DNA from: Pseudemcibacter aquimaris
GTDB lineage: Bacteria; Pseudomonadota; Alphaproteobacteria; Sphingomonadales; Emcibacteraceae
Direction of reading: 5' to 3'
NCBI RefSeq assembly: GCF_028869115.1
Contig: NZ_CP079800.1
Location: forward strand, 620,001-684,000
Length of the DNA stretch: 64,000 bases
Part shown: piece by piece, positions 1 through 64,000 of the stretch
Layout of the letters: every line of letters begins with the position of its first letter
Numbering within the stretch: position 1 is the stretch's first letter
The notes under the pieces: generated by a model
The model's database searches: none
Told to the model about the DNA's origin: nothing
Seen by the model: the letters and a program-made list of their open reading frames with translations, nothing else
Translations under genes and position numbers: made by a program

Positions 1-2
1 TG

Positions 3-1505
3 TTTTCTGCAGCTGCATTCGCGCCGATTTATTTTATGCCGGCTTACATGATCGCAATGCCACTGTTTCTTATGACCATTATGGCTACACGTGGATTTAA
101 ACAGACTTTCATGGCTGGATATCTTTTTGGCTTTGGTCATTTTTTTGCGGGGCTTTATTGGATTGGTAATAGTTTCGCGGTTGAGGCCGATGTTCCCGAT
201 TGGGGCGGTCCGATTATGGTTGCGTTGCTCGCGGTTTATTTGTCCATATTTCCTGCGCTTGTGGGGCTTGTTACAAGATATCTGCACGATAAGTTTGGTA
301 ATCGGGGTAATATCTTTCACGATGTATTGAATTTTTCAGTTCTTTGGGCCGTTTCAGAATGGTTGCGTGGTGTTTTGTTTACCGGATTTCCTTGGAATCT
401 TACCGGTTACCTTTGGGGTTTTTCTGACACTATGCTGCAAAATGTGTCCATATGGGGAATATATGGATTAGGGTTATTCACCATCATTTTCTGCTTCGTG
501 CCCTTTTTAATGATGACAAGGCAGAACAGATGGTGGGCGCTGGCTGGCGCTCTGGTTATGGTGTTTGGTCTTTTCTATTACGGAAATGCAAGATTACCAG
601 AACAGATCGAATATGTGGATGATGTGAATTTAAGAGTTGTTCAGGCAAATATAAAACAGCAGGATAAATGGCCATATGAAAATTGGGCCAAAAATCTTAT
701 TACCCATATGGATTTAAGCGAAGGGGAAGAACGCAAAACATCAGGTAAAGATATTATAATCTGGCCGGAAACAGCAGTTATTTATTCACTTTCCGAAGAG
801 CCGATGAGGCGTGACCTTATTTCAAGTGTGCTTGATGAAGGTGATATGGTCTTAACTGGTTTTCCGCGCCGTCAACGTGATCCGGATCAAACAAGGATTT
901 ATAATTCACTGATGGCCATTGATAAGGCAGGGGATATCGGTGGCATTTATGACAAAAGCCATTTGGTGCCCTTTGGCGAATATATACCAAGTTTCATTGA
1001 AGCCATTATGATCCCGCTTGGGCTAAATCAGTTGTTCACAGGGGGGCAGGGATTTTCATCTGGTGAAGGCATTAAGACGTTAAATTTGGACGGGTTACCT
1101 CCCGTTGGAATTTTAATCTGTTATGAGGTTATTTTCCCGGGGCAGGTTACGGAAAATGGCAACCGTCCAGACTGGCTTTTAAATATCACCAATGATGCAT
1201 GGTACGGGGAAAGTACGGGCCCTTATCAACATCTTTTGCAAACACGCGTCCGGGCGATTGAAGAAGGACTTCCGCTCGTTAGATCAGCGAGCACAGGTGT
1301 ATCCGCAGTTATTGATCCATATGGTAGAATAGTGGATCAGGTCGAATTAAATAAGAGAGGCGTTATAAACCGCGCTCTGCCTCAGAAAATTTCAAATGAG
1401 ACACTCTACTCAATCCTGAAACAATGGACTTTTACTTGTATAAGTGTTATACTATTTATCGTAAACATTGTGCTTGTTGCAAGAAACGCAAGGGTTAACA
1501 GATAA
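3..1505 (+). CDS. lnt: Apolipoprotein N-acyltransferase, 5' truncated by window edge
   Basis: Transfers an acyl chain from phospholipid to the N-terminal cysteine of apolipoproteins in the inner membrane, the last step of lipoprotein maturation. The first ATG is at 36, but the frame stays open to base 3 and encodes a hydrophobic stretch (FSAAAFAPIYF) typical of the first Lnt membrane helix, so the real start lies left of the window. Several membrane helices fill the N-terminal half and a nitrilase-like periplasmic domain follows. The expected Glu-Lys-Cys triad is visible: Glu in WPETAV (codon 768), Lys in YDKSHLVPFGEY (codon 954) and Cys in ILICYEV (codon 1119). A last membrane helix closes the protein. 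An XRE regulator follows, an order common in alphaproteobacteria. Confidence 0.95.
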   Translation, partial: FSAAAFAPIYFMPAYMIAMPLFLMTIMATRGFKQTFMAGYLFGFGHFFAGLYWIGNSFAVEADVPDWGGPIMVALLAVYLSIFPALVGLVTRYLHDKFGNRGNIFHDVLNFSVLWAVSEWLRGVLFTGFPWNLTGYLWGFSDTMLQNVSIWGIYGLGLFTIIFCFVPFLMMTRQNRWWALAGALVMVFGLFYYGNARLPEQIEYVDDVNLRVVQANIKQQDKWPYENWAKNLITHMDLSEGEERKTSGKDIIIWPETAVIYSLSEEPMRRDLISSVLDEGDMVLTGFPRRQRDPDQTRIYNSLMAIDKAGDIGGIYDKSHLVPFGEYIPSFIEAIMIPLGLNQLFTGGQGFSSGEGIKTLNLDGLPPVGILICYEVIFPGQVTENGNRPDWLLNITNDAWYGESTGPYQHLLQTRVRAIEEGLPLVRSASTGVSAVIDPYGRIVDQVELNKRGVINRALPQKISNETLYSILKQWTFTCISVILFIVNIVLVARNARVNR

Positions 1506-1508
1506 AGC

Positions 1509-1537
1509 TTGACGTTAATTCGCATGATCACTAAATA
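1509..1537 (+). promoter_or_regulatory. Candidate sigma-70 promoter for the XRE regulator
   Basis: TTGACG (1509–1514), a 17-base spacer and TAAATA (1532–1537) lie just after the lnt stop and about 85 bases before the preferred ATG of the regulator. Match to consensus only; no start site is known. Confidence 0.45.
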
Positions 1538-1621
1538 GAGACATACTTATGGGTGGGGCGGCCTTTATTTAGTAGGGCTGAGGTAGCATGTAGATTCAAT
1601 TTTGAACAAGGTACATTTAAT

Positions 1622-2050
1622 ATGAGCATGATTAAGTCATCACCTGATCCAGTAGATATCCACGTAGGAGCAAGAGTGCGTTTAAGAAGAACGCTTCTCG
1701 GGATGAGTCAGGAAAAATTGGGGAAAGCACTTGGGTTAACATTTCAACAAGTCCAGAAATATGAACGTGGTGCAAATAGAATTGGTTCAAGCCGTCTATT
1801 CCAACTTTCAAGAATTCTTGACGTTCCGGTATCATTCTTTTTTGATGAAATGACTACCGATACAACTAAAAAAGCCGATGGCATGGCCGAAGGCAACAAA
1901 CAGGTATTTGAAGTAGACAAGCTATCTCGTCGTGAAACACTGGAACTTGTTCGCGCATATTACAAAATTTCTGATCCATCAGTTCGAAAGAAAATTTTTG
2001 AAATGGTGAAGGCTGTAGGAAACTCAGCAATCGGTTCAGATGTTGATTAA
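1622..2050 (+). CDS. XRE-family helix-turn-helix transcriptional regulator
   Basis: DNA-binding regulator of about 142 residues. An XRE/Cro helix-turn-helix spans roughly residues 15–75 (VGARVRLRRTLLGMSQEKLG…LTFQQVQKYERGANRIG), followed by an acidic linker and a helical C-terminal tail. The open frame extends upstream to 1553, but that stretch resembles no family member. The ATG at 1622 gives the usual N-terminus (MSMIKSSPDPVDIHVG), so I chose it. Close relatives sit beside lnt in many alphaproteobacteria. The target genes cannot be read from sequence. A perfect terminator follows 31 bases after the stop, so this is probably a single-gene transcript. Confidence 0.88.
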   Translation: MSMIKSSPDPVDIHVGARVRLRRTLLGMSQEKLGKALGLTFQQVQKYERGANRIGSSRLFQLSRILDVPVSFFFDEMTTDTTKKADGMAEGNKQVFEVDKLSRRETLELVRAYYKISDPSVRKKIFEMVKAVGNSAIGSDVD

Positions 2051-2081
2051 CATCACATTGAACATAATAAATTAATTTTGA

Positions 2082-2114
2082 ACATGCCCTGAACATCACA
2101 GGGCATGTTTTTTT
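2082..2114 (+). terminator. Intrinsic terminator after the XRE regulator
   Basis: A perfect 10-bp stem (ACATGCCCTG / CAGGGCATGT) with a 7-base loop is followed directly by a run of T. It lies between the regulator stop (2050) and the DUF952 start (2126). Confidence 0.9.
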
Positions 2115-2125
2115 ATGAGGTTTGA

Positions 2126-2446
2126 ATGTCTGAAAATATTATTTATAAAATTTGTTCAAAGGAAGAATGGGATATTGCCAATGAAAAAGGCGCATATACC
2201 GGATCAGCGGACGATATTCGAGATGGGTTTATTCATTTTTCATCAAAGGAACAAGTCGCCGGCACGCTAGCAAAACATTTTATAGATATCAAAAATTTGT
2301 TGTTGCTTTCAATTGATGCTGACTTATTACCAAGTGGGAAATTGAAATGGGAAGTTTCAAGAAATAATCAGAAATTTCCACATTTATATGATGATCTGAA
2401 TTTGGATGCTGTTATAAACATAGAAAATATACCCGATGATCGTTAA
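2126..2446 (+). CDS. DUF952 family protein
   Basis: Small 106-residue cytoplasmic protein matching the DUF952 pattern: IYKICSKEEWDIA near the N-terminus, then DGFIHFSSKEQV around residue 35 and the KWEVSRNNQKFPHLYDDL block near residue 75. The biochemical function of the family is not established. It lies 18 bases upstream of pyrD on the same strand, a pairing seen in other alphaproteobacteria, and is probably cotranscribed with it. There is no signal peptide or membrane segment. Confidence 0.85.
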   Translation: MSENIIYKICSKEEWDIANEKGAYTGSADDIRDGFIHFSSKEQVAGTLAKHFIDIKNLLLLSIDADLLPSGKLKWEVSRNNQKFPHLYDDLNLDAVINIENIPDDR

Positions 2447-2464
2447 TCAATATCAGGACTAGAA

Positions 2465-3520
2465 ATGAACCTATATACTTTTGCAAAGCCTTTCTTTTTT
2501 ATGTTCTTACCGGAACAGGCCCATACATTGGCGATTACGGCATTAAAATATGGTTTAATTCCGGGAAGCAACCTTCCGCAAAATTCGCGTTTAAGCCAAA
2601 CATTATGGGGGCTTAATTTTAAAAATCCGGTTGGTCTTGCAGCAGGGTTTGATAAAAACGCGGAAGTTTATAAACCGATGCTTGGACAGGGATTTGGTTT
2701 TGTTGAAACCGGTACGGTAACGCCACTGGCGCAACCAGGTAATGAACAACCGCGTATTTTTAGACTGACGGAAGATCAGGCGGTGATTAACCGTATGGGG
2801 TTTAATAATAAGGGGCTTGATTATTATATTTCACAGCTTCAAAAACGCGATCCAAATGATGGTATTGTGGGTGCGAATATTGGCGCGAATAAATTAAGTG
2901 AAGACCCGATTAATGATTATGTTATTGGGTTAGAACGTGTACTCGGCTTAGCAGATTATTTTACCATCAATATTTCATCACCGAATACACCGGGCTTAAG
3001 AAAACTACAGGGTAGGGAAGCGCTTGATGAATTATTGAGTAAGCTTAAAGCTGTGCGTGAGAATGCAAAACTTGAAAAAGAACCGCCGCTTATATTGAAA
3101 ATTGCACCGGATCTGGACGATCAGGAATGCGAAGATATTGCGGACATTATTTTAAAGCATGAAATGGATGGCTTGATCGTGAGTAACACAACGCTTTCAC
3201 GTGATGGCTTAACATCAGATCAAAAAGATGAAGCCGGTGGTATGAGCGGTAAGCCGTTATTTGAATTTTCAACACAGGTTTTATCGAAAATGTATAAGCT
3301 CACAGAAGGAAAAATTCCACTCATCGGTGTTGGTGGTGTTAGTAATGGTGAAGAAGCGTATGCAAAAATTCGCGCTGGTGCGTCTCTTGTACAGTTATAT
3401 TCTGCGCTTGTTTATCATGGGCCGTCACTTGCTGAAAAAATCAATCTTGAACTTAATGAGCTTCTAAGAAAAGATGGCTTCAGCAATATTACTGAAGCCA
3501 CCGGTATAGATCATAAGTAA
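2465..3520 (+). CDS. pyrD: Dihydroorotate dehydrogenase (quinone), class 2
   Basis: Oxidises dihydroorotate to orotate with ubiquinone as acceptor, the fourth step of de novo pyrimidine synthesis, at the inner face of the membrane. It has 351 residues, as expected for class 2. The N-terminal helices (residues 1–40) are those that carry the quinone tunnel. The barrel has the signature NPVGLAAGFDKNAE (near 56), the TVTPLAQPGNEQPR block, NISSPNTPGL with the catalytic Ser (near 170), and the FMN phosphate loop GVGGVSNGEEA near 290. The 3' end carries a 9-bp inverted repeat that could act as terminator for the convergent bfr gene. Confidence 0.97.
   Translation: MNLYTFAKPFFFMFLPEQAHTLAITALKYGLIPGSNLPQNSRLSQTLWGLNFKNPVGLAAGFDKNAEVYKPMLGQGFGFVETGTVTPLAQPGNEQPRIFRLTEDQAVINRMGFNNKGLDYYISQLQKRDPNDGIVGANIGANKLSEDPINDYVIGLERVLGLADYFTINISSPNTPGLRKLQGREALDELLSKLKAVRENAKLEKEPPLILKIAPDLDDQECEDIADIILKHEMDGLIVSNTTLSRDGLTSDQKDEAGGMSGKPLFEFSTQVLSKMYKLTEGKIPLIGVGGVSNGEEAYAKIRAGASLVQLYSALVYHGPSLAEKINLELNELLRKDGFSNITEATGIDHK
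3465..3500 (-). terminator. Possible bfr terminator inside the pyrD 3' end
   Basis: TGGCTTCAG (3475–3483) and CTGAAGCCA (3492–3500) form a perfect 9-bp stem with an 8-base loop. On the minus strand it is followed by ATCTTTTCTTA. It lies about 35 bases past the bfr stop, within the pyrD coding region. Confidence 0.5.
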
Positions 3521-3533
3521 TTGCAGCGATTAA

Positions 3534-4013
3534 TTAATCGTCAGCTTTTTCCATTTGTGACTGAAGGTAGTTTTGTTCACCGACCTGTTCAATAAGAGCA
3601 AGATTGGTTTCAAGCCAGTCGATATGTTCTTCTTCGTCTTTTAAGATTTTATCAAAAAGATCACGAGATATGTAATCACGGATTTCTTCGCAGTATGCAA
3701 TCGCGTCTTTAAGATCTTTATGTGCATCATGTTCAAGAGCCAGATCGCTTTTGAATATTTCGGTTACATTTTCACCGATGCGAAGACGCCCTAAATTTTG
3801 CAGGTTAGGAAGTCCTTCGAGGAAAAGGATGCGCTTGATAACGTCATCAGCATGCACCATTTCTTCGATTGATTCTTTATATTCGTGCTTTTCCAGAGCC
3901 TCCAGACCCCAGTCGCCCATCATGCGGCTATGCAAAAAATATTGATTAATTGCAGTAAGTTCGTTTTTTAGGACTTGATTGAGATGCTCAATGACCTTTT
4001 TATCACCCTTCAT
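3534..4013 (-). CDS. bfr: Bacterioferritin
   Basis: Haem-containing ferritin that oxidises Fe(II) and stores iron as a mineral inside a 24-subunit shell. It has 159 residues, family-typical. All di-iron ferroxidase ligands are present at their canonical positions: Glu18, Glu51, His54, Glu94, Glu127 and His130. Met52, the haem ligand at the dimer interface, is also present. The start has a Shine-Dalgarno AGGAG seven bases upstream. A promoter and a Fur-like box precede it, and the bfd ferredoxin gene lies upstream on the same strand, which fits paired storage and release of iron. Confidence 0.97.
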
Positions 4014-4048
4014 AATATGCTCCTGATTACTGTAAGGAAATTACAGTC

Positions 4049-4077
4049 ATCATATTATCAATAAGGGGCTAAGTCAA
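4049..4077 (-). promoter_or_regulatory. Candidate bfr promoter
   Basis: On the minus strand TTGACT (4077–4072), a 17-base spacer and TATGAT (4054–4049) precede the bfr start by about 35 bases. A Fur-like box (4111–4125) lies upstream of it. Confidence 0.55.
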
Positions 4078-4110
4078 TTGAAACGGGAATTAAGTTATTG
4101 ATTTTAATAG

Positions 4111-4125
4111 TGAAAATCATTCTTA
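4111..4125 (-). promoter_or_regulatory. Fur-like iron box between bfd and bfr
   Basis: TAAGAATGATTTTCA on the minus strand matches 11 of the 14 defined positions of the 7-1-7 Fur consensus (TGATAATnATTATCA). It lies just upstream of the bfr promoter. The binding factor is inferred. Confidence 0.45.
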
Positions 4126-4134
4126 AGAAATGAT

Positions 4135-4320
4135 CTACGAGGCACGTTGGATGCTCTTTTCACTGTTGCAGATGTTCTGCGCATCACAAAGGCACATACC
4201 ACACTGTGGCTTAACACCAAGTGATTGATAAACTTTCACTGCACTTTGGCTGCCTTTGCTTTTGCGGGCGGCTTCGCGAACTGTGTTTTCATTCAATGCA
4301 TTGCATACACATACATACAT
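4135..4320 (-). CDS. bfd: Bacterioferritin-associated ferredoxin
   Basis: Small [2Fe-2S] protein that docks on bacterioferritin and reduces its core to release iron. From the ATG at 4320 it has 61 residues and begins MYVCVCNALNE, like other Bfd proteins. The four cluster cysteines form CxC near the N-terminus and CxxC in KPQCGMCL. The frame can be extended to a TTG at 4335, but the GGAG there is the Shine-Dalgarno for the ATG at 4320. It is transcribed toward bfr, from a strong promoter overlapped by Fur-like boxes, so iron repression is likely. Confidence 0.93.
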   Translation of the reverse strand: MYVCVCNALNENTVREAARKSKGSQSAVKVYQSLGVKPQCGMCLCDAQNICNSEKSIQRAS

Positions 4321-4349
4321 TTTTTGCGTCTCCAAATTAACTGATTCTC

Positions 4350-4377
4350 ATTATATGATATTAAGAATGATTGTCAA
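4350..4377 (-). promoter_or_regulatory. Strong bfd promoter overlapped by a Fur-like box
   Basis: On the minus strand a consensus TTGACA (4377–4372), a 16-base spacer and a consensus TATAAT (4355–4350) precede bfd. A Fur-like box (4362–4376, 11 of 14 positions) covers the -35 region and spacer. Confidence 0.75.
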
Positions 4378-4384
4378 CAATCTT

Positions 4385-4403
4385 AATAATCATTCTCATT
4401 ATC
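4385..4403 (-). promoter_or_regulatory. Fur box upstream of the bfd promoter
   Basis: Read on the minus strand, GATAATGAGAATGATTATT matches 16 of 19 positions of the classical Fur box GATAATGATAATCATTATC. With the box at 4362–4376 and a weaker one at 4342–4356 it forms an array over the bfd promoter. Confidence 0.65.
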
Positions 4404-4427
4404 TTTTATATTTTAAGAAAATTTGGG

Positions 4428-4457
4428 TTGTTTTTGTCCGGTAATATTGCCTATAAA
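4428..4457 (+). promoter_or_regulatory. Weak candidate promoter for arsC
   Basis: TTGTTT (4428–4433), an 18-base spacer and TATAAA (4452–4457) precede arsC by about 30 bases. The match is moderate. Confidence 0.35.
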
Positions 4458-4489
4458 ACAGTATAACGATTAAAAATTCAGGAAATAAA

Positions 4490-4837
4490 ATGACCGTCAC
4501 AATTTACCATAATCCACGTTGCAGCAAATCTCGCCAAACAATGGCATTATTAGAAGAAAAGGGTATTTCACCAGTTGTTCGTGAATATTTAAAAGATGTG
4601 CCAACAGCAGAAGAACTAAATGATATTCTAAACATGCTTGGGCTTGAGCCACGTGATTTTATGCGTAAAAAAGAAGCGGAATATAAAGAAGCCGGTCTTG
4701 ATGATGATAGTTTGTCCAGAGATCAACTGATCGCAGGAATGGTTGCTAATCCAAAACTGATTGAACGCCCGATTGTAATAAAAGAGGGCGAAGCCAGAAT
4801 TGGTCGCCCTCCTGAAAGTGTTCTTGAAATTTTATAA
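4490..4837 (+). CDS. arsC: ArsC-family arsenate reductase (glutaredoxin-dependent type)
   Basis: A 115-residue thioredoxin-fold protein of the ArsC/Spx/YffB family; the classical member reduces arsenate to arsenite using glutathione and glutaredoxin. The motif YHNPRCSKSRQT contains the catalytic Cys11. Two arginines that would line the oxyanion site are in IERPIVI and ARIGRPPE near residues 93 and 106, as in true ArsC (R94, R107). No arsR, arsB or acr3 gene is nearby, so a housekeeping YffB-like role cannot be excluded. It ends one base before the convergent DsbB-like gene. Confidence 0.85.
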   Translation: MTVTIYHNPRCSKSRQTMALLEEKGISPVVREYLKDVPTAEELNDILNMLGLEPRDFMRKKEAEYKEAGLDDDSLSRDQLIAGMVANPKLIERPIVIKEGEARIGRPPESVLEIL

Positions 4838-4838
4838 A

Positions 4839-5234
4839 TTATTTCTTTTTAAGAAATAGTAACCAGACTTGCGCTGTAATAATACAGATCGCAAAGAATG
4901 AAAGCATCCAGGAATTAAGGTACCATTGTTCGCCCCATGTGAACTCACCTTGTTGAATGCGTACCCATCCTCTGAAATGTTGGTTGCTGGCTACGATTAG
5001 GCCATAAACACCAAGGATGCTTGTTACATATTTTAGTATAAAATGACTTGCCCCCGGTAATGTCATAAAGATACCAAGTAATAGAATTACAGTTCTTTGT
5101 GCGCGACAGAACGGGCATACATATACTGCGCCTGTAAAATCCATCGCCCATGTACCAATGCCGATTAAAATGGCAATGACACCTAGAATTCTAATATTTT
5201 CAAGATACCAATCTAGATCAAACAATCTAATCAT
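4839..5234 (-). CDS. DsbB-like membrane protein with a single Cys pair
   Basis: A 131-residue protein with about four predicted membrane helices (near residues 13–33, 45–60, 64–82 and 108–128). The motif CPFC at residues 40–43, followed by RAQR and a hydrophobic helix, resembles the quinone-linked CxxC of DsbB (disulfide bond formation protein B). The second periplasmic Cys pair that passes electrons from DsbA in E. coli DsbB is missing; the only other Cys (117) lies in the last helix. The family call is fairly good, but the role as a DsbA oxidase is uncertain. It lies downstream of the amidohydrolase gene with a GGAGAGGA Shine-Dalgarno before its start. Confidence 0.7.
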   Translation of the reverse strand: MIRLFDLDWYLENIRILGVIAILIGIGTWAMDFTGAVYVCPFCRAQRTVILLLGIFMTLPGASHFILKYVTSILGVYGLIVASNQHFRGWVRIQQGEFTWGEQWYLNSWMLSFFAICIITAQVWLLFLKKK

Positions 5235-5328
5235 TAAGTTTTCCTCTCCCTATATTTATCCCCAAGGATGGGAGGGAAGTTAGCAGTGAACACACTTAAT
5301 GTCAAATTTTGTTATATTATAACGAATG

Positions 5329-7041
5329 TTACAACATATCATTAATGTTGCATTGATCTTGCCATCCATTTCGCTTAACGAACCGACCGCTGAAAACATT
5401 ATTATGTTCACCATCTTTAAGAGCGTGTCCACCATTAACGAAAACATGCACCATACCTTCGGCATATTGATGAGGTTCTTCAAAGGTTGCGGTATCTGAA
5501 ATTTTGGCAGGATCAAAAATGGCGAGGTCAGCAAAATAGCCTTCTTTAATAGCGCCGCGGTCTTTTAATTTTAAATTGATTGCCGGCATGGAAGTCATCC
5601 GTCTGATGGCATCAGACATGGTGAGTGCTTTTTCATCGCGAACATATTTTCCAAGCAACCTTGCAAAATTGCCATAGGTACGTGGATGAGTGCTTGAATT
5701 TAAAAATAAGCCTTCATTTGGAATGGCGCGAGCATCTGAACCGAAGCCAACCCATGGCAATGCGAGTTTCTTTCTTATGTTTTCTTCAGACATCATGAAA
5801 TAAATGGTACTGACATCTGCGCCATTTTCAGCAACCAAATCCATTGCGGTTTCTTCAGGTGATGCGCCGCGTTCTTCTGCAATTTCTGTAAGGCGTTTAC
5901 CTGTATAATGCCGAAGGTCAGGGTTTGTGAACCCGGCCAGGACAACATTCTCATAACCGGATGCTGCCCCAAGACTTTCCCATGCACGGTTTGGGTCTTT
6001 CATTTCTGAAAGTGCTCTTGCGCGCAATTCTGGATCCTGCATATTTTTAATCCAGTTATCAATGCCGCCTTCCTGTATCCATGGTGGGATCATGGCATCA
6101 AGGCCCGTTGAACCTGCTGTATAATTATACATGTTGGCACGGATGTCATAACCCGCGGCACGTTCTTCTTCAATGCGAGCAATGACCTTATCCATTTTCG
6201 CATAATTTTCCTTGCCCGCTGCTTTTAAATGATAGACTTCTGCAGGGATGTTGGCTTCTTTCGAAATAGTGATCAGCTCTTCAACCGCTTCTTCAAATTT
6301 GTTCCCTTCGCTGCGCATATGGGAAATATAAGATCCGCCACAGACACTGGCCGCCTTACTTAAGCTTATTAGTTCATTGGTATCTGAATAAGACGCGGGG
6401 GCGTATATAAGCGATGTACCAAGTCCAAGCGCCCCTTCGTTCATGGCATAAATCACATGCTGTTGCATGCGTGTCATTTCTTCGTCTGTCGGTAATCGGT
6501 TTTCATAACCAAGCTCGTTTATACGGACGGTCGTTGCCCCGACAAAAGAAGCGACATTTAAAGACGTTCCTTTATCTTCCAAATGTTGCAAGAACTCACC
6601 CAATGAGTTCCATGGAATATCGAATTTCATTTCCCCTTGAGCTTCAAGCTGGCTTTTCTTCATTTCATCATTTAATGGTCCAGGCGATGATCCTTCACCA
6701 AAAATTTCGAGGGTGACCCCTTGTTTAAGATCGCTCATACCACGACCATCATAGGTAAGCGGTTCTGCCGCCCAGCTAAGTACATTAATAAAACCCGGTG
6801 CGACAATCAGGCCATTTGCATCAATTTCATGTTTACCCGAAACATCACCCAAATCACCAATGGCGACAATACGGTCACCTTGAATAGCCACATCGCCAAT
6901 TTTACCTTCACTGCCCAAGCCGTCATGAATTAATCCGCCACGGATGACTGTATCATACTGTTTTTGTACACTTTCTTCCTGATTAGCACATGCTGTAAGG
7001 ATGGAGGTAATAGCGAGTAATGCGAAGTGTTTGAGTTTCAT
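5329..7041 (-). CDS. N-acyl-D-amino-acid deacylase-like lipoprotein (amidohydrolase)
   Basis: A 570-residue amidohydrolase-fold protein related to D-aminoacylases, which cleave N-acyl-D-amino acids. A lipoprotein signal ends in LTAC with the lipidated Cys at 18, so it should be membrane-anchored outside the cytoplasm. The start has GAGGG seven bases upstream. The usual HxH metal motif after APGFID is replaced by APGFINVLSW (81–90), and the bridging Cys region reads GVTLEIFGEGSS (108–119). Downstream His-containing motifs SHMRSEG and YHLKAAG and the GFGSDA block are kept. This matches a known divergent subgroup, so the metal site and substrate are uncertain. Confidence 0.82.
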   Translation of the reverse strand: MKLKHFALLAITSILTACANQEESVQKQYDTVIRGGLIHDGLGSEGKIGDVAIQGDRIVAIGDLGDVSGKHEIDANGLIVAPGFINVLSWAAEPLTYDGRGMSDLKQGVTLEIFGEGSSPGPLNDEMKKSQLEAQGEMKFDIPWNSLGEFLQHLEDKGTSLNVASFVGATTVRINELGYENRLPTDEEMTRMQQHVIYAMNEGALGLGTSLIYAPASYSDTNELISLSKAASVCGGSYISHMRSEGNKFEEAVEELITISKEANIPAEVYHLKAAGKENYAKMDKVIARIEEERAAGYDIRANMYNYTAGSTGLDAMIPPWIQEGGIDNWIKNMQDPELRARALSEMKDPNRAWESLGAASGYENVVLAGFTNPDLRHYTGKRLTEIAEERGASPEETAMDLVAENGADVSTIYFMMSEENIRKKLALPWVGFGSDARAIPNEGLFLNSSTHPRTYGNFARLLGKYVRDEKALTMSDAIRRMTSMPAINLKLKDRGAIKEGYFADLAIFDPAKISDTATFEEPHQYAEGMVHVFVNGGHALKDGEHNNVFSGRFVKRNGWQDQCNINDML

Positions 7042-7165
7042 GGTGTGGCCCTCGTAAATTATTTTGATACACTCTATAATGATGAATAAAATTGTAAAAG
7101 CTTTTAATGCTATATTGAGAAAAGCTGATTAAAATGGAAAAATAAATACTAAAAAGGGGAATATC

Positions 7166-9205
7166 ATTTTAGTACAGAATTTCTTTTCAAGATATCTGAT
7201 GGCTTTGGCCATATTGATCAGCGCATTTTTGCTGTTTCAAATTCAGCCAATGATCGCGAAATATATTCTGCCTTGGTTCGGCGGAGCATCAACGGTTTGG
7301 ACAATATCAATGTTGTTTTTCCAAGCGGTGTTGCTTTTAGGTTATGGGTATTCCCACTTTGTCGTAAGATTTTTGAAACTGAAACATCAACCGGTCCTTC
7401 ATGGTATTGTTTTAATTATAGCATTTGCATTTTTGCCCATGTCACCGGATCAATATTTAAGCGAAGGTTCAAGCAATAATCCGATACTGAATATTTTGAT
7501 CCTGTTATCTCTGGCGATTGGATATCCATATTTTCTACTTACGACAACAAGCAGCTTGATACAGTCATGGTACGGAAAATTAAATCCGGATAGGTCTCCG
7601 TATCCACTTTATGCGCTATCCAATTTTGGATCACTCGCGGCATTATTAAGTTACCCGTTCTTTTTTGAAATTAGGTTAGCTCTTCAGGATCAGACATATT
7701 ACTGGTCGGTTACAATGATGGTTTTGATTGTATTGATGATCTGTAATTGTCTGTATTTTTATATTAAATGCGGTAGAGAAAATTTAAAAACGGATGAAAC
7801 AAAAGAAAGTACCAAACATAGCTCTCCATTTATGTGGTTTTGTTGGTCATCCGTTGCATCTGTTCTGTTACTTGCGACATCTGATTATTTAAGCCGTGAT
7901 GTTGCGTCCGTGCCGCTTCTTTGGGTGGTGCCGTTATCGTTATATCTACTCACCTTCATTTTATGTTTTGAAAGCCAAAGATGGTATAAAAGAGCGGTTT
8001 TCTTACCATTATTTTTCCTGCTTATTGCAGTTGCAATTTTTGAACAAACCAAACTGGTTGAATTGACGTATGTGCTTCAGATTGTTCTTTATAATTTAAC
8101 TTTATTCCTTGCCTGTATGCTTTGTCATGGTGAACTTATAAAGTTGAAGCCAGATGTTGATCATTTAACAAAGTTCTATCTTTTTGTATCAATCGGTGGC
8201 GTGTCGGGCGGTGTGTTTATCGGCCTCGTCGCGCCGGTGTTGTTTCAAGTGCCGATTGATATCCATATTGGATATTTGTTTTTGGTTGTTTTACTGACGG
8301 TGATGACCCTTAAAAAACCGGAAGCGATAAACCGTATTTTCTCCGTACGGGTTATGGGGGCATGTGTGTTGTTATATTTTGTGTTAATTGGATCATATTA
8401 TAATAATTACACCAGTGCTGCCGTCGATATCTCCAGAAATTTTTATGGCAGTGTCCGTGTATTGGATGAACAGGCCGGATCAGATCAAATAAGGTCGCTT
8501 GCCCACGGCACCACCGGCCACGGCATTGAAATTGTCGGGGATGACCCGGATAATCTGAAGGCCACGGCATATTACGGCATTTTTAGCGGTGTTGGACAAG
8601 CCATTCAGCTTTTTGATGATAAGCCATTAAATATGGGGATGGTGGGCCTCGGCATTGGTACCGTTGCAACATATTTAAAACCAAGTGATCATCTTGAGGT
8701 TTATGAAATAAATCCGCAAGTGACAGAATTTGCTAATAGCTATTTCAATTACTTAAAAAATACACGTGGTACAGTAAATGTGAAACATGGGGATGGCAGG
8801 TTGCTGTTAAACGCAGATGAAAATAAGAATTTCGATATTCTCGCCGTTGATGCGTTTAGCGGTGATTCAATTCCCGTACATTTGCTGACGAATGATGCAA
8901 TGGACATCTATAAAAAACATTTATCACAAGACGGGATACTTGCGTTTCATACATCTAATAATTATCTGGATTTAAGGCCTGTTTTATATGGACTTGCGGA
9001 TAAGGCGGATATGTTCGTTGTGGAAATCCTTGATCGGGGTAACATTAGTTCCCATACAAAACAGTCCCAATGGTTTTTATTAACCCGCGATGAAATGACA
9101 TTCGAAGAATTGAGGTTGTTTTCCAGCATTGTGGAAAAACCGCAGGATTTGCAGCCAATATATTGGACTGATACCAGCAGCAATATTTTTTCTATCTTGA
9201 AATAG
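7166..9205 (+). CDS. Membrane-fused spermidine-synthase-like protein
   Basis: About 670–680 residues in two parts. The first ~400 form multiple membrane helices opening with LISAFLLFQIQPMIAKYILPWFGG, the hallmark of fused MFS/spermidine-synthase-like proteins. The rest is a Rossmann methyltransferase-like domain with GLGIGTVATYL and VYEINPQV near residue 480 and DAFSGDSIPVHLLT near 555. No polyamine partner genes adjoin, so the substrate is unknown. The first ATG (7199) has no good Shine-Dalgarno; an in-frame ATT at 7166 lies six bases after AGGGG and may be the true start. The 3' end overlaps the convergent symporter gene by 14 bases. Confidence 0.8.
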   Translation: MLVQNFFSRYLMALAILISAFLLFQIQPMIAKYILPWFGGASTVWTISMLFFQAVLLLGYGYSHFVVRFLKLKHQPVLHGIVLIIAFAFLPMSPDQYLSEGSSNNPILNILILLSLAIGYPYFLLTTTSSLIQSWYGKLNPDRSPYPLYALSNFGSLAALLSYPFFFEIRLALQDQTYYWSVTMMVLIVLMICNCLYFYIKCGRENLKTDETKESTKHSSPFMWFCWSSVASVLLLATSDYLSRDVASVPLLWVVPLSLYLLTFILCFESQRWYKRAVFLPLFFLLIAVAIFEQTKLVELTYVLQIVLYNLTLFLACMLCHGELIKLKPDVDHLTKFYLFVSIGGVSGGVFIGLVAPVLFQVPIDIHIGYLFLVVLLTVMTLKKPEAINRIFSVRVMGACVLLYFVLIGSYYNNYTSAAVDISRNFYGSVRVLDEQAGSDQIRSLAHGTTGHGIEIVGDDPDNLKATAYYGIFSGVGQAIQLFDDKPLNMGMVGLGIGTVATYLKPSDHLEVYEINPQVTEFANSYFNYLKNTRGTVNVKHGDGRLLLNADENKNFDILAVDAFSGDSIPVHLLTNDAMDIYKKHLSQDGILAFHTSNNYLDLRPVLYGLADKADMFVVEILDRGNISSHTKQSQWFLLTRDEMTFEELRLFSSIVEKPQDLQPIYWTDTSSNIFSILK

Positions 9206-10724
9206 ATTTTGAGTTTCCAGCACAGCATACCAAAAACGAAACAGTTGTGCCGATTAATAGCTGCCAACTAAAAGCAATATGTTGCATGAATTCTGGAAAA
9301 TCAAAAAGCGAAACAAAATATTTTTGCTGAAAAAGTGTTACCATGAAACCGGTAATAAGTGCCGCAATTACGGAATTATTTGATCCACGATTGGTGAATA
9401 AAACCGTGAAATAAACACCAAGCAATCCGGAATAGGCAAACACCATTAATGATAACGCAAAATCAATCAGCGGAAGTTCGGAGTATCTTTGCCAATAATA
9501 ACAAATGATCGACATAGCAAATAGAACGATACCTACTAGTGCCATGCCGATTTGTCCTGCGCGTACGAAATGCTTTTCTGTTTTTTTGTTTTCCTTATCA
9601 AACAGCGGACGGTAAAAATCTTGTATCAGAACCGATGACATGGAATTAAGGCCGGAGTTGATCGTCGATACTGCAGCGGCGATAACACCAACTGTAACCA
9701 ATCCTTTTAAGCCTGCAGGCAGTTCATTTAAAATATAAAACATAAAAATGGTGACCCGTTCGCCATTGAATGATTGTGACGCAACATCGATCCCATTCAC
9801 CAGTTCGGGATGGTCGTAAAATATGTAAAGCAGTGACCCGATTGCCATGAATAATGCAATAATTGGAATACCGGCGATGGTTGATAATATTAATGCATTT
9901 CCGCCTTCGCTGGATTTCTTACAGGTTAAAAGCCGCTGGGTAATATCCTGATCTAATCCCAGGCTCGCGATATAAAGCAGGATCATTCCGGAAAAAATGG
10001 ATATCAGCGCATAGGGCGCAGAAAAATCAAGACTTGCATCAAAAAGAGTCAGTTTATTTTCTTGTGCAAGAGTATCAATAATATCAAATCTGCTTAACGG
10101 AATTTCACCAAGCAGGAAATAAAGAACCGCAATTGCTGAAAAGACATACATCACAAATTGCAACAAATCCGTCCATATTACTGATCTGATCCCCCCAAGG
10201 AATGTGACAGAAAAGCCAAGTGCAACAAGTATAAGTGATGATAAAATAATGTTCGGTGCATCAATATTGGAAAAAAGAATCATTGATATGGCAATGGCCG
10301 CAAGAAATAACCTTGCGCCACTGGCGAAAAAACGCCCCACTATATACATCAACCCCGCCGCGCGCATGGCCAGTTCACCATACCTATCGTTAAGAATGTC
10401 ATAAACGGTGGTGGCATTTTGTTCATAATATTTGGGAATTAATACGCGCGCGACAAACAGTGCACCAATTAATGCGGAAATATTGGCGGCAAGATATGTG
10501 AAATTACCGCGGTATCCTTGATCCGGGCCACCAAGAAAGGTCGCCGCCGATTGTGTGGTTGCAATAACCGATATCGCCACCACAAATGGCGCCATATTAT
10601 GGGAACCGAGGAAATAATCTTCAATATTTCGGGATTTCTTACTGAACGACCAGCCAATCACAAACAGGATAAGCAAATACCCGCTTACAATAAACCAATC
10701 TAGTATTGAAAATGCACTTGTCAT
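9192..10724 (-). CDS. Sodium:solute symporter (SSS family)
   Basis: A 510-residue inner-membrane transporter with about 13 hydrophobic helices. The N-terminus WFIVSGYLLILFVIGWSFSKK plus RNIEDYFLGSHNMAPFVVA and the SVIATTQSAATFLGGPDQGY block are typical of the SSS family (sodium-coupled uptake of sugars, amino acids, sialic acid or vitamins). GLVTVGVIAAAVSTINSGLNS near the middle matches the conserved Na2-site helix. The substrate cannot be assigned. It converges on the fused spermidine-synthase-like gene with a 14-base overlap and diverges from the rhamnose operon. Confidence 0.9.
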   Translation of the reverse strand: MTSAFSILDWFIVSGYLLILFVIGWSFSKKSRNIEDYFLGSHNMAPFVVAISVIATTQSAATFLGGPDQGYRGNFTYLAANISALIGALFVARVLIPKYYEQNATTVYDILNDRYGELAMRAAGLMYIVGRFFASGARLFLAAIAISMILFSNIDAPNIILSSLILVALGFSVTFLGGIRSVIWTDLLQFVMYVFSAIAVLYFLLGEIPLSRFDIIDTLAQENKLTLFDASLDFSAPYALISIFSGMILLYIASLGLDQDITQRLLTCKKSSEGGNALILSTIAGIPIIALFMAIGSLLYIFYDHPELVNGIDVASQSFNGERVTIFMFYILNELPAGLKGLVTVGVIAAAVSTINSGLNSMSSVLIQDFYRPLFDKENKKTEKHFVRAGQIGMALVGIVLFAMSIICYYWQRYSELPLIDFALSLMVFAYSGLLGVYFTVLFTNRGSNNSVIAALITGFMVTLFQQKYFVSLFDFPEFMQHIAFSWQLLIGTTVSFLVCCAGNSKSISR

Positions 10725-10852
10725 GAACTACCCGAATTTGCGTTAGAGGGCCATGTATAAAGGGAAAATGACTTTCGGGCAATTTTATATTATTTTAGGA
10801 AAATGTTACTAAGACTTTCCTTTTAAAAATAAAGAGTTATAAAAGAATTGGC

Positions 10853-10858
10853 TATAAT
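10853..10858 (+). promoter_or_regulatory. Candidate -10 element for the rfb operon
   Basis: A consensus TATAAT lies 36 bases upstream of the rfbB start. No clear -35 sits at the right distance, so only the -10 is supported. The 169-base gap from the divergent symporter holds no other evident feature. Confidence 0.4.
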
Positions 10859-10893
10859 TTATGGCGTTGTTTGAATTAATGTAGGGGAAATTA

Positions 10894-11949
10894 ATGAATA
10901 TCATATTTACTGGGGGTGCTGGATTCATCGGCAGTGCTGTAATTCGTCATATCATAAATAACACTTCCCATCATGTTTTAAACGTCGATAAACTTACGTA
11001 TGCGGGCAATTTAGACTCTCTGGCTTCTGTAGAGCACTCAGATCATTATCGGTTTGAACAAGCGGATATCTGCGACAAAGATAAAATGATTGAGCTTGTT
11101 GATGATTTTAAGCCCAATATAATAATGCATTTGGCCGCTGAATCCCATGTTGACCGTTCAATTGATGGTCCGGGTGAATTCATGACTACTAATATTATTG
11201 GAACATATACATTATTAGAAGTTTCCAGGCACTATTGGCAGAGCCTTAATGATGAAGAGAAAAATAATTTTCGATTTCATCATGTCTCCACGGATGAAGT
11301 GTATGGAGATCTTGATGGAACAGATAATCTGTTTCTTGAAACTACACCTTATGATCCTAGCTCTCCTTACTCTGCATCCAAAGCCAGTTCCGATCATTTG
11401 GTTAGGGCCTGGAACAGGACATTCGGTTTACCTGTTGTTGTGACAAATTGTTCAAATAATTATGGACCATTTCATTTTCCGGAAAAATTGATCCCACATA
11501 TGATTTTAAATGCATTAGCAGGAAAACCACTTCCAATATATGGTGATGGACAACAAATCAGGGATTGGCTTTATGTAGATGATCATGCCCGAGCCCTCTT
11601 TAAAGTAGCGACAGAAGGTAACATCGGCGAAACATATAATATTGGCGGGCATAATGAAAAAGCAAACATTGAAGTCGTGCACGAGTTATGCGAATTATTA
11701 GAAGAGTTGGCACCAGAAAAACCAGAAGGCGTTGAAAATTATAAAGATCTAATTGTTTTTGTTAATGATCGCCCCGGACATGATGTACGTTATGCAATTG
11801 ACGCCAGTAAAATACAAAAATACCTTGGTTGGAAACCTGATGAAACCTTTGAAACAGGCTTAAGAAAAACAGTCGAATGGTATTTAGATAATAAATCCTG
11901 GTGGCAGCGAGTGTTAAATGGTGATTATAACTTAGAACGTTTAGGGTAG
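10894..11949 (+). CDS. rfbB: dTDP-glucose 4,6-dehydratase
   Basis: Converts dTDP-glucose to dTDP-4-keto-6-deoxyglucose, step two of dTDP-L-rhamnose synthesis. It has 351 residues of the extended short-chain dehydrogenase fold. The NAD-binding GGAGFIGS motif is at residues 7–14, [12 protein letters not shown] follows near 81, the catalytic region reads [10 protein letters not shown] near 131, and the YxxxK pair is in YSASKASS near 157. AGGGG stands eight bases before the ATG. It is the first gene of an rfbB-A-C-D operon, with rfbA nine bases on. Confidence 0.97.
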
Positions 11950-11958
11950 GGGGAAATA

Positions 11959-12840
11959 ATGACTACGAATTTTAAAGGTATTGTTTTAGCAGGTGGTTCT
12001 GGTTCCAGATTGCATCCAATTACGATCGGTGTCTCAAAACAATTGTTACCAATTTATGATAAACCGATGGTTTATTATCCAATTTCAGTGCTCATGCTTG
12101 CGGGTATAAATGATATATTGATTATTTCTACCCCGGAAGATATGCCAAGCTATCAACGCCTGTTAGGGGATGGCTCACAATTTGGTGTTCATTTCTCATA
12201 TAAAATTCAGCCTTCGCCGGACGGGCTAGCTCAGGCCTTTATTTTAGGCGAAGATTTTATTGGTAATGATAATGTGGCCCTTGTGCTTGGTGATAATATT
12301 TTCTTTGGACAATCTTTTTCAGACTTCCTTGCGGCCGCGACTAACTGCCAAAGCGGTGCGACCGTATTTGGATATCATGTTAGTGACCCAGAACGCTTCG
12401 GCGTTGTCGATTTTGATGAACATGGGAAAGTAACAGGAATTGAGGAAAAACCGCAAAAACCAAAATCAAATTATGCGGTAACGGGGTTATATTTCTACGA
12501 TAATGATGTAATTGATATTGCTAAAAATATTAAACCATCTGCCCGTGGTGAACTGGAAATTACGGATGTAAATAAAGCATACCTAGAAAATAATATGTTG
12601 AACGTTAATTTGTTGGGGCGTGGGTTCGCATGGTTAGATACAGGAACACACGACAGCTTAATGGAAGCAAGTCATTTCATTCAAACGGTTGAAAAGCGAC
12701 AGGGTTTCAAAATAGCTTGTCTTGAGGAAATTGCCTATAATAAAGGCTGGTTGAACAAGGGTGATTTATTACAAAGAGCCGAGAAATTGAATAATACAAG
12801 TTATGGCCAGTATCTAATACAAATAGCTAGGGGCTATTAA
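11959..12840 (+). CDS. rfbA: Glucose-1-phosphate thymidylyltransferase
   Basis: Joins dTTP and glucose-1-phosphate to give dTDP-glucose, the first step of dTDP-L-rhamnose synthesis, and is usually feedback-inhibited by the end product. It has 293 residues, the usual length. The nucleotide-binding signature is [11 protein letters not shown] near residue 10, followed by [25 protein letters not shown] near 110 carries the metal-binding Asp, and [20 protein letters not shown] near 160 is the sugar-site block. The gene has a GGGG Shine-Dalgarno and is followed by rfbC after one base. Confidence 0.97.
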
Positions 12841-12841
12841 A

Positions 12842-13378
12842 ATGAAAGTGATTCCTACAGATATTGCAGATGTGGTTATCATTGAACCAAAAGTGTTTGG
12901 TGATGATAGGGGGTTTTTCCTGGAAACTTTTCAGAAAGAACGATACCGGGAACTAGCTGGGATTGATTGTGACTTTGTTCAAGATAACCATTCGAGGTCA
13001 AGTCAGGGCGTTCTTAGAGGATTACATTTCCAAAAAAATAATCCACAAGGAAAGCTAGTTCGTGCGGTAAGAGGAGAAGTCTTTGATGTCGCTGTTGATA
13101 TTCGTAGAGCTTCTCCAACATTTGGTAAATGGGTTGGGGCGCATCTATCAGAGGGAAATAAAAAACAATTATGGATTCCACCTGGATTGGCACATGGTTT
13201 TCTTACGCTATCCGAAACGGCAGATTTTGAATATAAATGTACCGATTATTATGATCCCACTGATGAAGGATGCATAATATGGAATGATCCGGACATTGGT
13301 ATAAATTGGCCCATTGATATGCCACAGCTTTCTGAAAAAGATGCCGCTGGCGCACGTTTAATGGATCTTTTTTCATGA
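12842..13378 (+). CDS. rfbC: dTDP-4-dehydrorhamnose 3,5-epimerase
   Basis: Epimerises C3 and C5 of dTDP-4-keto-6-deoxyglucose, the third step toward dTDP-L-rhamnose. It is a 178-residue cupin with FGDDRGFFLETF near residue 20, the catalytic His in VLRGLHFQ near 63, the GEVFDVAVDIR block near 80, and LWIPPGLAHGFLTLSE near 115. The stop overlaps the rfbD start as ATGA, which implies translational coupling. Confidence 0.97.
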   Translation: MKVIPTDIADVVIIEPKVFGDDRGFFLETFQKERYRELAGIDCDFVQDNHSRSSQGVLRGLHFQKNNPQGKLVRAVRGEVFDVAVDIRRASPTFGKWVGAHLSEGNKKQLWIPPGLAHGFLTLSETADFEYKCTDYYDPTDEGCIIWNDPDIGINWPIDMPQLSEKDAAGARLMDLFS

Positions 13379-14283
13379 GGGTATTAATCACTGGCAGTGA
13401 AGGACAATTAGGTTCTTGCCTTTTAGATAGGGTGCCTGATGAATGGGATGTCCTTGCAACATCTAGAGCAACTCTTGATATAACTTCATCAAAAGAAATA
13501 AATGAAGTTCTAGGCCGATTTAATCCGGAAATCGTGATTAATACTGCGGCCTATACTGCTGTTGATAAAGCAGAAGATGAAGAAGATGTTGCTTTCGCGG
13601 TGAATGCGCTTGGTCCTAAATATCTTGCAGAATATTGCACTCAGAATGGGGCTCTACTGATGCATATTTCAACGGATTATGTTTTTGATGGAAGCAAGAC
13701 AGGTTTATGTAAAGAAACCGATGTCATTAATCCCATCAATGTGTATGGCAAGACTAAAGCCGCTGGTGAAAAATACATTATTGAGAGCGGCTGTAATTAT
13801 ATTATCATCCGGACATCTTGGGTTTTTAGTGAATATGGAAATAATTTTGTCAAAACAATGCTCAATTTGGCAAAGACGCGCGAAGAGATAGGTATTGTAT
13901 CGGATCAATTTGGCGGCCCAACCTATGCCGGCGATTTGGCCATGACTATAATTGAAATTATTAAACATAGAAAAGATGAATTAAATTCTATGTTCAATAT
14001 ATTTCATTATAGCGGAATGCCACACACGACGTGGGCTAACTTTGCAGAGGAAGTTTTCGAGATTGCCTTTAAAGAGAAAATTCTGCCTGACCGAGTAAAA
14101 GTAAATCACATTCTTACTTCTGATTATAGAACTGTTGCGCGTAGGCCGATTTGCGTCAAAATGAGCTGTGAGAGAATAGAAAATACCTACAAAACAATTC
14201 CTACAATGATGTGGAATAAGGGGCTTATTAATGTTTTGTCTAAAATTAAGTATCAATATAGTAGTAAAACGATAGGGGGTTGA
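13375..14283 (+). CDS. rfbD: dTDP-4-dehydrorhamnose reductase
   Basis: Last step of dTDP-L-rhamnose synthesis: NAD(P)H reduction of the 4-keto group. It has 302 residues of short-chain dehydrogenase fold, with ITGSEGQLG near residue 5, INTAAYTAVDKAEDE near 55, HISTDYVFDGSKTG near 97, and the catalytic YxxxK in VYGKTKAAGE near 123. It is coupled to rfbC by a 4-base overlap and followed one base later by the DUF5672 gene, so L-rhamnose supply and that protein share a transcript. Confidence 0.96.
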   Translation: MRVLITGSEGQLGSCLLDRVPDEWDVLATSRATLDITSSKEINEVLGRFNPEIVINTAAYTAVDKAEDEEDVAFAVNALGPKYLAEYCTQNGALLMHISTDYVFDGSKTGLCKETDVINPINVYGKTKAAGEKYIIESGCNYIIIRTSWVFSEYGNNFVKTMLNLAKTREEIGIVSDQFGGPTYAGDLAMTIIEIIKHRKDELNSMFNIFHYSGMPHTTWANFAEEVFEIAFKEKILPDRVKVNHILTSDYRTVARRPICVKMSCERIENTYKTIPTMMWNKGLINVLSKIKYQYSSKTIGG

Positions 14284-14284
14284 A

Positions 14285-15199
14285 ATGAAAAAAATATTTT
14301 CAAATGCAAATGCCCCCATAGACTTGAATGGAAAACTAAAGAACTCAAGCGCTCAAATCATATATAAGATATTAACAAAACAAGGTGTGTGCAGGGAAAA
14401 TATTGTTGGCTCTCATATTGCTCATATGTATAACTCATTAAGAACGTTATCATCAGTCCCTGACTTTCAATCTATTGTCGGTATTTTACCCAATCAACGC
14501 AAACATGAGTTAGGCGAAGATGTCCCAGTATTAGGTGTTATCGTTGAAACTAGGGAACATCCGCAGTTATCGTTTGTTATCGAAAATGTGATTGAAAACA
14601 CAGGCATTCCAGTCCAATTATTTCATGGGGAAAAAAATCTTGAATTTATACTGAATTCGCCAATATCCAAATGGATTAAAAGTGGTCAAGTGCATCTGAC
14701 GTTATTAAATACTGACGAGCTATGTGCACGAAAATATAATGCTTTGTTCCTTTCAAAAGAATTTTGGCACAATGTGCGTGGGCGAAAAAAAATATTAATA
14801 TTTCAGACGGATGCCATCATATGCAGCAATTCTGAATATAGTTTAGATGATTTTCAGAGTTATGATTACATAGGATCAAAATGGAATCGTAATCGTACAT
14901 TAGGATTAATCATTGACGGTGGTAATGGCGGTCTTAGCTTAAGAGATTGGTCAAAAACATATGAATGTATAGAACGCTTTCCAGCTGAATTTTGGCGAGG
15001 AGGGGAAGACGGATATTTTGCTTTTCATATTGATCTAATCGGTGGTAAGGTTGGACGAGAGGATGAATGTGCAAAATTTAGTACGCAATATCAATTTTTA
15101 TATAACAGTTTTGGGGCGCATCAGCTTTCATGTTTAATTGAAAAAACAGATAGAGAAGCTTTTAAGGATTATTGCCCTGAATCTGCGTTTATGATTTAA
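14285..15199 (+). CDS. DUF5672 glycosyltransferase-like protein
   Basis: A 304-residue protein at the end of the rhamnose operon, with its start one base after the rfbD stop. The core resembles DUF5672: an ILIFQTDAIIC segment near residue 168 with a DxD-like acidic patch, YDYIGSKWNRNRTL near 195, GGNGGLSLRDWSK near 215, and WRGGEDGYFAFHI near 240. This layout resembles fringe-like or GT-A transferases, so a sugar transfer using the dTDP-L-rhamnose made by its neighbours is plausible but unproven. No membrane segment is seen. The first ~60 residues match nothing I recognise. Confidence 0.7.
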   Translation: MKKIFSNANAPIDLNGKLKNSSAQIIYKILTKQGVCRENIVGSHIAHMYNSLRTLSSVPDFQSIVGILPNQRKHELGEDVPVLGVIVETREHPQLSFVIENVIENTGIPVQLFHGEKNLEFILNSPISKWIKSGQVHLTLLNTDELCARKYNALFLSKEFWHNVRGRKKILIFQTDAIICSNSEYSLDDFQSYDYIGSKWNRNRTLGLIIDGGNGGLSLRDWSKTYECIERFPAEFWRGGEDGYFAFHIDLIGGKVGREDECAKFSTQYQFLYNSFGAHQLSCLIEKTDREAFKDYCPESAFMI

Positions 15200-15278
15200 A
15201 TTTCTAATACAAATGAAAGTAAGCATCTAAGTCATATAATCTTAGAAGTGGTTTGCAATATAACTTTAAGAGAAAAGG

Positions 15279-15354
15279 TGGTGCCCCCACACGGACTCGA
15301 ACCGCGGACCTATTGATTACAAATCAATTGCTCTACCAACTGAGCTATAGGGGC
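15279..15354 (-). tRNA. tRNA-Thr (anticodon TGT)
   Basis: The reverse complement folds as a 76-base tRNA: acceptor GCCCCTA/TGGGGGC, D arm GCTCAGTTGGTAGAGC, anticodon loop TTTGTAA with TGT, T loop TTCGAGT, and an encoded 3' CCA. It lies downstream of rlmB on the same strand. Confidence 0.96.
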
Positions 15355-15371
15355 ACACTAAAAGATGTGTG

Positions 15372-15391
15372 TTTCACGTTGTTTCGTGAAA
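15372..15391. other. Inverted repeat between rlmB and tRNA-Thr
   Basis: TTTCACG and CGTGAAA form a 7-bp stem with a 6-base loop, with no clear T-run on either strand. It may mark RNA processing between rlmB and tRNA-Thr. Confidence 0.3.
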
Positions 15392-15460
15392 GTAGGCGCA
15401 ACCTAGTGATGTTTTATTTTAAAATCAAGCGTTATTTTTATCAAAATTATTTTTTTTTGA

Positions 15461-16327
15461 TCACGCCGAAAAAACATACAGCGCTACGGCTGCTGCATTG
15501 GATACATTTAGGCTTTCTACGGTACGGCTAATTGGCAGTTTTACAAGGCCATCGCAATGGTCTGCTGTACCTTTACGGATGCCTTTTCCCTCTGCACCTA
15601 ATACAAGAGCGATATTATCACCAAAGTCGGCATCACGGACATCCTGATCCGCATACCCATCCAGTCCGATACGCCAATACCCCATTTCGGCTAGGGTGTC
15701 CAAGGCACGACTCAGGTTAGTCACACGAACCCAGGGTAGGGCTTCTAATGCGCCGGATGCTGATTTTGCGAGTACACCTGATTCTGGTGGTGCATGTCTG
15801 TCGGTTGTGACAATCGCTTTTGCGCCAAAGGCAGCGGCGCTTCTGATGATCGCTCCAACATTATGAGGGTCAGTGACTTGATCGAGAATAAGCACCAGAT
15901 TTCTTTGATCGGGTAGGGCCACACATGCTTCATCCAAATGTGTATCGGGTAACGGATCTGTTAATAGGGCAATGCCCTGATGCACAGAATCAGCGGGTAG
16001 ATTTTTTTCAAATACTTCGATTGGTGCGATTTCAGGATTTAACGCCCGGTGTTCAAGATGTATTTTTTTTAGATCAGCCTGATATTGGTCATGGCTTCTT
16101 TTGCTAACGATTAATCGTTTGATTCTTCTTAACGGGTTTTCAAGCGCAGAAAGAACCGCGTGTTTTCCATATAACCATAAACCGTTATTCGTGACTTTTG
16201 GTGATTTGGATGCATCAAAATTTTGACCACGTGATTGATGATGTGTTTGACCACGGGGCGAATTATTTTTTTTCGGCGCGCGGTTTTTATTTTTTGGTGA
16301 CGATAATTTGTTTTTTTTTCTGCTCAT
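15461..16327 (-). CDS. rlmB: 23S rRNA (guanosine-2'-O-)-methyltransferase RlmB
   Basis: SPOUT-family enzyme that 2'-O-methylates G2251 in the peptidyl-transferase loop of 23S rRNA using SAM. It has 288 residues. A basic, Asn/Lys-rich leader of about 45 residues precedes the substrate-binding domain (LWLYGKHAVLSALEN). The SPOUT motifs follow: LILDQVTDPHNVGAIIRSAA near 145, LVLGAEGKGIR near 240, and LPISRTVESLNVSNAAAVAL at the C-terminus. The leader is encoded with a run of nine A near the start codon, where slippage is possible. It diverges from tRNA-Tyr and tuf. Confidence 0.95.
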   Translation of the reverse strand: MSRKKNKLSSPKNKNRAPKKNNSPRGQTHHQSRGQNFDASKSPKVTNNGLWLYGKHAVLSALENPLRRIKRLIVSKRSHDQYQADLKKIHLEHRALNPEIAPIEVFEKNLPADSVHQGIALLTDPLPDTHLDEACVALPDQRNLVLILDQVTDPHNVGAIIRSAAAFGAKAIVTTDRHAPPESGVLAKSASGALEALPWVRVTNLSRALDTLAEMGYWRIGLDGYADQDVRDADFGDNIALVLGAEGKGIRKGTADHCDGLVKLPISRTVESLNVSNAAAVALYVFSA

Positions 16328-16439
16328 GGCCCTTGCTATAAGCTACTATTGCGGTAATGGCAACAGCTTTGAAACATTACGAAAATATGTTTTTTTTATA
16401 ACTTTCTTCGTAGTTTCTGAAAAATAGTGAAAAATAACA

Positions 16440-16469
16440 TTGACATCGTGAAATAAATGTCCATATTGC
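16440..16469 (+). promoter_or_regulatory. Candidate promoter for tRNA-Tyr/tRNA-Gly/tuf
   Basis: A consensus TTGACA (16440–16445), an 18-base spacer and TATTGC (16464–16469) lie 45 bases before tRNA-Tyr. A small hairpin ACCAAT-ATTT-ATTGGT (16481–16496) follows. Confidence 0.45.
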
Positions 16470-16514
16470 GGCTTCAAGTTACCAATATTTATTGGTGACT
16501 GACTCCTGTTTTTT

Positions 16515-16599
16515 GGAGGGGTGGCCGAGTGGTTAAAGGCACCAGACTGTAAATCTGGCCGCGTAGCGTACACAGGTTCGAATCCTGTCCCCTCCACCA
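16515..16599 (+). tRNA. tRNA-Tyr (anticodon GTA)
   Basis: An 85-base class II tRNA with acceptor GGAGGGG/CCCCTCC, anticodon arm CCAGACTGTAAATCTGG with GTA, a variable arm after the anticodon stem, T loop TTCGAAT and an encoded CCA. It heads the tRNA-Tyr–tRNA-Gly–tuf unit. Confidence 0.97.
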
Positions 16600-16669
16600 T
16601 TTCCCAGACTTTTGTTCTTATAACAAAAGTTAGGAAAATAGATAACCAGGGCCGGAGCGGAGCTTATGT

Positions 16670-16743
16670 GCGGGCGTAGCATAATGGTAATGCAGCAGCC
16701 TTCCAAGCTGAATACGAGGGTTCGATTCCCTTCGCCCGCTCCA
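16670..16743 (+). tRNA. tRNA-Gly (anticodon TCC)
   Basis: A 74-base tRNA with acceptor GCGGGCG/CGCCCGC, loop CTTCCAA with anticodon TCC, T loop TTCGATT, discriminator T and encoded CCA. It lies 97 bases before tuf copy 1. The outer anticodon-stem pair appears to be G-A. Confidence 0.95.
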
Positions 16744-16840
16744 AAAGAATTTAATGCGGTGGATGTGCGATATCGCCATACACTGATGTGTTTAATAAGG
16801 GAAAAGAAGAAAAACCCTTTTGAAACTTAGGTAGAGAAAA

Positions 16841-18031
16841 ATGGCTAAAGAAAAATTTGAACGCAATAAGCCGCATTGTAACGTAGGTACAATCGGCCAC
16901 GTTGACCACGGTAAGACAACTCTTACTGCGGCGATTACAAAAGTACTATCAGAAGTTGGTGACAGTGAAGCAGTTGACTTTGCAAACATCGATAAGGCTC
17001 CTGAAGAGCGTGAGCGTGGTATTACAATTTCCACAGCACACGTTGAGTACGAAACAGACAACCGTCACTATGCACACGTAGACTGCCCAGGGCACGCTGA
17101 CTATGTTAAGAACATGATCACTGGTGCTGCTCAGATGGACGGTGCTATCCTTGTTGTTAACGCAGCGGACGGACCAATGCCACAAACACGTGAGCATATC
17201 CTGCTTGCACGTCAGGTTGGTGTTCCGGCGCTTGTTGTTTACCTAAACAAAGTTGACCAAGTTGATGACGAAGAGCTTCTAGAGCTTGTTGAAATGGAAA
17301 TCCGTGAGCTACTAAGCGAGTATGAATTCCCTGGTGATGATATTCCAATCGTTGCGGGTTCTGCACTTGCTGCTATGGAAAGCCGTGACGACAACATTGG
17401 TAAAGAATCAATTCTTAAGCTGATGGAAGCTGTTGATGAGTATATCCCACAGCCAGAGCGTGCTATTGATGGCGCATTCCTAATGCCAATCGAAGACGTA
17501 TTCTCAATTTCTGGTCGTGGTACAGTTGTTACTGGTCGTGTTGAGCGCGGTATCGTAACAGTTGGTGACGAAGTTGAAATCGTTGGTATTAAAGAAACAC
17601 AAAAAACTACGGTTACTGGTGTTGAAATGTTCCGTAAGCTTCTTGATACAGGTGAAGCTGGTGATAACATTGGTGCGCTTATCCGTGGTGTTGGTCGTGA
17701 AGAAGTTGAGCGTGGTCAGGTTCTTGCACACGTTGGTACAATCACACCTCACACAAAATTCAAAGGCGAAGCTTACATCCTTACTAAGGATGAAGGTGGT
17801 CGTCACACACCATTCTTCACAAACTACCGTCCACAGTTCTACTTCCGTACAACTGACGTGACTGGTGTTGTTACACTTGAAGACGGTGTTGAAATGGTAA
17901 TGCCTGGCGATAACGTTTCTGTAAACGTTGAGCTAATCAACCCAATTGCGATGGACGAAGGTCTACGCTTTGCGATCCGTGAAGGCGGTCGTACAGTGGG
18001 CGCCGGCGTTGTTGCCAAAATTATTGAATAG
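16841..18031 (+). CDS. tuf: Elongation factor Tu, copy 1
   Basis: GTPase that brings aminoacyl-tRNA to the ribosomal A site. It has 396 residues, with P-loop GHVDHGKT near residue 19, switch [15 protein letters not shown] near 81 and NKVD near 136, then the two beta-barrel domains ([15 protein letters not shown]). It differs from copy 2 (33584) at three silent positions only: 17092, 17275 and 17944. Both share the leader AGGTAGAGAAAA before the ATG, while sequence after the stop diverges at once. It sits between tRNA-Gly and tRNA-Trp. Confidence 0.99.
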
Positions 18032-18046
18032 AAATATTCAGAACGG

Positions 18047-18070
18047 AGCGCACTTGAAATATAGTGCGCT
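18047..18070 (+). other. Perfect hairpin between tuf and tRNA-Trp
   Basis: AGCGCACT and AGTGCGCT form an 8-bp stem with an 8-base loop, 12 bases before tRNA-Trp. It has no T-run, so it suits RNA processing or mRNA 3'-end protection better than termination. Confidence 0.55.
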
Positions 18071-18082
18071 TCGCCTATTTGT

Positions 18083-18158
18083 AGGAGTGTAGCTCAGTTG
18101 GTAGAGCACCGGTCTCCAAAACCGGGTGTCGGGAGTTCGAGTCTCTCCACTCCTGCCA
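18083..18158 (+). tRNA. tRNA-Trp (anticodon CCA)
   Basis: A 76-base tRNA with acceptor AGGAGTG/CACTCCT, D arm GCTCAGTTGGTAGAGC, anticodon arm CCGGTCTCCAAAACCGG with CCA, T loop TTCGAGT, discriminator G and encoded CCA. The tuf–tRNA-Trp–secE order is widespread in proteobacteria. Confidence 0.97.
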
Positions 18159-18177
18159 TTTAATTTAAAAGTGGATT

Positions 18178-18210
18178 AATGATGAAATTTGGAGTATTCA
18201 TCATTTTTTA
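18178..18210 (+). terminator. AT-rich hairpin with T-run before secE
   Basis: AATGATGAA and TTCATCATT form a 9-bp stem with a 10-base loop followed by TTTTA. It is 28 bases before secE and could be a terminator or partial attenuator after tRNA-Trp. Confidence 0.5.
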
Positions 18211-18237
18211 TTCACAAAGTGACATGGAAGTTTGACA

Positions 18238-18435
18238 ATGGCAAAAACAAGTCCTGCAGAATTTGTTCGTCAAGTTCGCCAAGAAGTATCAAAGGTCGTA
18301 TGGCCGACACGTAAAGAAGCGATGATTACCACCATTATGGTGTTTATCATGGCATCTGTAATGTCGATTTTCTTCCTTGGTGTTGATCAACTGTGGAGTT
18401 TTGTCGTTAGTTTCTTACTTGGGCTTGGAGCATAA
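18238..18435 (+). CDS. secE: Preprotein translocase subunit SecE
   Basis: Essential small subunit of the SecYEG channel. The short 65-residue alphaproteobacterial form has one membrane helix (about residues 25–60), preceded by the amphipathic stretch FVRQVRQEVSKVVWPTRKEA that carries the family signature. The frame extends to a TTG at 18232, but the ATG at 18238 is eight bases after GGAAG and is preferred. nusG follows three bases later. Confidence 0.95.
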   Translation: MAKTSPAEFVRQVRQEVSKVVWPTRKEAMITTIMVFIMASVMSIFFLGVDQLWSFVVSFLLGLGA

Positions 18436-18438
18436 ATC

Positions 18439-18975
18439 ATGGCAGCTGGTGCAAAATGGTACATCGTTCAAGCCTATTCAGGCTATGAAAAGAAAGTCGC
18501 GGAAGCAATCAAGGCTTCAGCAGAGCTTCACGGATTAGACGCGCTTATCGAAGAAGTGCTTGTTCCTGTTGAAGAAGTTGTTGAGGTGAAGAAGGGTAAG
18601 AAGGTAACTTCTGAGCATAAATTCTTCCCTGGATATGTTCTTGCGAAAATGATTATGACTGATGCTTCTTATCACTTAATCAAGAATACACCAAAAGTCA
18701 GTGGCTTTTTGGGTGCAAGCGGAAAACCTTCTCCGATCAGTGAAAAAGAAGTTGCGCAGATCCTTCATCAAGTTGAAGAGGGTGTAGAGCGTACTTCACC
18801 ATCTGTATCTTACGATGTGGGTGAAGAGGTTCGCGTTATCGACGGACCGTTCAATTCATTCATCGGTGTTGTTGAGGGTGTTGATGTTGAAAAAATGCGC
18901 CTTAAAGTTTCGGTTTCGATCTTTGGTCGCGCTACTCCTGTTGAACTTGAATATAATCAGGTTGAAAAAAACTAG
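18439..18975 (+). CDS. nusG: Transcription antitermination protein NusG
   Basis: Binds the RNA polymerase clamp, suppresses pausing and links transcription to Rho and the ribosome. It has 178 residues. The N-terminal NGN domain opens with KWYIVQAYSGYEKKV and contains FFPGYVLAKM near residue 70. The C-terminal KOW domain starts at GEEVRVIDGPFNSFIGVVEGV near 130. It forms a short operon with secE upstream and is separated from rplK by a folded 200-base leader. Confidence 0.98.
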   Translation: MAAGAKWYIVQAYSGYEKKVAEAIKASAELHGLDALIEEVLVPVEEVVEVKKGKKVTSEHKFFPGYVLAKMIMTDASYHLIKNTPKVSGFLGASGKPSPISEKEVAQILHQVEEGVERTSPSVSYDVGEEVRVIDGPFNSFIGVVEGVDVEKMRLKVSVSIFGRATPVELEYNQVEKN

Positions 18976-18998
18976 TAATATTGTAAATAGGCTGCTAT

Positions 18999-19152
18999 AA
19001 GCCGCATTTACGAGTCGCTAAAAGATTTTTTGTTTTTTGGCGGCTTCTCATTTTGGAAATAATTTCTGGAATGGGTAGGGCGTAAGCCCAGAGCGTGTGG
19101 TAGGCCCGCCATAGCCGCACCACATCCCTTTAAACTTTCGGGAGTAATCCCG
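18999..19152 (+). promoter_or_regulatory. Structured leader before rplK–rplA
   Basis: The 200-base gap after nusG holds several stems: AAGCCGC/GCGGCTT (18999–19005 with 19040–19046), GGGC-GTAA-GCCC (19078–19089), TGTGGT/ACCACA (19096–19101 with 19119–19124) and CGGGA-GTAA-TCCCG (19139–19152). In other bacteria the rplK-rplA message is autoregulated by L1 binding such a leader. That role here is inferred from position and folding. Confidence 0.5.
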
Positions 19153-19176
19153 TGTATAATTATTAAAAGGTATACA

Positions 19177-19605
19177 ATGGCGAAGAAAATTGACGGATAC
19201 ATTAAGCTACAAGTGCCTGCGGGCGTAGCTAACCCATCACCACCGATTGGTCCAGCACTTGGTCAACGCGGTGTTAACATCATGGAATTCTGTAAAGCGT
19301 TTAACGCAAAAACACAGGACATGGAAAAGAATATGCCGATCCCGACTACTATTACGGTATACGCGGATCGTAGCTTTACGTTTGAAATTAAGTCTCCACC
19401 AGCATCGTTCCTTATTAAAAAGGCTGCGAAACTTAAATCTGCTGCAAACAATCCTGGCCGTGAAGTGGCTGGTTCTGTTACTGCGGACCAAGTTCGTGAG
19501 ATCGTGGAAATGAAAAAAGCTGACCTTAACGCGAATACGCCTGAGGCTGCTTTTGATATTATTGCTGGTACTGCCCGTTCAATGGGTATCGAAGTAAAAG
19601 GATAA
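19177..19605 (+). CDS. rplK: 50S ribosomal protein L11
   Basis: Binds the GTPase-associated region of 23S rRNA with L10/L12. It has 142 residues. The N-terminal domain has the conserved [20 protein letters not shown] proline stretch near residue 22, and the C-terminal rRNA-binding domain ends [12 protein letters not shown]. It is followed one base later by rplA, its usual partner. Confidence 0.98.
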
Positions 19606-19606
19606 G

Positions 19607-20308
19607 ATGATGGCTAAACTTTCAAAACGCGTTAAAGCAATGCGCGACGGTCTTGACCTTGATGCTTCATACTCAGTTGAAGATGCAGTTAAGATTCTTA
19701 AAGAGCGTTCAAAAGTAAAATTCGACGAAACAATTGAGGTGGCAATCGGACTTGGTGTTGATCCTCGTCATGCTGATCAAATGGTTCGTGGTGTTATTGG
19801 TCTGCCAAACGGCACAGGTAAAGATGTGCGTGTTGCGGTATTCGCACGTGGTGACAATGCTGAAAAAGCAAAAGCTGCTGGTGCTGAACTTGTTGGTGCA
19901 GAAGACCTAATGGAAACAATTCAAAAAGGCGAAATGGACTTTGATCGCTGTATTGCGACTCCGGACATGATGGCTGTTGTTGGTCGTCTTGGTAAAGTTC
20001 TTGGTCCACGTGGCCTTATGCCAAACCCAAAGCTTGGTACTGTGACACAGGACGTTGAAGCTGCTGTTAAAGCTGCTAAAGGCGGTCAAGTGGAATACCG
20101 CGTTGAGAAAAACGGTATTATCCATTGTGGTGTTGGTAAAGTAAGCTTTGATGAAAAAGCGCTTGCAGAAAACGTAAAGGCACTTGTTGGTGCTGTTGTT
20201 AAAGCAAAGCCTGCTGGCGTTAAAGGTACGTACTTTAAGACAATGTCCATGTCATCAACAATGGGCCCTGGTCTTTCAATTGATACATCATCAGCGCTTG
20301 GCGAATAA
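19607..20308 (+). CDS. rplA: 50S ribosomal protein L1
   Basis: Forms the mobile L1 stalk at the E site and often represses its own operon. It has 233 residues (232 if the second ATG at 19610 is used). It shows [14 protein letters not shown] near residue 49, the [27 protein letters not shown] block near 125, and the C-terminal [16 protein letters not shown]. Its TAA sits in the loop of a 12-bp hairpin (20289–20320). Confidence 0.98.
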
Positions 20309-20320
20309 GCCAAGCTGATG
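20289..20320 (+). other. Hairpin spanning the rplA stop codon
   Basis: CATCAG–CG–CTTGGC pairs with GCCAAG–CTGATG: 12 bp with a 2-base bulge and loop GAATAA that contains the TAA stop. It is not followed by T on the plus strand. Confidence 0.5.
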
Positions 20321-20591
20321 AAAAAGAATTCCGTTAGACGTGTCTGACGGGAACTTGGGGTTACGACTTCATTGACGTAATCCCGGCTTGTCCGAAACTG
20401 CAGGTGTTGGAACCTCGAAAGAGGGAAAGATTTAAGCCTAGAGGCCTGCATAGATGGGGTTGTGATTTATGTCACAGTTTCCGTGTGGAAGCCCGAAAGG
20501 GTGAAAGCGACAGGCATGAGCGGTAAAGTGGTTTCGCTTTATCAAATTTGAACGGTAAAGGTTGATTTATTAATCTTTGCAAATTGAAATC
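20321..20591 (+). promoter_or_regulatory. L10-type leader RNA before rplJ–rplL
   Basis: About 280 non-coding bases separate rplA and rplJ. They are G-rich and fold: a stem TTCC/GGGAA with an inner helix (20329–20353) is followed by several short helices flanked by GAAA-type runs (for example around 20413–20425). In many bacteria this exact position carries the L10 leader, where the L10–L12 complex represses rplJ-rplL. The assignment rests on position and structure; I could not run a covariance model. Confidence 0.65.
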
Positions 20592-20601
20592 GGAGACGAG
20601 A

Positions 20602-21111
20602 ATGGATCGTACTCAAAAAGAGGAAATGGTATCCTTTCTTAAGGGTGTTTTCGACACTTCTGCTTCTGTTGTGGTAATTCGCAACAATGGTTTGAATGTG
20701 GCTGAAATGTCAGACTTACGCAGACAAATGCGTGAGGGTGGCGCCACTCTAAAGGTTGCCAAAAACCGGCTTGCTCGTCTTGCTCTTGATGGCACTGAAA
20801 TTGAAGGCCTCGGAGATCAATTAACAGGTACAACTGTCCTTGGATATTCTGAAGACGTTATTGCGCCTGCAAAAGTTCTAGTGAAGTATGCTAAAGATAA
20901 CGACAAGATCGAAATCGTTGGTGGTACAATGGAAGATACTATTCTTGATGAGAATGGTGTTAAAGCATTGGCTGCACTTCCAGGACTTGATGAACTTCGT
21001 GGTAAAATCGTTGGGCTTCTACAAGCACCAGCAGGAAAACTTGCATCTGTTACGCAAGCTCCTGCCGGTCAATTGGCTCGCGTATTCGGTGCTTATGGAT
21101 CGCAAGGTTAA
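20602..21111 (+). CDS. rplJ: 50S ribosomal protein L10
   Basis: Anchors the L7/L12 dimers to the ribosome and, with them, represses its own message. It has 169 residues from the ATG at 20602, which lies five bases after the GGAGACG Shine-Dalgarno. A TTG at 20584 extends the frame but gives an atypical start. It begins MDRTQKEEMVSFLKG, contains LRRQMREGGATLKVAKNRLA near residue 38, and ends with the L12-binding Ala/Gln-rich helix. Confidence 0.97.
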   Translation: MDRTQKEEMVSFLKGVFDTSASVVVIRNNGLNVAEMSDLRRQMREGGATLKVAKNRLARLALDGTEIEGLGDQLTGTTVLGYSEDVIAPAKVLVKYAKDNDKIEIVGGTMEDTILDENGVKALAALPGLDELRGKIVGLLQAPAGKLASVTQAPAGQLARVFGAYGSQG

Positions 21112-21162
21112 AGCGACCCAGGTTTCGATTAATTATTAATATTTGTACTAAAGGAAAATAAA

Positions 21163-21540
21163 ATGGCTGATCTTGAAAAGATTGCTGAAGAACTATCTGC
21201 ACTAACGGTTATGGAAGCTGCTGAGCTTTCAAAACTTCTTGAAGAAAAATGGGGCGTTTCTGCTGCTGCTCCTGTTGCTGTAGCTGCTGCACCTGGTGCT
21301 GCTGCTGGTGGCGAAGCTGCTGCTGAAAAAGACGAATTTGATGTTGTTCTTGCTTCTGCAGGCGACAAGAAAATCAACGTGATTAAAGAAGTTCGCGGTA
21401 TCACAGGTCTTGGACTAAAAGAGTCTAAAGAAATGGTAGAAGGCGCACCTAAAGTAGTTAAAGAAGGCGCTGCTAAAGCTGAAGCTGAAGAAATTAAAGC
21501 TAAGCTAGAAGCTGCTGGTGCTACTGTAGAACTTAAGTAG
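21163..21540 (+). CDS. rplL: 50S ribosomal protein L7/L12
   Basis: Flexible stalk protein that recruits translation factors. It has 125 residues: an N-terminal dimerisation domain ([20 protein letters not shown]), an Ala/Gly-rich hinge near residues 38–52, and the C-terminal factor-binding domain with [20 protein letters not shown] near 70. Codon use is strongly biased, as expected for a highly expressed gene. Confidence 0.98.
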
Positions 21541-21556
21541 TTCTAACTAAATTTTG

Positions 21557-21590
21557 AAGGTGGTGCAGGACAAAAGTCCCGCACCGCCTT
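21557..21590 (+). promoter_or_regulatory. Long attenuator-like helix between rplL and rpoB
   Basis: A 15-position helix (21557–21571 with 21576–21590) with one A/C mismatch and an AAAA loop. It is GC-rich and lies 16 bases after the rplL stop. No real T-run follows. In enteric bacteria this gap holds an attenuator and an RNase III site; a similar role is inferred. Confidence 0.55.
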
Positions 21591-21702
21591 TGCCCTTATT
21601 TTAAGGGGAAGTGTATTAAACAACGATTTGGATATATAAAAATTTGTTGAAGAACAATAATTTACCATTGATTTTGGTAAGATTTTGACTAATTTAAAAT
21701 AG

Positions 21703-21736
21703 CCGTTTTCAGAAGCTTTTCTGAAGCGGTTTTTGG
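21703..21736 (+). terminator. Second hairpin with T-run before rpoB
   Basis: TTCAGAA/TTCTGAA plus outer CCG/CGG pairs form a stem followed by TTTTT, 105 bases before rpoB. The rest of the 300-base rplL–rpoB gap is AT-rich with no further evident feature. Confidence 0.55.
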
Positions 21737-21841
21737 CGTATCTGATTTTTTGTTTATTTTTTTAATGTTGGTTTGCTTTTAAGTTGTTGTAATTTATTGG
21801 TAAATTTAACTTGATCGAGAATATATTGGCGAGGGTTGAAC

Positions 21842-24800
21842 ATGGCGACTTCTTATTCCAGTCGTAAAAAAGTTCGTAAGAATTTTGGACGTATCCGTGA
21901 AGTGGCAGAAATGCCTAATCTTATTAAGGTTCAAAAAAGCTCTTATGATCAGTTTCTACAAACAGATATTGCACTTGATGATCGTACGAATGACGGTTTG
22001 CAAGGTGTGTTCAAAAGCGTATTCCCTATTGCGGATTTTGCTGAAACGGCATCACTAGAGTTCGTGTCATACGAACTAGAGAAGCCAAAGTATGATACTG
22101 ATGAGTGTCAACAACGTGATATTACATATGCAGCGCCGCTACGCGTGACGTTGCGTCTTATTGTTTTTGAAGTTGATGAAGAAACAGAAGCGCGTTCTGT
22201 TCTAGATATTAAAGAGCAAGACGTATACATGGGCGATCTGCCGCTTATGACAGACCGTGGTACATTCATTGTAAACGGTACTGAGCGTGTAATCGTATCT
22301 CAAATGCACCGTTCGCCAGGTGTGTTCTTTGATCATGATGGTGGTAAAACACAGGCGTCAGGTAAATTCCTGTTCTCTGCTCGTGTTATCCCATACCGTG
22401 GTTCATGGCTTGATTTTGAATTTGACGCGAAAGACATTATCCATGTTCGTTTTGACCGTCGTCGTAAGATGCCTGTTACTACGCTTCTTTATGCACTTGG
22501 TTTAAGTGCGGAAGATATTCTTGATTATTATTATGGCCGTCTGACTTACAGCAAAGTCAAAGGTGGCTGGAGTGTACCGTTTGATGCTGAAAGATGGCGT
22601 GGTTCAAAGCCGACGTTTGATCTTGTTAATGCAAAAGACGGCGAAGTTATTGCCGAAGCAGGTAAGAAGATCACACCGCGCGCTGTGAAGAAGCTTGAAA
22701 AAGCTGGTGTTGAAAACCTTCTTCTTCCTGATGATGATCTGATTAACCGTTTTGCTGCTGAAGATATGGTCAACGGTAAAACTGGTGAGATTTACATCGA
22801 AGCCGGTGAAGAGATTACTGCAGAGCACCTAGAAGTGCTTTCAAAAGCAGGTTATAAGAAAATTGATACGCTTGATATCGATCACGTGCGTGTTGGTCCG
22901 TTCCTGCGTAATACATTGATGGCTGATAAAGTTCAGAACCGCGATATGGCGCTATCTGAAATTTACCGCGTTATGCGCCCTGGTGAGCCACCAACACGTG
23001 AAACAGCGGAAGCGCTATTCGAAGGCCTATTCTTCGATGCGGAACGTTATGACCTGTCATCTGTTGGTCGTGTGAAAATGAACATGCGTCTAGACCTTGA
23101 TTGTCCGGATGATCACCGCGTGCTTCGTAAAGAAGATATTCTTGAAGTTCTAAGAACAATGATCGATCTTAAAGACGGTAAAGGTGTTGTGGATGATATT
23201 GACCACCTTGGTAACCGCCGTGTTCGTTCAGTTGGTGAGTTGATGGAAAACCAATACCGTATTGGTCTTCTGCGTATGGAACGCGCGATCCGTGAACGTA
23301 TGAGCAGTATTGATATTGATACAGTAATGCCGCATGACCTTGTGAATGCGAAGCCAGCTGTTGCTGCTGTTCGTGAATTCTTCGGTTCATCGCAGTTAAG
23401 TCAGTTTATGGACCAAACAAACCCGCTTTCAGAAATTACGCATAAGCGTCGTTTATCTGCGCTTGGACCAGGTGGTCTAACGCGTGAGCGTGCTGGTTTC
23501 GAGGTGCGTGACGTGCATACAACTCACTATGGTCGTATTTGTCCGATTGAAACACCTGAGGGTCCAAATATTGGTCTGATCAACTCGCTCGCGACATATG
23601 CGAAAGTGAATAAGTACGGTTTCATCGAGACACCTTACCGTAAAGTTGAAGGTGGCAAAATTACTGATGAGGTTGTTTATCTTTCAGCGATGGAAGAAGA
23701 GAAATACACAATCGCGCAGGCGAACACGCCACTTGATGATAAAGGTGACTTCGCACATGAAGTTGTTGACTGTCGTCAAGCAGGTGATCATGTACTTAAG
23801 AAACATGAAGATATTAACCTTATGGACGTTTCACCGAAGCAGGTTGTTTCTGTTGCTGCGGCGCTTATTCCGTTCCTTGAGAACGATGACGCGAACCGCG
23901 CGCTTATGGGATCAAACATGCAACGTCAGGCCGTTCCTCTTCTAAAAGCGGAATCACCATTCGTTGGTACTGGTATGGAACGCGTTGTAGCGCGTGATAG
24001 TGGTGCAGCGGTTGTTGCAACACGTGGCGGTGTGATTGACCAAGTTGATGCGATCCGTATTGTGATCCGTGTAACGGATGAAATCGATCATGATAGCTCA
24101 GCTGTTGATATCTATACGCTACAAAAATTCCAACGTTCAAACCAGAACACATGCATTAACCAACGCCCGATTGTTAAAGTGGGTGACGTGGTTAAGGCTG
24201 GTGATGTTATTGCTGACGGTCCATCAACGGATCTTGGTGAACTGGCACTTGGTCGTAATGTGCTTGTGGCCTTTATGCCATGGCATGGTTATAACTTTGA
24301 AGATAGTATCCTTATTTCCGAACGTATCGTGAAGGACGACGTATTCACATCGATCCATATCGAAGAGTTCGAAGTAATGGCACGTGATACGAAGCTTGGC
24401 CCAGAAGATATCACACGCGATATTCCAAACGTGGGTGAAGAAGGTCTTCGTAACCTTGACGAAGCTGGTATCGTATATCTTGGCGCTGAAGTTCATCCTG
24501 GTGATATTCTTGTTGGTAAGATTACACCAAAAGGTGAAAGCCCAATGACACCAGAAGAAAAACTTCTTCGTGCGATCTTTGGTGAGAAGGCTGCTGATGT
24601 ACGTGATACATCAATGCGTCTACCGCCAGGTGTTGCCGGTACAGTTGTTGAGGTTCGTGTGTTTAACCGTCACGGTATTGATAAAGACGAACGTGCGATC
24701 GCGATTGAGCGTGAAGAAATCGAACGTCTTTCAAAAGACCGTGAAGATGAGCAAACAATCATCGATCGCAGTATCTATGTTCGCTTGAAGCCGCTACTGC

Positions 24801-25942
24801 TTGGTGGAAAAATCCTAAGTGGTCCAAAAGAAGTGAAAAAAGGTGACAAAGTTACTGAAGAGCTTCTTGGCGAACTTTCAAAAGGTCTATGGTGGCAAAT
24901 CGCTGTTGATGATGAAAAAGTCATGGAACAGGTTGATGCGCTTCATCAACAATTTGAAGATGCACGTGCGCAACTTCTTGCTCGCTTTGAAGAAAAAATT
25001 GAAAAACTTCAACGTGGTGATGAGCTTCTTCCAGGCGTTCTTAAAATGGTTAAGGTTTTCGTTGCTGTTAAACGTAAACTTCAGCCTGGTGATAAGATGG
25101 CTGGTCGTCATGGTAACAAAGGGGTTATTTCCCGCATTCTTCCACAAGAAGATATGCCGTACCTTGAAGACGGAACGCCAGTTGATATCTGTTTGAACCC
25201 ACTTGGTGTTCCATCACGTATGAACGTGGGACAGATTCTTGAAACTCACCTTGGTTGGGCGTCACGTGGTCTGGGTGTTCAAATCACAGAAATGCTTGAT
25301 GCGCATGATAAAGCCGAAGTTGAAAAGGCTGAAGAGCTACGTGCCAAGTTTAAAAACGTATATGACGAAACACAGTATGATGCTGAGATCGCACCTCTAA
25401 ATGATGAAGATGTGATCGGTATGTCAGACAACCTACGTAACGGTATTCCAATGGCGACACCTGTTTTTGATGGTGCACATGAGCCAGACGTTGTTAGCAT
25501 GCTTGAAGAAGCAGGTCTTGACGGATCAGGTCAGGTTGATCTTTATGATGGTCTGACAGGTGACAAGTTTGACCGTAAAGTAACCGTTGGTTACATTTAC
25601 ATGCTTAAGCTTCACCATCTTGTTGATGATAAGATCCATGCTCGTTCCATTGGTCCATACTCACTTGTTACGCAGCAACCACTTGGCGGTAAAGCCCAGT
25701 TTGGTGGTCAGCGCTTCGGTGAGATGGAGGTATGGGCACTTCAGGCATATGGTGCTGCTTATACACTTCAGGAAATGCTAACCGTTAAATCGGATGATGT
25801 GAATGGCCGTACGAAGGTATACGAAAGTATCGTTCGTGGCGATGACAGCTTCGATGCGGGTGTTCCGGAATCATTTAACGTTCTTGTGAAAGAGATGAAA
25901 TCTCTGTGCTTGAATGTTGAACTAACAAATCACAACCAATAG
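21842..25942 (+). CDS. rpoB: DNA-directed RNA polymerase subunit beta
   Basis: Catalytic-core subunit of RNA polymerase, 1366 residues from the ATG at 21842, which sits six bases after GAGGG; an in-frame TTG at 21836 is too close to that site. Landmarks are [13 protein letters not shown] near residue 145, the rifampicin region [19 protein letters not shown]…[12 protein letters not shown] near 513–545, [21 protein letters not shown] near 563, and the C-terminal [32 protein letters not shown] block. The Thr in MDQTN is usual in alphaproteobacteria. rpoC follows after 28 bases. Confidence 0.99.
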
Positions 25943-25970
25943 GACCGTTACTGGATAAGGAGAATTGGCT

Positions 25971-30191
<4,221 letters not shown>

Positions 30192-30246
30192 GAATAGCTG
30201 ATTACGTAAATTTCGGCTTTAAATAGTCGAAATAACCAAATAAATT

Positions 30247-30288
30247 AAAGGCCGGAGCATCTAAAACACTAGATTCTTCGGCCTTTTT
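30247..30288 (+). terminator. Intrinsic terminator of the rpoBC operon
   Basis: AAAGGCCGGAG pairs with CTTCGGCCTTT, with an inner ATCT/AGAT helix, and TTTTTC follows. It closes the rplJL–rpoBC unit before the str operon. Confidence 0.88.
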
Positions 30289-30318
30289 CATAAAAATAAC
30301 TTACCAATCAAATTTTCC

Positions 30319-30347
30319 TTGACTGTAAGGGACTGTGAATGTAGGTT
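30319..30347 (+). promoter_or_regulatory. Candidate str operon promoter
   Basis: TTGACT (30319–30324), a 17-base spacer and TAGGTT (30342–30347) lie between the rpoC terminator and rpsL. The predicted start near 30354 would put a long stem at the very 5' end of the message. Confidence 0.5.
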
Positions 30348-30355
30348 GCGCTCAC

Positions 30356-30470
30356 TTCTTAGAGGTGCTGGTGGTAGTTCAGGTTCGATCTAAACGCAGC
30401 ACTCTGAAGAAACAGGAAATTAAAACTTAAGTAATTAAGGTGGCCGGGGTGACGTAAGTCGCTCTTTTTT
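30356..30470 (+). promoter_or_regulatory. Structured str operon leader with attenuator
   Basis: The leader of rpsL contains a 14-bp stem with two single-base bulges (30356–30370 with 30397–30411). After it comes a terminator-like hairpin, GGGTGAC-GTAA-GTCGCTC, with TTTTTT (30447–30470). Together they look like an attenuation device before the rpsL-rpsG-fusA-tuf genes. The remaining gap to 30532 shows only a Shine-Dalgarno. The ligand, if any, is unknown. Confidence 0.5.
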
Positions 30471-30532
30471 CTATTTTTGGAAACAGGCTGTCTTTTTTGC
30501 TATGGAAATGAAAAAACGATTAAGGAATCAAA

Positions 30533-30904
30533 ATGCCGACGATCAACCAGTTGGTACGTAAACCGCGCAAGAAGCCAGTTGCCTCTAATAAGGTGCCTGC
30601 ACTTAAAGGCTGCCCGCAAAAGCGTGGTGTTTGTACCCGTGTATATACAACGACACCTAAGAAACCTAACTCAGCTCTTCGTAAAGTGGCCCGTGTGCGC
30701 CTGACGAACGGCTTTGAAGTAACAAGCTACATTCCGGGTGAGGGTCATAACCTTCAGGAGCATAGTGTTGTGCTTATCCGTGGTGGTCGTGTGAAAGACT
30801 TGCCGGGTGTTCGCTATCACGTTCTTCGTGGTGTGTTGGATACACAAGGAATCGCTGATCGTCGTCAAGGTCGATCTAAATATGGTGCTAAACGTCCTAA
30901 GTAA
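30533..30904 (+). CDS. rpsL: 30S ribosomal protein S12
   Basis: Decoding-centre protein and streptomycin target region. It has 123 residues, beginning [14 protein letters not shown]. The wild-type, streptomycin-sensitive loop [19 protein letters not shown] keeps both lysines (43, 44), and the second loop [11 protein letters not shown] is intact. It is the first gene of the str operon, with rpsG 26 bases on. Confidence 0.98.
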
Positions 30905-30927
30905 GGACCACAGCTTTAAGGATTTAA

Positions 30928-31401
<474 letters not shown>

Positions 31402-31422
31402 AACTGGTAAAGGTTTAATAAG

Positions 31423-33498
31423 ATGGCACGTACTACTCCACTTCAAGATTACCGCAATATCGGGATTATGGCCCATATTGATGCTGGTAAAACAACAACA
31501 ACAGAACGTATTCTTTTCTATACAGGTATGAGCCATAAGATTGGTGAAGTGCACGACGGTGCTGCCACTATGGACTGGATGGAGCAAGAGCAAGAGCGCG
31601 GTATTACAATTACGTCTGCTGCGACAACATGTTTCTGGAAAGAAAAACGCATTAACATTATTGATACACCTGGTCACGTGGATTTCACGATTGAGGTAGA
31701 GCGTTCGCTACGAGTACTTGACGGTGCTGTGGCGGTTTTTGATTCTGTTGCTGGTGTTGAGCCGCAATCTGAAACAGTATGGCGCCAAGCTGACAAGTAT
31801 GACGTTCCTCGTATGTGTTTCGTTAACAAGATGGACCGTATGGGTGCGAACTTCTATCGTTGTGTTGATATGATCAAAGAGCGTTTGGGTTCAAACGCTC
31901 TTGTGATTCAAATGCCAATCGGTGCTGAAGCAGAATATAAAGGTCACGTAGACGTTGTGAAAAACGTTGGTATCATCTGGGAAGATGAAGGTATGGGCGC
32001 GAACTATACTGAAATCGATGTTCCTGCTGATATGGTTGATCAGGTTGCTGAATACCGTGAAAACCTTCTTGATATGGTTGTTGAGCAAGACGAAGACGTA
32101 ATGGAAGCTTACCTAGAAGGTAACGAACCTGACGTTGATACAATCAAGCGTCTTATCCGTAAGGGTACAATCGCTGGTGATTTCGTTCCTGTTCTAACTG
32201 GTACAGCATTTAAGAACAAAGGTGTTCAAACACTTCTTGATGCGGTTGTTGACTTTATGCCGTCACCGCTTGACATTGAAGATGTTCAAGGTGTTGAGGT
32301 TGGTGGTGATACTCCTATGTCACGTGCTGCTTCTGATGATGAGCCTTTCTCAGCGCTTGCGTTTAAAGTGATGAACGACCCGTTCGTTGGTTCCCTAACA
32401 TTCGCTCGTGTTTACTCTGGTGTTGTTGAGGCAGGTACAACTGTGATCAACTCAGTTAAGGGTAGAAAAGAGAAGATCGGTCGTATGCTTCAAATGCACT
32501 CAAACGATCGTGAAGATATTAAAGAAGCACGCGCAGGTGACATTATTGCTCTTTGTGGTCTTAAAGAGACGACGACTGGTGACACGCTATGTGCCAATAA
32601 TGATCAGATCATTCTAGAGCGTATGGAATTCCCTGATCCTGTTATCTCTGTTGCGGTTGAGCCAAAAACAAAAGCTGACCAAGAGAAAATGGGTATCGCT
32701 CTTAACCGTCTTTCACAGGAAGATCCGTCTTTCCGCGTGAAATCAGACGAAGAAAGTGGTCAAACAATTATTTCAGGTATGGGTGAACTTCACCTTGATA
32801 TTCTTGTTGATCGTATGAAGCGTGAATTTAAAGTTGAAGCGAACGTTGGTGCGCCACAAGTGGCATACCGTGAAAGTATCGCTCGCGCTGTTGAAGTTGA
32901 CTACACACATAAGAAGCAATCTGGTGGTTCTGGTCAATTCGGTCGCGTTAAAATGACTGTTACACCTGGTGAGCGTGGAACTGGTATCCAGTTTATCGAC
33001 GAAATTAAGGGTGGTAACATTCCTAAAGAATATATCCCTGGTGTTGAAAAAGGTATCAACGATATCGCTGAGAGTGGTGCGCTGATTGGTTTCCCAATCA
33101 TTGACTTCTCAGTAACGCTTGTCGATGGTGCTTACCATGATGTGGATAGTAGTGTTCTTGCGTTTGAGATCGCAGGTCGTGGCGCTATGCGTGAGGCTGC
33201 TTCTCAAGCGGGTATCAAGCTTCTTGAGCCAATGATGGCTGTTGAGGTTGTGACACCAGAAGAGCACATGGGTGACGTAATTGGTGATATTTCATCACGT
33301 CGTGGACAGGTTTCAGGTTCTGAAACACGTGGTCCAAATACAGTTGTAAGTGCAATGGTGCCGCTAGCCAACATGTTTGGTTACGTTAACCAGCTGCGCT
33401 CATTTACAAAGGGTCGTGCTACATACTCAATGCAGTTCGATCACTATGCAGAAGTACCTCAGGCAGTAGCCGAAGAGGTAAAAGAGAAGTTTGCTTAA
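31423..33498 (+). CDS. fusA: Elongation factor G
   Basis: GTPase that drives tRNA–mRNA translocation and, with RRF, ribosome recycling. It has 691 residues in five domains. The P-loop [15 protein letters not shown] is near residue 17, switch [15 protein letters not shown] near 60, DTPGHVDFT near 82, and NKMDR near 136. The domain IV tip [10 protein letters not shown] is near 505. It lies between rpsG and tuf copy 2, the standard str operon order. Confidence 0.99.
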
Positions 33499-33583
33499 GC
33501 TTTAAGTAAATTAATTATTAACTAGCTCTTCCTGTGAGGAAAATACAGGGCGCTTGAATATAAGTGAATTAAGGTAGAGAAAA

Positions 33584-34774
33584 ATGGCTAAAGAAAAATT
33601 TGAACGCAATAAGCCGCATTGTAACGTAGGTACAATCGGCCACGTTGACCACGGTAAGACAACTCTTACTGCGGCGATTACAAAAGTACTATCAGAAGTT
33701 GGTGACAGTGAAGCAGTTGACTTTGCAAACATCGATAAGGCTCCTGAAGAGCGTGAGCGTGGTATTACAATTTCCACAGCACACGTTGAGTACGAAACAG
33801 ACAACCGTCACTATGCACACGTAGACTGCCCAGGACACGCTGACTATGTTAAGAACATGATCACTGGTGCTGCTCAGATGGACGGTGCTATCCTTGTTGT
33901 TAACGCAGCGGACGGACCAATGCCACAAACACGTGAGCATATCCTGCTTGCACGTCAGGTTGGTGTTCCGGCGCTTGTTGTTTACCTAAACAAAGTTGAC
34001 CAAGTTGATGACGAAGAACTTCTAGAGCTTGTTGAAATGGAAATCCGTGAGCTACTAAGCGAGTATGAATTCCCTGGTGATGATATTCCAATCGTTGCGG
34101 GTTCTGCACTTGCTGCTATGGAAAGCCGTGACGACAACATTGGTAAAGAATCAATTCTTAAGCTGATGGAAGCTGTTGATGAGTATATCCCACAGCCAGA
34201 GCGTGCTATTGATGGCGCATTCCTAATGCCAATCGAAGACGTATTCTCAATTTCTGGTCGTGGTACAGTTGTTACTGGTCGTGTTGAGCGCGGTATCGTA
34301 ACAGTTGGTGACGAAGTTGAAATCGTTGGTATTAAAGAAACACAAAAAACTACGGTTACTGGTGTTGAAATGTTCCGTAAGCTTCTTGATACAGGTGAAG
34401 CTGGTGATAACATTGGTGCGCTTATCCGTGGTGTTGGTCGTGAAGAAGTTGAGCGTGGTCAGGTTCTTGCACACGTTGGTACAATCACACCTCACACAAA
34501 ATTCAAAGGCGAAGCTTACATCCTTACTAAGGATGAAGGTGGTCGTCACACACCATTCTTCACAAACTACCGTCCACAGTTCTACTTCCGTACAACTGAC
34601 GTGACTGGTGTTGTTACACTTGAAGACGGTGTTGAAATGGTAATGCCTGGCGATAACGTTTCTGTAAACGTTGAGCTAATCAACCCGATTGCGATGGACG
34701 AAGGTCTACGCTTTGCGATCCGTGAAGGCGGTCGTACAGTGGGCGCCGGCGTTGTTGCCAAAATTATTGAATAA
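33584..34774 (+). CDS. tuf: Elongation factor Tu, copy 2
   Basis: Encodes a 396-residue EF-Tu identical in protein to copy 1 (16841). The genes differ only at 33835 (A for G), 34018 (A for G) and 34687 (G for A), all silent third positions. Identity runs from about twelve bases before the ATG to the stop and then ends sharply, the pattern left by gene conversion. It sits at the usual end of the str operon, directly before the S10 operon. Confidence 0.99.
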
Positions 34775-34784
34775 TTAGTCATTT

Positions 34785-34818
34785 AGGAGCGCAGACCGTA
34801 AGGTCTGCGTAATTTTTT
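34785..34818 (+). promoter_or_regulatory. Shine-Dalgarno/hairpin/start arrangement of rpsJ
   Basis: AGGAG (34785–34789) is followed at once by a perfect 8-bp stem CGCAGACC-GTAA-GGTCTGCG (34790–34809), then TAATTTTTT and the rpsJ ATG at 34819. Linear spacing from AGGAG to ATG is 29 bases, far too long; with the hairpin folded it becomes 9. The hairpin plus T-run also has the form of an intrinsic terminator between tuf and the S10 operon. Confidence 0.65.
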
Positions 34819-35136
34819 ATGTTGGAATCACAAAACATTCGCATTCGCCTTAAGGCATTTGATCATCGCATCCTTGATCAAGCTGCTGGTGAAATTGCAA
34901 ATACAGCAAAGAGAACAGGCGCTAGCGTTCGCGGCCCTATCCCTATGCCTACGCGAATCGAGAAGTTCACGGTCCTTAAAGGCCCGCACGTGAACAAGAA
35001 ATCTCGTGAACAATTCGAAACACGTACTCACAAGCGTCTTCTTGACATTGTTGAGCCAACACCACAAACAGTAGACGCTCTTATGAAGCTTGATCTTGCT
35101 GCTGGTGTTGAAGTTGAAATCAAACTGCAGGGGTAA
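34819..35136 (+). CDS. rpsJ: 30S ribosomal protein S10
   Basis: Head protein of the 30S subunit; as NusE it also joins transcription antitermination complexes. It has 105 residues: [20 protein letters not shown] at the start, [21 protein letters not shown] near 35, and [20 protein letters not shown] near 72. It is the first gene of the S10 operon. No Shine-Dalgarno lies at normal linear distance; the six T before the ATG follow a GC-rich hairpin, and the nearest AGGAG is upstream of that hairpin. Confidence 0.98.
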
Positions 35137-35141
35137 TGGAT

Positions 35142-35894
35142 ATGCGTTCAGGACTTATTGCAAAGAAGGTTGGTATGACACGTGTTTTTGCTGAAGGCGG
35201 CAAACACGTTCCTGTAACAGTTCTTCATGTTGATGGTGCACAAGTTGTTGCACATAAAACATCTGAAAAAGACGGTTACAATGCCCTTCAACTAGGTGCC
35301 GGTGCTGCAAAAGTAAAGCGTACTTCGCAACCAATGCGTGGTCACTTTGCGAAAGCACAGGTAGAGCCTAAATCAAAACTTGCTGAATTCCGTGTAGCGG
35401 ATGATGCTTTTATCGATGTTGGTGCTGAGCTTTCAGCAGAACATTTTGTTGCTGGTCAAAAAGTTGACGTTACTGCAACATCGAAAGGTAAAGGTTTCGC
35501 AGGTGCGATGAAACGCTGGAACTTCGGCGGTCTTCGCGCTACTCACGGTGTTTCTATCTCTCACAGATCTCATGGTTCGACAGGTCAATGTCAGGATCCT
35601 GGTAAGGTTTTCAAAGGTAAGAAAATGGCTGGTCACTATGGTGATGCCCGTATTACTGAACAAAACCTAGAGATCGTCTCAACTGATGCGGACGAAGGTC
35701 TAATCCTTGTAAAAGGTGCAGTACCAGGCGCGAAAAACGGTTGGGTTCTAGTTAATGATGCAGTTAAAAAAGCACGTCACGCTGACGCACCATATCCTGG
35801 TGCAGTAAAAGCGGCACCTGCTCCTGAAGCTGATGCAGCTCCGGCTGAAGAAGCTCCAGCAGAAGAAACTGCAGCGACAGAGAATGAGGAATAG
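35142..35894 (+). CDS. rplC: 50S ribosomal protein L3 with acidic C-terminal tail
   Basis: Early-assembly 23S rRNA-binding protein near the peptidyl-transferase centre. It has 250 residues from the ATG at 35142 (AGGGG eight bases before); an ATG at 35136 overlaps the rpsJ stop and is less likely. It shows [37 protein letters not shown] near 120, and [20 protein letters not shown] near 140. About 30 residues of Ala/Pro/Glu-rich tail extend beyond the E. coli length (209). Confidence 0.97.
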
Positions 35895-35898
35895 ATTG

Positions 35899-36519
35899 AT
35901 GAAAGCACAAGTCGTAACACTTGACGCCAAAAAGGCTGGCGACATCGATCTTGATGACGGTGTATTCGGTCTTCCAGAGCGTGGTGATATCTTGCAACGT
36001 GTTGTCGTATGGCAGCTTGCAAAACGTCGCGCTGGCACACATAAAGTTCAATCACGCGGTGAAGTAACAGGTACAACAAAGCGTATCGGTCGCCAAAAAG
36101 GTGGCGGTACTGCGCGTCATGGTTCTGGTAAAGTTAGCCAGTTCCGTGGTGGTGCTCGTGCCTTTGGTCCGGTTGTTCGCTCTCATGCGACAAGCCTACC
36201 TAAGAAAATCCGTACACTTGGACTAAAGACAGCTCTTTCAACAAAAGCAGCGGGTGGTAACCTGATCGTTGTTGATAATGCTGATCTTAAAGCAGGTAAA
36301 ACAAAAGATCTTCTTGCTAAATTAGACAAGCTTGGTCTTAAAAATGCACTTTTCGTTGATGGTGCAGAAGTAAATGAAAACTTTAAGCTGGCTGTAAGCA
36401 ACATTCCAAATGTTGACGTACTTCCAACTCAAGGTGCGAATGTTTATGACATTCTGCGTCGTGAGAAACTAGTACTGACTAAAGCCGCTGTTGAAGGTTT
36501 GATGGAGAGATTAAAATGA
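35899..36519 (+). CDS. rplD: 50S ribosomal protein L4
   Basis: Lines the exit tunnel and represses the S10 operon in E. coli. It has 206 residues from the ATG at 35899, giving the usual [12 protein letters not shown]; the frame runs further upstream into rplC but that part is not L4. The tunnel loop reads [20 protein letters not shown] near residue 63. The stop overlaps the rplW start as ATGA. Confidence 0.97.
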
Positions 36520-36809
36520 CCGATATCAAACACTATGACATCATTAAAAACCCGGTGATTACTGAAAAGTCTACTATGCTTTCAGAAAATAACGTGGTTA
36601 CTTTTAATGTACCTATGACAGCTACGAAACCTGAAATCAAAGCCGCTGTTGAAGCGATTTTCAGTGTTGAAGTTGAAAAGGTAAACACACTTCGTCAAGA
36701 CGGTAAAGTGAAACGCTTTAGAGGCCACCTTGGTCGCCGTAATGACACTAAAAAAGCAATGGTTAAGCTCGCTGAGGGCCACTCCATTGACGTAACAACA
36801 GGGGTGTAG
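36516..36809 (+). CDS. rplW: 50S ribosomal protein L23
   Basis: Sits at the tunnel exit and docks trigger factor and SRP. It has 97 residues, with [16 protein letters not shown] near the start and [20 protein letters not shown] near 60. It is translationally coupled to rplD by a 4-base overlap, and rplB follows after four bases. Confidence 0.97.
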
Positions 36810-36813
36810 AAAG

Positions 36814-37647
36814 ATGGCTTTAAAAACTTATAATCCAACTACACCTAGCTTGCGTTCACTTGTAACGGTTGACCGTAGTGAACTTTGGAAAGGTAAGCCG
36901 GTTAAGGCTCTGACCGAAGGTAAGCACAGCAAAGGTGGACGTAATAACACTGGCCGTATCACAGCGCGTCGTCGTGGTGGTGGTCATAAACGTGCGTATC
37001 GTATTATCGACTTTAAACGTCGTAAATGGGATATGGAAGCAACAATCCTTCGTTTGGAATATGATCCAAACCGTTCTGCTTTTATCGCGCTTATTGAATA
37101 CACAGATGGTGAAAAGGCATATATCCTTGCTCCACAACGTGTTTCAGAAGGCGACAAAGTAATCGCAGGCGAAAAGGTTGACGTTAAGCCTGGTAACGCA
37201 ATGCCACTTTACAGTGTTCCTGTTGGTTCGATTGTTCACAACGTTGAAATGAAACCTGGTAAGGGCGGTCAGATCGCTCGTGCTGCTGGTGGATATGTAC
37301 AGGTTACCGGTCGTGACCGTGGCTATGTGCTTCTTCGCTTGGCATCAGGTGAGCAACGTTACGTTCGTTCAGATTGTATGGCAACAATTGGTGCCGTATC
37401 AAACCCTGATAACCAAAACCAAAAACTTGCTAAAGCTGGTCGTAGCCGTTGGCTCGGTAAACGTCCATCCGTTCGTGGTGTTGCTATGAACCCGGTAGAC
37501 CATCCACATGGTGGTGGTGAGGGCCGTACTTCAGGTGGTCGTCATCCGGTGACACCTTGGGGTAAGCCTACCAAAGGTAAGCGCACACGTAGCAATAAGT
37601 CGACTGATCGTTATATCTTACGATCACGTCATGAACGCAAGAAGTAG
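36814..37647 (+). CDS. rplB: 50S ribosomal protein L2
   Basis: Needed for subunit association and peptidyl-transferase activity. It has 277 residues: [14 protein letters not shown] at the start, [20 protein letters not shown] near 40, and the C-terminal [19 protein letters not shown] near 222 with the conserved His (HPHGGGEG). The basic tail ends RSRHERKK. Confidence 0.98.
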
Positions 37648-37659
37648 GAGCAATAAAAG

Positions 37660-37938
37660 ATGTCACGTTCTGTATGGAAAGGTCCTTTTGTTGACGGCCA
37701 CTTACTAAAGAAATCGATAGTATTGGCTGAATCAGGCAAGTCAGAGCCGATTAAAACATGGTCGCGTCGTTCTACGATCCTACCACAATTCGTCGGTCAG
37801 ACTTTCAATGTACACAATGGTCACAAATTCATCCCTGTTTATGTAACAGACGAGATGGTTGGCCATAAACTTGGTGAATTCGCGCCGACACGTACTTATT
37901 ACGGTCACGGTGCCGATAAAAAAGCGAGGAAGAGATAG
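37660..37938 (+). CDS. rpsS: 30S ribosomal protein S19
   Basis: Head protein at the intersubunit bridge to L5. It has 92 residues: [41 protein letters not shown] near 35, and [17 protein letters not shown] near 68. The stop shares a base with the GTG start of rplV. Confidence 0.97.
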
Positions 37939-38321
37939 TGGGTAAGAAATCAGCACCACGTCGCTTGGCCGACAACGAAGCAAAAGCGGAATTACGCATG
38001 GTTCGTATCAGCCCCCAAAAACTTAATTTGGTGGCAGGTCTAATTCGCGGCTTGAAAGTAGAAAAGGCTCTAGCCAATCTTACTTTCTCCAAAAAACGCA
38101 TTTCAACAGATGTTAAGAAACTTCTGGAGAGTGCAATTGCAAACGCAGAAAATAACCACGGTCTTGATGTTGACAACCTTGTTGTTGCAGAAGCAAGCGT
38201 TGGTAAAGCTATGGTCATGAAACGTTTCCGTGCTCGTGCACGTGGCCGCGGCGCAAAAATTCTAAAACCATTTAGCAATATGCGCATTGTGGTTCGTGAA
38301 GTTGAAGAGGGAGACGAATAA
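37938..38321 (+). CDS. rplV: 50S ribosomal protein L22
   Basis: Its long loop lines the exit tunnel at the macrolide site. It has 127 residues and begins at a GTG that overlaps the rpsS stop by one base. Landmarks are [19 protein letters not shown] near 21, and [22 protein letters not shown], the tunnel hairpin, near 86. The stop overlaps the rpsC start by one base. Confidence 0.97.
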
Positions 38322-39049
38322 TGGGTCAAAAAGTTAATCCAATCGGGTTCCGTCTAGGAATCAACCGCACATGGGATAGCCGTTGGTACGCTGAAGGCGA
38401 TAGCTATGGCACAATGCTTCACGAAGATCTTAAGATCCGTGATGAACTTATGAAGACACTTAAAGCTGCTGCTGTAAGCCGCATCGTGATTGAGCGTCCT
38501 TCTAAGAAAATGCGTGTAACTATTTACTCAGCACGTCCTGGTGTGATCATCGGTAAAAAAGGTGCAGACATCGAAAAACTACGTCAGAAAGTTGCCAACA
38601 TGGCTCCTTCTGCTGGTGATGTTAGCCTTAATATCGTTGAGATCAGAAAGCCTGAAATCGATGCACAGCTTGTTGCGGATAACGTAGCACAGCAACTTGA
38701 GCGTCGTGTTGCTTTCCGTCGTGCGATGAAACGCGTAATGCAAAACGCTCTGCGTCTTGGCGCAGGTGGTATTCGTATTAACTCAGCCGGTCGTCTTGGC
38801 GGCGCTGAAATCGCGCGTACTGAATGGTACCGTGAAGGCCGCGTTCCACTACACACACTTCGTTCAGACATCGATTATGCAGAAAGTAAAGCACACACAG
38901 CTTACGGCGTGATCGGTATTAAAGTTTGGATCTATAAGGGTGAGATCATGGAACACGATCCAATGGCTCGTGATAATCGCATCAATGAACAACAGAAATC
39001 TTCTGGTGGCGGCCAAGGTCGCGGTTCCAGAAACCGTAATGCAGGATAA
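38321..39049 (+). CDS. rpsC: 30S ribosomal protein S3
   Basis: Forms part of the mRNA entry channel and helicase. It has 242 residues: [20 protein letters not shown], a KH domain with [17 protein letters not shown] near 68, and the C-terminal [19 protein letters not shown] near 144. A short Gly/Arg/Asn-rich tail ends the protein. Confidence 0.98.
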
Positions 39050-39054
39050 GGAAT

Positions 39055-39471
39055 ATGTTACAACCAAAAAGAACAAAATTCCGCCGCGCGCATAAAGGCC
39101 GCATCAAGGGTGCTGCTAAAGGCGGTACAACACTGACTTTTGGGTCATGTGGTCTTAAGGCGCTTGAGCCGGAAAGAATCACAGCGCGTCAGATCGAAGC
39201 TGCGCGTCGTGCAATGACTCGTCATATTAAACGTCAAGGTAAAATCTGGATCCGTGTATTCCCAGACGTGCCTGTATCCAAGAAACCTGCAGAGGTTCGT
39301 ATGGGTAAAGGTAAAGGTTCTGTTGAATATTGGGCAGCCAAAGTTAAGCCTGGCCGTATTATGTTTGAAATGGATGGGGTTCCGCTTGATATTGCTCGTG
39401 AAGCATTTGAGCGCGCCGCAGCTAAACTACCAATTGCGACACGTTTTGTAACGCGTCTCGGTGATAATTAG
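39055..39471 (+). CDS. rplP: 50S ribosomal protein L16
   Basis: Positions tRNA at the A site of the 50S subunit. It has 138 residues, with [16 protein letters not shown] at the start, the [20 protein letters not shown] block near 40, and [20 protein letters not shown] near 82. The Arg of KGKG-adjacent RMGKG, hydroxylated in some species, is present. Confidence 0.97.
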
Positions 39472-39482
39472 GAGAGTTCGTG

Positions 39483-39689
39483 ATGAGCAAAGCATCTGAA
39501 CTTCAAAATAAGTCTATTGAAGAGCTACAAGGTGAACTTGCGGATCTGAAAAAAGAGCAGTTCGGTCTGCGTTTTCAGCAAGCAACAAACCAGCTTGAAA
39601 ATACGGCTCGTGTGCGTCAGGTTCGCAGGTCAATTGCCCGCATCCAGACAGTTATGAATGCAAAGAACGCTGAAGCAGCGGCCAAATAA
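39483..39689 (+). CDS. rpmC: 50S ribosomal protein L29
   Basis: Small helical protein at the tunnel exit, next to L23. It has 68 residues from the ATG at 39483 (GGAG eight bases before); a GTG at 39480 is too close to that site. It shows [40 protein letters not shown] near 28 and [10 protein letters not shown]. Confidence 0.95.
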
Positions 39690-39702
39690 GGGATAAACTG
39701 AT

Positions 39703-39939
39703 ATGCCTAAACGTATTTTACAAGGTGCAGTTGTAAGTGATGCAAATGACAAGACAGTAACAGTTCTTGTTGAGCGTCGTTTTATGCACCCGATGGTGAA
39801 AAAAGTGGTTCGTCGCTCGAAGAAATATCGTGCACATGACGAAAACAATCAATATAAGGTTGGCGATGTTGTTCGCATCGAAGAATGCCGTCCAATCTCA
39901 AAGAATAAATCATGGAAAGTTATCGAAGACTCTAAGTAA
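39703..39939 (+). CDS. rpsQ: 30S ribosomal protein S17
   Basis: Primary 16S rRNA binder of OB fold. It has 78 residues: [39 protein letters not shown] near 28, and [20 protein letters not shown] near 53. Confidence 0.97.
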
Positions 39940-39982
39940 TAAAAGAGTCTGAGATATTAATTTAAGTAAGTAGGAAAAACTT

Positions 39983-40351
39983 ATGATTCAAATGCAAACC
40001 AACCTTGACGTCGCCGACAACTCTGGTGCGCGCCGTGTGCAATGCATCAAGGTACTTGGCGGTTCAAAAAGAATGACCGCCGGCGTTGGTGACATTATAG
40101 TCGTAAGCGTTAAGGAAGCAATTCCACGCGGACGTGTCAAAAAGGGAGAGGTGCATCGTGCCGTTATCGTACGCACTAAAAAAGATGTTCAACGTGTAGA
40201 CGGAACAACAATCCGTTTCGATTCCAATGCAGCTGTTTTGATCAACAAACAAAACGAGCCAATTGGTACACGTATCTTTGGTCCAGTGGTACGCGAGCTA
40301 CGTGCAGCTAACCATATGAAAATTATTTCGCTGGCTCCGGAGGTGCTCTAA
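39983..40351 (+). CDS. rplN: 50S ribosomal protein L14
   Basis: Intersubunit bridge protein and docking site of the silencing factor RsfS. It has 122 residues: [40 protein letters not shown] near 37, and [19 protein letters not shown] near 97. The stop overlaps the rplX start by one base. Confidence 0.98.
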
Positions 40352-40671
40352 TGGCTAACGTAAAATGTAAAATCCGTAAAGGCGATGAAGTCATCGTTCT
40401 TACCGGCAAGGACAAAGGCAAATCTGGTGAAGTCACCAAAGTACTGCCTTCTGAAGGTCGCGCGATTGTACAAGGCATCAATATGGTGAAACGTCACCAA
40501 CGTCAAACACAGACGCAAGAAGCCGGTATCATCAATAAAGAAGCTTCAATTCATATTTCTAACTTGGCTCTTAAAGATCCTAAATCAGGAAAAGCCACAA
40601 AAGTTGGTTATAAAATTGAAAAAGACGGTACAAAAACACGTATCGCTAAAGCATCAGGAGAGGCCATCTAA
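40351..40671 (+). CDS. rplX: 50S ribosomal protein L24
   Basis: Initiates 50S assembly. It has 106 residues with an N-terminal KOW motif ([20 protein letters not shown]) and [19 protein letters not shown] near 47. It overlaps rplN and rplE by one base each, implying tight coupling. Confidence 0.97.
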
Positions 40672-41234
40672 TGTCTTATGTTCCTCGTCTAAAAACTGTT
40701 TATGAAAAAGAAGTACGCGATAGCCTACAAAAAGAATTTTCATATTCAAATGTAATGGAAATCCCAAAGCTTGAGAAAATCGTTCTTAACATGGGTGTTG
40801 GACAAGCAGTGAATGACACAAAGAAAGTGAAAAAGGCTCTAGCCGAAATGACACTTATCGCTGGTCAGGCACCTGTAACTACACGTGCTAAAAAATCCAT
40901 CGCTGGATTTAAAGTTCGTGAAAATATGCCACTTGGTTGTAAAGTAACTCTGCGCGGCGCAAGAATGTATGAATTTCTTGACCGTCTGATTCAGATTGCT
41001 CTTCCACGTGTACGTGACTTCCGTGGCGTTAACGACAAAAGCTTTGATGGCCGTGGTAACTATGCTCTTGGTCTTAAAGAACAATTGGTGTTCACAGAAA
41101 TCAACTATGATGACGTAGATGATATTCGTGGTATGGACATCATTATTTGTACAACAGCGAAAACTGATAAAGAAGCTCATGCTCTGCTTACTGGCTTCCA
41201 AATGCCTTTCGCGTCAAAAGCGGGAGATAAATAA
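40671..41234 (+). CDS. rplE: 50S ribosomal protein L5
   Basis: Binds 5S rRNA and contacts S13/S19. It has 187 residues: [20 protein letters not shown] near 24, ITLIAGQAP-type block with [20 protein letters not shown] near 67, and the C-terminal [20 protein letters not shown]. rpsN starts at base 41234, overlapping by one base. Confidence 0.97.
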
Positions 41235-41539
41235 TGGCTAAAGTAAGTGCAGTTAATAAAAACCTAAAGCGTGAACGTCTTGTTGCAAAATATGCAGCGA
41301 AACGTGAAGCACTTAAAGCAGCAGCAAAAGATCCGAACCTTTCATTTGATGAACAGTTCGAAGCTCGTTTAAAGCTTGCTGCATTACCTCGCAATGGTGC
41401 GAAAGTTCGTCTTCGTAACCGTTGTCAGGTTAATGGTCGCCCACGCGGTTATCACCGTAAATTTAAAATGTCTCGTGTATCACTACGTCATTTAGCCTCA
41501 CACGGCTATCTTCCTGGCGTTGTGAAGTCGAGCTGGTAG
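41234..41539 (+). CDS. rpsN: 30S ribosomal protein S14 (zinc-independent form)
   Basis: Head protein of the 30S subunit. It has 101 residues, the long form without the CxxC zinc ribbon. It shows [17 protein letters not shown] near 13, [20 protein letters not shown] near 52, and [20 protein letters not shown] at the C-terminus. Confidence 0.97.
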
Positions 41540-41551
41540 GAGGACTGATTA

Positions 41552-41950
41552 ATGTCTATGAGTGATCCTCTAGCAGATATGATTACACGTATCCGTAACG
41601 GACAACGTGCTAACAAAAAAGCTGTTTCTTCACCTGCATCAAAGATGCGTCAGCGCGTGCTAGACGTACTTGAGCGTGAAGGTTACATTCGTGGTTATGT
41701 CAGAAACGAAGAAAATGCTGGCAAGCCTGAATTAAGTATTGAACTGAAATATCATGAAAGTGATCCAGTGATCCGCGAAATTAAACGCGTATCTAAGCCT
41801 GGTCGTCGTGTTTACTCATCTGTTGGCGATCTGCCACGTGTGCGTAACGGTCTTGGTATCTCTATTGTATCAACCCCTAAAGGTGTACTTTCCGACGCTG
41901 AAGCTCGCGCTGAAAACGTTGGTGGCGAAGTCATCTGTACAGTATTCTAA
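41552..41950 (+). CDS. rpsH: 30S ribosomal protein S8
   Basis: Central-domain 16S rRNA binder; in E. coli it represses the spc operon. It has 132 residues: [40 protein letters not shown] near 90, and [21 protein letters not shown] second ATG at 41558 is an alternative start. Shine-Dalgarno AGGAGG lies nine bases before the first. Confidence 0.97.
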
Positions 41951-41961
41951 GGAGAATAAAT

Positions 41962-42495
41962 ATGTCTCGTATTGGTAAAAAAGCTGTACAAATTCCAAGC
42001 GGTGTTGAAGCAAACCTGAACGATAACGTTCTGACTATTAAAGGTCCTAAAGGTACGCTTGACATGACTTTCGTAAGTGAAGTTGAAGCTAAATTGGAAG
42101 ATGGCGCAGTGTCAGTAAATCCTCGTGGAAACGGCAAACGTGCTCGTTCAATGTGGGGTATGCAGCGTACAATGGTAAGCAATCTGGTTGAAGGTGTTAC
42201 TGAAGGTTTCAGTAAAAAACTTGAACTAAACGGTGTTGGTTACCGTGCACAAATGCAAGGTAAAAACGTAAACCTTCAACTTGGTTTCTCTCACGACATT
42301 CTTTATGAAGTGATGGACGGTGTTGAAGTTAAATGTCCAAGCCAAACAGAGATCGTGATCTCTGGCATTGACAAACAAAAAGTTGGCCAAGTTGCGGCAG
42401 AAATTCGTGAATATCGTAAGCCAGAGCCTTACAAAGGCAAAGGTGTTAAATACGAAGACGAATATATCTTCCGTAAAGAAGGCAAGAAGAAATAG
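41962..42495 (+). CDS. rplF: 50S ribosomal protein L6
   Basis: Lies near the sarcin-ricin loop and stalk base. It has 177 residues: [20 protein letters not shown], the [20 protein letters not shown] block near 77, and the C-terminal [20 protein letters not shown] that marks the family. Confidence 0.98.
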
Positions 42496-42505
42496 GTGGA
42501 TCGTT

Positions 42506-42865
42506 ATGCTTAAAGGTAAAAAATTATTTGAACGTCGCCGCAATCGCGTGCGTACAAGCCTTCGCAAAGTAGCGAACGGTCGCCCACGTCTTTCAATTCA
42601 TCGTACGAACCAGCATATGTATGCTCAAATCATCGATGATGCGAATGGTGTGACTGTTGCTGCTGCTTCAACACTTGATGAAGCTCTAAAAAAGCTGAAA
42701 GTAGGAAGCAACTCAGAGGCTGCTGCAGCCGTAGGTAAATTAATAGCGGACCGTGCGAAAAGTGCCGGTGTTGAACAAGTTGTTTTTGATCGTGGCGGTT
42801 TCCTATACCATGGTCGTGTTAAAGCACTTGCAGACGCTGCACGTGAAGCTGGTTTGAATTTCTAA
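42506..42865 (+). CDS. rplR: 50S ribosomal protein L18
   Basis: Binds 5S rRNA with L5 in the central protuberance. It has 119 residues from the ATG at 42506, giving the typical basic start [20 protein letters not shown]. The frame runs back into rplF, but that part is not L18; AGGTGG stands seven bases before the chosen [20 protein letters not shown] and [20 protein letters not shown] are conserved. Confidence 0.96.
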
Positions 42866-42875
42866 GGAATAGATT

Positions 42876-43427
42876 ATGGCAAGAGCAGAAAGAGAACCTC
42901 GTCAGGAAAGTGAACTAACTGAAAAGCTCGTTCACATTAACCGTGTTGCTAAAGTGGTAAAAGGTGGCCGTCGTTTTGGTTTCGCAGCACTTGTTGTTGT
43001 GGGTGACCAAAAAGGTCGCGTTGGTTTCGGTAAGGGTAAAGCCCGTGAAGTTCCGGAAGCAATCCAAAAAGCAACTGAAGCAGCGAAGAAGAATATGATT
43101 CGTGTTCCTCTACGTGAAGGTCGTACACTTCATCATGATATTGAAGGCCGTCACGGAGCAGGTAAAGTGGTTATTCGTTCAGCACAACCTGGTACAGGTA
43201 TTATTGCTGGTGGTCCGATGCGTGCAGTGTTTGAAGCACTTGGCGTACAGGACGTTGTAACAAAATCACTTGGTACATCGAACCCATACAACATGATCCG
43301 CGGTACATTTGATGCACTATCCAAACAGGTGTCACCTCGTATGGTTGCGTCACGTCGTGGTAAAAAAGTAAGCGATATTGTTGCCCGTCGTGGTGACCGT
43401 AAAGCTGCCGCTGAAGCTACGGAGTAA
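42876..43427 (+). CDS. rpsE: 30S ribosomal protein S5
   Basis: Acts at the mRNA entry site and in decoding accuracy; spectinomycin site. It has 183 residues: [20 protein letters not shown] near 20, [20 protein letters not shown] near 50, and [20 protein letters not shown] near 107. The VKGGRR loop associated with spectinomycin sensitivity is intact. Confidence 0.98.
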
Positions 43428-43433
43428 GTTTAG

Positions 43434-43619
43434 ATGGCGAAGAAAACTTTAAAAGTGACACAGGTCGGTAGCCCGATCCGTCGTCAAGCAGATCAAAGAG
43501 CGACACTTATCGGTCTTGGTCTTAATAAAATGCACCGTACTCGCGAGCTGGAAGATACACCAGCCGTGCGTGGAATGATCCGTAAGGTTCGCCACATGGT
43601 CAAAGTTGAAGGCGAATAG
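43434..43619 (+). CDS. rpmD: 50S ribosomal protein L30
   Basis: Small 61-residue 50S protein: [40 protein letters not shown] near 26, and [13 protein letters not shown]. It lies six bases after rpsE and eight before rplO, the standard spc order. Confidence 0.96.
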
Positions 43620-43627
43620 GTGATATT

Positions 43628-44107
43628 ATGAAACTTAATGAAATTGCAAATAAGCCAGGCTCAACAAAACCAAGAAAACGCATTGGTCGTGGTATTGGTT
43701 CAGGCACAGGTAAAACTGGTGGTCGCGGTGTAAAAGGTCAAAAGTCACGTTCTGGTGTAGCCATTAAAGGCTTCGAAGGTGGACAAATGCCAATTCATAT
43801 GCGTCTTCCTAAGCGCGGCTTTAACAACATTAACAGCAAAACATTTGTTCCTGTTAATCTTGGTCGCCTACAAGAAGCAATCGATGCCAAGAAACTTGAC
43901 GCGAAGAAAACAATCACAGTTGCTGAACTTAAAGCTGCTGGCGTTGTAACACGTGTTAAAGATGGCGTTCGTCTTCTTGCTAAGGGCGAGCTAAAAGCCA
44001 AAGTAAATATCGAGGTGAACGGTGCTTCTAAAGCAGCGATTGCAGCAGTGGAAAAAGCCGGTGGTTCAGTAACTGTTCCAGCAGCGGTTGAAACTGAAGC
44101 AAAGTAA
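43628..44107 (+). CDS. rplO: 50S ribosomal protein L15
   Basis: Late-assembly 50S protein. It has 159 residues: [20 protein letters not shown], the Gly/Lys-rich arm [20 protein letters not shown] near 20, [20 protein letters not shown] near 49, and an Ala/Val-rich C-terminus with [11 protein letters not shown]. It precedes secY by 44 bases. Confidence 0.97.
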
Positions 44108-44151
44108 CCTTAAATAAAGTAACTGGTATTTGAGCATAGGATAACGAAAAG

Positions 44152-45489
44152 ATGGCATCAGCAGCGGAACAGTTAGCAGGCAACCTTAGTTTCAGTTCTT
44201 TTTCAAAAGCAACTGAACTAAAACAACGTATATGGTTTGCCTTACTTGCACTTATGGTATATCGCTTGGCGACATATCTTCCGCTGCCTGGCATCGACCC
44301 TGTTGCGCTTGAACAAATGTTCACGCAAAATCAGGGCGGTATCCTTGGAATGCTAGATCTGTTTAACGGTGGCGCTATCCAGCGGATGAGCGTCATCGCA
44401 CTTGGCATTATGCCATATATCTCTGCGTCTATTATCATGCAGTTAGCCCAATCTATGAGCCCTAAGCTTAAAGAATTAAAGAAAATGGGTGAGGCAGGAC
44501 GACGCACACTAAACCAATATACGCGTTACGGTACAGTGCTTCTTTGTATTGTTCAGTCATATGCGATTGCTACTGGTCTTGAGAGTGGTATCGCGATTGA
44601 ACCTGGCATGTTCTTCCGTATGACAACTGTTATTACCCTTGTTGGCGGTACAATGTTCCTTGTATGGCTTGGTGAACAAATTACAGCACGTGGTATTGGT
44701 AATGGTATCTCACTAATTATTTTCGCGGGTATTGTTGCACAGCTTCCATCAGCGATCGTAAGTACACTTGATATGAGTGCCAAGGGCACATTAGGTGGGC
44801 CGCTTGTGATCGTAGCACTTCTTGTGATGGTTGTTGCTGTAATCGCAGGTATCGTGTTCGTAGAGCGTGCACAACGCCGTCTACTTATTCAATATCCGAA
44901 AAGACAACAAGCTAACGGCATGACACAAGGTGAGCAATCACATATGCCGCTTAAGCTAAATACTGCTGGTGTTATTCCACCGATCTTTGCGTCATCACTT
45001 CTTATGATGCCAATGTCGCTTGCTGGTTTCGCATCTGCTGATAGCCCTGATTGGGTGACAACAGCGACTGCGCTGCTTGGCCCTGGTCAGCCGCTATATA
45101 TGCTGTTTTATGTTGTTGGTATCGTTTTCTTCTGTTTCTTCTATACAGCGCTTGTATTCAACCCTGAAGAAACAGCAGACAATCTGAAAAAATATGGTGG
45201 TTTTATTCCGGGTATTCGTCCGGGTAAAAACACAGCAAAATATCTTGATTATGTATTAACCCGTTTGACTGTTGTTGGTGCGATTTATCTTTGTATCATT
45301 TGTTTGCTGCCGGAAATTTTAAGAGCGCAATATGCAATTCCTTTCTACTTCGGTGGTACATCACTTCTTATCGTTGTGAACGTGACAATGGATACTGTTG
45401 GCCAAATCCACAGTCATCTTATGGCACACCAATATGAAGGCCTGATGAAAAAATCAAAACTTCGTGGTGGAAAGAGGCGTCGCAGATGA
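44152..45489 (+). CDS. secY: Preprotein translocase subunit SecY
   Basis: Pore subunit of the SecYEG channel, with ten membrane helices in 445 residues. Landmarks are [14 protein letters not shown] near residue 42, the plug region [20 protein letters not shown] near 62, [14 protein letters not shown] near 86, [17 protein letters not shown] near 112, and the cytoplasmic tail [14 protein letters not shown]. The stop overlaps the adk start as ATGA, coupling the two. Confidence 0.98.
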
Positions 45490-46139
45490 TCATTATTTTA
45501 CTTGGACCACCAGGTGCCGGCAAAGGCACACAGGCACAAAGAATTGAAAGCTCTCAAGGTCTAGTTCAGCTATCCACAGGAGATATGCTTAGAGCAGCAG
45601 TGGCCGCAGAGACAGAAGTTGGTAAAAAAGCCAAAGATTTCATGGAAGCAGGGAAACTTGTAACAGATGAAATCGTTGTAGGAATTATCGCGGACCGTAT
45701 CGAGGAAGAAGATTGCAAGAATGGTTTCTTGCTTGATGGTTTCCCACGGACCGTAGCACAGGCGGAAGCCTTGGATAATATGCTTGATCAGAAAAATCTA
45801 AAGCTCGATGCTGTCATCGAGATGCAGGTTGATGATGGAGCACTCGTGGACCGTATTACAGGTCGTTACACATGTAGCGAATGTAACCAAGGTTATCACG
45901 ATAAAAACCTTAAGCCGAAAGTTGATGGCGTCTGCGACAACTGTGGCTCTACGAATTTCAAACGCCGGGCGGATGATAATAAGGAAACTGTTACATCTCG
46001 CTTGGAAAGCTACCATGCTCAAACAGCACCACTATTACCATATTATGGTGATAAGGGTGTCTTGAAATCGGTAGACGGGATGGCTGACATCGATGATGTT
46101 ACCGCCCAAATTAATGATGTATTGGGTAACTTGTCATAG
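45486..46139 (+). CDS. adk: Adenylate kinase with zinc-type LID
   Basis: Interconverts ATP + AMP and 2 ADP. It has 217 residues: P-loop GPPGAGKGT at 7–15, AMP-binding STGDMLR near 30, and GFPRT at 85–89. The LID carries four cysteines, C130, C133, C150 and C153, in TCSEC and VCDNCG, which should bind structural zinc as in Gram-positive and many alphaproteobacterial enzymes and unlike E. coli. It overlaps secY by four bases; a promoter and rpsM follow. Confidence 0.97.
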
Positions 46140-46190
46140 AACCTTGTATCTATGGATTAAAGTTTTTTTCAAAAAGCTTTTTTTCAAAGG

Positions 46191-46218
46191 TTGACTAAGT
46201 GAACTTAATACCTATAAT
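46191..46218 (+). promoter_or_regulatory. Strong promoter of the alpha operon (rpsM)
   Basis: TTGACT (46191–46196), a 16-base spacer and a consensus TATAAT (46213–46218) lie 81 bases before the rpsM start, in the gap after adk. It is the best promoter match in the ribosomal block. Confidence 0.8.
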
Positions 46219-46298
46219 CGCGCAACTTCACGTTATGTTATTTAACATGGCGGGATTTGCTGAACTTGTTTGAATTTTTTAGATCGGGAGAAACGATC

Positions 46299-46667
46299 GT
46301 GGCGCGTATTTCTGGCGTTAATATACCCACTGCCAAAAGAGTGGAAATCGCATTAACCTACATCCATGGGATCGGGTTAACATCTGCGAAAGAAATTTGT
46401 AAGAAAAACGGCATTTCGCCTGAGCGTCGTGTAAACGACCTTAGCGATGCTGAAGTAATCAAGATTCGTGAAACAATCGACGAAGAATACCTTGTAGAAG
46501 GTGACCGTCGTCGTGAAGTTGCCATGAACCTTAAACGTTTACTTGACCTTGGTACATACCGTGGCCTACGTCACCGTAAGAGATTACCTGTTCGTGGTCA
46601 ACGCACTAGCACCAATGCCCGTACCCGTAAAGGTAAGCGCATTGCGATTGCCGGTAAGAAGAAATAA
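46299..46667 (+). CDS. rpsM: 30S ribosomal protein S13
   Basis: Head protein contacting P-site tRNA and the 50S subunit. I chose the GTG at 46299, eight bases after CGGGAG, giving 122 residues and the usual start (V/M)[19 protein letters not shown]. The frame extends to an upstream start at 46257, but the extra 14 residues match no S13. The C-terminus [20 protein letters not shown] is typical. Confidence 0.96.
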
Positions 46668-46679
46668 GGATACTGGACA

Positions 46680-47066
46680 ATGGCTACTGATAAACGTGTA
46701 AAACGTAGAGAACGTAAAAACATTACCAATGGTGTTGCACATGTAAATAGTACATTCAACAACACTATCATTACTATTGCTGACGTACAGGGTAACACTA
46801 TTTCCTGGTCAACAGCTGGTGCAATGGGCTTCAAGGGTTCACGTAAGTCAACTCCTTATGCTGCTCAGATCGCATCTGAAGATGCTGGTAAGAAAGCAAT
46901 GGAACATGGCATTAAAACTCTTGAAGTTGAAGTTAAGGGACCAGGTTCTGGTCGCGAATCAGCTTTACGTGCATTAATGGCACTTGGTATTACTATTACA
47001 TCGATTCGTGACGTGACACCTATTCCACATAATGGATGTCGTGCGCCGAAGCGTCGTAGAGTGTAA
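46680..47066 (+). CDS. rpsK: 30S ribosomal protein S11
   Basis: Platform protein near the E-site mRNA exit. It has 128 residues: [20 protein letters not shown] near 19, [20 protein letters not shown] near 40, and [19 protein letters not shown] near 84, ending in [17 protein letters not shown]. The typical NG pair (isoaspartate site) in HNGCR is present. Confidence 0.98.
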
Positions 47067-47073
47067 ATTGTAG

Positions 47074-47103
47074 CGTCTCTCTATCAATTATGGTTAGAGA
47101 GCG
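47074..47103 (+). other. Hairpin between rpsK and rpoA
   Basis: CTCTCTA and TAGAGAG pair across an 11-base loop, extended by CG/CG with a bulged T. Only TTATTTATT follows, so termination is doubtful; mRNA stability or differential expression of rpoA is possible. Confidence 0.45.
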
Positions 47104-47144
47104 TTATTTATTCGGGCCTGATAGATATAGATAAGGATTTAACT

Positions 47145-48167
47145 GTGATCCAAAATAACTGGCAAGAGCTAATTAAACCGACCACCCTTGAGATTACTCA
47201 AAAAGGTGAAGGACGTAAAAAAGCAAAGATCGTAGCAGAACCACTAGAGCGTGGCTTTGGTATGACACTTGGTAACGCGCTTCGTCGTGTGCTTTTATCG
47301 TCTTTACAAGGTGCGGCTGTAACTTCCGTACATATCGACAATGTACTTCATGAATTTTCATCAATCGCTGGCGTGCGTGAAGATGTGACAGATATTATTC
47401 TGAACATCAAAAAGCTTGCTGTAAGCGTTGAAGAAGAATTTGAAGGTTCACGTCGCTTGACATTACAGGCAACTGGTCCTGGTGAAGTTACTGCGGCTGA
47501 TATCGAAGAAGTTAACGGCGTTACTATTCATAACCCTGAACTGGTTATTTGTCATCTTGACGATGGTGCTGATCTTCGTATGGAACTGACAGTAAGCACT
47601 GGTAAAGGTTACGTTGCGGCTGTTAACAACCGCGCTGATGATGCACCGATTGGTCTTATTCCGGTTGATAGTATCTTCTCACCAGTAACACGTGTCAGCT
47701 ATAAAGTTGATAACACACGTGAAGGTCAGATCCTTGACTATGATAAACTGACTATGGATATCGAAACCAATGGTACAGTGACACCGGAAGATGCGATTGC
47801 ATTTGCTGCTCGTATTCTTCAGGATCAGCTTCAAACATTCATCAACTTTGATGAGCCAGAAGATACTTCAGCAGATAAAGAATCTGACGAGCCTGAATTT
47901 AACCGTAATCTTCTTCGTCGCGTTGACGAACTTGAACTATCTGTTCGTTCGGCCAACTGCCTTAAGAATGATAACATCGTTTACATTGGTGATCTTGTAC
48001 GCAAGACAGAAGCAGAAATGCTTCGTACACCAAACTTCGGTCGTAAGTCACTGAATGAAATTAAAGAAGTTCTTTCCTCAATGGGTCTTCGTCTTGGAAT
48101 GGAAAATCCAGGATGGCCACCAGAGAATATTGAAGAACTTGTGAAGAAACTGGAACAAGAATTTTAA
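47145..48167 (+). CDS. rpoA: DNA-directed RNA polymerase subunit alpha
   Basis: Assembles the RNA polymerase core and contacts UP elements and activators. It has 340 residues and starts at GTG with AAGGA nine bases before. The N-terminal domain contains [20 protein letters not shown] near 33 and [19 protein letters not shown] near 58. An acidic linker near 240–255 precedes the C-terminal domain with [16 protein letters not shown] and the helix-hairpin-helix [12 protein letters not shown]. Confidence 0.98.
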
Positions 48168-48218
48168 TTTAATGGGACCGGGTCCTGAAAAAGGATACCC
48201 CCTCAAGGAGTAAAGGAT

Positions 48219-48647
48219 ATGCGCCATCGTAAAGCTGGGCGTAAGCTTAACAAAACAAGTTCACATCGCAAAGCGATGTTTGCGAACATGGCTTCAGCGC
48301 TTCTAAAGCATGAGCAAATTATTACAACACTGCCGAAGGCAAAAGAACTTCGCCCGATTGTTGAACGTCTAATCACGCTTGGTAAGCGTGGTTCACTTCA
48401 CGCACGTCGTCAAGCGATCTCTAAACTGCCTGCGTCAGACAAAGCAATCGTTCAAAAACTTTTTGACGAGCTAGCAGAACGTTATAAAGAGCGTAACGGT
48501 GGTTACACTCGTGTTCTTAAAGCTGGTTTCCGTCACGGTGATGCTGCACCAGTAGCAGTGATCGAACTGGTTGACCGTAACGAAGACGCTAAAGGTCAGG
48601 ACAGTGGTCCGGTTTTTGACGATATCGAAGACGAAGCAGTAGCTTAA
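48219..48647 (+). CDS. rplQ: 50S ribosomal protein L17
   Basis: Last gene of the alpha operon; L17 lies near the tunnel exit. It has 142 residues: [40 protein letters not shown] near 21, and [19 protein letters not shown] near 105, with a short acidic tail. A terminator follows 27 bases after the stop. Confidence 0.97.
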
Positions 48648-48674
48648 GTCTACGGTTGTAGATAAGAATTTAAG

Positions 48675-48701
48675 AAGCGGTCCTTTGGGGCCGCTTTTTT
48701 T
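48675..48701 (+). terminator. Intrinsic terminator of the alpha operon
   Basis: AAGCGGTCC pairs with GGGCCGCTT around a TTTG loop and is followed by TTTTT. It ends the ribosomal supercluster. Confidence 0.88.
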
Positions 48702-48798
48702 ATGGGAAAATGATTTTTCTTTACCGCTTACTGTTGCGGCAAAGGTCATATAATCATATAAAGAAGAAAATAATTTTCATTCAAAAAGGATTTATCAA

Positions 48799-49866
48799 AT
48801 GGCACTAAAACCTGGCGTCGTAAGCGGCGCAGAATATGCTGAACTTGTTAACGCATGTAAGGAAGGTGGCTATGCGCTTGCAGCCGTAAACTGTGTTGGA
48901 ACTGATTCAGTAAACGCAGTGATGGAAGCAGCAGCAAAAAACAACAGTGACGTCATTATCCAGTTCTCAAATGGGGGCGCACAATTTTACGCTGGTGCCG
49001 GTATGGAAGACAGCTTCCAAGCAAAGGTACTTGGTGCCGTATCAGCTGCGCAGCACGTGCATTTGCTTGCGGAACATTATGGTATCTGTGCTGTACTTCA
49101 CACTGACCATGCAAACATGAAGCTTGTGCCATGGGTGGAAGAACTGATTAAACATTCAGAAGCGCATCACGCGGCAACTGGACGCCCGCTATATTCATCA
49201 CATATGCTTGATCTTTCTGAAGAAGATATTGATGTGAACCTGAATGAATGTGCACGTGTTCTCGAACGCATGGCAAAAATCGACATGAGCCTTGAAATCG
49301 AACTGGGTATCACTGGTGGAGAAGAGGACGGTGTTGGCCATGATATTGATGAAAGCGCTGATAATTCACATCTATACACACAGCCGGAAGACGTTCTTAA
49401 AGCATATGATCTGCTGACACCGATCGGGCATTTCTCTGTTGCGGCGTCATTTGGTAACGTTCACGGTGTTTATAAACCGGGTAATGTGCAACTTCGTCCT
49501 GAAATCCTTAAACACAGTCAGGATCTGGTTGAACAAACACATAACACGGGTGCGAAACCGCTTAACCTTGTGTTTCATGGTGGTTCAGGTTCAGAAAAAG
49601 ATAAGATTGAAGCCGCTATTTCATATGGTGTTTTCAAAATGAACATTGATACTGATACACAGTTTGCTTTCTCTGAAGGTGTTGGCAGATATGTGAATGA
49701 ACATCCGGTTGCCTTTAAACATCAGATTTGTCCTGATGAAGGAACACCGCAGAAGAAATTCTATGACCCACGTAAATGGCTTCGTGAAGGTGAGAAATCA
49801 TTTGTTGCTCGTCTTGATGAAGCATTCGAAGATCTGGGTTCAGTTGGACGCTCACTTGCAAAATAA
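48799..49866 (+). CDS. fba: Fructose-bisphosphate aldolase, class II
   Basis: Zinc-dependent cleavage of fructose-1,6-bisphosphate to dihydroxyacetone phosphate and glyceraldehyde-3-phosphate in glycolysis, and the reverse in gluconeogenesis. It has 355 residues, class IIA length. It shows AAVNCVGTDSVNAVMEAA near 28, the zinc ligands in LHTDHANM near 107 and GNVHGVYKPG near 223, the acidic loop LEIELGITGGEEDGVG near 170, and FHGGSGSEKDKI near 258. Shine-Dalgarno AAGGA is present, with terminators on both sides, so it is probably a single-gene transcript. Confidence 0.97.
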   Translation: MALKPGVVSGAEYAELVNACKEGGYALAAVNCVGTDSVNAVMEAAAKNNSDVIIQFSNGGAQFYAGAGMEDSFQAKVLGAVSAAQHVHLLAEHYGICAVLHTDHANMKLVPWVEELIKHSEAHHAATGRPLYSSHMLDLSEEDIDVNLNECARVLERMAKIDMSLEIELGITGGEEDGVGHDIDESADNSHLYTQPEDVLKAYDLLTPIGHFSVAASFGNVHGVYKPGNVQLRPEILKHSQDLVEQTHNTGAKPLNLVFHGGSGSEKDKIEAAISYGVFKMNIDTDTQFAFSEGVGRYVNEHPVAFKHQICPDEGTPQKKFYDPRKWLREGEKSFVARLDEAFEDLGSVGRSLAK

Positions 49867-49883
49867 TTTCAAGTGATTAGATT

Positions 49884-49918
49884 AAAAAGGCGGCTCAAAT
49901 CAGGGCTGCCTTTTTTTA
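49884..49918 (+). terminator. Intrinsic terminator after fba
   Basis: AAAAAGGCGGC pairs with GCTGCCTTTTT (one G-T pair) and is followed by a T-run. Confidence 0.85.
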
Positions 49919-49993
49919 TTTTCTTGCAGGTTTCACAATTTCGCCACGTAAAAAGAATATTGGTAATAAAAGAAATAAATGGATGGATCGAAT

Positions 49994-51451
49994 ATGAAAT
50001 ATATTATCAAAATTGGTTTAGGTCTTTTCTCGCTTATCGCGATAACGCTTTTCATGATGAATGGCACGATGCAGTCATCATCAAATGCACAAGTTTCCAA
50101 TAAACGTGTGCCGACATCGGATACGGAAGTGAAGTTATCATATGCACCCGTTGTGCGTGAAGCCGCACCAGCGGTTGTGAATATTTATACTAAACGAGTG
50201 GTTAGAACCCGTACATCACCATTTTTAAATGATCCATTTTTTAGCCGTTTCTTCGGTGGATCATCCGCCCCGCGTGAACGTATTGAAAGATCACTTGGTT
50301 CCGGTGTGATCGTCCGCGAAGAAGGCGTTGTAATTACCAATCACCATGTGATCGATGGCGCTGATGAAATTACCGTGGCACTATCCGATCGCCGCGAATT
50401 TGAAGCCGAAGTCATTTTGATGGATGAAAGTACTGACCTTGCGGTTCTGCGCATTGAACCATCGGGTGAGCCGCTAACCATTTTAGAATTTAGTAATAGC
50501 GATGATGTTGAAGTCGGTGACCTTGTGCTTGCGATCGGTAACCCGTTCGGTGTTGGGCAATCAGTGACCAGTGGAATTGTTTCAGCACTTGCAAGAACAC
50601 AAGTGGGTGATGATGCCTATCAATTTTTCATTCAAACTGATGCAGCGGTTAATCCAGGAAACAGTGGCGGTGCGCTTGTGGGGATGGATGGTAAGCTTGT
50701 AGGTATCAATACGTCCATTTATTCGCGTTCTGGTGGCTCAAACGGGATTGGCTTTGCTATTCCGGTTAAAATGGTCGATTTTGTGCTCAATGCCGCTTTA
50801 AATGATGGTGAGATCATCCGCCCGTGGTTTGGTGCGACAGGGCAGGCGGTTTCATCGGAAATTGCCGAAAGTTTAGGGTTTGATCGCCCGGGCGGCGTTC
50901 TTGTGGATAATGTATATCCGGATAGCCCGGCTGATCGTGGTGGGTTAGAACCGGGTGATGTGATTTTATCAATCGACGGCGAAGAAATTTTTGACACGCA
51001 AGGTTTAAGATATTTTATTGGTCTTGGCCGTATTGGCGGCGAAACTGTTCTTGAGGTTCTAAAAGGGGACGACAGTCGTACTCTGACTATTGAACTGGAA
51101 GCCGCGCCGGAAGACCCGCCAAGAAATATCACGACCCTCGATGGGGATCATATCTTTGAAAATGTTGAGGTAGGCAACCTATCACCGGCATTTTCATCGG
51201 AACTTGGTATTAATCTTTTTGAAAAAGGCGTGATCATTCTGGATATCCCGAGATCAAGCCCAGTACGCCGTTTAAATGTACTGCGTCCAGGTGATATTTT
51301 CGACCGAATTGATAATGAAGACATTGATACGGTTGAGGGACTAGAAGATGCTCTTGATGATGCAGAATCAGACATTTCATTCGCTGTGCGCCGTAATGGC
51401 AGACTGATAGAATGTCAGGCCCGAGGCCGTAACAGTTATAGCTGCAGGTAA
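49994..51451 (+). CDS. DegP/DegQ-type periplasmic serine protease
   Basis: HtrA-family protease that degrades misfolded envelope proteins. From the ATG at 49994 it has 485 residues; an upstream ATG at 49979 adds five residues but has a poorer Shine-Dalgarno. An N-terminal hydrophobic segment (about 3–25) is a signal peptide or anchor. The trypsin-like triad is visible as His118 (TNHHVIDG), Asp148 (STDLAVLRIE) and Ser224 (NPGNSGGAL). Two PDZ domains follow, near 270–350 (PADRGGLEPGDVILSID) and 395–475 (SPVRRLNVLRPGDIF). DegP, DegQ and DegS cannot be told apart here, though two PDZ domains exclude DegS. Confidence 0.93.
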   Translation: MKYIIKIGLGLFSLIAITLFMMNGTMQSSSNAQVSNKRVPTSDTEVKLSYAPVVREAAPAVVNIYTKRVVRTRTSPFLNDPFFSRFFGGSSAPRERIERSLGSGVIVREEGVVITNHHVIDGADEITVALSDRREFEAEVILMDESTDLAVLRIEPSGEPLTILEFSNSDDVEVGDLVLAIGNPFGVGQSVTSGIVSALARTQVGDDAYQFFIQTDAAVNPGNSGGALVGMDGKLVGINTSIYSRSGGSNGIGFAIPVKMVDFVLNAALNDGEIIRPWFGATGQAVSSEIAESLGFDRPGGVLVDNVYPDSPADRGGLEPGDVILSIDGEEIFDTQGLRYFIGLGRIGGETVLEVLKGDDSRTLTIELEAAPEDPPRNITTLDGDHIFENVEVGNLSPAFSSELGINLFEKGVIILDIPRSSPVRRLNVLRPGDIFDRIDNEDIDTVEGLEDALDDAESDISFAVRRNGRLIECQARGRNSYSCR

Positions 51452-51454
51452 TCA

Positions 51455-52756
51455 ATGACGGATTTATTTGAAAGCGCAGGGTTAGAGCAGGGGGCGCCAC
51501 GCCCATTAGCGGATCGACTGCGCCCGAAATCTATATCCGAAGTGGTTGGTCAGGGGCATTTGATCAATCCCGAAGGGACCCTTGGCCGCATGCTGGATGC
51601 GGGTCATTTATCATCACTTATACTTTGGGGGCCGCCGGGAACCGGTAAAACCACGACAGCAAGATTACTTGCGGAACATGTGGATTTATATTTCGAACAA
51701 ATATCAGCCGTCTTTTCCGGTGTTGCCGATTTAAGAAAATGTTTTGAAGCCGCAAAAGAACGCCGCAGAACAGGAAAAGGTACACTTCTTTTCGTTGATG
51801 AAATTCACCGATTTAACAGATCACAACAGGATGGATTTTTGCCATATGTTGAGGACGGTACAATTGTCCTTGTCGGGGCGACAACGGAAAATCCGTCCTT
51901 TGAATTAAATGCCGCGCTTTTATCGCGAATGCAGGTGTTGACGCTTAACCGTCTTGATCAGGATGCGATGGAAGAATTGCTCGGACGGGCGGAAGCGTTA
52001 GAGGATAAGAAGTTACCGCTAACCAGTGATGCCCGTGTCATGTTGTATAATATGGCGGATGGTGATGGTAGGTATCTATTAAACCTCGCGGAAATATTGC
52101 TGGGTCTAAATTTCGATAAAGATTTAGATGGCAATGAATTGCTTAACGTTCTGCAAAAACGTGCGCCTGTTTATGACAAAGACCGCGAAGGACATTATAA
52201 CCTTATTTCGGCATTACATAAATCGCTTAGGGGTTCTGATACGGATGCCGCGCTTTATTGGTCGGCGCGAATGCTTGCGGGTGGTGAAGATCCGCTTTAT
52301 ATCCTGCGCAGGCTGGTAAGATTTGCTGTAGAGGATATCGGCCTTGCTGATCCGCAGGCGATTGTTCAGGCGAATGCCGCAAAGCAGCTTTATGAATTTC
52401 TTGGTTCACCCGAAGGGGATTTGGCCATTGCACAGCTTGTGATTTATTTGGGGACTGCACCAAAATCAAATGCCTCTTATATGGCCCATAAAAAATCATT
52501 AAAACGGGCCAAGGAAACAGGTTCCTTAATGCCGCCGATGCATATTTTAAATGCCCCAACCAAAATGATGAAAGAAATGGGGTATGGTAAGGGCTATCAA
52601 TATGACCATGATGCGGAAGATGGTTTTTCAGGGCAGAATTATTTTCCAGAAGAAATAAACCGTGAACAATTTTATAAACCGGTAAACCGTGGTTTCGAAC
52701 GCGAAGTTTCAAAACGCCTTGAATATTGGGCGAAGATGCGAGAAGAAAAGAATTAA
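51455..52756 (+). CDS. rarA: Replication-associated recombination protein A
   Basis: AAA+ ATPase (MgsA/RarA, homologue of eukaryotic WRNIP1) acting at stalled replication forks. It has 433 residues: LADRLRPKSISEVVGQGHL near 18, Walker A GPPGTGKTT near 60, Walker B LLFVDEIHRFN near 109, sensor 1 GATTENPSFELN near 141, and the C-terminal tetramerisation block DGFSGQNYFPEEINREQFY. It starts three bases after the protease stop, so the two are probably cotranscribed. It ends one base before the convergent cfa gene. Confidence 0.96.
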   Translation: MTDLFESAGLEQGAPRPLADRLRPKSISEVVGQGHLINPEGTLGRMLDAGHLSSLILWGPPGTGKTTTARLLAEHVDLYFEQISAVFSGVADLRKCFEAAKERRRTGKGTLLFVDEIHRFNRSQQDGFLPYVEDGTIVLVGATTENPSFELNAALLSRMQVLTLNRLDQDAMEELLGRAEALEDKKLPLTSDARVMLYNMADGDGRYLLNLAEILLGLNFDKDLDGNELLNVLQKRAPVYDKDREGHYNLISALHKSLRGSDTDAALYWSARMLAGGEDPLYILRRLVRFAVEDIGLADPQAIVQANAAKQLYEFLGSPEGDLAIAQLVIYLGTAPKSNASYMAHKKSLKRAKETGSLMPPMHILNAPTKMMKEMGYGKGYQYDHDAEDGFSGQNYFPEEINREQFYKPVNRGFEREVSKRLEYWAKMREEKN

Positions 52757-52757
52757 T

Positions 52758-53945
52758 CTATTCCCAAAGATACCGCCTATGTAACGGAATGTTTTCCTGT
52801 TTTTTCGCAAGCTGGAATTGAAAAACCACATGGCCAAGGTTTCTAAAGGCGCATTCTGCACTAGCAAGGTAAAATTCCCACATTCTTAAAAATCGGTCAT
52901 CATATAGTTCTATGATTTTTTCCTTATTCGCATCCACGCGCTTGCGCCATTCGGCCAATGTTTTTGCATAATGAAGGCGAAGCACTTCCATATCGGTAAT
53001 ATACAGGCCGCTTTTTTCAATGGCAGGTGCAATTTCGGAAAGGGCGGGTGCATAACCGCCTGGAAAAATATATTTCTTGGTCCATGGATCTGTTTCCCCC
53101 GGACCGTCGGCGCGTCCAATGGTGTGGATCAATGCGATACCGTCCTCATTTAAGGCTTCATATACCTTATTAAAAAATGTTTGATATTGTTTTCTACCAA
53201 CATGTTCAAACATGCCAACCGATACCACGCGGTCATATTGTTCCGGAACAAGTCGGTAATCCTGAAGACGGTAATTCACGCGATCATTGTCTTTCGCGTT
53301 TTCTTGGGCGACTTTTAACTGTTCTTCGCTTAATGTCACGCCAGTGACCTTTGCGCCTGAATATTTATTGATATGCAAAGCAAGGCCGCCCCAGCCGCAA
53401 CCGATATCAAGAACCTCATGGGTGTCTTTTAAGAAAAGTTTCTTGGCAATCAGGTCTTTTTTGTTTTCCTGCGCCTGTTCCAAACTGTCATCATTATTTA
53501 TGAAATATGCGGATGAATACTGCCTGCTTGGATCAAGGAATAAATCATATAAACCATCGGAAAGGTCATAATGATGGGCGACGTTATCTTTTGATTTTCC
53601 TGGCCAATTAATTTGCCCTAGCCATCCTTTAAAACGGCTATAGGGATCACCCCCCATCAGGTGAAAGGGATTATCAGGCCGCCATTCCATATTTTTGGTG
53701 ATCAGGTTTAAAAAATCAAAAACATTATGGGGCGGTTCTATGGTGAGCGCTCCATCCATATAAGCTTCACCGGCTTTAAGGTCAGGTTTTAAAAATATTT
53801 TCCAAAGAAGCGAACTGTCGTTAAATTTAATGGTGACTTCGGGTTCGGGCGATCCAGAAAAACAATGTTTCTTTCCTTTTGCGTCAATAATATTTAAAGT
53901 ACCCTGCTGAATAAGCTTATTTAAAAATATTGATAACGGAAACAT
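52758..53945 (-). CDS. cfa: Cyclopropane-fatty-acyl-phospholipid synthase family protein
   Basis: SAM-dependent enzyme of the CFA synthase family, expected to methylenate unsaturated phospholipid acyl chains. From the ATG at 53945, which has an AAGGGGG Shine-Dalgarno four bases before, it has 395 residues; the frame can run to 53969 but without a better site. It shows HYDLSDGLYDLFLDPSRQYS near 125, SAM motif VLDIGCGWGGLALH near 182, GVTLSEEQLKVAQENA, VSVGMFEHVGRKQYQTFF near 243, and the C-terminal RMWEFYLASAECAFR. The cyclopropanation product itself is inferred. Confidence 0.92.
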   Translation of the reverse strand: MFPLSIFLNKLIQQGTLNIIDAKGKKHCFSGSPEPEVTIKFNDSSLLWKIFLKPDLKAGEAYMDGALTIEPPHNVFDFLNLITKNMEWRPDNPFHLMGGDPYSRFKGWLGQINWPGKSKDNVAHHYDLSDGLYDLFLDPSRQYSSAYFINNDDSLEQAQENKKDLIAKKLFLKDTHEVLDIGCGWGGLALHINKYSGAKVTGVTLSEEQLKVAQENAKDNDRVNYRLQDYRLVPEQYDRVVSVGMFEHVGRKQYQTFFNKVYEALNEDGIALIHTIGRADGPGETDPWTKKYIFPGGYAPALSEIAPAIEKSGLYITDMEVLRLHYAKTLAEWRKRVDANKEKIIELYDDRFLRMWEFYLASAECAFRNLGHVVFQFQLAKKQENIPLHRRYLWE

Positions 53946-54047
53946 ATAACCCCCTTGGATTACTACCATATTGTTATTATGTGGAAATTATTTCAAATTA
54001 TACGTTAAATGACAATAAGTAATTTATTAAGGGTCGGGAGTAACACC

Positions 54048-54425
54048 ATGAACATGATTTTAGCAGTGGCGGCTGGTGGTGCCATTGGTGCGACGGGACG
54101 GTTTCTGGTTGGTCGCATGATGTTTACCCTTATGGGGCCTGGTTTTCCGTATGGCACGTTGGCCGTTAATATCATCGGGTCGTTTATGATCGGTTTATTG
54201 ATTGAGGCGTTGGCGCTTAAATTTAACGCAAGTCACACCATGCAGGGTTTTTTGGTCATTGGTATTCTTGGTGGTTTTACGACCTTTTCTGCCTTTTCAA
54301 TGGAAGTGGGACTGATGATGGAACGGGGGGAGCTGGGTACAGCCGCGATTTATGCATTTGGTTCTGTTCTTTTGGGGCTAGGTGCGCTATTTAGCGGTCT
54401 TTATATCGGAAGAACTTTTTTTTAA
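54048..54425 (+). CDS. crcB: Fluoride channel Fluc/CrcB
   Basis: Small four-helix membrane protein that exports fluoride as an antiparallel dimer. It has 125 residues from the ATG at 54048 (GGGAG eight bases before); an ATG at 54009 lacks a site. Signatures are GGAIGATGRFLVGR near 9, GTLAVNIIGSFMIGL near 33, and GFLVIGILGGFTTFSAFSME near 65 with the conserved Phe box. No fluoride riboswitch is visible upstream. Confidence 0.95.
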   Translation: MNMILAVAAGGAIGATGRFLVGRMMFTLMGPGFPYGTLAVNIIGSFMIGLLIEALALKFNASHTMQGFLVIGILGGFTTFSAFSMEVGLMMERGELGTAAIYAFGSVLLGLGALFSGLYIGRTFF

Positions 54426-54434
54426 GGGTAATCA

Positions 54435-55424
54435 ATGTCTGGCGTTTCAAGGGAATATGTAAAAGATAACGAAGCCGAATGGCGACTGGATAAATGGTTT
54501 AAGGTTCATTTCCCGGGTTTAAGTTACGGCCGTCTTTCCAAATTGCTGCGTAAGGGTGATATTCGGGTGAATGGCAAACGCGCCAAGGCGAACCTGCGGC
54601 TTGAAGGCGGGATGGAAATTCGTTTGCCTCCGCTTGGAAAGGATGAACGCGCTGCCCCGAAACCACAAAAACATAAAAAACATCTTTCTGAAGAAGATGT
54701 GGATATGATGCGTTCCATGGTGATCTATCAGGATGATAGCGTTATTGTGTTAAATAAATTGCCGGGCCTTGCTGTGCAGGGTGGAACCAATACCAAAAAG
54801 CATGTTGACGGTTTACTGGATGCTTTACAAGGCACCAAAGACGAACGACCAAAACTGGTCCATAGACTTGATAAAGATACAAGCGGTGTCCTTGTAATCG
54901 CAAGAACAGGTGCAGCAGCAAAGAAACTGACCGAAAGCTTTAAAACCAGACAAACCAATAAAGTTTACTGGGCACTGGTAAAAGGAAAACCACCACAGCA
55001 GGAAGGCGCCGTCCAAGCGCCGCTTGATAAAGAGCCGGGAACAAAAGGCGAGCGTATGGCTGTTTCCGAGGATGGCAAGCGCGCAATTACCGATTTTAAA
55101 GTAATGGATAGTGCCGCCGGAGAAGTGACATGGATGGCGTTTCGTCCGGTGACGGGGCGCACCCATCAAATTCGTGTTCACGCAACCGTACTTGACACCC
55201 CGATTGTTGGAGATGGTAAGTACGGTGCCAAGGACGCATTCGTTGAAGGTGCCGTAAGCAAGAAACTGCATCTACATGCACGAAATCTTGAAATTGAACA
55301 TCCAAATGGTGGCACATTATCTGTAAAGGCAACATTACCGAAACATATGAGTGAGAGTTTCGATATGTTTGGGTTTGATGCGGATGATGAAAGCAACCCG
55401 TTTGAGGAAATGGACAATGTCTGA
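54435..55424 (+). CDS. RluA-family 23S rRNA pseudouridine synthase
   Basis: Isomerises uridine to pseudouridine in rRNA; the S4 domain points to RluC or RluD type. It has 329 residues: an S4 RNA-binding domain near 15–75 (WRLDKWFKVHFPGLSYGRLS, RKGDIRVNGKRAKA), the catalytic motif HRLDKDTSGVLV with Asp146, and RPVTGRTHQIRVHA near 240. It is followed by a HAD gene overlapping by eight bases and then by the ATP12 gene, an order found in other alphaproteobacteria. Confidence 0.92.
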   Translation: MSGVSREYVKDNEAEWRLDKWFKVHFPGLSYGRLSKLLRKGDIRVNGKRAKANLRLEGGMEIRLPPLGKDERAAPKPQKHKKHLSEEDVDMMRSMVIYQDDSVIVLNKLPGLAVQGGTNTKKHVDGLLDALQGTKDERPKLVHRLDKDTSGVLVIARTGAAAKKLTESFKTRQTNKVYWALVKGKPPQQEGAVQAPLDKEPGTKGERMAVSEDGKRAITDFKVMDSAAGEVTWMAFRPVTGRTHQIRVHATVLDTPIVGDGKYGAKDAFVEGAVSKKLHLHARNLEIEHPNGGTLSVKATLPKHMSESFDMFGFDADDESNPFEEMDNV

Positions 55425-56076
55425 TCCGCTAAAGCTTGCCATTTTCGACTGTGATGGAACGCTTGTTGATGGTCAGCATATGATCATTTCCGCCATGAAA
55501 TATGCCAGTGACAGATGCAAAATTCCATATCCCGGTGATGAACAGGTAAGACGAATTGTAGGGCTTTCATTACTTGAGGCCATATCACATGTTTACCCGC
55601 AACATACAGATAATGATCATCAATTATTGCGCACAGAATTTATTGATCATTTTCAGTATTTAAGAACACAGGATGATCATGAAGAGCCACTTTTTGATGG
55701 AATTCGCGAAACCATTGAAACTTTAAATGACATGGGCGTATTGCTTGGCGTTGCGACAGGTAAATCAACACGGGGCTTAAAGAATACTTTAATGAACCAT
55801 GGCCTTACCGAATATTTTATTACGCTTAACACCGCGGATGATGGCCCGGGTAAACCGCATCCATCCATGATTAATGTGGCATTATCGGATGCGGGTGTGG
55901 ACCGTGAAAATGCGATTATGATCGGTGATACGACCTTTGATATGGTGATGGCGAAAAATGCGGGTGTAAAGTCCGTTGGGGTGACGTGGGGATATCATCC
56001 CGAACATGAATTAAAATCATCCGGTGCGGATCATATCATTGATCATATTTCCGAACTTGTAGAATTGGTGAAATAA
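55417..56076 (+). CDS. HAD-superfamily phosphatase (phosphoglycolate phosphatase-like)
   Basis: A 219-residue haloacid-dehalogenase-fold hydrolase. The catalytic DxD is in LAIFDCDGTLVDG (Asp11, Asp13), motif II in GVATGKSTRGLKNTL near 108, and motif IV in IMIGDTTFDMVMAKNAG near 165. The ATG at 55417 overlaps the pseudouridine synthase by eight bases; an earlier in-frame start lies inside that gene. The substrate is unknown; Gph-type activity is one option. The stop overlaps the ATP12 start by one base. Confidence 0.9.
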   Translation: MSDPLKLAIFDCDGTLVDGQHMIISAMKYASDRCKIPYPGDEQVRRIVGLSLLEAISHVYPQHTDNDHQLLRTEFIDHFQYLRTQDDHEEPLFDGIRETIETLNDMGVLLGVATGKSTRGLKNTLMNHGLTEYFITLNTADDGPGKPHPSMINVALSDAGVDRENAIMIGDTTFDMVMAKNAGVKSVGVTWGYHPEHELKSSGADHIIDHISELVELVK

Positions 56077-56768
56077 TGAAACGTTTTTATAAGCAAGCAA
56101 CCGTCACTGAACAAGACGGCATGTTTACCGTAGAACTTGATGGCAGAGGCATTAAAACGCCCGCCAAAGAAAAATGCCTTATGCCAACCCGTAAAATGGC
56201 AGAGGTTGTCGCAGAAGAATGGAACGAACAGGGGGAGGAGGTTGACCCTCATTCTATGCCAATAACCAAACTGATGAACACTGCCATCGACCGTGTTGAA
56301 GCAAGGCGCGATGAACTTATTGCTGAACTCGTTAAATATGCGGGATCAGATCAACTTTGTTACCGTGTTGAACATCCTGCGGAACTGGTTGAGGAACAAA
56401 ATAAAATCTGGAATCCACTTCTTGAACGGATGAAAGAAAAATACGGCATCAATTTTAAATTGGCATCGGGCATAATTTTTGAAAATCAGGATGATGAAGC
56501 AATTGATACCTATAAAGCATTGATTGACGGCATTGAAAGCTTTGAATTGACGGCTTACCACGGTATGACCACGGTAACGGGTTCCGTTACAATTGGCCTT
56601 CATTTGTTTGATGGGCATCTTACTGTTGATGAAGCATGGGACGCAGGACATGTCGACGAAAATTTCCAAGCATCACAATGGGGCATCGATGAAGAGGCCG
56701 AAGAACGCCGAAAAGAATTAAAAACTGAACTTGGTAACGCTGCAAGGTTCCTATCACTTTGTCGATAA
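56076..56768 (+). CDS. ATP12-family F1-ATPase assembly chaperone
   Basis: A 230-residue homologue of ATP12, which binds the F1 alpha subunit before assembly with beta. It is confined largely to mitochondria and alphaproteobacteria, which supports the taxonomic call. It shows KRFYKQATVTEQDGMFTVEL at the start, LDGRGIKTPAKEKCLMPT near 22, the EEVDPHSMPITKLMNTAID block near 55, and LCYRVEHPAELVEEQNKIW near 95. It is coupled to the HAD gene by a one-base overlap. Confidence 0.93.
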   Translation: MKRFYKQATVTEQDGMFTVELDGRGIKTPAKEKCLMPTRKMAEVVAEEWNEQGEEVDPHSMPITKLMNTAIDRVEARRDELIAELVKYAGSDQLCYRVEHPAELVEEQNKIWNPLLERMKEKYGINFKLASGIIFENQDDEAIDTYKALIDGIESFELTAYHGMTTVTGSVTIGLHLFDGHLTVDEAWDAGHVDENFQASQWGIDEEAEERRKELKTELGNAARFLSLCR

Positions 56769-56822
56769 TATTGTAATTTTATACAATTTTCGATTAATAT
56801 TGATACTGCCTGATAAAATATG

Positions 56823-56836
56823 TTACTCATGAGTAA
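56823..56836. promoter_or_regulatory. Perfect 14-bp palindrome upstream of pccB
   Basis: TTACTCATGAGTAA is a perfect inverted repeat 25 bases before the pccB start, in the only non-coding gap (93 bases) before the propionyl-CoA carboxylase genes. It suits a dimeric regulator operator; no factor can be named. Confidence 0.5.
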
Positions 56837-56861
56837 GCAAATATAAATCCAGGGAGCAATT

Positions 56862-58394
56862 ATGCAGGAAATCCTAGATAAACTTGAAGAACGCCGCCAA
56901 TCAGCCCGTATGGGCGGCGGTGAAAAGCGCATCGCAGCACAACATGCCAAGGGAAAATTAACAGCAAGAGAACGTATTGAGCTTCTTGTCGATGAGGGCA
57001 GTTTCGAAGAATATGATATGTTCAAAGAGCACAGGTCTGTTGATTTCGGTATGGAAAATACGAAAATATCAGGTGATGGCGTTGTAATAGGATCAGGGAC
57101 CGTGAACGGTCGCCTGATTTTTATTTATAGTCAGGATTTTACTGTGTTTGGTGGCTCTCTATCGGAAACACACGCGGAAAAAATATGTAAAATCATGGAA
57201 ATGGCCATGAAGGCAGGCGCGCCCGTAATCGGCATTAACGATTCCGGTGGTGCGCGTATTCAGGAAGGGGTATCGGCCCTTGCCGGATATGCAGAGGTTT
57301 TCCAGCGTAATATCATGGCGTCCGGCGTCGTACCGCAAATTTCACTCATTATGGGGCCATGCGCTGGTGGTGCCGTTTATTCCCCGGCGATTACCGATTT
57401 CATATTTATGGTGAAGGACAGTTCTTATATGTTCGTAACCGGCCCTGATGTTGTGGAAACGGTAACCAATGAAAAAGTCACACAAGAAGAGCTTGGCGGT
57501 GCAACAACACACACGGTGAAATCTGGTGTTGCAGATAATGCTTTTGAAAATGATATGGAAGCGATCAAGCAAACAAGGCGTCTTATTGATTTCTTACCTT
57601 TAAGCAACCGTGAACAACCACCTTCAAGACAAGTTTTTGACCAGCATAACCGCGAAGAATTATCGTTAGATACACTTATTCCTGATAATCCGAATAAACC
57701 GTATGGTATGCATGAATTGATCCGAAAAACGGTTGATGAGGGTGATTTCTTTGAAATTCAACCTACCTATGCCAAAAATATTATTACCGGTTTTGGCAGG
57801 ATGGAAGGCTCAACTGTCGGAATTGTTGCCAACCAACCAATGGTACTTGCAGGGTGTCTTGATAATGATGCATCGCGAAAGGCCGCAAGGTTTGTAAGGT
57901 TTTGTGATTGTTTTAATATTCCGATCATTACATTTGTTGATGTGCCGGGGTTCCTACCTGGAACGGCGCAGGAATATGGTGGCGTTATTAAACATGGTGC
58001 CAAATTATTATTTGCATATGGTGAGGCAACAGTACCAAAAATTACGGTTATTACCCGTAAAGCATATGGTGGTGCCTATGATGTGATGGCATCAAAGCAT
58101 CTTCGAGGTGATTTGAACTTCGCATGGCCGACGGCGGAAATTGCCGTTATGGGCGCGGAAGGGGCGGTTAAGATTATTTTCCGTGAAGAAGCAAAAGACG
58201 AAGAAAAGCTTGCTGAAAAAACGGGTGAATATTCTGATAAGTTTGCTAACCCGTTTGTGGCAGCAAGCCGAGGGTACATTGATGATGTCATTATGCCCCA
58301 TGCAACACGCAGACGAATTAGCCGCGGCCTTAGAATGCTAAAAAACAAGGATGTTCAAAATCCTTGGAAAAAACACGACAATATACCGCTGTAA
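56862..58394 (+). CDS. pccB: Propionyl-CoA carboxylase beta subunit (carboxyltransferase)
   Basis: Moves CO2 from carboxybiotin to propionyl-CoA to give methylmalonyl-CoA. It has 510 residues in two crotonase-like halves. Landmarks are [40 protein letters not shown] near 27, [20 protein letters not shown] near 125, [17 protein letters not shown] near 163, and in the C-terminal half [18 protein letters not shown] near 360 and the [18 protein letters not shown] block. pccA follows after nine bases. Confidence 0.95.
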
Positions 58395-58403
58395 GGGGAG
58401 TAA

Positions 58404-60392
58404 ATGATGTTTAATAAGATATTGATTGCAAACCGCGGTGAGATTGCCTGTCGTGTGATTAAAACGGCCCATAAATTGGGTATTGGTACAGTTGCCGTAT
58501 ATTCAGATGTTGATGCAGATGCGCTACATGTGCGTATGGCACAGGAAAAAGTGCATATCGGCAATGCACCGGCGGCGGAAAGTTATCTTGTGATAGATAA
58601 GATCATTGCGGCGGCGAAAGAAACAGGTGCAGATGCCATCCATCCGGGTTATGGGTTCCTTTCCGAAAATGCGGAATTTTGTGAAAAACTTGAAAAAGCC
58701 GGAATTACGTTCATTGGGCCAAATCAAAAGGCCATTGGTGTGATGGGTGATAAAATTTCATCAAAGAAACTCGCGGAAGATTCCGGTGTTAATACCATTC
58801 CGGGTTTCATGGATGTGATTAAGGATGCCGATCATGCGGTCGAAATCGCAAAAGAGATCGGTTATCCTGTTATGCTTAAGGCATCCGCTGGCGGTGGCGG
58901 TAAAGGAATGCGCGTTGTTTATAACGATGATGAAGCCCGCGAAGGTTTTAATTCAGCGGTGAATGAAGCGAAATCAAGCTTTGGTGATGACCGTGTTTTT
59001 GCAGAAAAATTCATTGAAAACCCACGTCATATTGAAATTCAGGTGCTTGGTGATAATCACGGTAATGTCATTTATCTGGCGGAACGTGAATGTTCCATTC
59101 AGCGCCGCCATCAAAAAGTTATCGAAGAAGCACCAAGTCCGTTTCTAACCATGGAAACACGTGTGAATATGGGAACACAGGCCGTGGCCCTTTCCCATGC
59201 GGTGGATTATAATTCGGCAGGAACCGTCGAATTTATCGTTGATAAGGATCAAAACTTTTACTTCCTTGAAATGAATACCCGCCTTCAGGTGGAACATCCG
59301 GTTACGGAACTAGTGACAAATGTTGATCTGGTGGAACAAATGATCAGAAGTGCGGCGGGCGAACCACTGAACATCAAACAAGAAGAAGTGATGGTAAACG
59401 GCTGGGCCATGGAAGCGCGCGTTTACGCGGAAGATCCACTGCGTGGGTTCTTACCGGCTGTTGGCCGTGTTACGGATTATATCCCGCCAGAAGAAGACGA
59501 GAATATCCGTATTGATAGCGGTATTTATGAGGGAAGCGAGATCAGCATTTATTATGACCCGATGATTTCCAAGGTGATCTCATATGGTGCAGATCGTGCG
59601 GAAGCCGTTGATAAATTAAGAATAGCGCTTGATCAATATTATATTGGTGGTGTTGGTCATAATATTTCCTTCCTTTCGGATGTGCTTAAAGCACCGCGTT
59701 TTCAAAGCGGTGATATTTCCACAAAATATATCGAAGAAGAATACCCAGACGGTTTTAATGGTGGTGAAATTAGCCTTGATAAATGGGCGCATTTTATCTG
59801 TGTTGCGACCACGGTACATTCATGCGAGGTCGGCAGACAATCAACCATCAGCGGCCGTATGAATGAGGACGCCAGTTCATTTAATGAAACATGGCAAGTA
59901 CAGCTTGACGGTGAAATTCAGAGCTCGAATTTCCTTATGACGCAGGATGGGTGCAACATCATTACGGGCGGCCTTGTATATAACGTCGTGACATTATGGG
60001 CACCGGGTAATCCAATATTTACGGGTACAATTAACAATGAACCGGTAAATGTGGAAATTGAATATCTCGCCGATGGTTATAGGCTGACATACGATGGTGC
60101 CAGCGAAATTGTATATGTGAGAAATAACCGCGAAGTGGAACTGGCGACTATCATGCCTGAAAAGGTTGAAGCCGATATGTCAAAGTTCCTACAATGCCCG
60201 ATGCCGGGTCTGGTGGTATCTATTGATGTGGCCGAAGGGGATGATGTTCAACCGGGTCAGGTTCTTTGTGTCGTGGAAGCTATGAAAATGGAAAATGTTC
60301 TACGCGCAGAAAAGCAAGGCACGGTTAAAAAGATTTCAGCCGCAGCTGGCGATAGTTTGGCCGTTGACGAAATCATCATTGAATTTGAGTAA
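58404..60392 (+). CDS. pccA: Propionyl-CoA carboxylase alpha subunit (biotin carboxylase/carrier)
   Basis: Carboxylates biotin with ATP and bicarbonate for use by PccB. It has 662 residues (661 from the second ATG). The biotin carboxylase half begins KILIANRGEIACRVIKTAHK and contains HPGYGFLSENAEFCE near 75, the ATP-grasp loop KASAGGGGKGMRVVY near 160, and EMNTRLQVEHPVTEL near 290. The linker (PCC-type BT) domain follows. The biotin carrier domain is C-terminal, with biotinyl-Lys628 in VEAMKMENVL. Confidence 0.96.
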   Translation: MMFNKILIANRGEIACRVIKTAHKLGIGTVAVYSDVDADALHVRMAQEKVHIGNAPAAESYLVIDKIIAAAKETGADAIHPGYGFLSENAEFCEKLEKAGITFIGPNQKAIGVMGDKISSKKLAEDSGVNTIPGFMDVIKDADHAVEIAKEIGYPVMLKASAGGGGKGMRVVYNDDEAREGFNSAVNEAKSSFGDDRVFAEKFIENPRHIEIQVLGDNHGNVIYLAERECSIQRRHQKVIEEAPSPFLTMETRVNMGTQAVALSHAVDYNSAGTVEFIVDKDQNFYFLEMNTRLQVEHPVTELVTNVDLVEQMIRSAAGEPLNIKQEEVMVNGWAMEARVYAEDPLRGFLPAVGRVTDYIPPEEDENIRIDSGIYEGSEISIYYDPMISKVISYGADRAEAVDKLRIALDQYYIGGVGHNISFLSDVLKAPRFQSGDISTKYIEEEYPDGFNGGEISLDKWAHFICVATTVHSCEVGRQSTISGRMNEDASSFNETWQVQLDGEIQSSNFLMTQDGCNIITGGLVYNVVTLWAPGNPIFTGTINNEPVNVEIEYLADGYRLTYDGASEIVYVRNNREVELATIMPEKVEADMSKFLQCPMPGLVVSIDVAEGDDVQPGQVLCVVEAMKMENVLRAEKQGTVKKISAAAGDSLAVDEIIIEFE

Positions 60393-60397
60393 TTAAT

Positions 60398-60712
60398 ATG
60401 CTGGATGAGGGGCAAAAAGCAGCAAGGCTTGTGATATACGGAAGGGTGCAAGGTGTGTTCTTCCGTGATTGGACCGTTGATACGGCAAGCAGGCTGGGTC
60501 TTGATGGGTGGGTCAGAAACAGATCTGATGGAACAGTAGAAGCTATGCTTGTTGGTCAGGAAGAGCTTGTTGAGAAAATGATCAAAGAATGCAGGACTGG
60601 GCCGCGCATGTCAAAAGTGGAAAATATTGATATTTCACCGGCAAGAGGCATCGTTAAAAAGGGGTTCGAACGCAAGCCTACCGTGAATATTCACGAAAGG
60701 CGTGGGCTTTAA
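60398..60712 (+). CDS. Acylphosphatase
   Basis: A small 104-residue enzyme hydrolysing acyl phosphates. The signature GRVQGVFFRDW (catalytic Arg in FFRDW) is near residue 16, and GWVRNRSDGTVEAML with the catalytic Asn is near 35. It lies five bases after pccA and is likely cotranscribed. Its last four bases overlap the convergent methyltransferase gene. A 14-bp palindrome (60682–60695) lies near its end. Confidence 0.93.
   Translation: MLDEGQKAARLVIYGRVQGVFFRDWTVDTASRLGLDGWVRNRSDGTVEAMLVGQEELVEKMIKECRTGPRMSKVENIDISPARGIVKKGFERKPTVNIHERRGL
60674..60709. terminator. Possible bidirectional hairpin at the acylphosphatase/methyltransferase junction
   Basis: CGTGAATATTCACG (60682–60695) is a perfect palindrome, and AAGCC (60674–60678) can pair with GGCTT (60705–60709) around it. 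No long T-run follows on either strand. Confidence 0.35.
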
Positions 60713-61314
60713 TCAACCAATTGTATAAAAACTTGGGGTTGTCTTATTAGCTCACGTTTGGCTTCTCTTTTGGGTTTTACCGCGCGTAATTCACAAACCA
60801 TTTCTCTTACGATATTTCTTTCTATTGAGATTTTTTCTTTTATCTCTTCCATACTTAAACCTTGGCACCGTCTTTTGTTAACACGAAGTTGTATTTTGAC
60901 GGGCTGCCAATCTCCTCCGTAACCATAATCAGCATGCCAGTAATATGGTTGAGAAAAATACGAAAAACTTCCCATAAAATATGGTCTGACGTGCGTTTGA
61001 TCCTCCCAAGCATTATCACTTGATCCATAAGGCACATAAATTTGTGCTACAGCATCATCTGTGGCTAATCTCCATAATTCCTCCATTAAACCCAAGCTGT
61101 TATTTATATGTTCTATAACATGTGAAAGCAAAAATTCATTTACTGAACCATCAGGTAAATCAATAGGGTTTTCTTTCAGGTTTTCCAAATCACATATTAT
61201 ATCTACACCATCTAAGTCAGTAGAATCTAAATTGACCCAATCCGACATAGCCTTGCGTCCGCAGCCTACATTTAATTTGTATGGAGGTTTTAAATCGATG
61301 TTTTTTAAATTCAT
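60709..61314 (-). CDS. Class I SAM-dependent methyltransferase
   Basis: A 201-residue protein with the SAM motif I KLNVGCGRKAMSDWVNLD near residue 13, an acidic post-motif VDIICDLEN near 37, and LPDGSVNEFLLSHVIEHI near 53 (motif II/III of Methyltransf_11 type). DQTHVRPYFMGSFSYFSQPY near 105 resembles proteins of surface polysaccharide clusters. The substrate is unknown. It is convergent with the pcc genes, overlapping acylphosphatase by four bases, and upstream of no obvious partner. Confidence 0.8.
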   Translation of the reverse strand: MNLKNIDLKPPYKLNVGCGRKAMSDWVNLDSTDLDGVDIICDLENLKENPIDLPDGSVNEFLLSHVIEHINNSLGLMEELWRLATDDAVAQIYVPYGSSDNAWEDQTHVRPYFMGSFSYFSQPYYWHADYGYGGDWQPVKIQLRVNKRRCQGLSMEEIKEKISIERNIVREMVCELRAVKPKREAKRELIRQPQVFIQLVD

Positions 61315-61386
61315 TAATTAATGGCCTAAATATTTTGTATTTTATAAAATTAAGTGCTTTTTATCGACTAAGGAATACTAGGGTTG

Positions 61387-62025
61387 TTATCCAAAAACTT
61401 TTTGCCAGTTTTTCTGTAGTGACGCATCCAGATCATCCATTGTAACCGGCAGACCAAGATCAACCAATGATGTTACACCATGTTCGGAAATACCGCATGG
61501 TACGATGCCAGTGTAGTGGCTTAAGTCCGGCTCTACATTGATACAAATGCCGTGGAAAGTAACCCATTTTCGAACACGAACGCCGATGGCGGCGATTTTA
61601 TCTTCGCGCCCACCTTCTCGTTCAACCCATACGCCGACGCGCCCTTCGCGAATTTCACCGTGAACGTTAAATTCAGCGAGCGTTTCAATAATCCAGCGTT
61701 CCAGGTCAGCGATATATTTTCTAACATCGCGGCTACGTTTATTTAAATCAAGCATCACATAAACGACACGTTGCCCCGGCCCATGATAGGTATATTGACC
61801 GCCACGACCCGCATAATGAACGGGAAATCTTTTGGGGGCGAGCAAGTCCGCTTCCTGTGCGGATGTGCCCGCCGTATAAAGCGGTGGATGTTCCACGAAC
61901 CAAACAAGTTCGGATGCATTGCCCGCATGTATGTCGGCAACGCGATTTTCCATTGTTTCCAGTGCCTCTTCATATGAAGTGAGGCCTTCGCTGAATTTCC
62001 ATTCAATATCGTTTTTTGTTGTCAT
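61387..62025 (-). CDS. lipB: Octanoyl-[acyl-carrier-protein] transferase
   Basis: Transfers octanoate from acyl carrier protein to lipoyl domains, the first step of lipoate synthesis. It has 212 residues. The catalytic Lys143 is in [11 protein letters not shown] and Cys177 in [12 protein letters not shown]. The upstream block reads [20 protein letters not shown] near 70. It diverges from the small SpoA-domain gene with a 99-base gap. Confidence 0.97.
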
Positions 62026-62124
62026 TTATGTTTATCTTTTCAAAATTAACCAAAAAATAACTATAATACATCAGTTTGGTGGTATATATTTATAACACGC
62101 TGAAAATCAAGATAAAGGGTGATA

Positions 62125-62385
62125 ATGCCACAAGGTGTTGAAGACGTAGATATCGAGCTTACTGTTGTACTGGGTCAAAATTTGATGCCGGTTAAACAGT
62201 TGCTGAAACTTGGACGTGGTGCTGTGATTGAATTACAGGAACATGTGGATAGCCCCGTAAAGATTTATGCAAATGGTGAATTGATTGCCAAAGGCGAAAT
62301 AATGGTATCCGGTGAAAATATCGGTATTACCCTGCTTGAAGGGGTAAAAGGATTTCGTGAATTGGGTTTTGTTAAAAAAACCTAA
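62125..62385 (+). CDS. SpoA-domain protein, FliN-like
   Basis: An 86-residue protein made almost wholly of one SpoA (FliN/YscQ) domain: VDIELTVVLGQNLMPVKQLL, LGRGAVIELQEHVDSPVKIY near 28, and NGELIAKGEIMVSGENIGIT near 50. FliN forms the bottom of the flagellar C-ring. The ATG at 62125 follows AAAGGG; a GTG at 62119 also keeps frame. No other flagellar gene is in the window. Single FliN-like genes beside lipB occur in some alphaproteobacteria, so this may be the true motor protein or a paralogue. Confidence 0.8.
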   Translation: MPQGVEDVDIELTVVLGQNLMPVKQLLKLGRGAVIELQEHVDSPVKIYANGELIAKGEIMVSGENIGITLLEGVKGFRELGFVKKT

Positions 62386-62460
62386 TCATTTTTCAGATTT
62401 TTATTGCGCAAATCTTTTAGTTTTGATACTTCACCACAATCTATTTACCAAATCACGAAT

Positions 62461-62548
62461 GCGGTCGTGGCGGAATTGGTAGACGCGCAGCGTTGAGGTC
62501 GCTGTGGGAGTTGATCCCGTGGAAGTTCGAGTCTTCTCGACCGCACCA
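62461..62548 (+). tRNA. tRNA-Leu (anticodon GAG)
   Basis: An 88-base class II tRNA with acceptor GCGGTCG/CGACCGC, anticodon stem CAGCG/CGCTG with loop TTGAGGT (GAG), a long variable arm, T loop TTCGAGT and encoded CCA. Confidence 0.96.
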
Positions 62549-62577
62549 TTTTCTAAAAAGATATTGATTTAATATTT

Positions 62578-64000
62578 TCAGCTGGCTGATTTAATAAATT
62601 CGGCTAAATCATTTTTCATTTTAATCAGTGCTTCTTTTTTCACATACATCATGTGCCCAGCTTTATAATATTCAATGCTAATGCGATCAGCGACGGAACT
62701 AGGAAAGGCAAATTGTCCGATGGTATGTTCTGCCCAATAATATAATTTATCGTAATAACCGTCTGTGAATAACACTTTCAAATGTTCATTATGGGTAAGG
62801 GCGGTGCGGTAATCTTCCCATGTATCTACCGCATAACGGTTCCAGCCAACATCAGCAGAAACCACATATTCAAGATCACTGTCATAATTTAGATCATTTC
62901 TGACGTAATCATTAAAGGCCGCAGGGAAAGCACCAAATAGTGCCATTTCACTTGGATCCAGTTCAGGTCTTTCGGCGGTTTGGTCTTTATTAATACCTGT
63001 ATGGCGACTATCTAAACGGCCGATGATTTTTCCTTCTTCACGAAGTAGTTCCGCCCTGAATTTATATCGGTCGAGTCTTAAATTTGCGCCAAGAATATAA
63101 TCTTTACTAAGACCGGTGAAATGGGCTGTTCTTTCTGCGATAGCTTCTTTGTCACTTTCTGAAATGCTGTTGCCTTTAATAAGCGCTGATGCAAAGTCAC
63201 CCATTGCAAACTCTTGTGATGCTTTAACGGCTTCTTCCAATGTACCGTTTTGAAGGGCGGCAGGAAGTTTATTATGATACCATGCGGTGGCGGTGAAATG
63301 CGGGATATTCAGGGCAAATTCCATGCTTCCAACACGTCTTAAGCCAATCGAACCGCCGGATACCACGATAATGCCATTTAAGAATATCCCTTGATCTTGC
63401 TGCATAATTCTTGCCATCGCACCCGCGCGCACGGTTCCATAACTTTCACCAAGTAGGAATTTTGGTGATGACCATCGGTTATGCTTTCCAAGGTATTTTC
63501 TTACAAATTCAGAAATATATTTTGCATCATTAACGACGCCAAGGAAACGATCGTCATCGCCATCATTCACGGGTCTGCTGTAACCGGTAAAAACTGGATC
63601 AATAAACACCAGATCCGTATCTTCAAGAATTGAATATTCATTTTCAATCACGCTATAGGGTGGCTGCGGGGCGAAACCTTCGTCATCATACTTAACCCGT
63701 TTTGGGCCAATGCCGCCCATATGAAGCCAAATGGATGCTGAACCCGGGCCGCCATTAAATGCAAATGTGATAGGGCGCGTGCTGTTATCATCCGTATCGG
63801 TTCTTTTATAGGTGGTTGAATAAACGCTTGCGACTGGGTTGCCGTTTTCATCATCAATTGTCATGGTGCCGGCGATGGCTTTATACGGAATTTTGTTGCC
63901 ACCAATTTCAATAACATGATCTGTTTCTACAAAATTATTATCCGCACCCATCGATTGTGCATTTGTGTTCACAAGGGTAATGAAAAGACAGATTTGAATG
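62578..64000 (-). CDS. Serine carboxypeptidase (peptidase family S10), 5' truncated by window edge
   Basis: An exported alpha/beta-hydrolase peptidase that removes C-terminal residues. The first start in the window (GTG at 63972) is unlikely to be real: the frame stays open to base 63999 and encodes a hydrophobic IQICLFITL stretch leading to NAQ, i.e. part of a signal peptide, so the start lies right of the window. It shows FNGGPGSASIWLHMGGIGP (oxyanion loop), FIDPVFTGYSRP, the nucleophile in LLGESYGTVRAG, catalytic Asp in VLFTDGYYDKL, and His in AGHMMY. Confidence 0.9.
   Translation of the reverse strand, partial: IQICLFITLVNTNAQSMGADNNFVETDHVIEIGGNKIPYKAIAGTMTIDDENGNPVASVYSTTYKRTDTDDNSTRPITFAFNGGPGSASIWLHMGGIGPKRVKYDDEGFAPQPPYSVIENEYSILEDTDLVFIDPVFTGYSRPVNDGDDDRFLGVVNDAKYISEFVRKYLGKHNRWSSPKFLLGESYGTVRAGAMARIMQQDQGIFLNGIIVVSGGSIGLRRVGSMEFALNIPHFTATAWYHNKLPAALQNGTLEEAVKASQEFAMGDFASALIKGNSISESDKEAIAERTAHFTGLSKDYILGANLRLDRYKFRAELLREEGKIIGRLDSRHTGINKDQTAERPELDPSEMALFGAFPAAFNDYVRNDLNYDSDLEYVVSADVGWNRYAVDTWEDYRTALTHNEHLKVLFTDGYYDKLYYWAEHTIGQFAFPSSVADRISIEYYKAGHMMYVKKEALIKMKNDLAEFIKSAS

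Follow-up and report, generated by a model that had tools for sequence, protein, structure and literature searches.

A conserved 5'-terminal RNA element as a putative ribosomal protein leader of the joined str-S10 cluster in Alphaproteobacteria

The window, a stretch of 64,000 nucleotides taken from the 3.37 Mb complete genome of Pseudemcibacter aquimaris (contig NZ_CP079800.1, positions 620,001 to 684,000), carries between rpoC and rpsL a compact structured leader whose 5'-terminal part, here called element A, is conserved in many alphaproteobacterial relatives. Element A is best read as a new ribosomal protein (r-protein) operon leader with a putative ligand. A fuller proposal, to which we give about even weight, is that the region is the leader of the joined str-S10 cluster, in which element A is a putative site for an r-protein encoded in the S10 part and a downstream hairpin is the place of attenuation. 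Comparative sequence analysis confirms that the leader remarked upon in an initial annotation is real, with the comparison across relatives being decisive.

The leader and its genomic setting

Open reading frames labelled by similarity place rpoC, a terminator, the leader, rpsL, rpsG, fusA, tuf, rpsJ and further S10-operon genes in that order. The leader follows rpoC (25965–30191) and is bounded upstream by the rpoC intrinsic terminator (GGCCGGAG...CTTCGGCCTTTTT, approximately 30250–30288, on the plus strand, as are all leader features and the rpsL, rpsG and rpsJ genes); by eye, similar hairpins are visible in the leaders of the family. The first gene of the operon is rpsL, encoding S12 (30533–30904; homologues located by tblastn), and is separated from rpsG, encoding S7 (30931–31401), by the 26-base spacer (30905–30930) reported in the initial annotation. 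The gap between tuf and rpsJ, encoding S10 (34819–35136), is 44 bases, leaving no room for a separate S10 leader in the window, and S10-operon genes continue after it. A leader peptide was considered for the frame that starts at the ATG at 30502 and runs into rpsL, and was rejected on the grounds that this frame is, by eye, shortened or absent in relatives.

All of the sequence features claimed for the leader were recovered, with minor adjustments of their borders. The promoter-like pair consists of a -35 hexamer TTGACT (30319–30324) and a -10 hexamer TAGGTT (30342–30347) spaced by 17 bases; the bulged 5' stem, first placed at 30356–30411, occupies 30355–30409; and the hairpin with TTTTTT, first placed at 30447–30470, comprises a stem-loop at 30446–30465 and six T at 30465–30470. 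Taken alone, the window provides modest evidence against chance, as the fold of 30350–30475 has a z of -2.02 with 6 of 200 shuffles equally good, and one terminator-like site was found in the leader where 0.4 were expected. Single-sequence folding is no proof here.

An rpsL gene was found in 24 of 32 genomes of the family, and every one of the 24 upstream regions has both the 5' stem and the promoter, with TTGAC and the 17-base spacing present throughout and a -10 hexamer of TAGTAT or TAATAT in 22, a better hexamer than the TAGGTT of the window (the family pattern was written after the sequences had been inspected). A promoter scan did not list the TTGACT/TAGGTT pair of the window because TAGGTT is a poor -10 hexamer. 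Across a wider set, the union of alignments A6 and A7, in which the family is represented by 16 of its 24 leaders and the window leader is counted twice (L091 and L117), a promoter-like pair lies directly upstream of element A in 80 of 99 leaders versus 5 of 98 control stretches. Among these 80, the hexamer spacing is 17 in 77, and the distance from the end of the -10 hexamer to the GGYNG of element A is 17–24 bases in 79. Given this fixed distance, the predicted start site nearly coincides with the beginning of element A in all leaders with a callable promoter, and in the window we infer a transcription start at about 30354.

Structure and covariation of element A

In element A, a lower stem is followed by an upper helix, which in turn leads to an apical hairpin. 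Its core (30348–30403) matches two covariance models, R1, built on the 5' stem (75.1 bits), and the wider R2 (64.5 bits; whole-genome E 2.2e-10), and at E 0.01 the R2 match is the sole one in its genome. In the minimum-energy fold, the lower stem CUUC-UU-AGAG / CUCU-GAAG extends the element to 30355–30409, and comparable lower stems are seen by eye in relatives. Between the helices lies an internal loop with GGUGGU (consensus GGYNGU; 30370–30375) on the 5' side and AAACGC (ARACGC; 30392–30397) on the 3' side. In alignment A8, the G, G, G and U of the former and the A, A, C and C of the latter are invariant in all 98 rows, while the G of the 3' side is present in 97, such that eight of the 12 loop and closing-pair positions (G-G-Y-N-G-U / A-R-A-C-G-C) are invariant and a ninth nearly so.

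The apical helix and its loop (30375–30392) are variable and covarying, with 95.4% of the cells of this helix paired, changes on both sides in five of its six pairs and a length that may be long or short. The pair beyond the invariant U-A is mostly A-U, with U-A, C-G, G-C and, once, G-U making up the rest. Over the whole of A8 (97 distinct sequences), 94.0% of pair cells are paired and 10 of 12 pairs have both-side changes, a count reached by 3 of 500 shuffles; 180 cells have both-side changes compared to 48.2 in shuffles, none of 500 being as high, and sliding the partner by one column lowers pairing to 31.0 and 54.9%. The input to A8 was 100 hand-chosen loci without near-duplicates, 98 of which matched at E 1e-4, and its fitting to the model biases it towards the model, with the counts from A6 and A7 in agreement (A4 and A6 are chosen subsets of 15 and 48 loci, and A7 includes two loci, L228 and L197, that are discussed below). 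Covariation in relatives, the absence of which was to count against the proposal of the initial annotation, is present in the 5' stem and also in the hairpin (see below), and the proposal withstands this check. Element A has what an r-protein leader is expected to have, a covarying, conserved structure upstream of r-protein genes.

Distribution of element A

In the order, R1 had matches in 45 of 196 genomes, the family contributing 24 of these, and in the class it had matches in 14 of 289 genomes. R2 matched 62 of 385 class genomes, that of the window included, with a single match in each and 323 genomes without a match. R2 contains no information on genes, and rpsL is immediately downstream of the match in 59 of the 62; for a 60th (60 of 62 in total) rpsL is mostly masked with its start readable. 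Of the other two matches, one lies before rpsJ, and the other, L228, has neither rpsL nor rpsJ after it. In a phylum-wide sample, R2 matched five of 299 genomes, all five within the same class, one of the loci (L197) probably being a chance match. Matches that are not before r-protein genes (L228 in the class, L197 in the phylum and L259 in genome G861) were treated as chance, with L228 counted as a miss. In the order of genome G260, 39 of 76 genomes were matched, and all 30 loci read precede rpsL. In a further search, 32 of 39 genomes were matched at E 0.1, and the next gene at 30 loci from this search is rpsL in 23, rpsJ in five, rpsG in one and none in one. Two of these genomes have two matches, the weak second ones being G861:C1:177292-177325 (27.5 bits), whose surroundings contain no r-protein gene of those tested, and G863:C12:7040-7089 (27.9 bits).

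Genes that accompany element A

Where element A precedes rpsL, the genes rpsL-rpsG-fusA-tuf-rpsJ-rplC are collinear in 19 of 20 genomes read, with tuf-rpsJ gaps of 27–144 bases, while the stretch read in the twentieth ends with its contig. A different placement occurs in genus g113 of family f58, taken to be Azospirillum (the leader sequence of genome G869 is that of Azospirillum oryzae L014), in which R2 matched 29 of 45 genomes and 16 had no match, within a search that matched 51 of 82 genomes. Element A precedes rpsJ in all 25 g113 genomes examined, 3' of tuf wherever tuf is in the stretch; the matched genomes outside these 25 are G964, G969, G977 and G981. In the three genomes read closely, the tuf-rpsJ gap is 485–538 bases, and the leaders have by eye a TTGACA, 17 bases and a TAGAGA upstream of element A (the promoter of L223 was not called by the scan) and a strong hairpin with a T-run downstream of it. 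An unfiltered full-model scan from rpoC to rplC in three g113 genomes found element A only at rpsJ and none at rpsL. A further member of the genus, G959, has element A before both rpsL and rpsJ (loci L313 and L302/L314), a two-copy state that is likely an intermediate of the move. Scores for element A in g113 are approximately 31–39 bits. By eye, the Azospirillum rpsL leaders L261, L262 and L264 are without element A and keep hairpin-plus-TTTT sites of their own.

Two genomes place element A on the rpsG side. In G847 (28.3 bits) it precedes rpsG-fusA-tuf-rpsJ and rpsL is absent from the stretch, and in G861 (26.2 bits, slightly below the score of that genome's match away from r-protein genes) it precedes rpsG-fusA, again with no rpsL, in a stretch that ends short of rpsJ. 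At L020 the nearest of the tested genes is rpsG. Element A stands at the head of the S10 operon directly in the 25 g113 genomes and as the head of the fused cluster in the window, in G847 and in the 19 collinear genomes. Considering the rpsL-, rpsG- and rpsJ-side placements together, the S10 part of the cluster is the constant companion of element A. If control is autogenous, these arrangements show that element A can do without S12 and make S7 an unlikely ligand, with L4, S10, L3 and others as the candidates that remain. Most of the case for relocation comes from a single genus, Azospirillum.

The terminator-like hairpin and its enclosing helix

Downstream of element A, the terminator-like hairpin (GGGGUGAC-GUAA-GUCGCUCU, 30446–30465) is followed by the U-tract (30465–30470), part of which may also serve as the 5' arm in another hairpin (approximately 30468–30483) in a predicted three-way junction. 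The first hairpin is enclosed by a helix, P-outer, whose 5' strand (30436–30445) pairs with a 3' strand at 30486–30495. Among 24 family leaders, 95.3% of the hairpin cells are paired with both-side changes in six of eight pairs, and P-outer is 87.8% paired with both-side changes in six of 10 pairs; four measures beat all 500 shuffles and a fifth beats all but three. The structure of this junction (element B) was drawn from sequences that were later used for its counts. L110, a distant family member, has no alignment over the enclosing helix. Among 15 minimum-energy folds of whole leaders, 11 contain the three-way junction, in which the enclosing helix meets the hairpin and a second hairpin that uses U-tract bases, and four lack it; by eye comparable junctions occur in some order-level leaders, such as L158, L159 and L172.

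In 12 of 16 family leaders, a terminator-like site separates element A from the gene (0.7 expected, highest 3). Outside the family, such sites were found in 20 of 79 leaders (21 of 80 with the duplicate of the window; shuffle mean 8.1, highest 16), a count made with leaders of at least 40 bases and free of N and with shuffles from a simple swap procedure. By sequence, the window and its family have a predicted intrinsic terminator between the predicted start and the first gene, one of the features expected of an attenuator. Attenuation in the family of the window is well supported by these comparisons; as a class-wide readout it is unproven. The layout of a leader-controlled attenuation system, as the initial annotation proposed, is borne out by the fixed position of the GGYNG loop behind the -10 hexamer and by the conserved family hairpin with its U-tract.

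A conserved antiterminator pairing that would link element A to the hairpin was looked for by eye in constrained folds of 15 leaders, and none was common to them. The enclosing helix can form only after the polymerase has passed the U-tract and is therefore not an antiterminator, and its conservation is at odds with a plain on/off attenuator. As a guess, it might hide the hairpin and U-tract within read-through mRNA or be a second protein site. In the case of L4 and NusA, a bound protein that stabilizes paused polymerase has been proposed, according to the accessible portion of PMC10931766, and a pause stabilization of this type needs no alternative pairing.

The preferred reading would operate as follows. 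The promoter would place element A at once on the nascent RNA of the str-S10 cluster, where an r-protein encoded downstream, when in excess over rRNA, could bind it. With the protein bound, transcription would stop at the hairpin and U-tract (30446–30470), ahead of rpsL; with the protein scarce, the polymerase would read through, and the enclosing helix would fold the hairpin and U-tract into the three-way junction.

Alternative readings and the probable ligand

The initial annotation suggested that S7 control had moved from the rpsL-rpsG spacer to the leader, in which case S7 (or S12) would bind element A as a relocated form of the E. coli S7 site at the 5' end. In line with this, the window and most of the matches have rpsL and rpsG as their first genes, G959 retains an rpsL copy of element A, and the highest-scoring R2 match on the plus strand of E. 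coli rRNA, though not significant (4.1 bits, E 5.4), falls at 16S 931–970. These nucleotides are presumably near the S7 region. The distribution speaks against it: in all 25 examined g113 genomes element A precedes rpsJ and is downstream of rpsG, a placement that lends the proposed move no support, with none at rpsL in the three scanned by the full model, and S12 is not required where element A precedes rpsG without rpsL, as in G847 and G861. Binding of S7 or S12 is, on balance, distinctly improbable, and an S10-part ligand (L4, S10, L3 and so on) is, we infer from gene order, the more likely choice. A ligand might also be dispensed with altogether, if element A were always folded at the 5' end, either to shield the mRNA or to fix its abundance, and the terminator acted at a fixed ratio. 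The start of the stem almost at the predicted start site is in favour of such a function, but eight of the 12 loop and closing positions are invariant and a ninth nearly so while the helices vary freely, and such constancy amid varying helices goes beyond the needs of a mere stabilizing stem, which makes this an unlikely account.

Another possibility involves the polymerase itself. Element A may be akin to the put RNAs of phage HK022, and by analogy it could act on RNA polymerase to bring about terminator read-through over a long operon with no r-protein sensor; it would then be an ancient alphaproteobacterial put-like RNA, a copy of which would have been placed at rpsJ as the cluster was split in Azospirillum. 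Its 5'-terminal position at a constant distance from the promoter, the promoter-like TTGACA behind which the relocated element still lies (three leaders, by eye), the terminator-like site that follows it in the family of the window and the very long operon that it heads are all consistent with such a role. Against it, the class search gave a single match in each genome and no match was seen before other long operons. Matches remote from r-protein genes are few, those at L228, L197 and L259 being apparently due to chance, and outside the family the majority of leaders are without a recognized early terminator. Both the put-like action and its ancient origin are in our estimate distinctly improbable; were the reading true, one 55-base RNA would set the read-through of the whole r-protein gene cluster. 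A last link to antitermination is offered by CGCUCUUUU at 30460, which we liken to the boxA consensus and which NusB-S10 could recognize. The string GCUCUUUU follows the hairpin in five of eight leaders of the genus, that of the window included, but a boxA-like string is by eye absent from order-level leaders outside the family and in the window is partly an arm of the hairpin, such that this role is very improbable indeed.

Relation to known leaders

A search of the window locus against Rfam 15 gave no family over threshold, with six weak matches, all below cut-offs, in a permissive search, and 18 other loci had no Rfam match up to E 0.05. The rpsL_ricks family (RF01774) was over cut-off in none of 60 order genomes, and also in none of 14 control genomes, so the sensitivity of that search is undemonstrated. 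A sub-threshold rpsL_ricks match (35.4 bits; cut-off 60) occurs elsewhere in the genome of the window (G000:C1:2623717-2623842). With regard to rRNA mimicry, unfiltered R2 on E. coli rrnB reached 4.4 bits at best, and a scan of E. coli rRNA for the loop pattern found no site in 16S and one in 23S, not above shuffles. One Pelagibacteraceae locus (L090) had no R2 match.

Several described systems share parts of the architecture. In the E. coli S10 operon, L4 controls expression through a leader attenuator by premature termination, as stated in the accessible part of PMC10931766, and the two leaders have in common a terminator-like hairpin and a place ahead of S10 genes; unlike it, leaders of the window type usually precede rpsL, and R2 finds no match up to E 3 in the E. 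coli rpsJ upstream region (L269). The same source, in that part, describes r-protein feedback in the E. coli str operon with an S7 site in the rpsL-rpsG spacer. The window shares the operon, whereas its spacer measures only those 26 bases, and element A is 5'-terminal and can leave rpsG behind. Attenuators in rpsL leaders were predicted by Naville and Gautheret 2010 (PMC2965389), who ask, in the text available, whether all of them bind S7 or different partners. The window likewise has a predicted attenuator upstream of rpsL and differs from the RF01774 leaders among them in being below the Rfam threshold. The Candidatus Pelagibacter ubique rpsL motif of Meyer 2009 (PMC2704228), as described in the accessible portion, has a bulged P1 and a three-stem junction with a conserved J2-3. 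Both it and the window leader are structured RNAs that occupy the rpoC-rpsL interval of an alphaproteobacterial fused r-protein cluster. Compared by that description only, element A is unlike the motif in being an unbranched stem, with the junction residing in element B.

A survey of 20 new r-protein leaders (PMC7247131) lists, in its accessible part, a borderline alphaproteobacterial leader before rplB (L2) and the L17 leader, and its table, to the same extent, has no leader before rpsL, rpsG or rpsJ. The accessible text of PMC2965389, PMC2704228 and PMC7247131 contains no description of element A, and no other report of it was found in the openly licensed literature searched. Control of the largest r-protein cluster of Alphaproteobacteria is unassigned in the literature searched, and element A is a compact candidate for it with a short ligand list. 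It bears on the question raised in the part of PMC2965389 available, namely which partner, S7 or another, is bound by rpsL leaders, and Azospirillum, with the two-copy genome G959, constitutes a natural experiment that distinguishes the str hypothesis from the S10 hypothesis.

Other conserved units in rpsL leaders

Several other units were observed in rpsL leaders of the class. A Maricaulis leader (L044:3234-3282) has a possible diverged element A (18.7 bits, E 0.027) with CCGUAA/UUAAACGA. By eye, Rhizobium/Brucella-type rpsL leaders (L047, L049 and L050) have a different starting unit, GATGTGAGG...CCTCA, in the same place, and Rhodobacter-type leaders have yet another. A second conserved unit, a hairpin with by eye a GA-C/G-UC closure that is immediately followed by CUCUG, recurs in the rpsL leaders L011–L090. 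Whether or not element A is there, leaders may carry CCTCTG, which is present in 20 of 34 compared to 2.5 in base shuffles, and the CUCUG unit may pair with AGAGG ribosome-binding sites.
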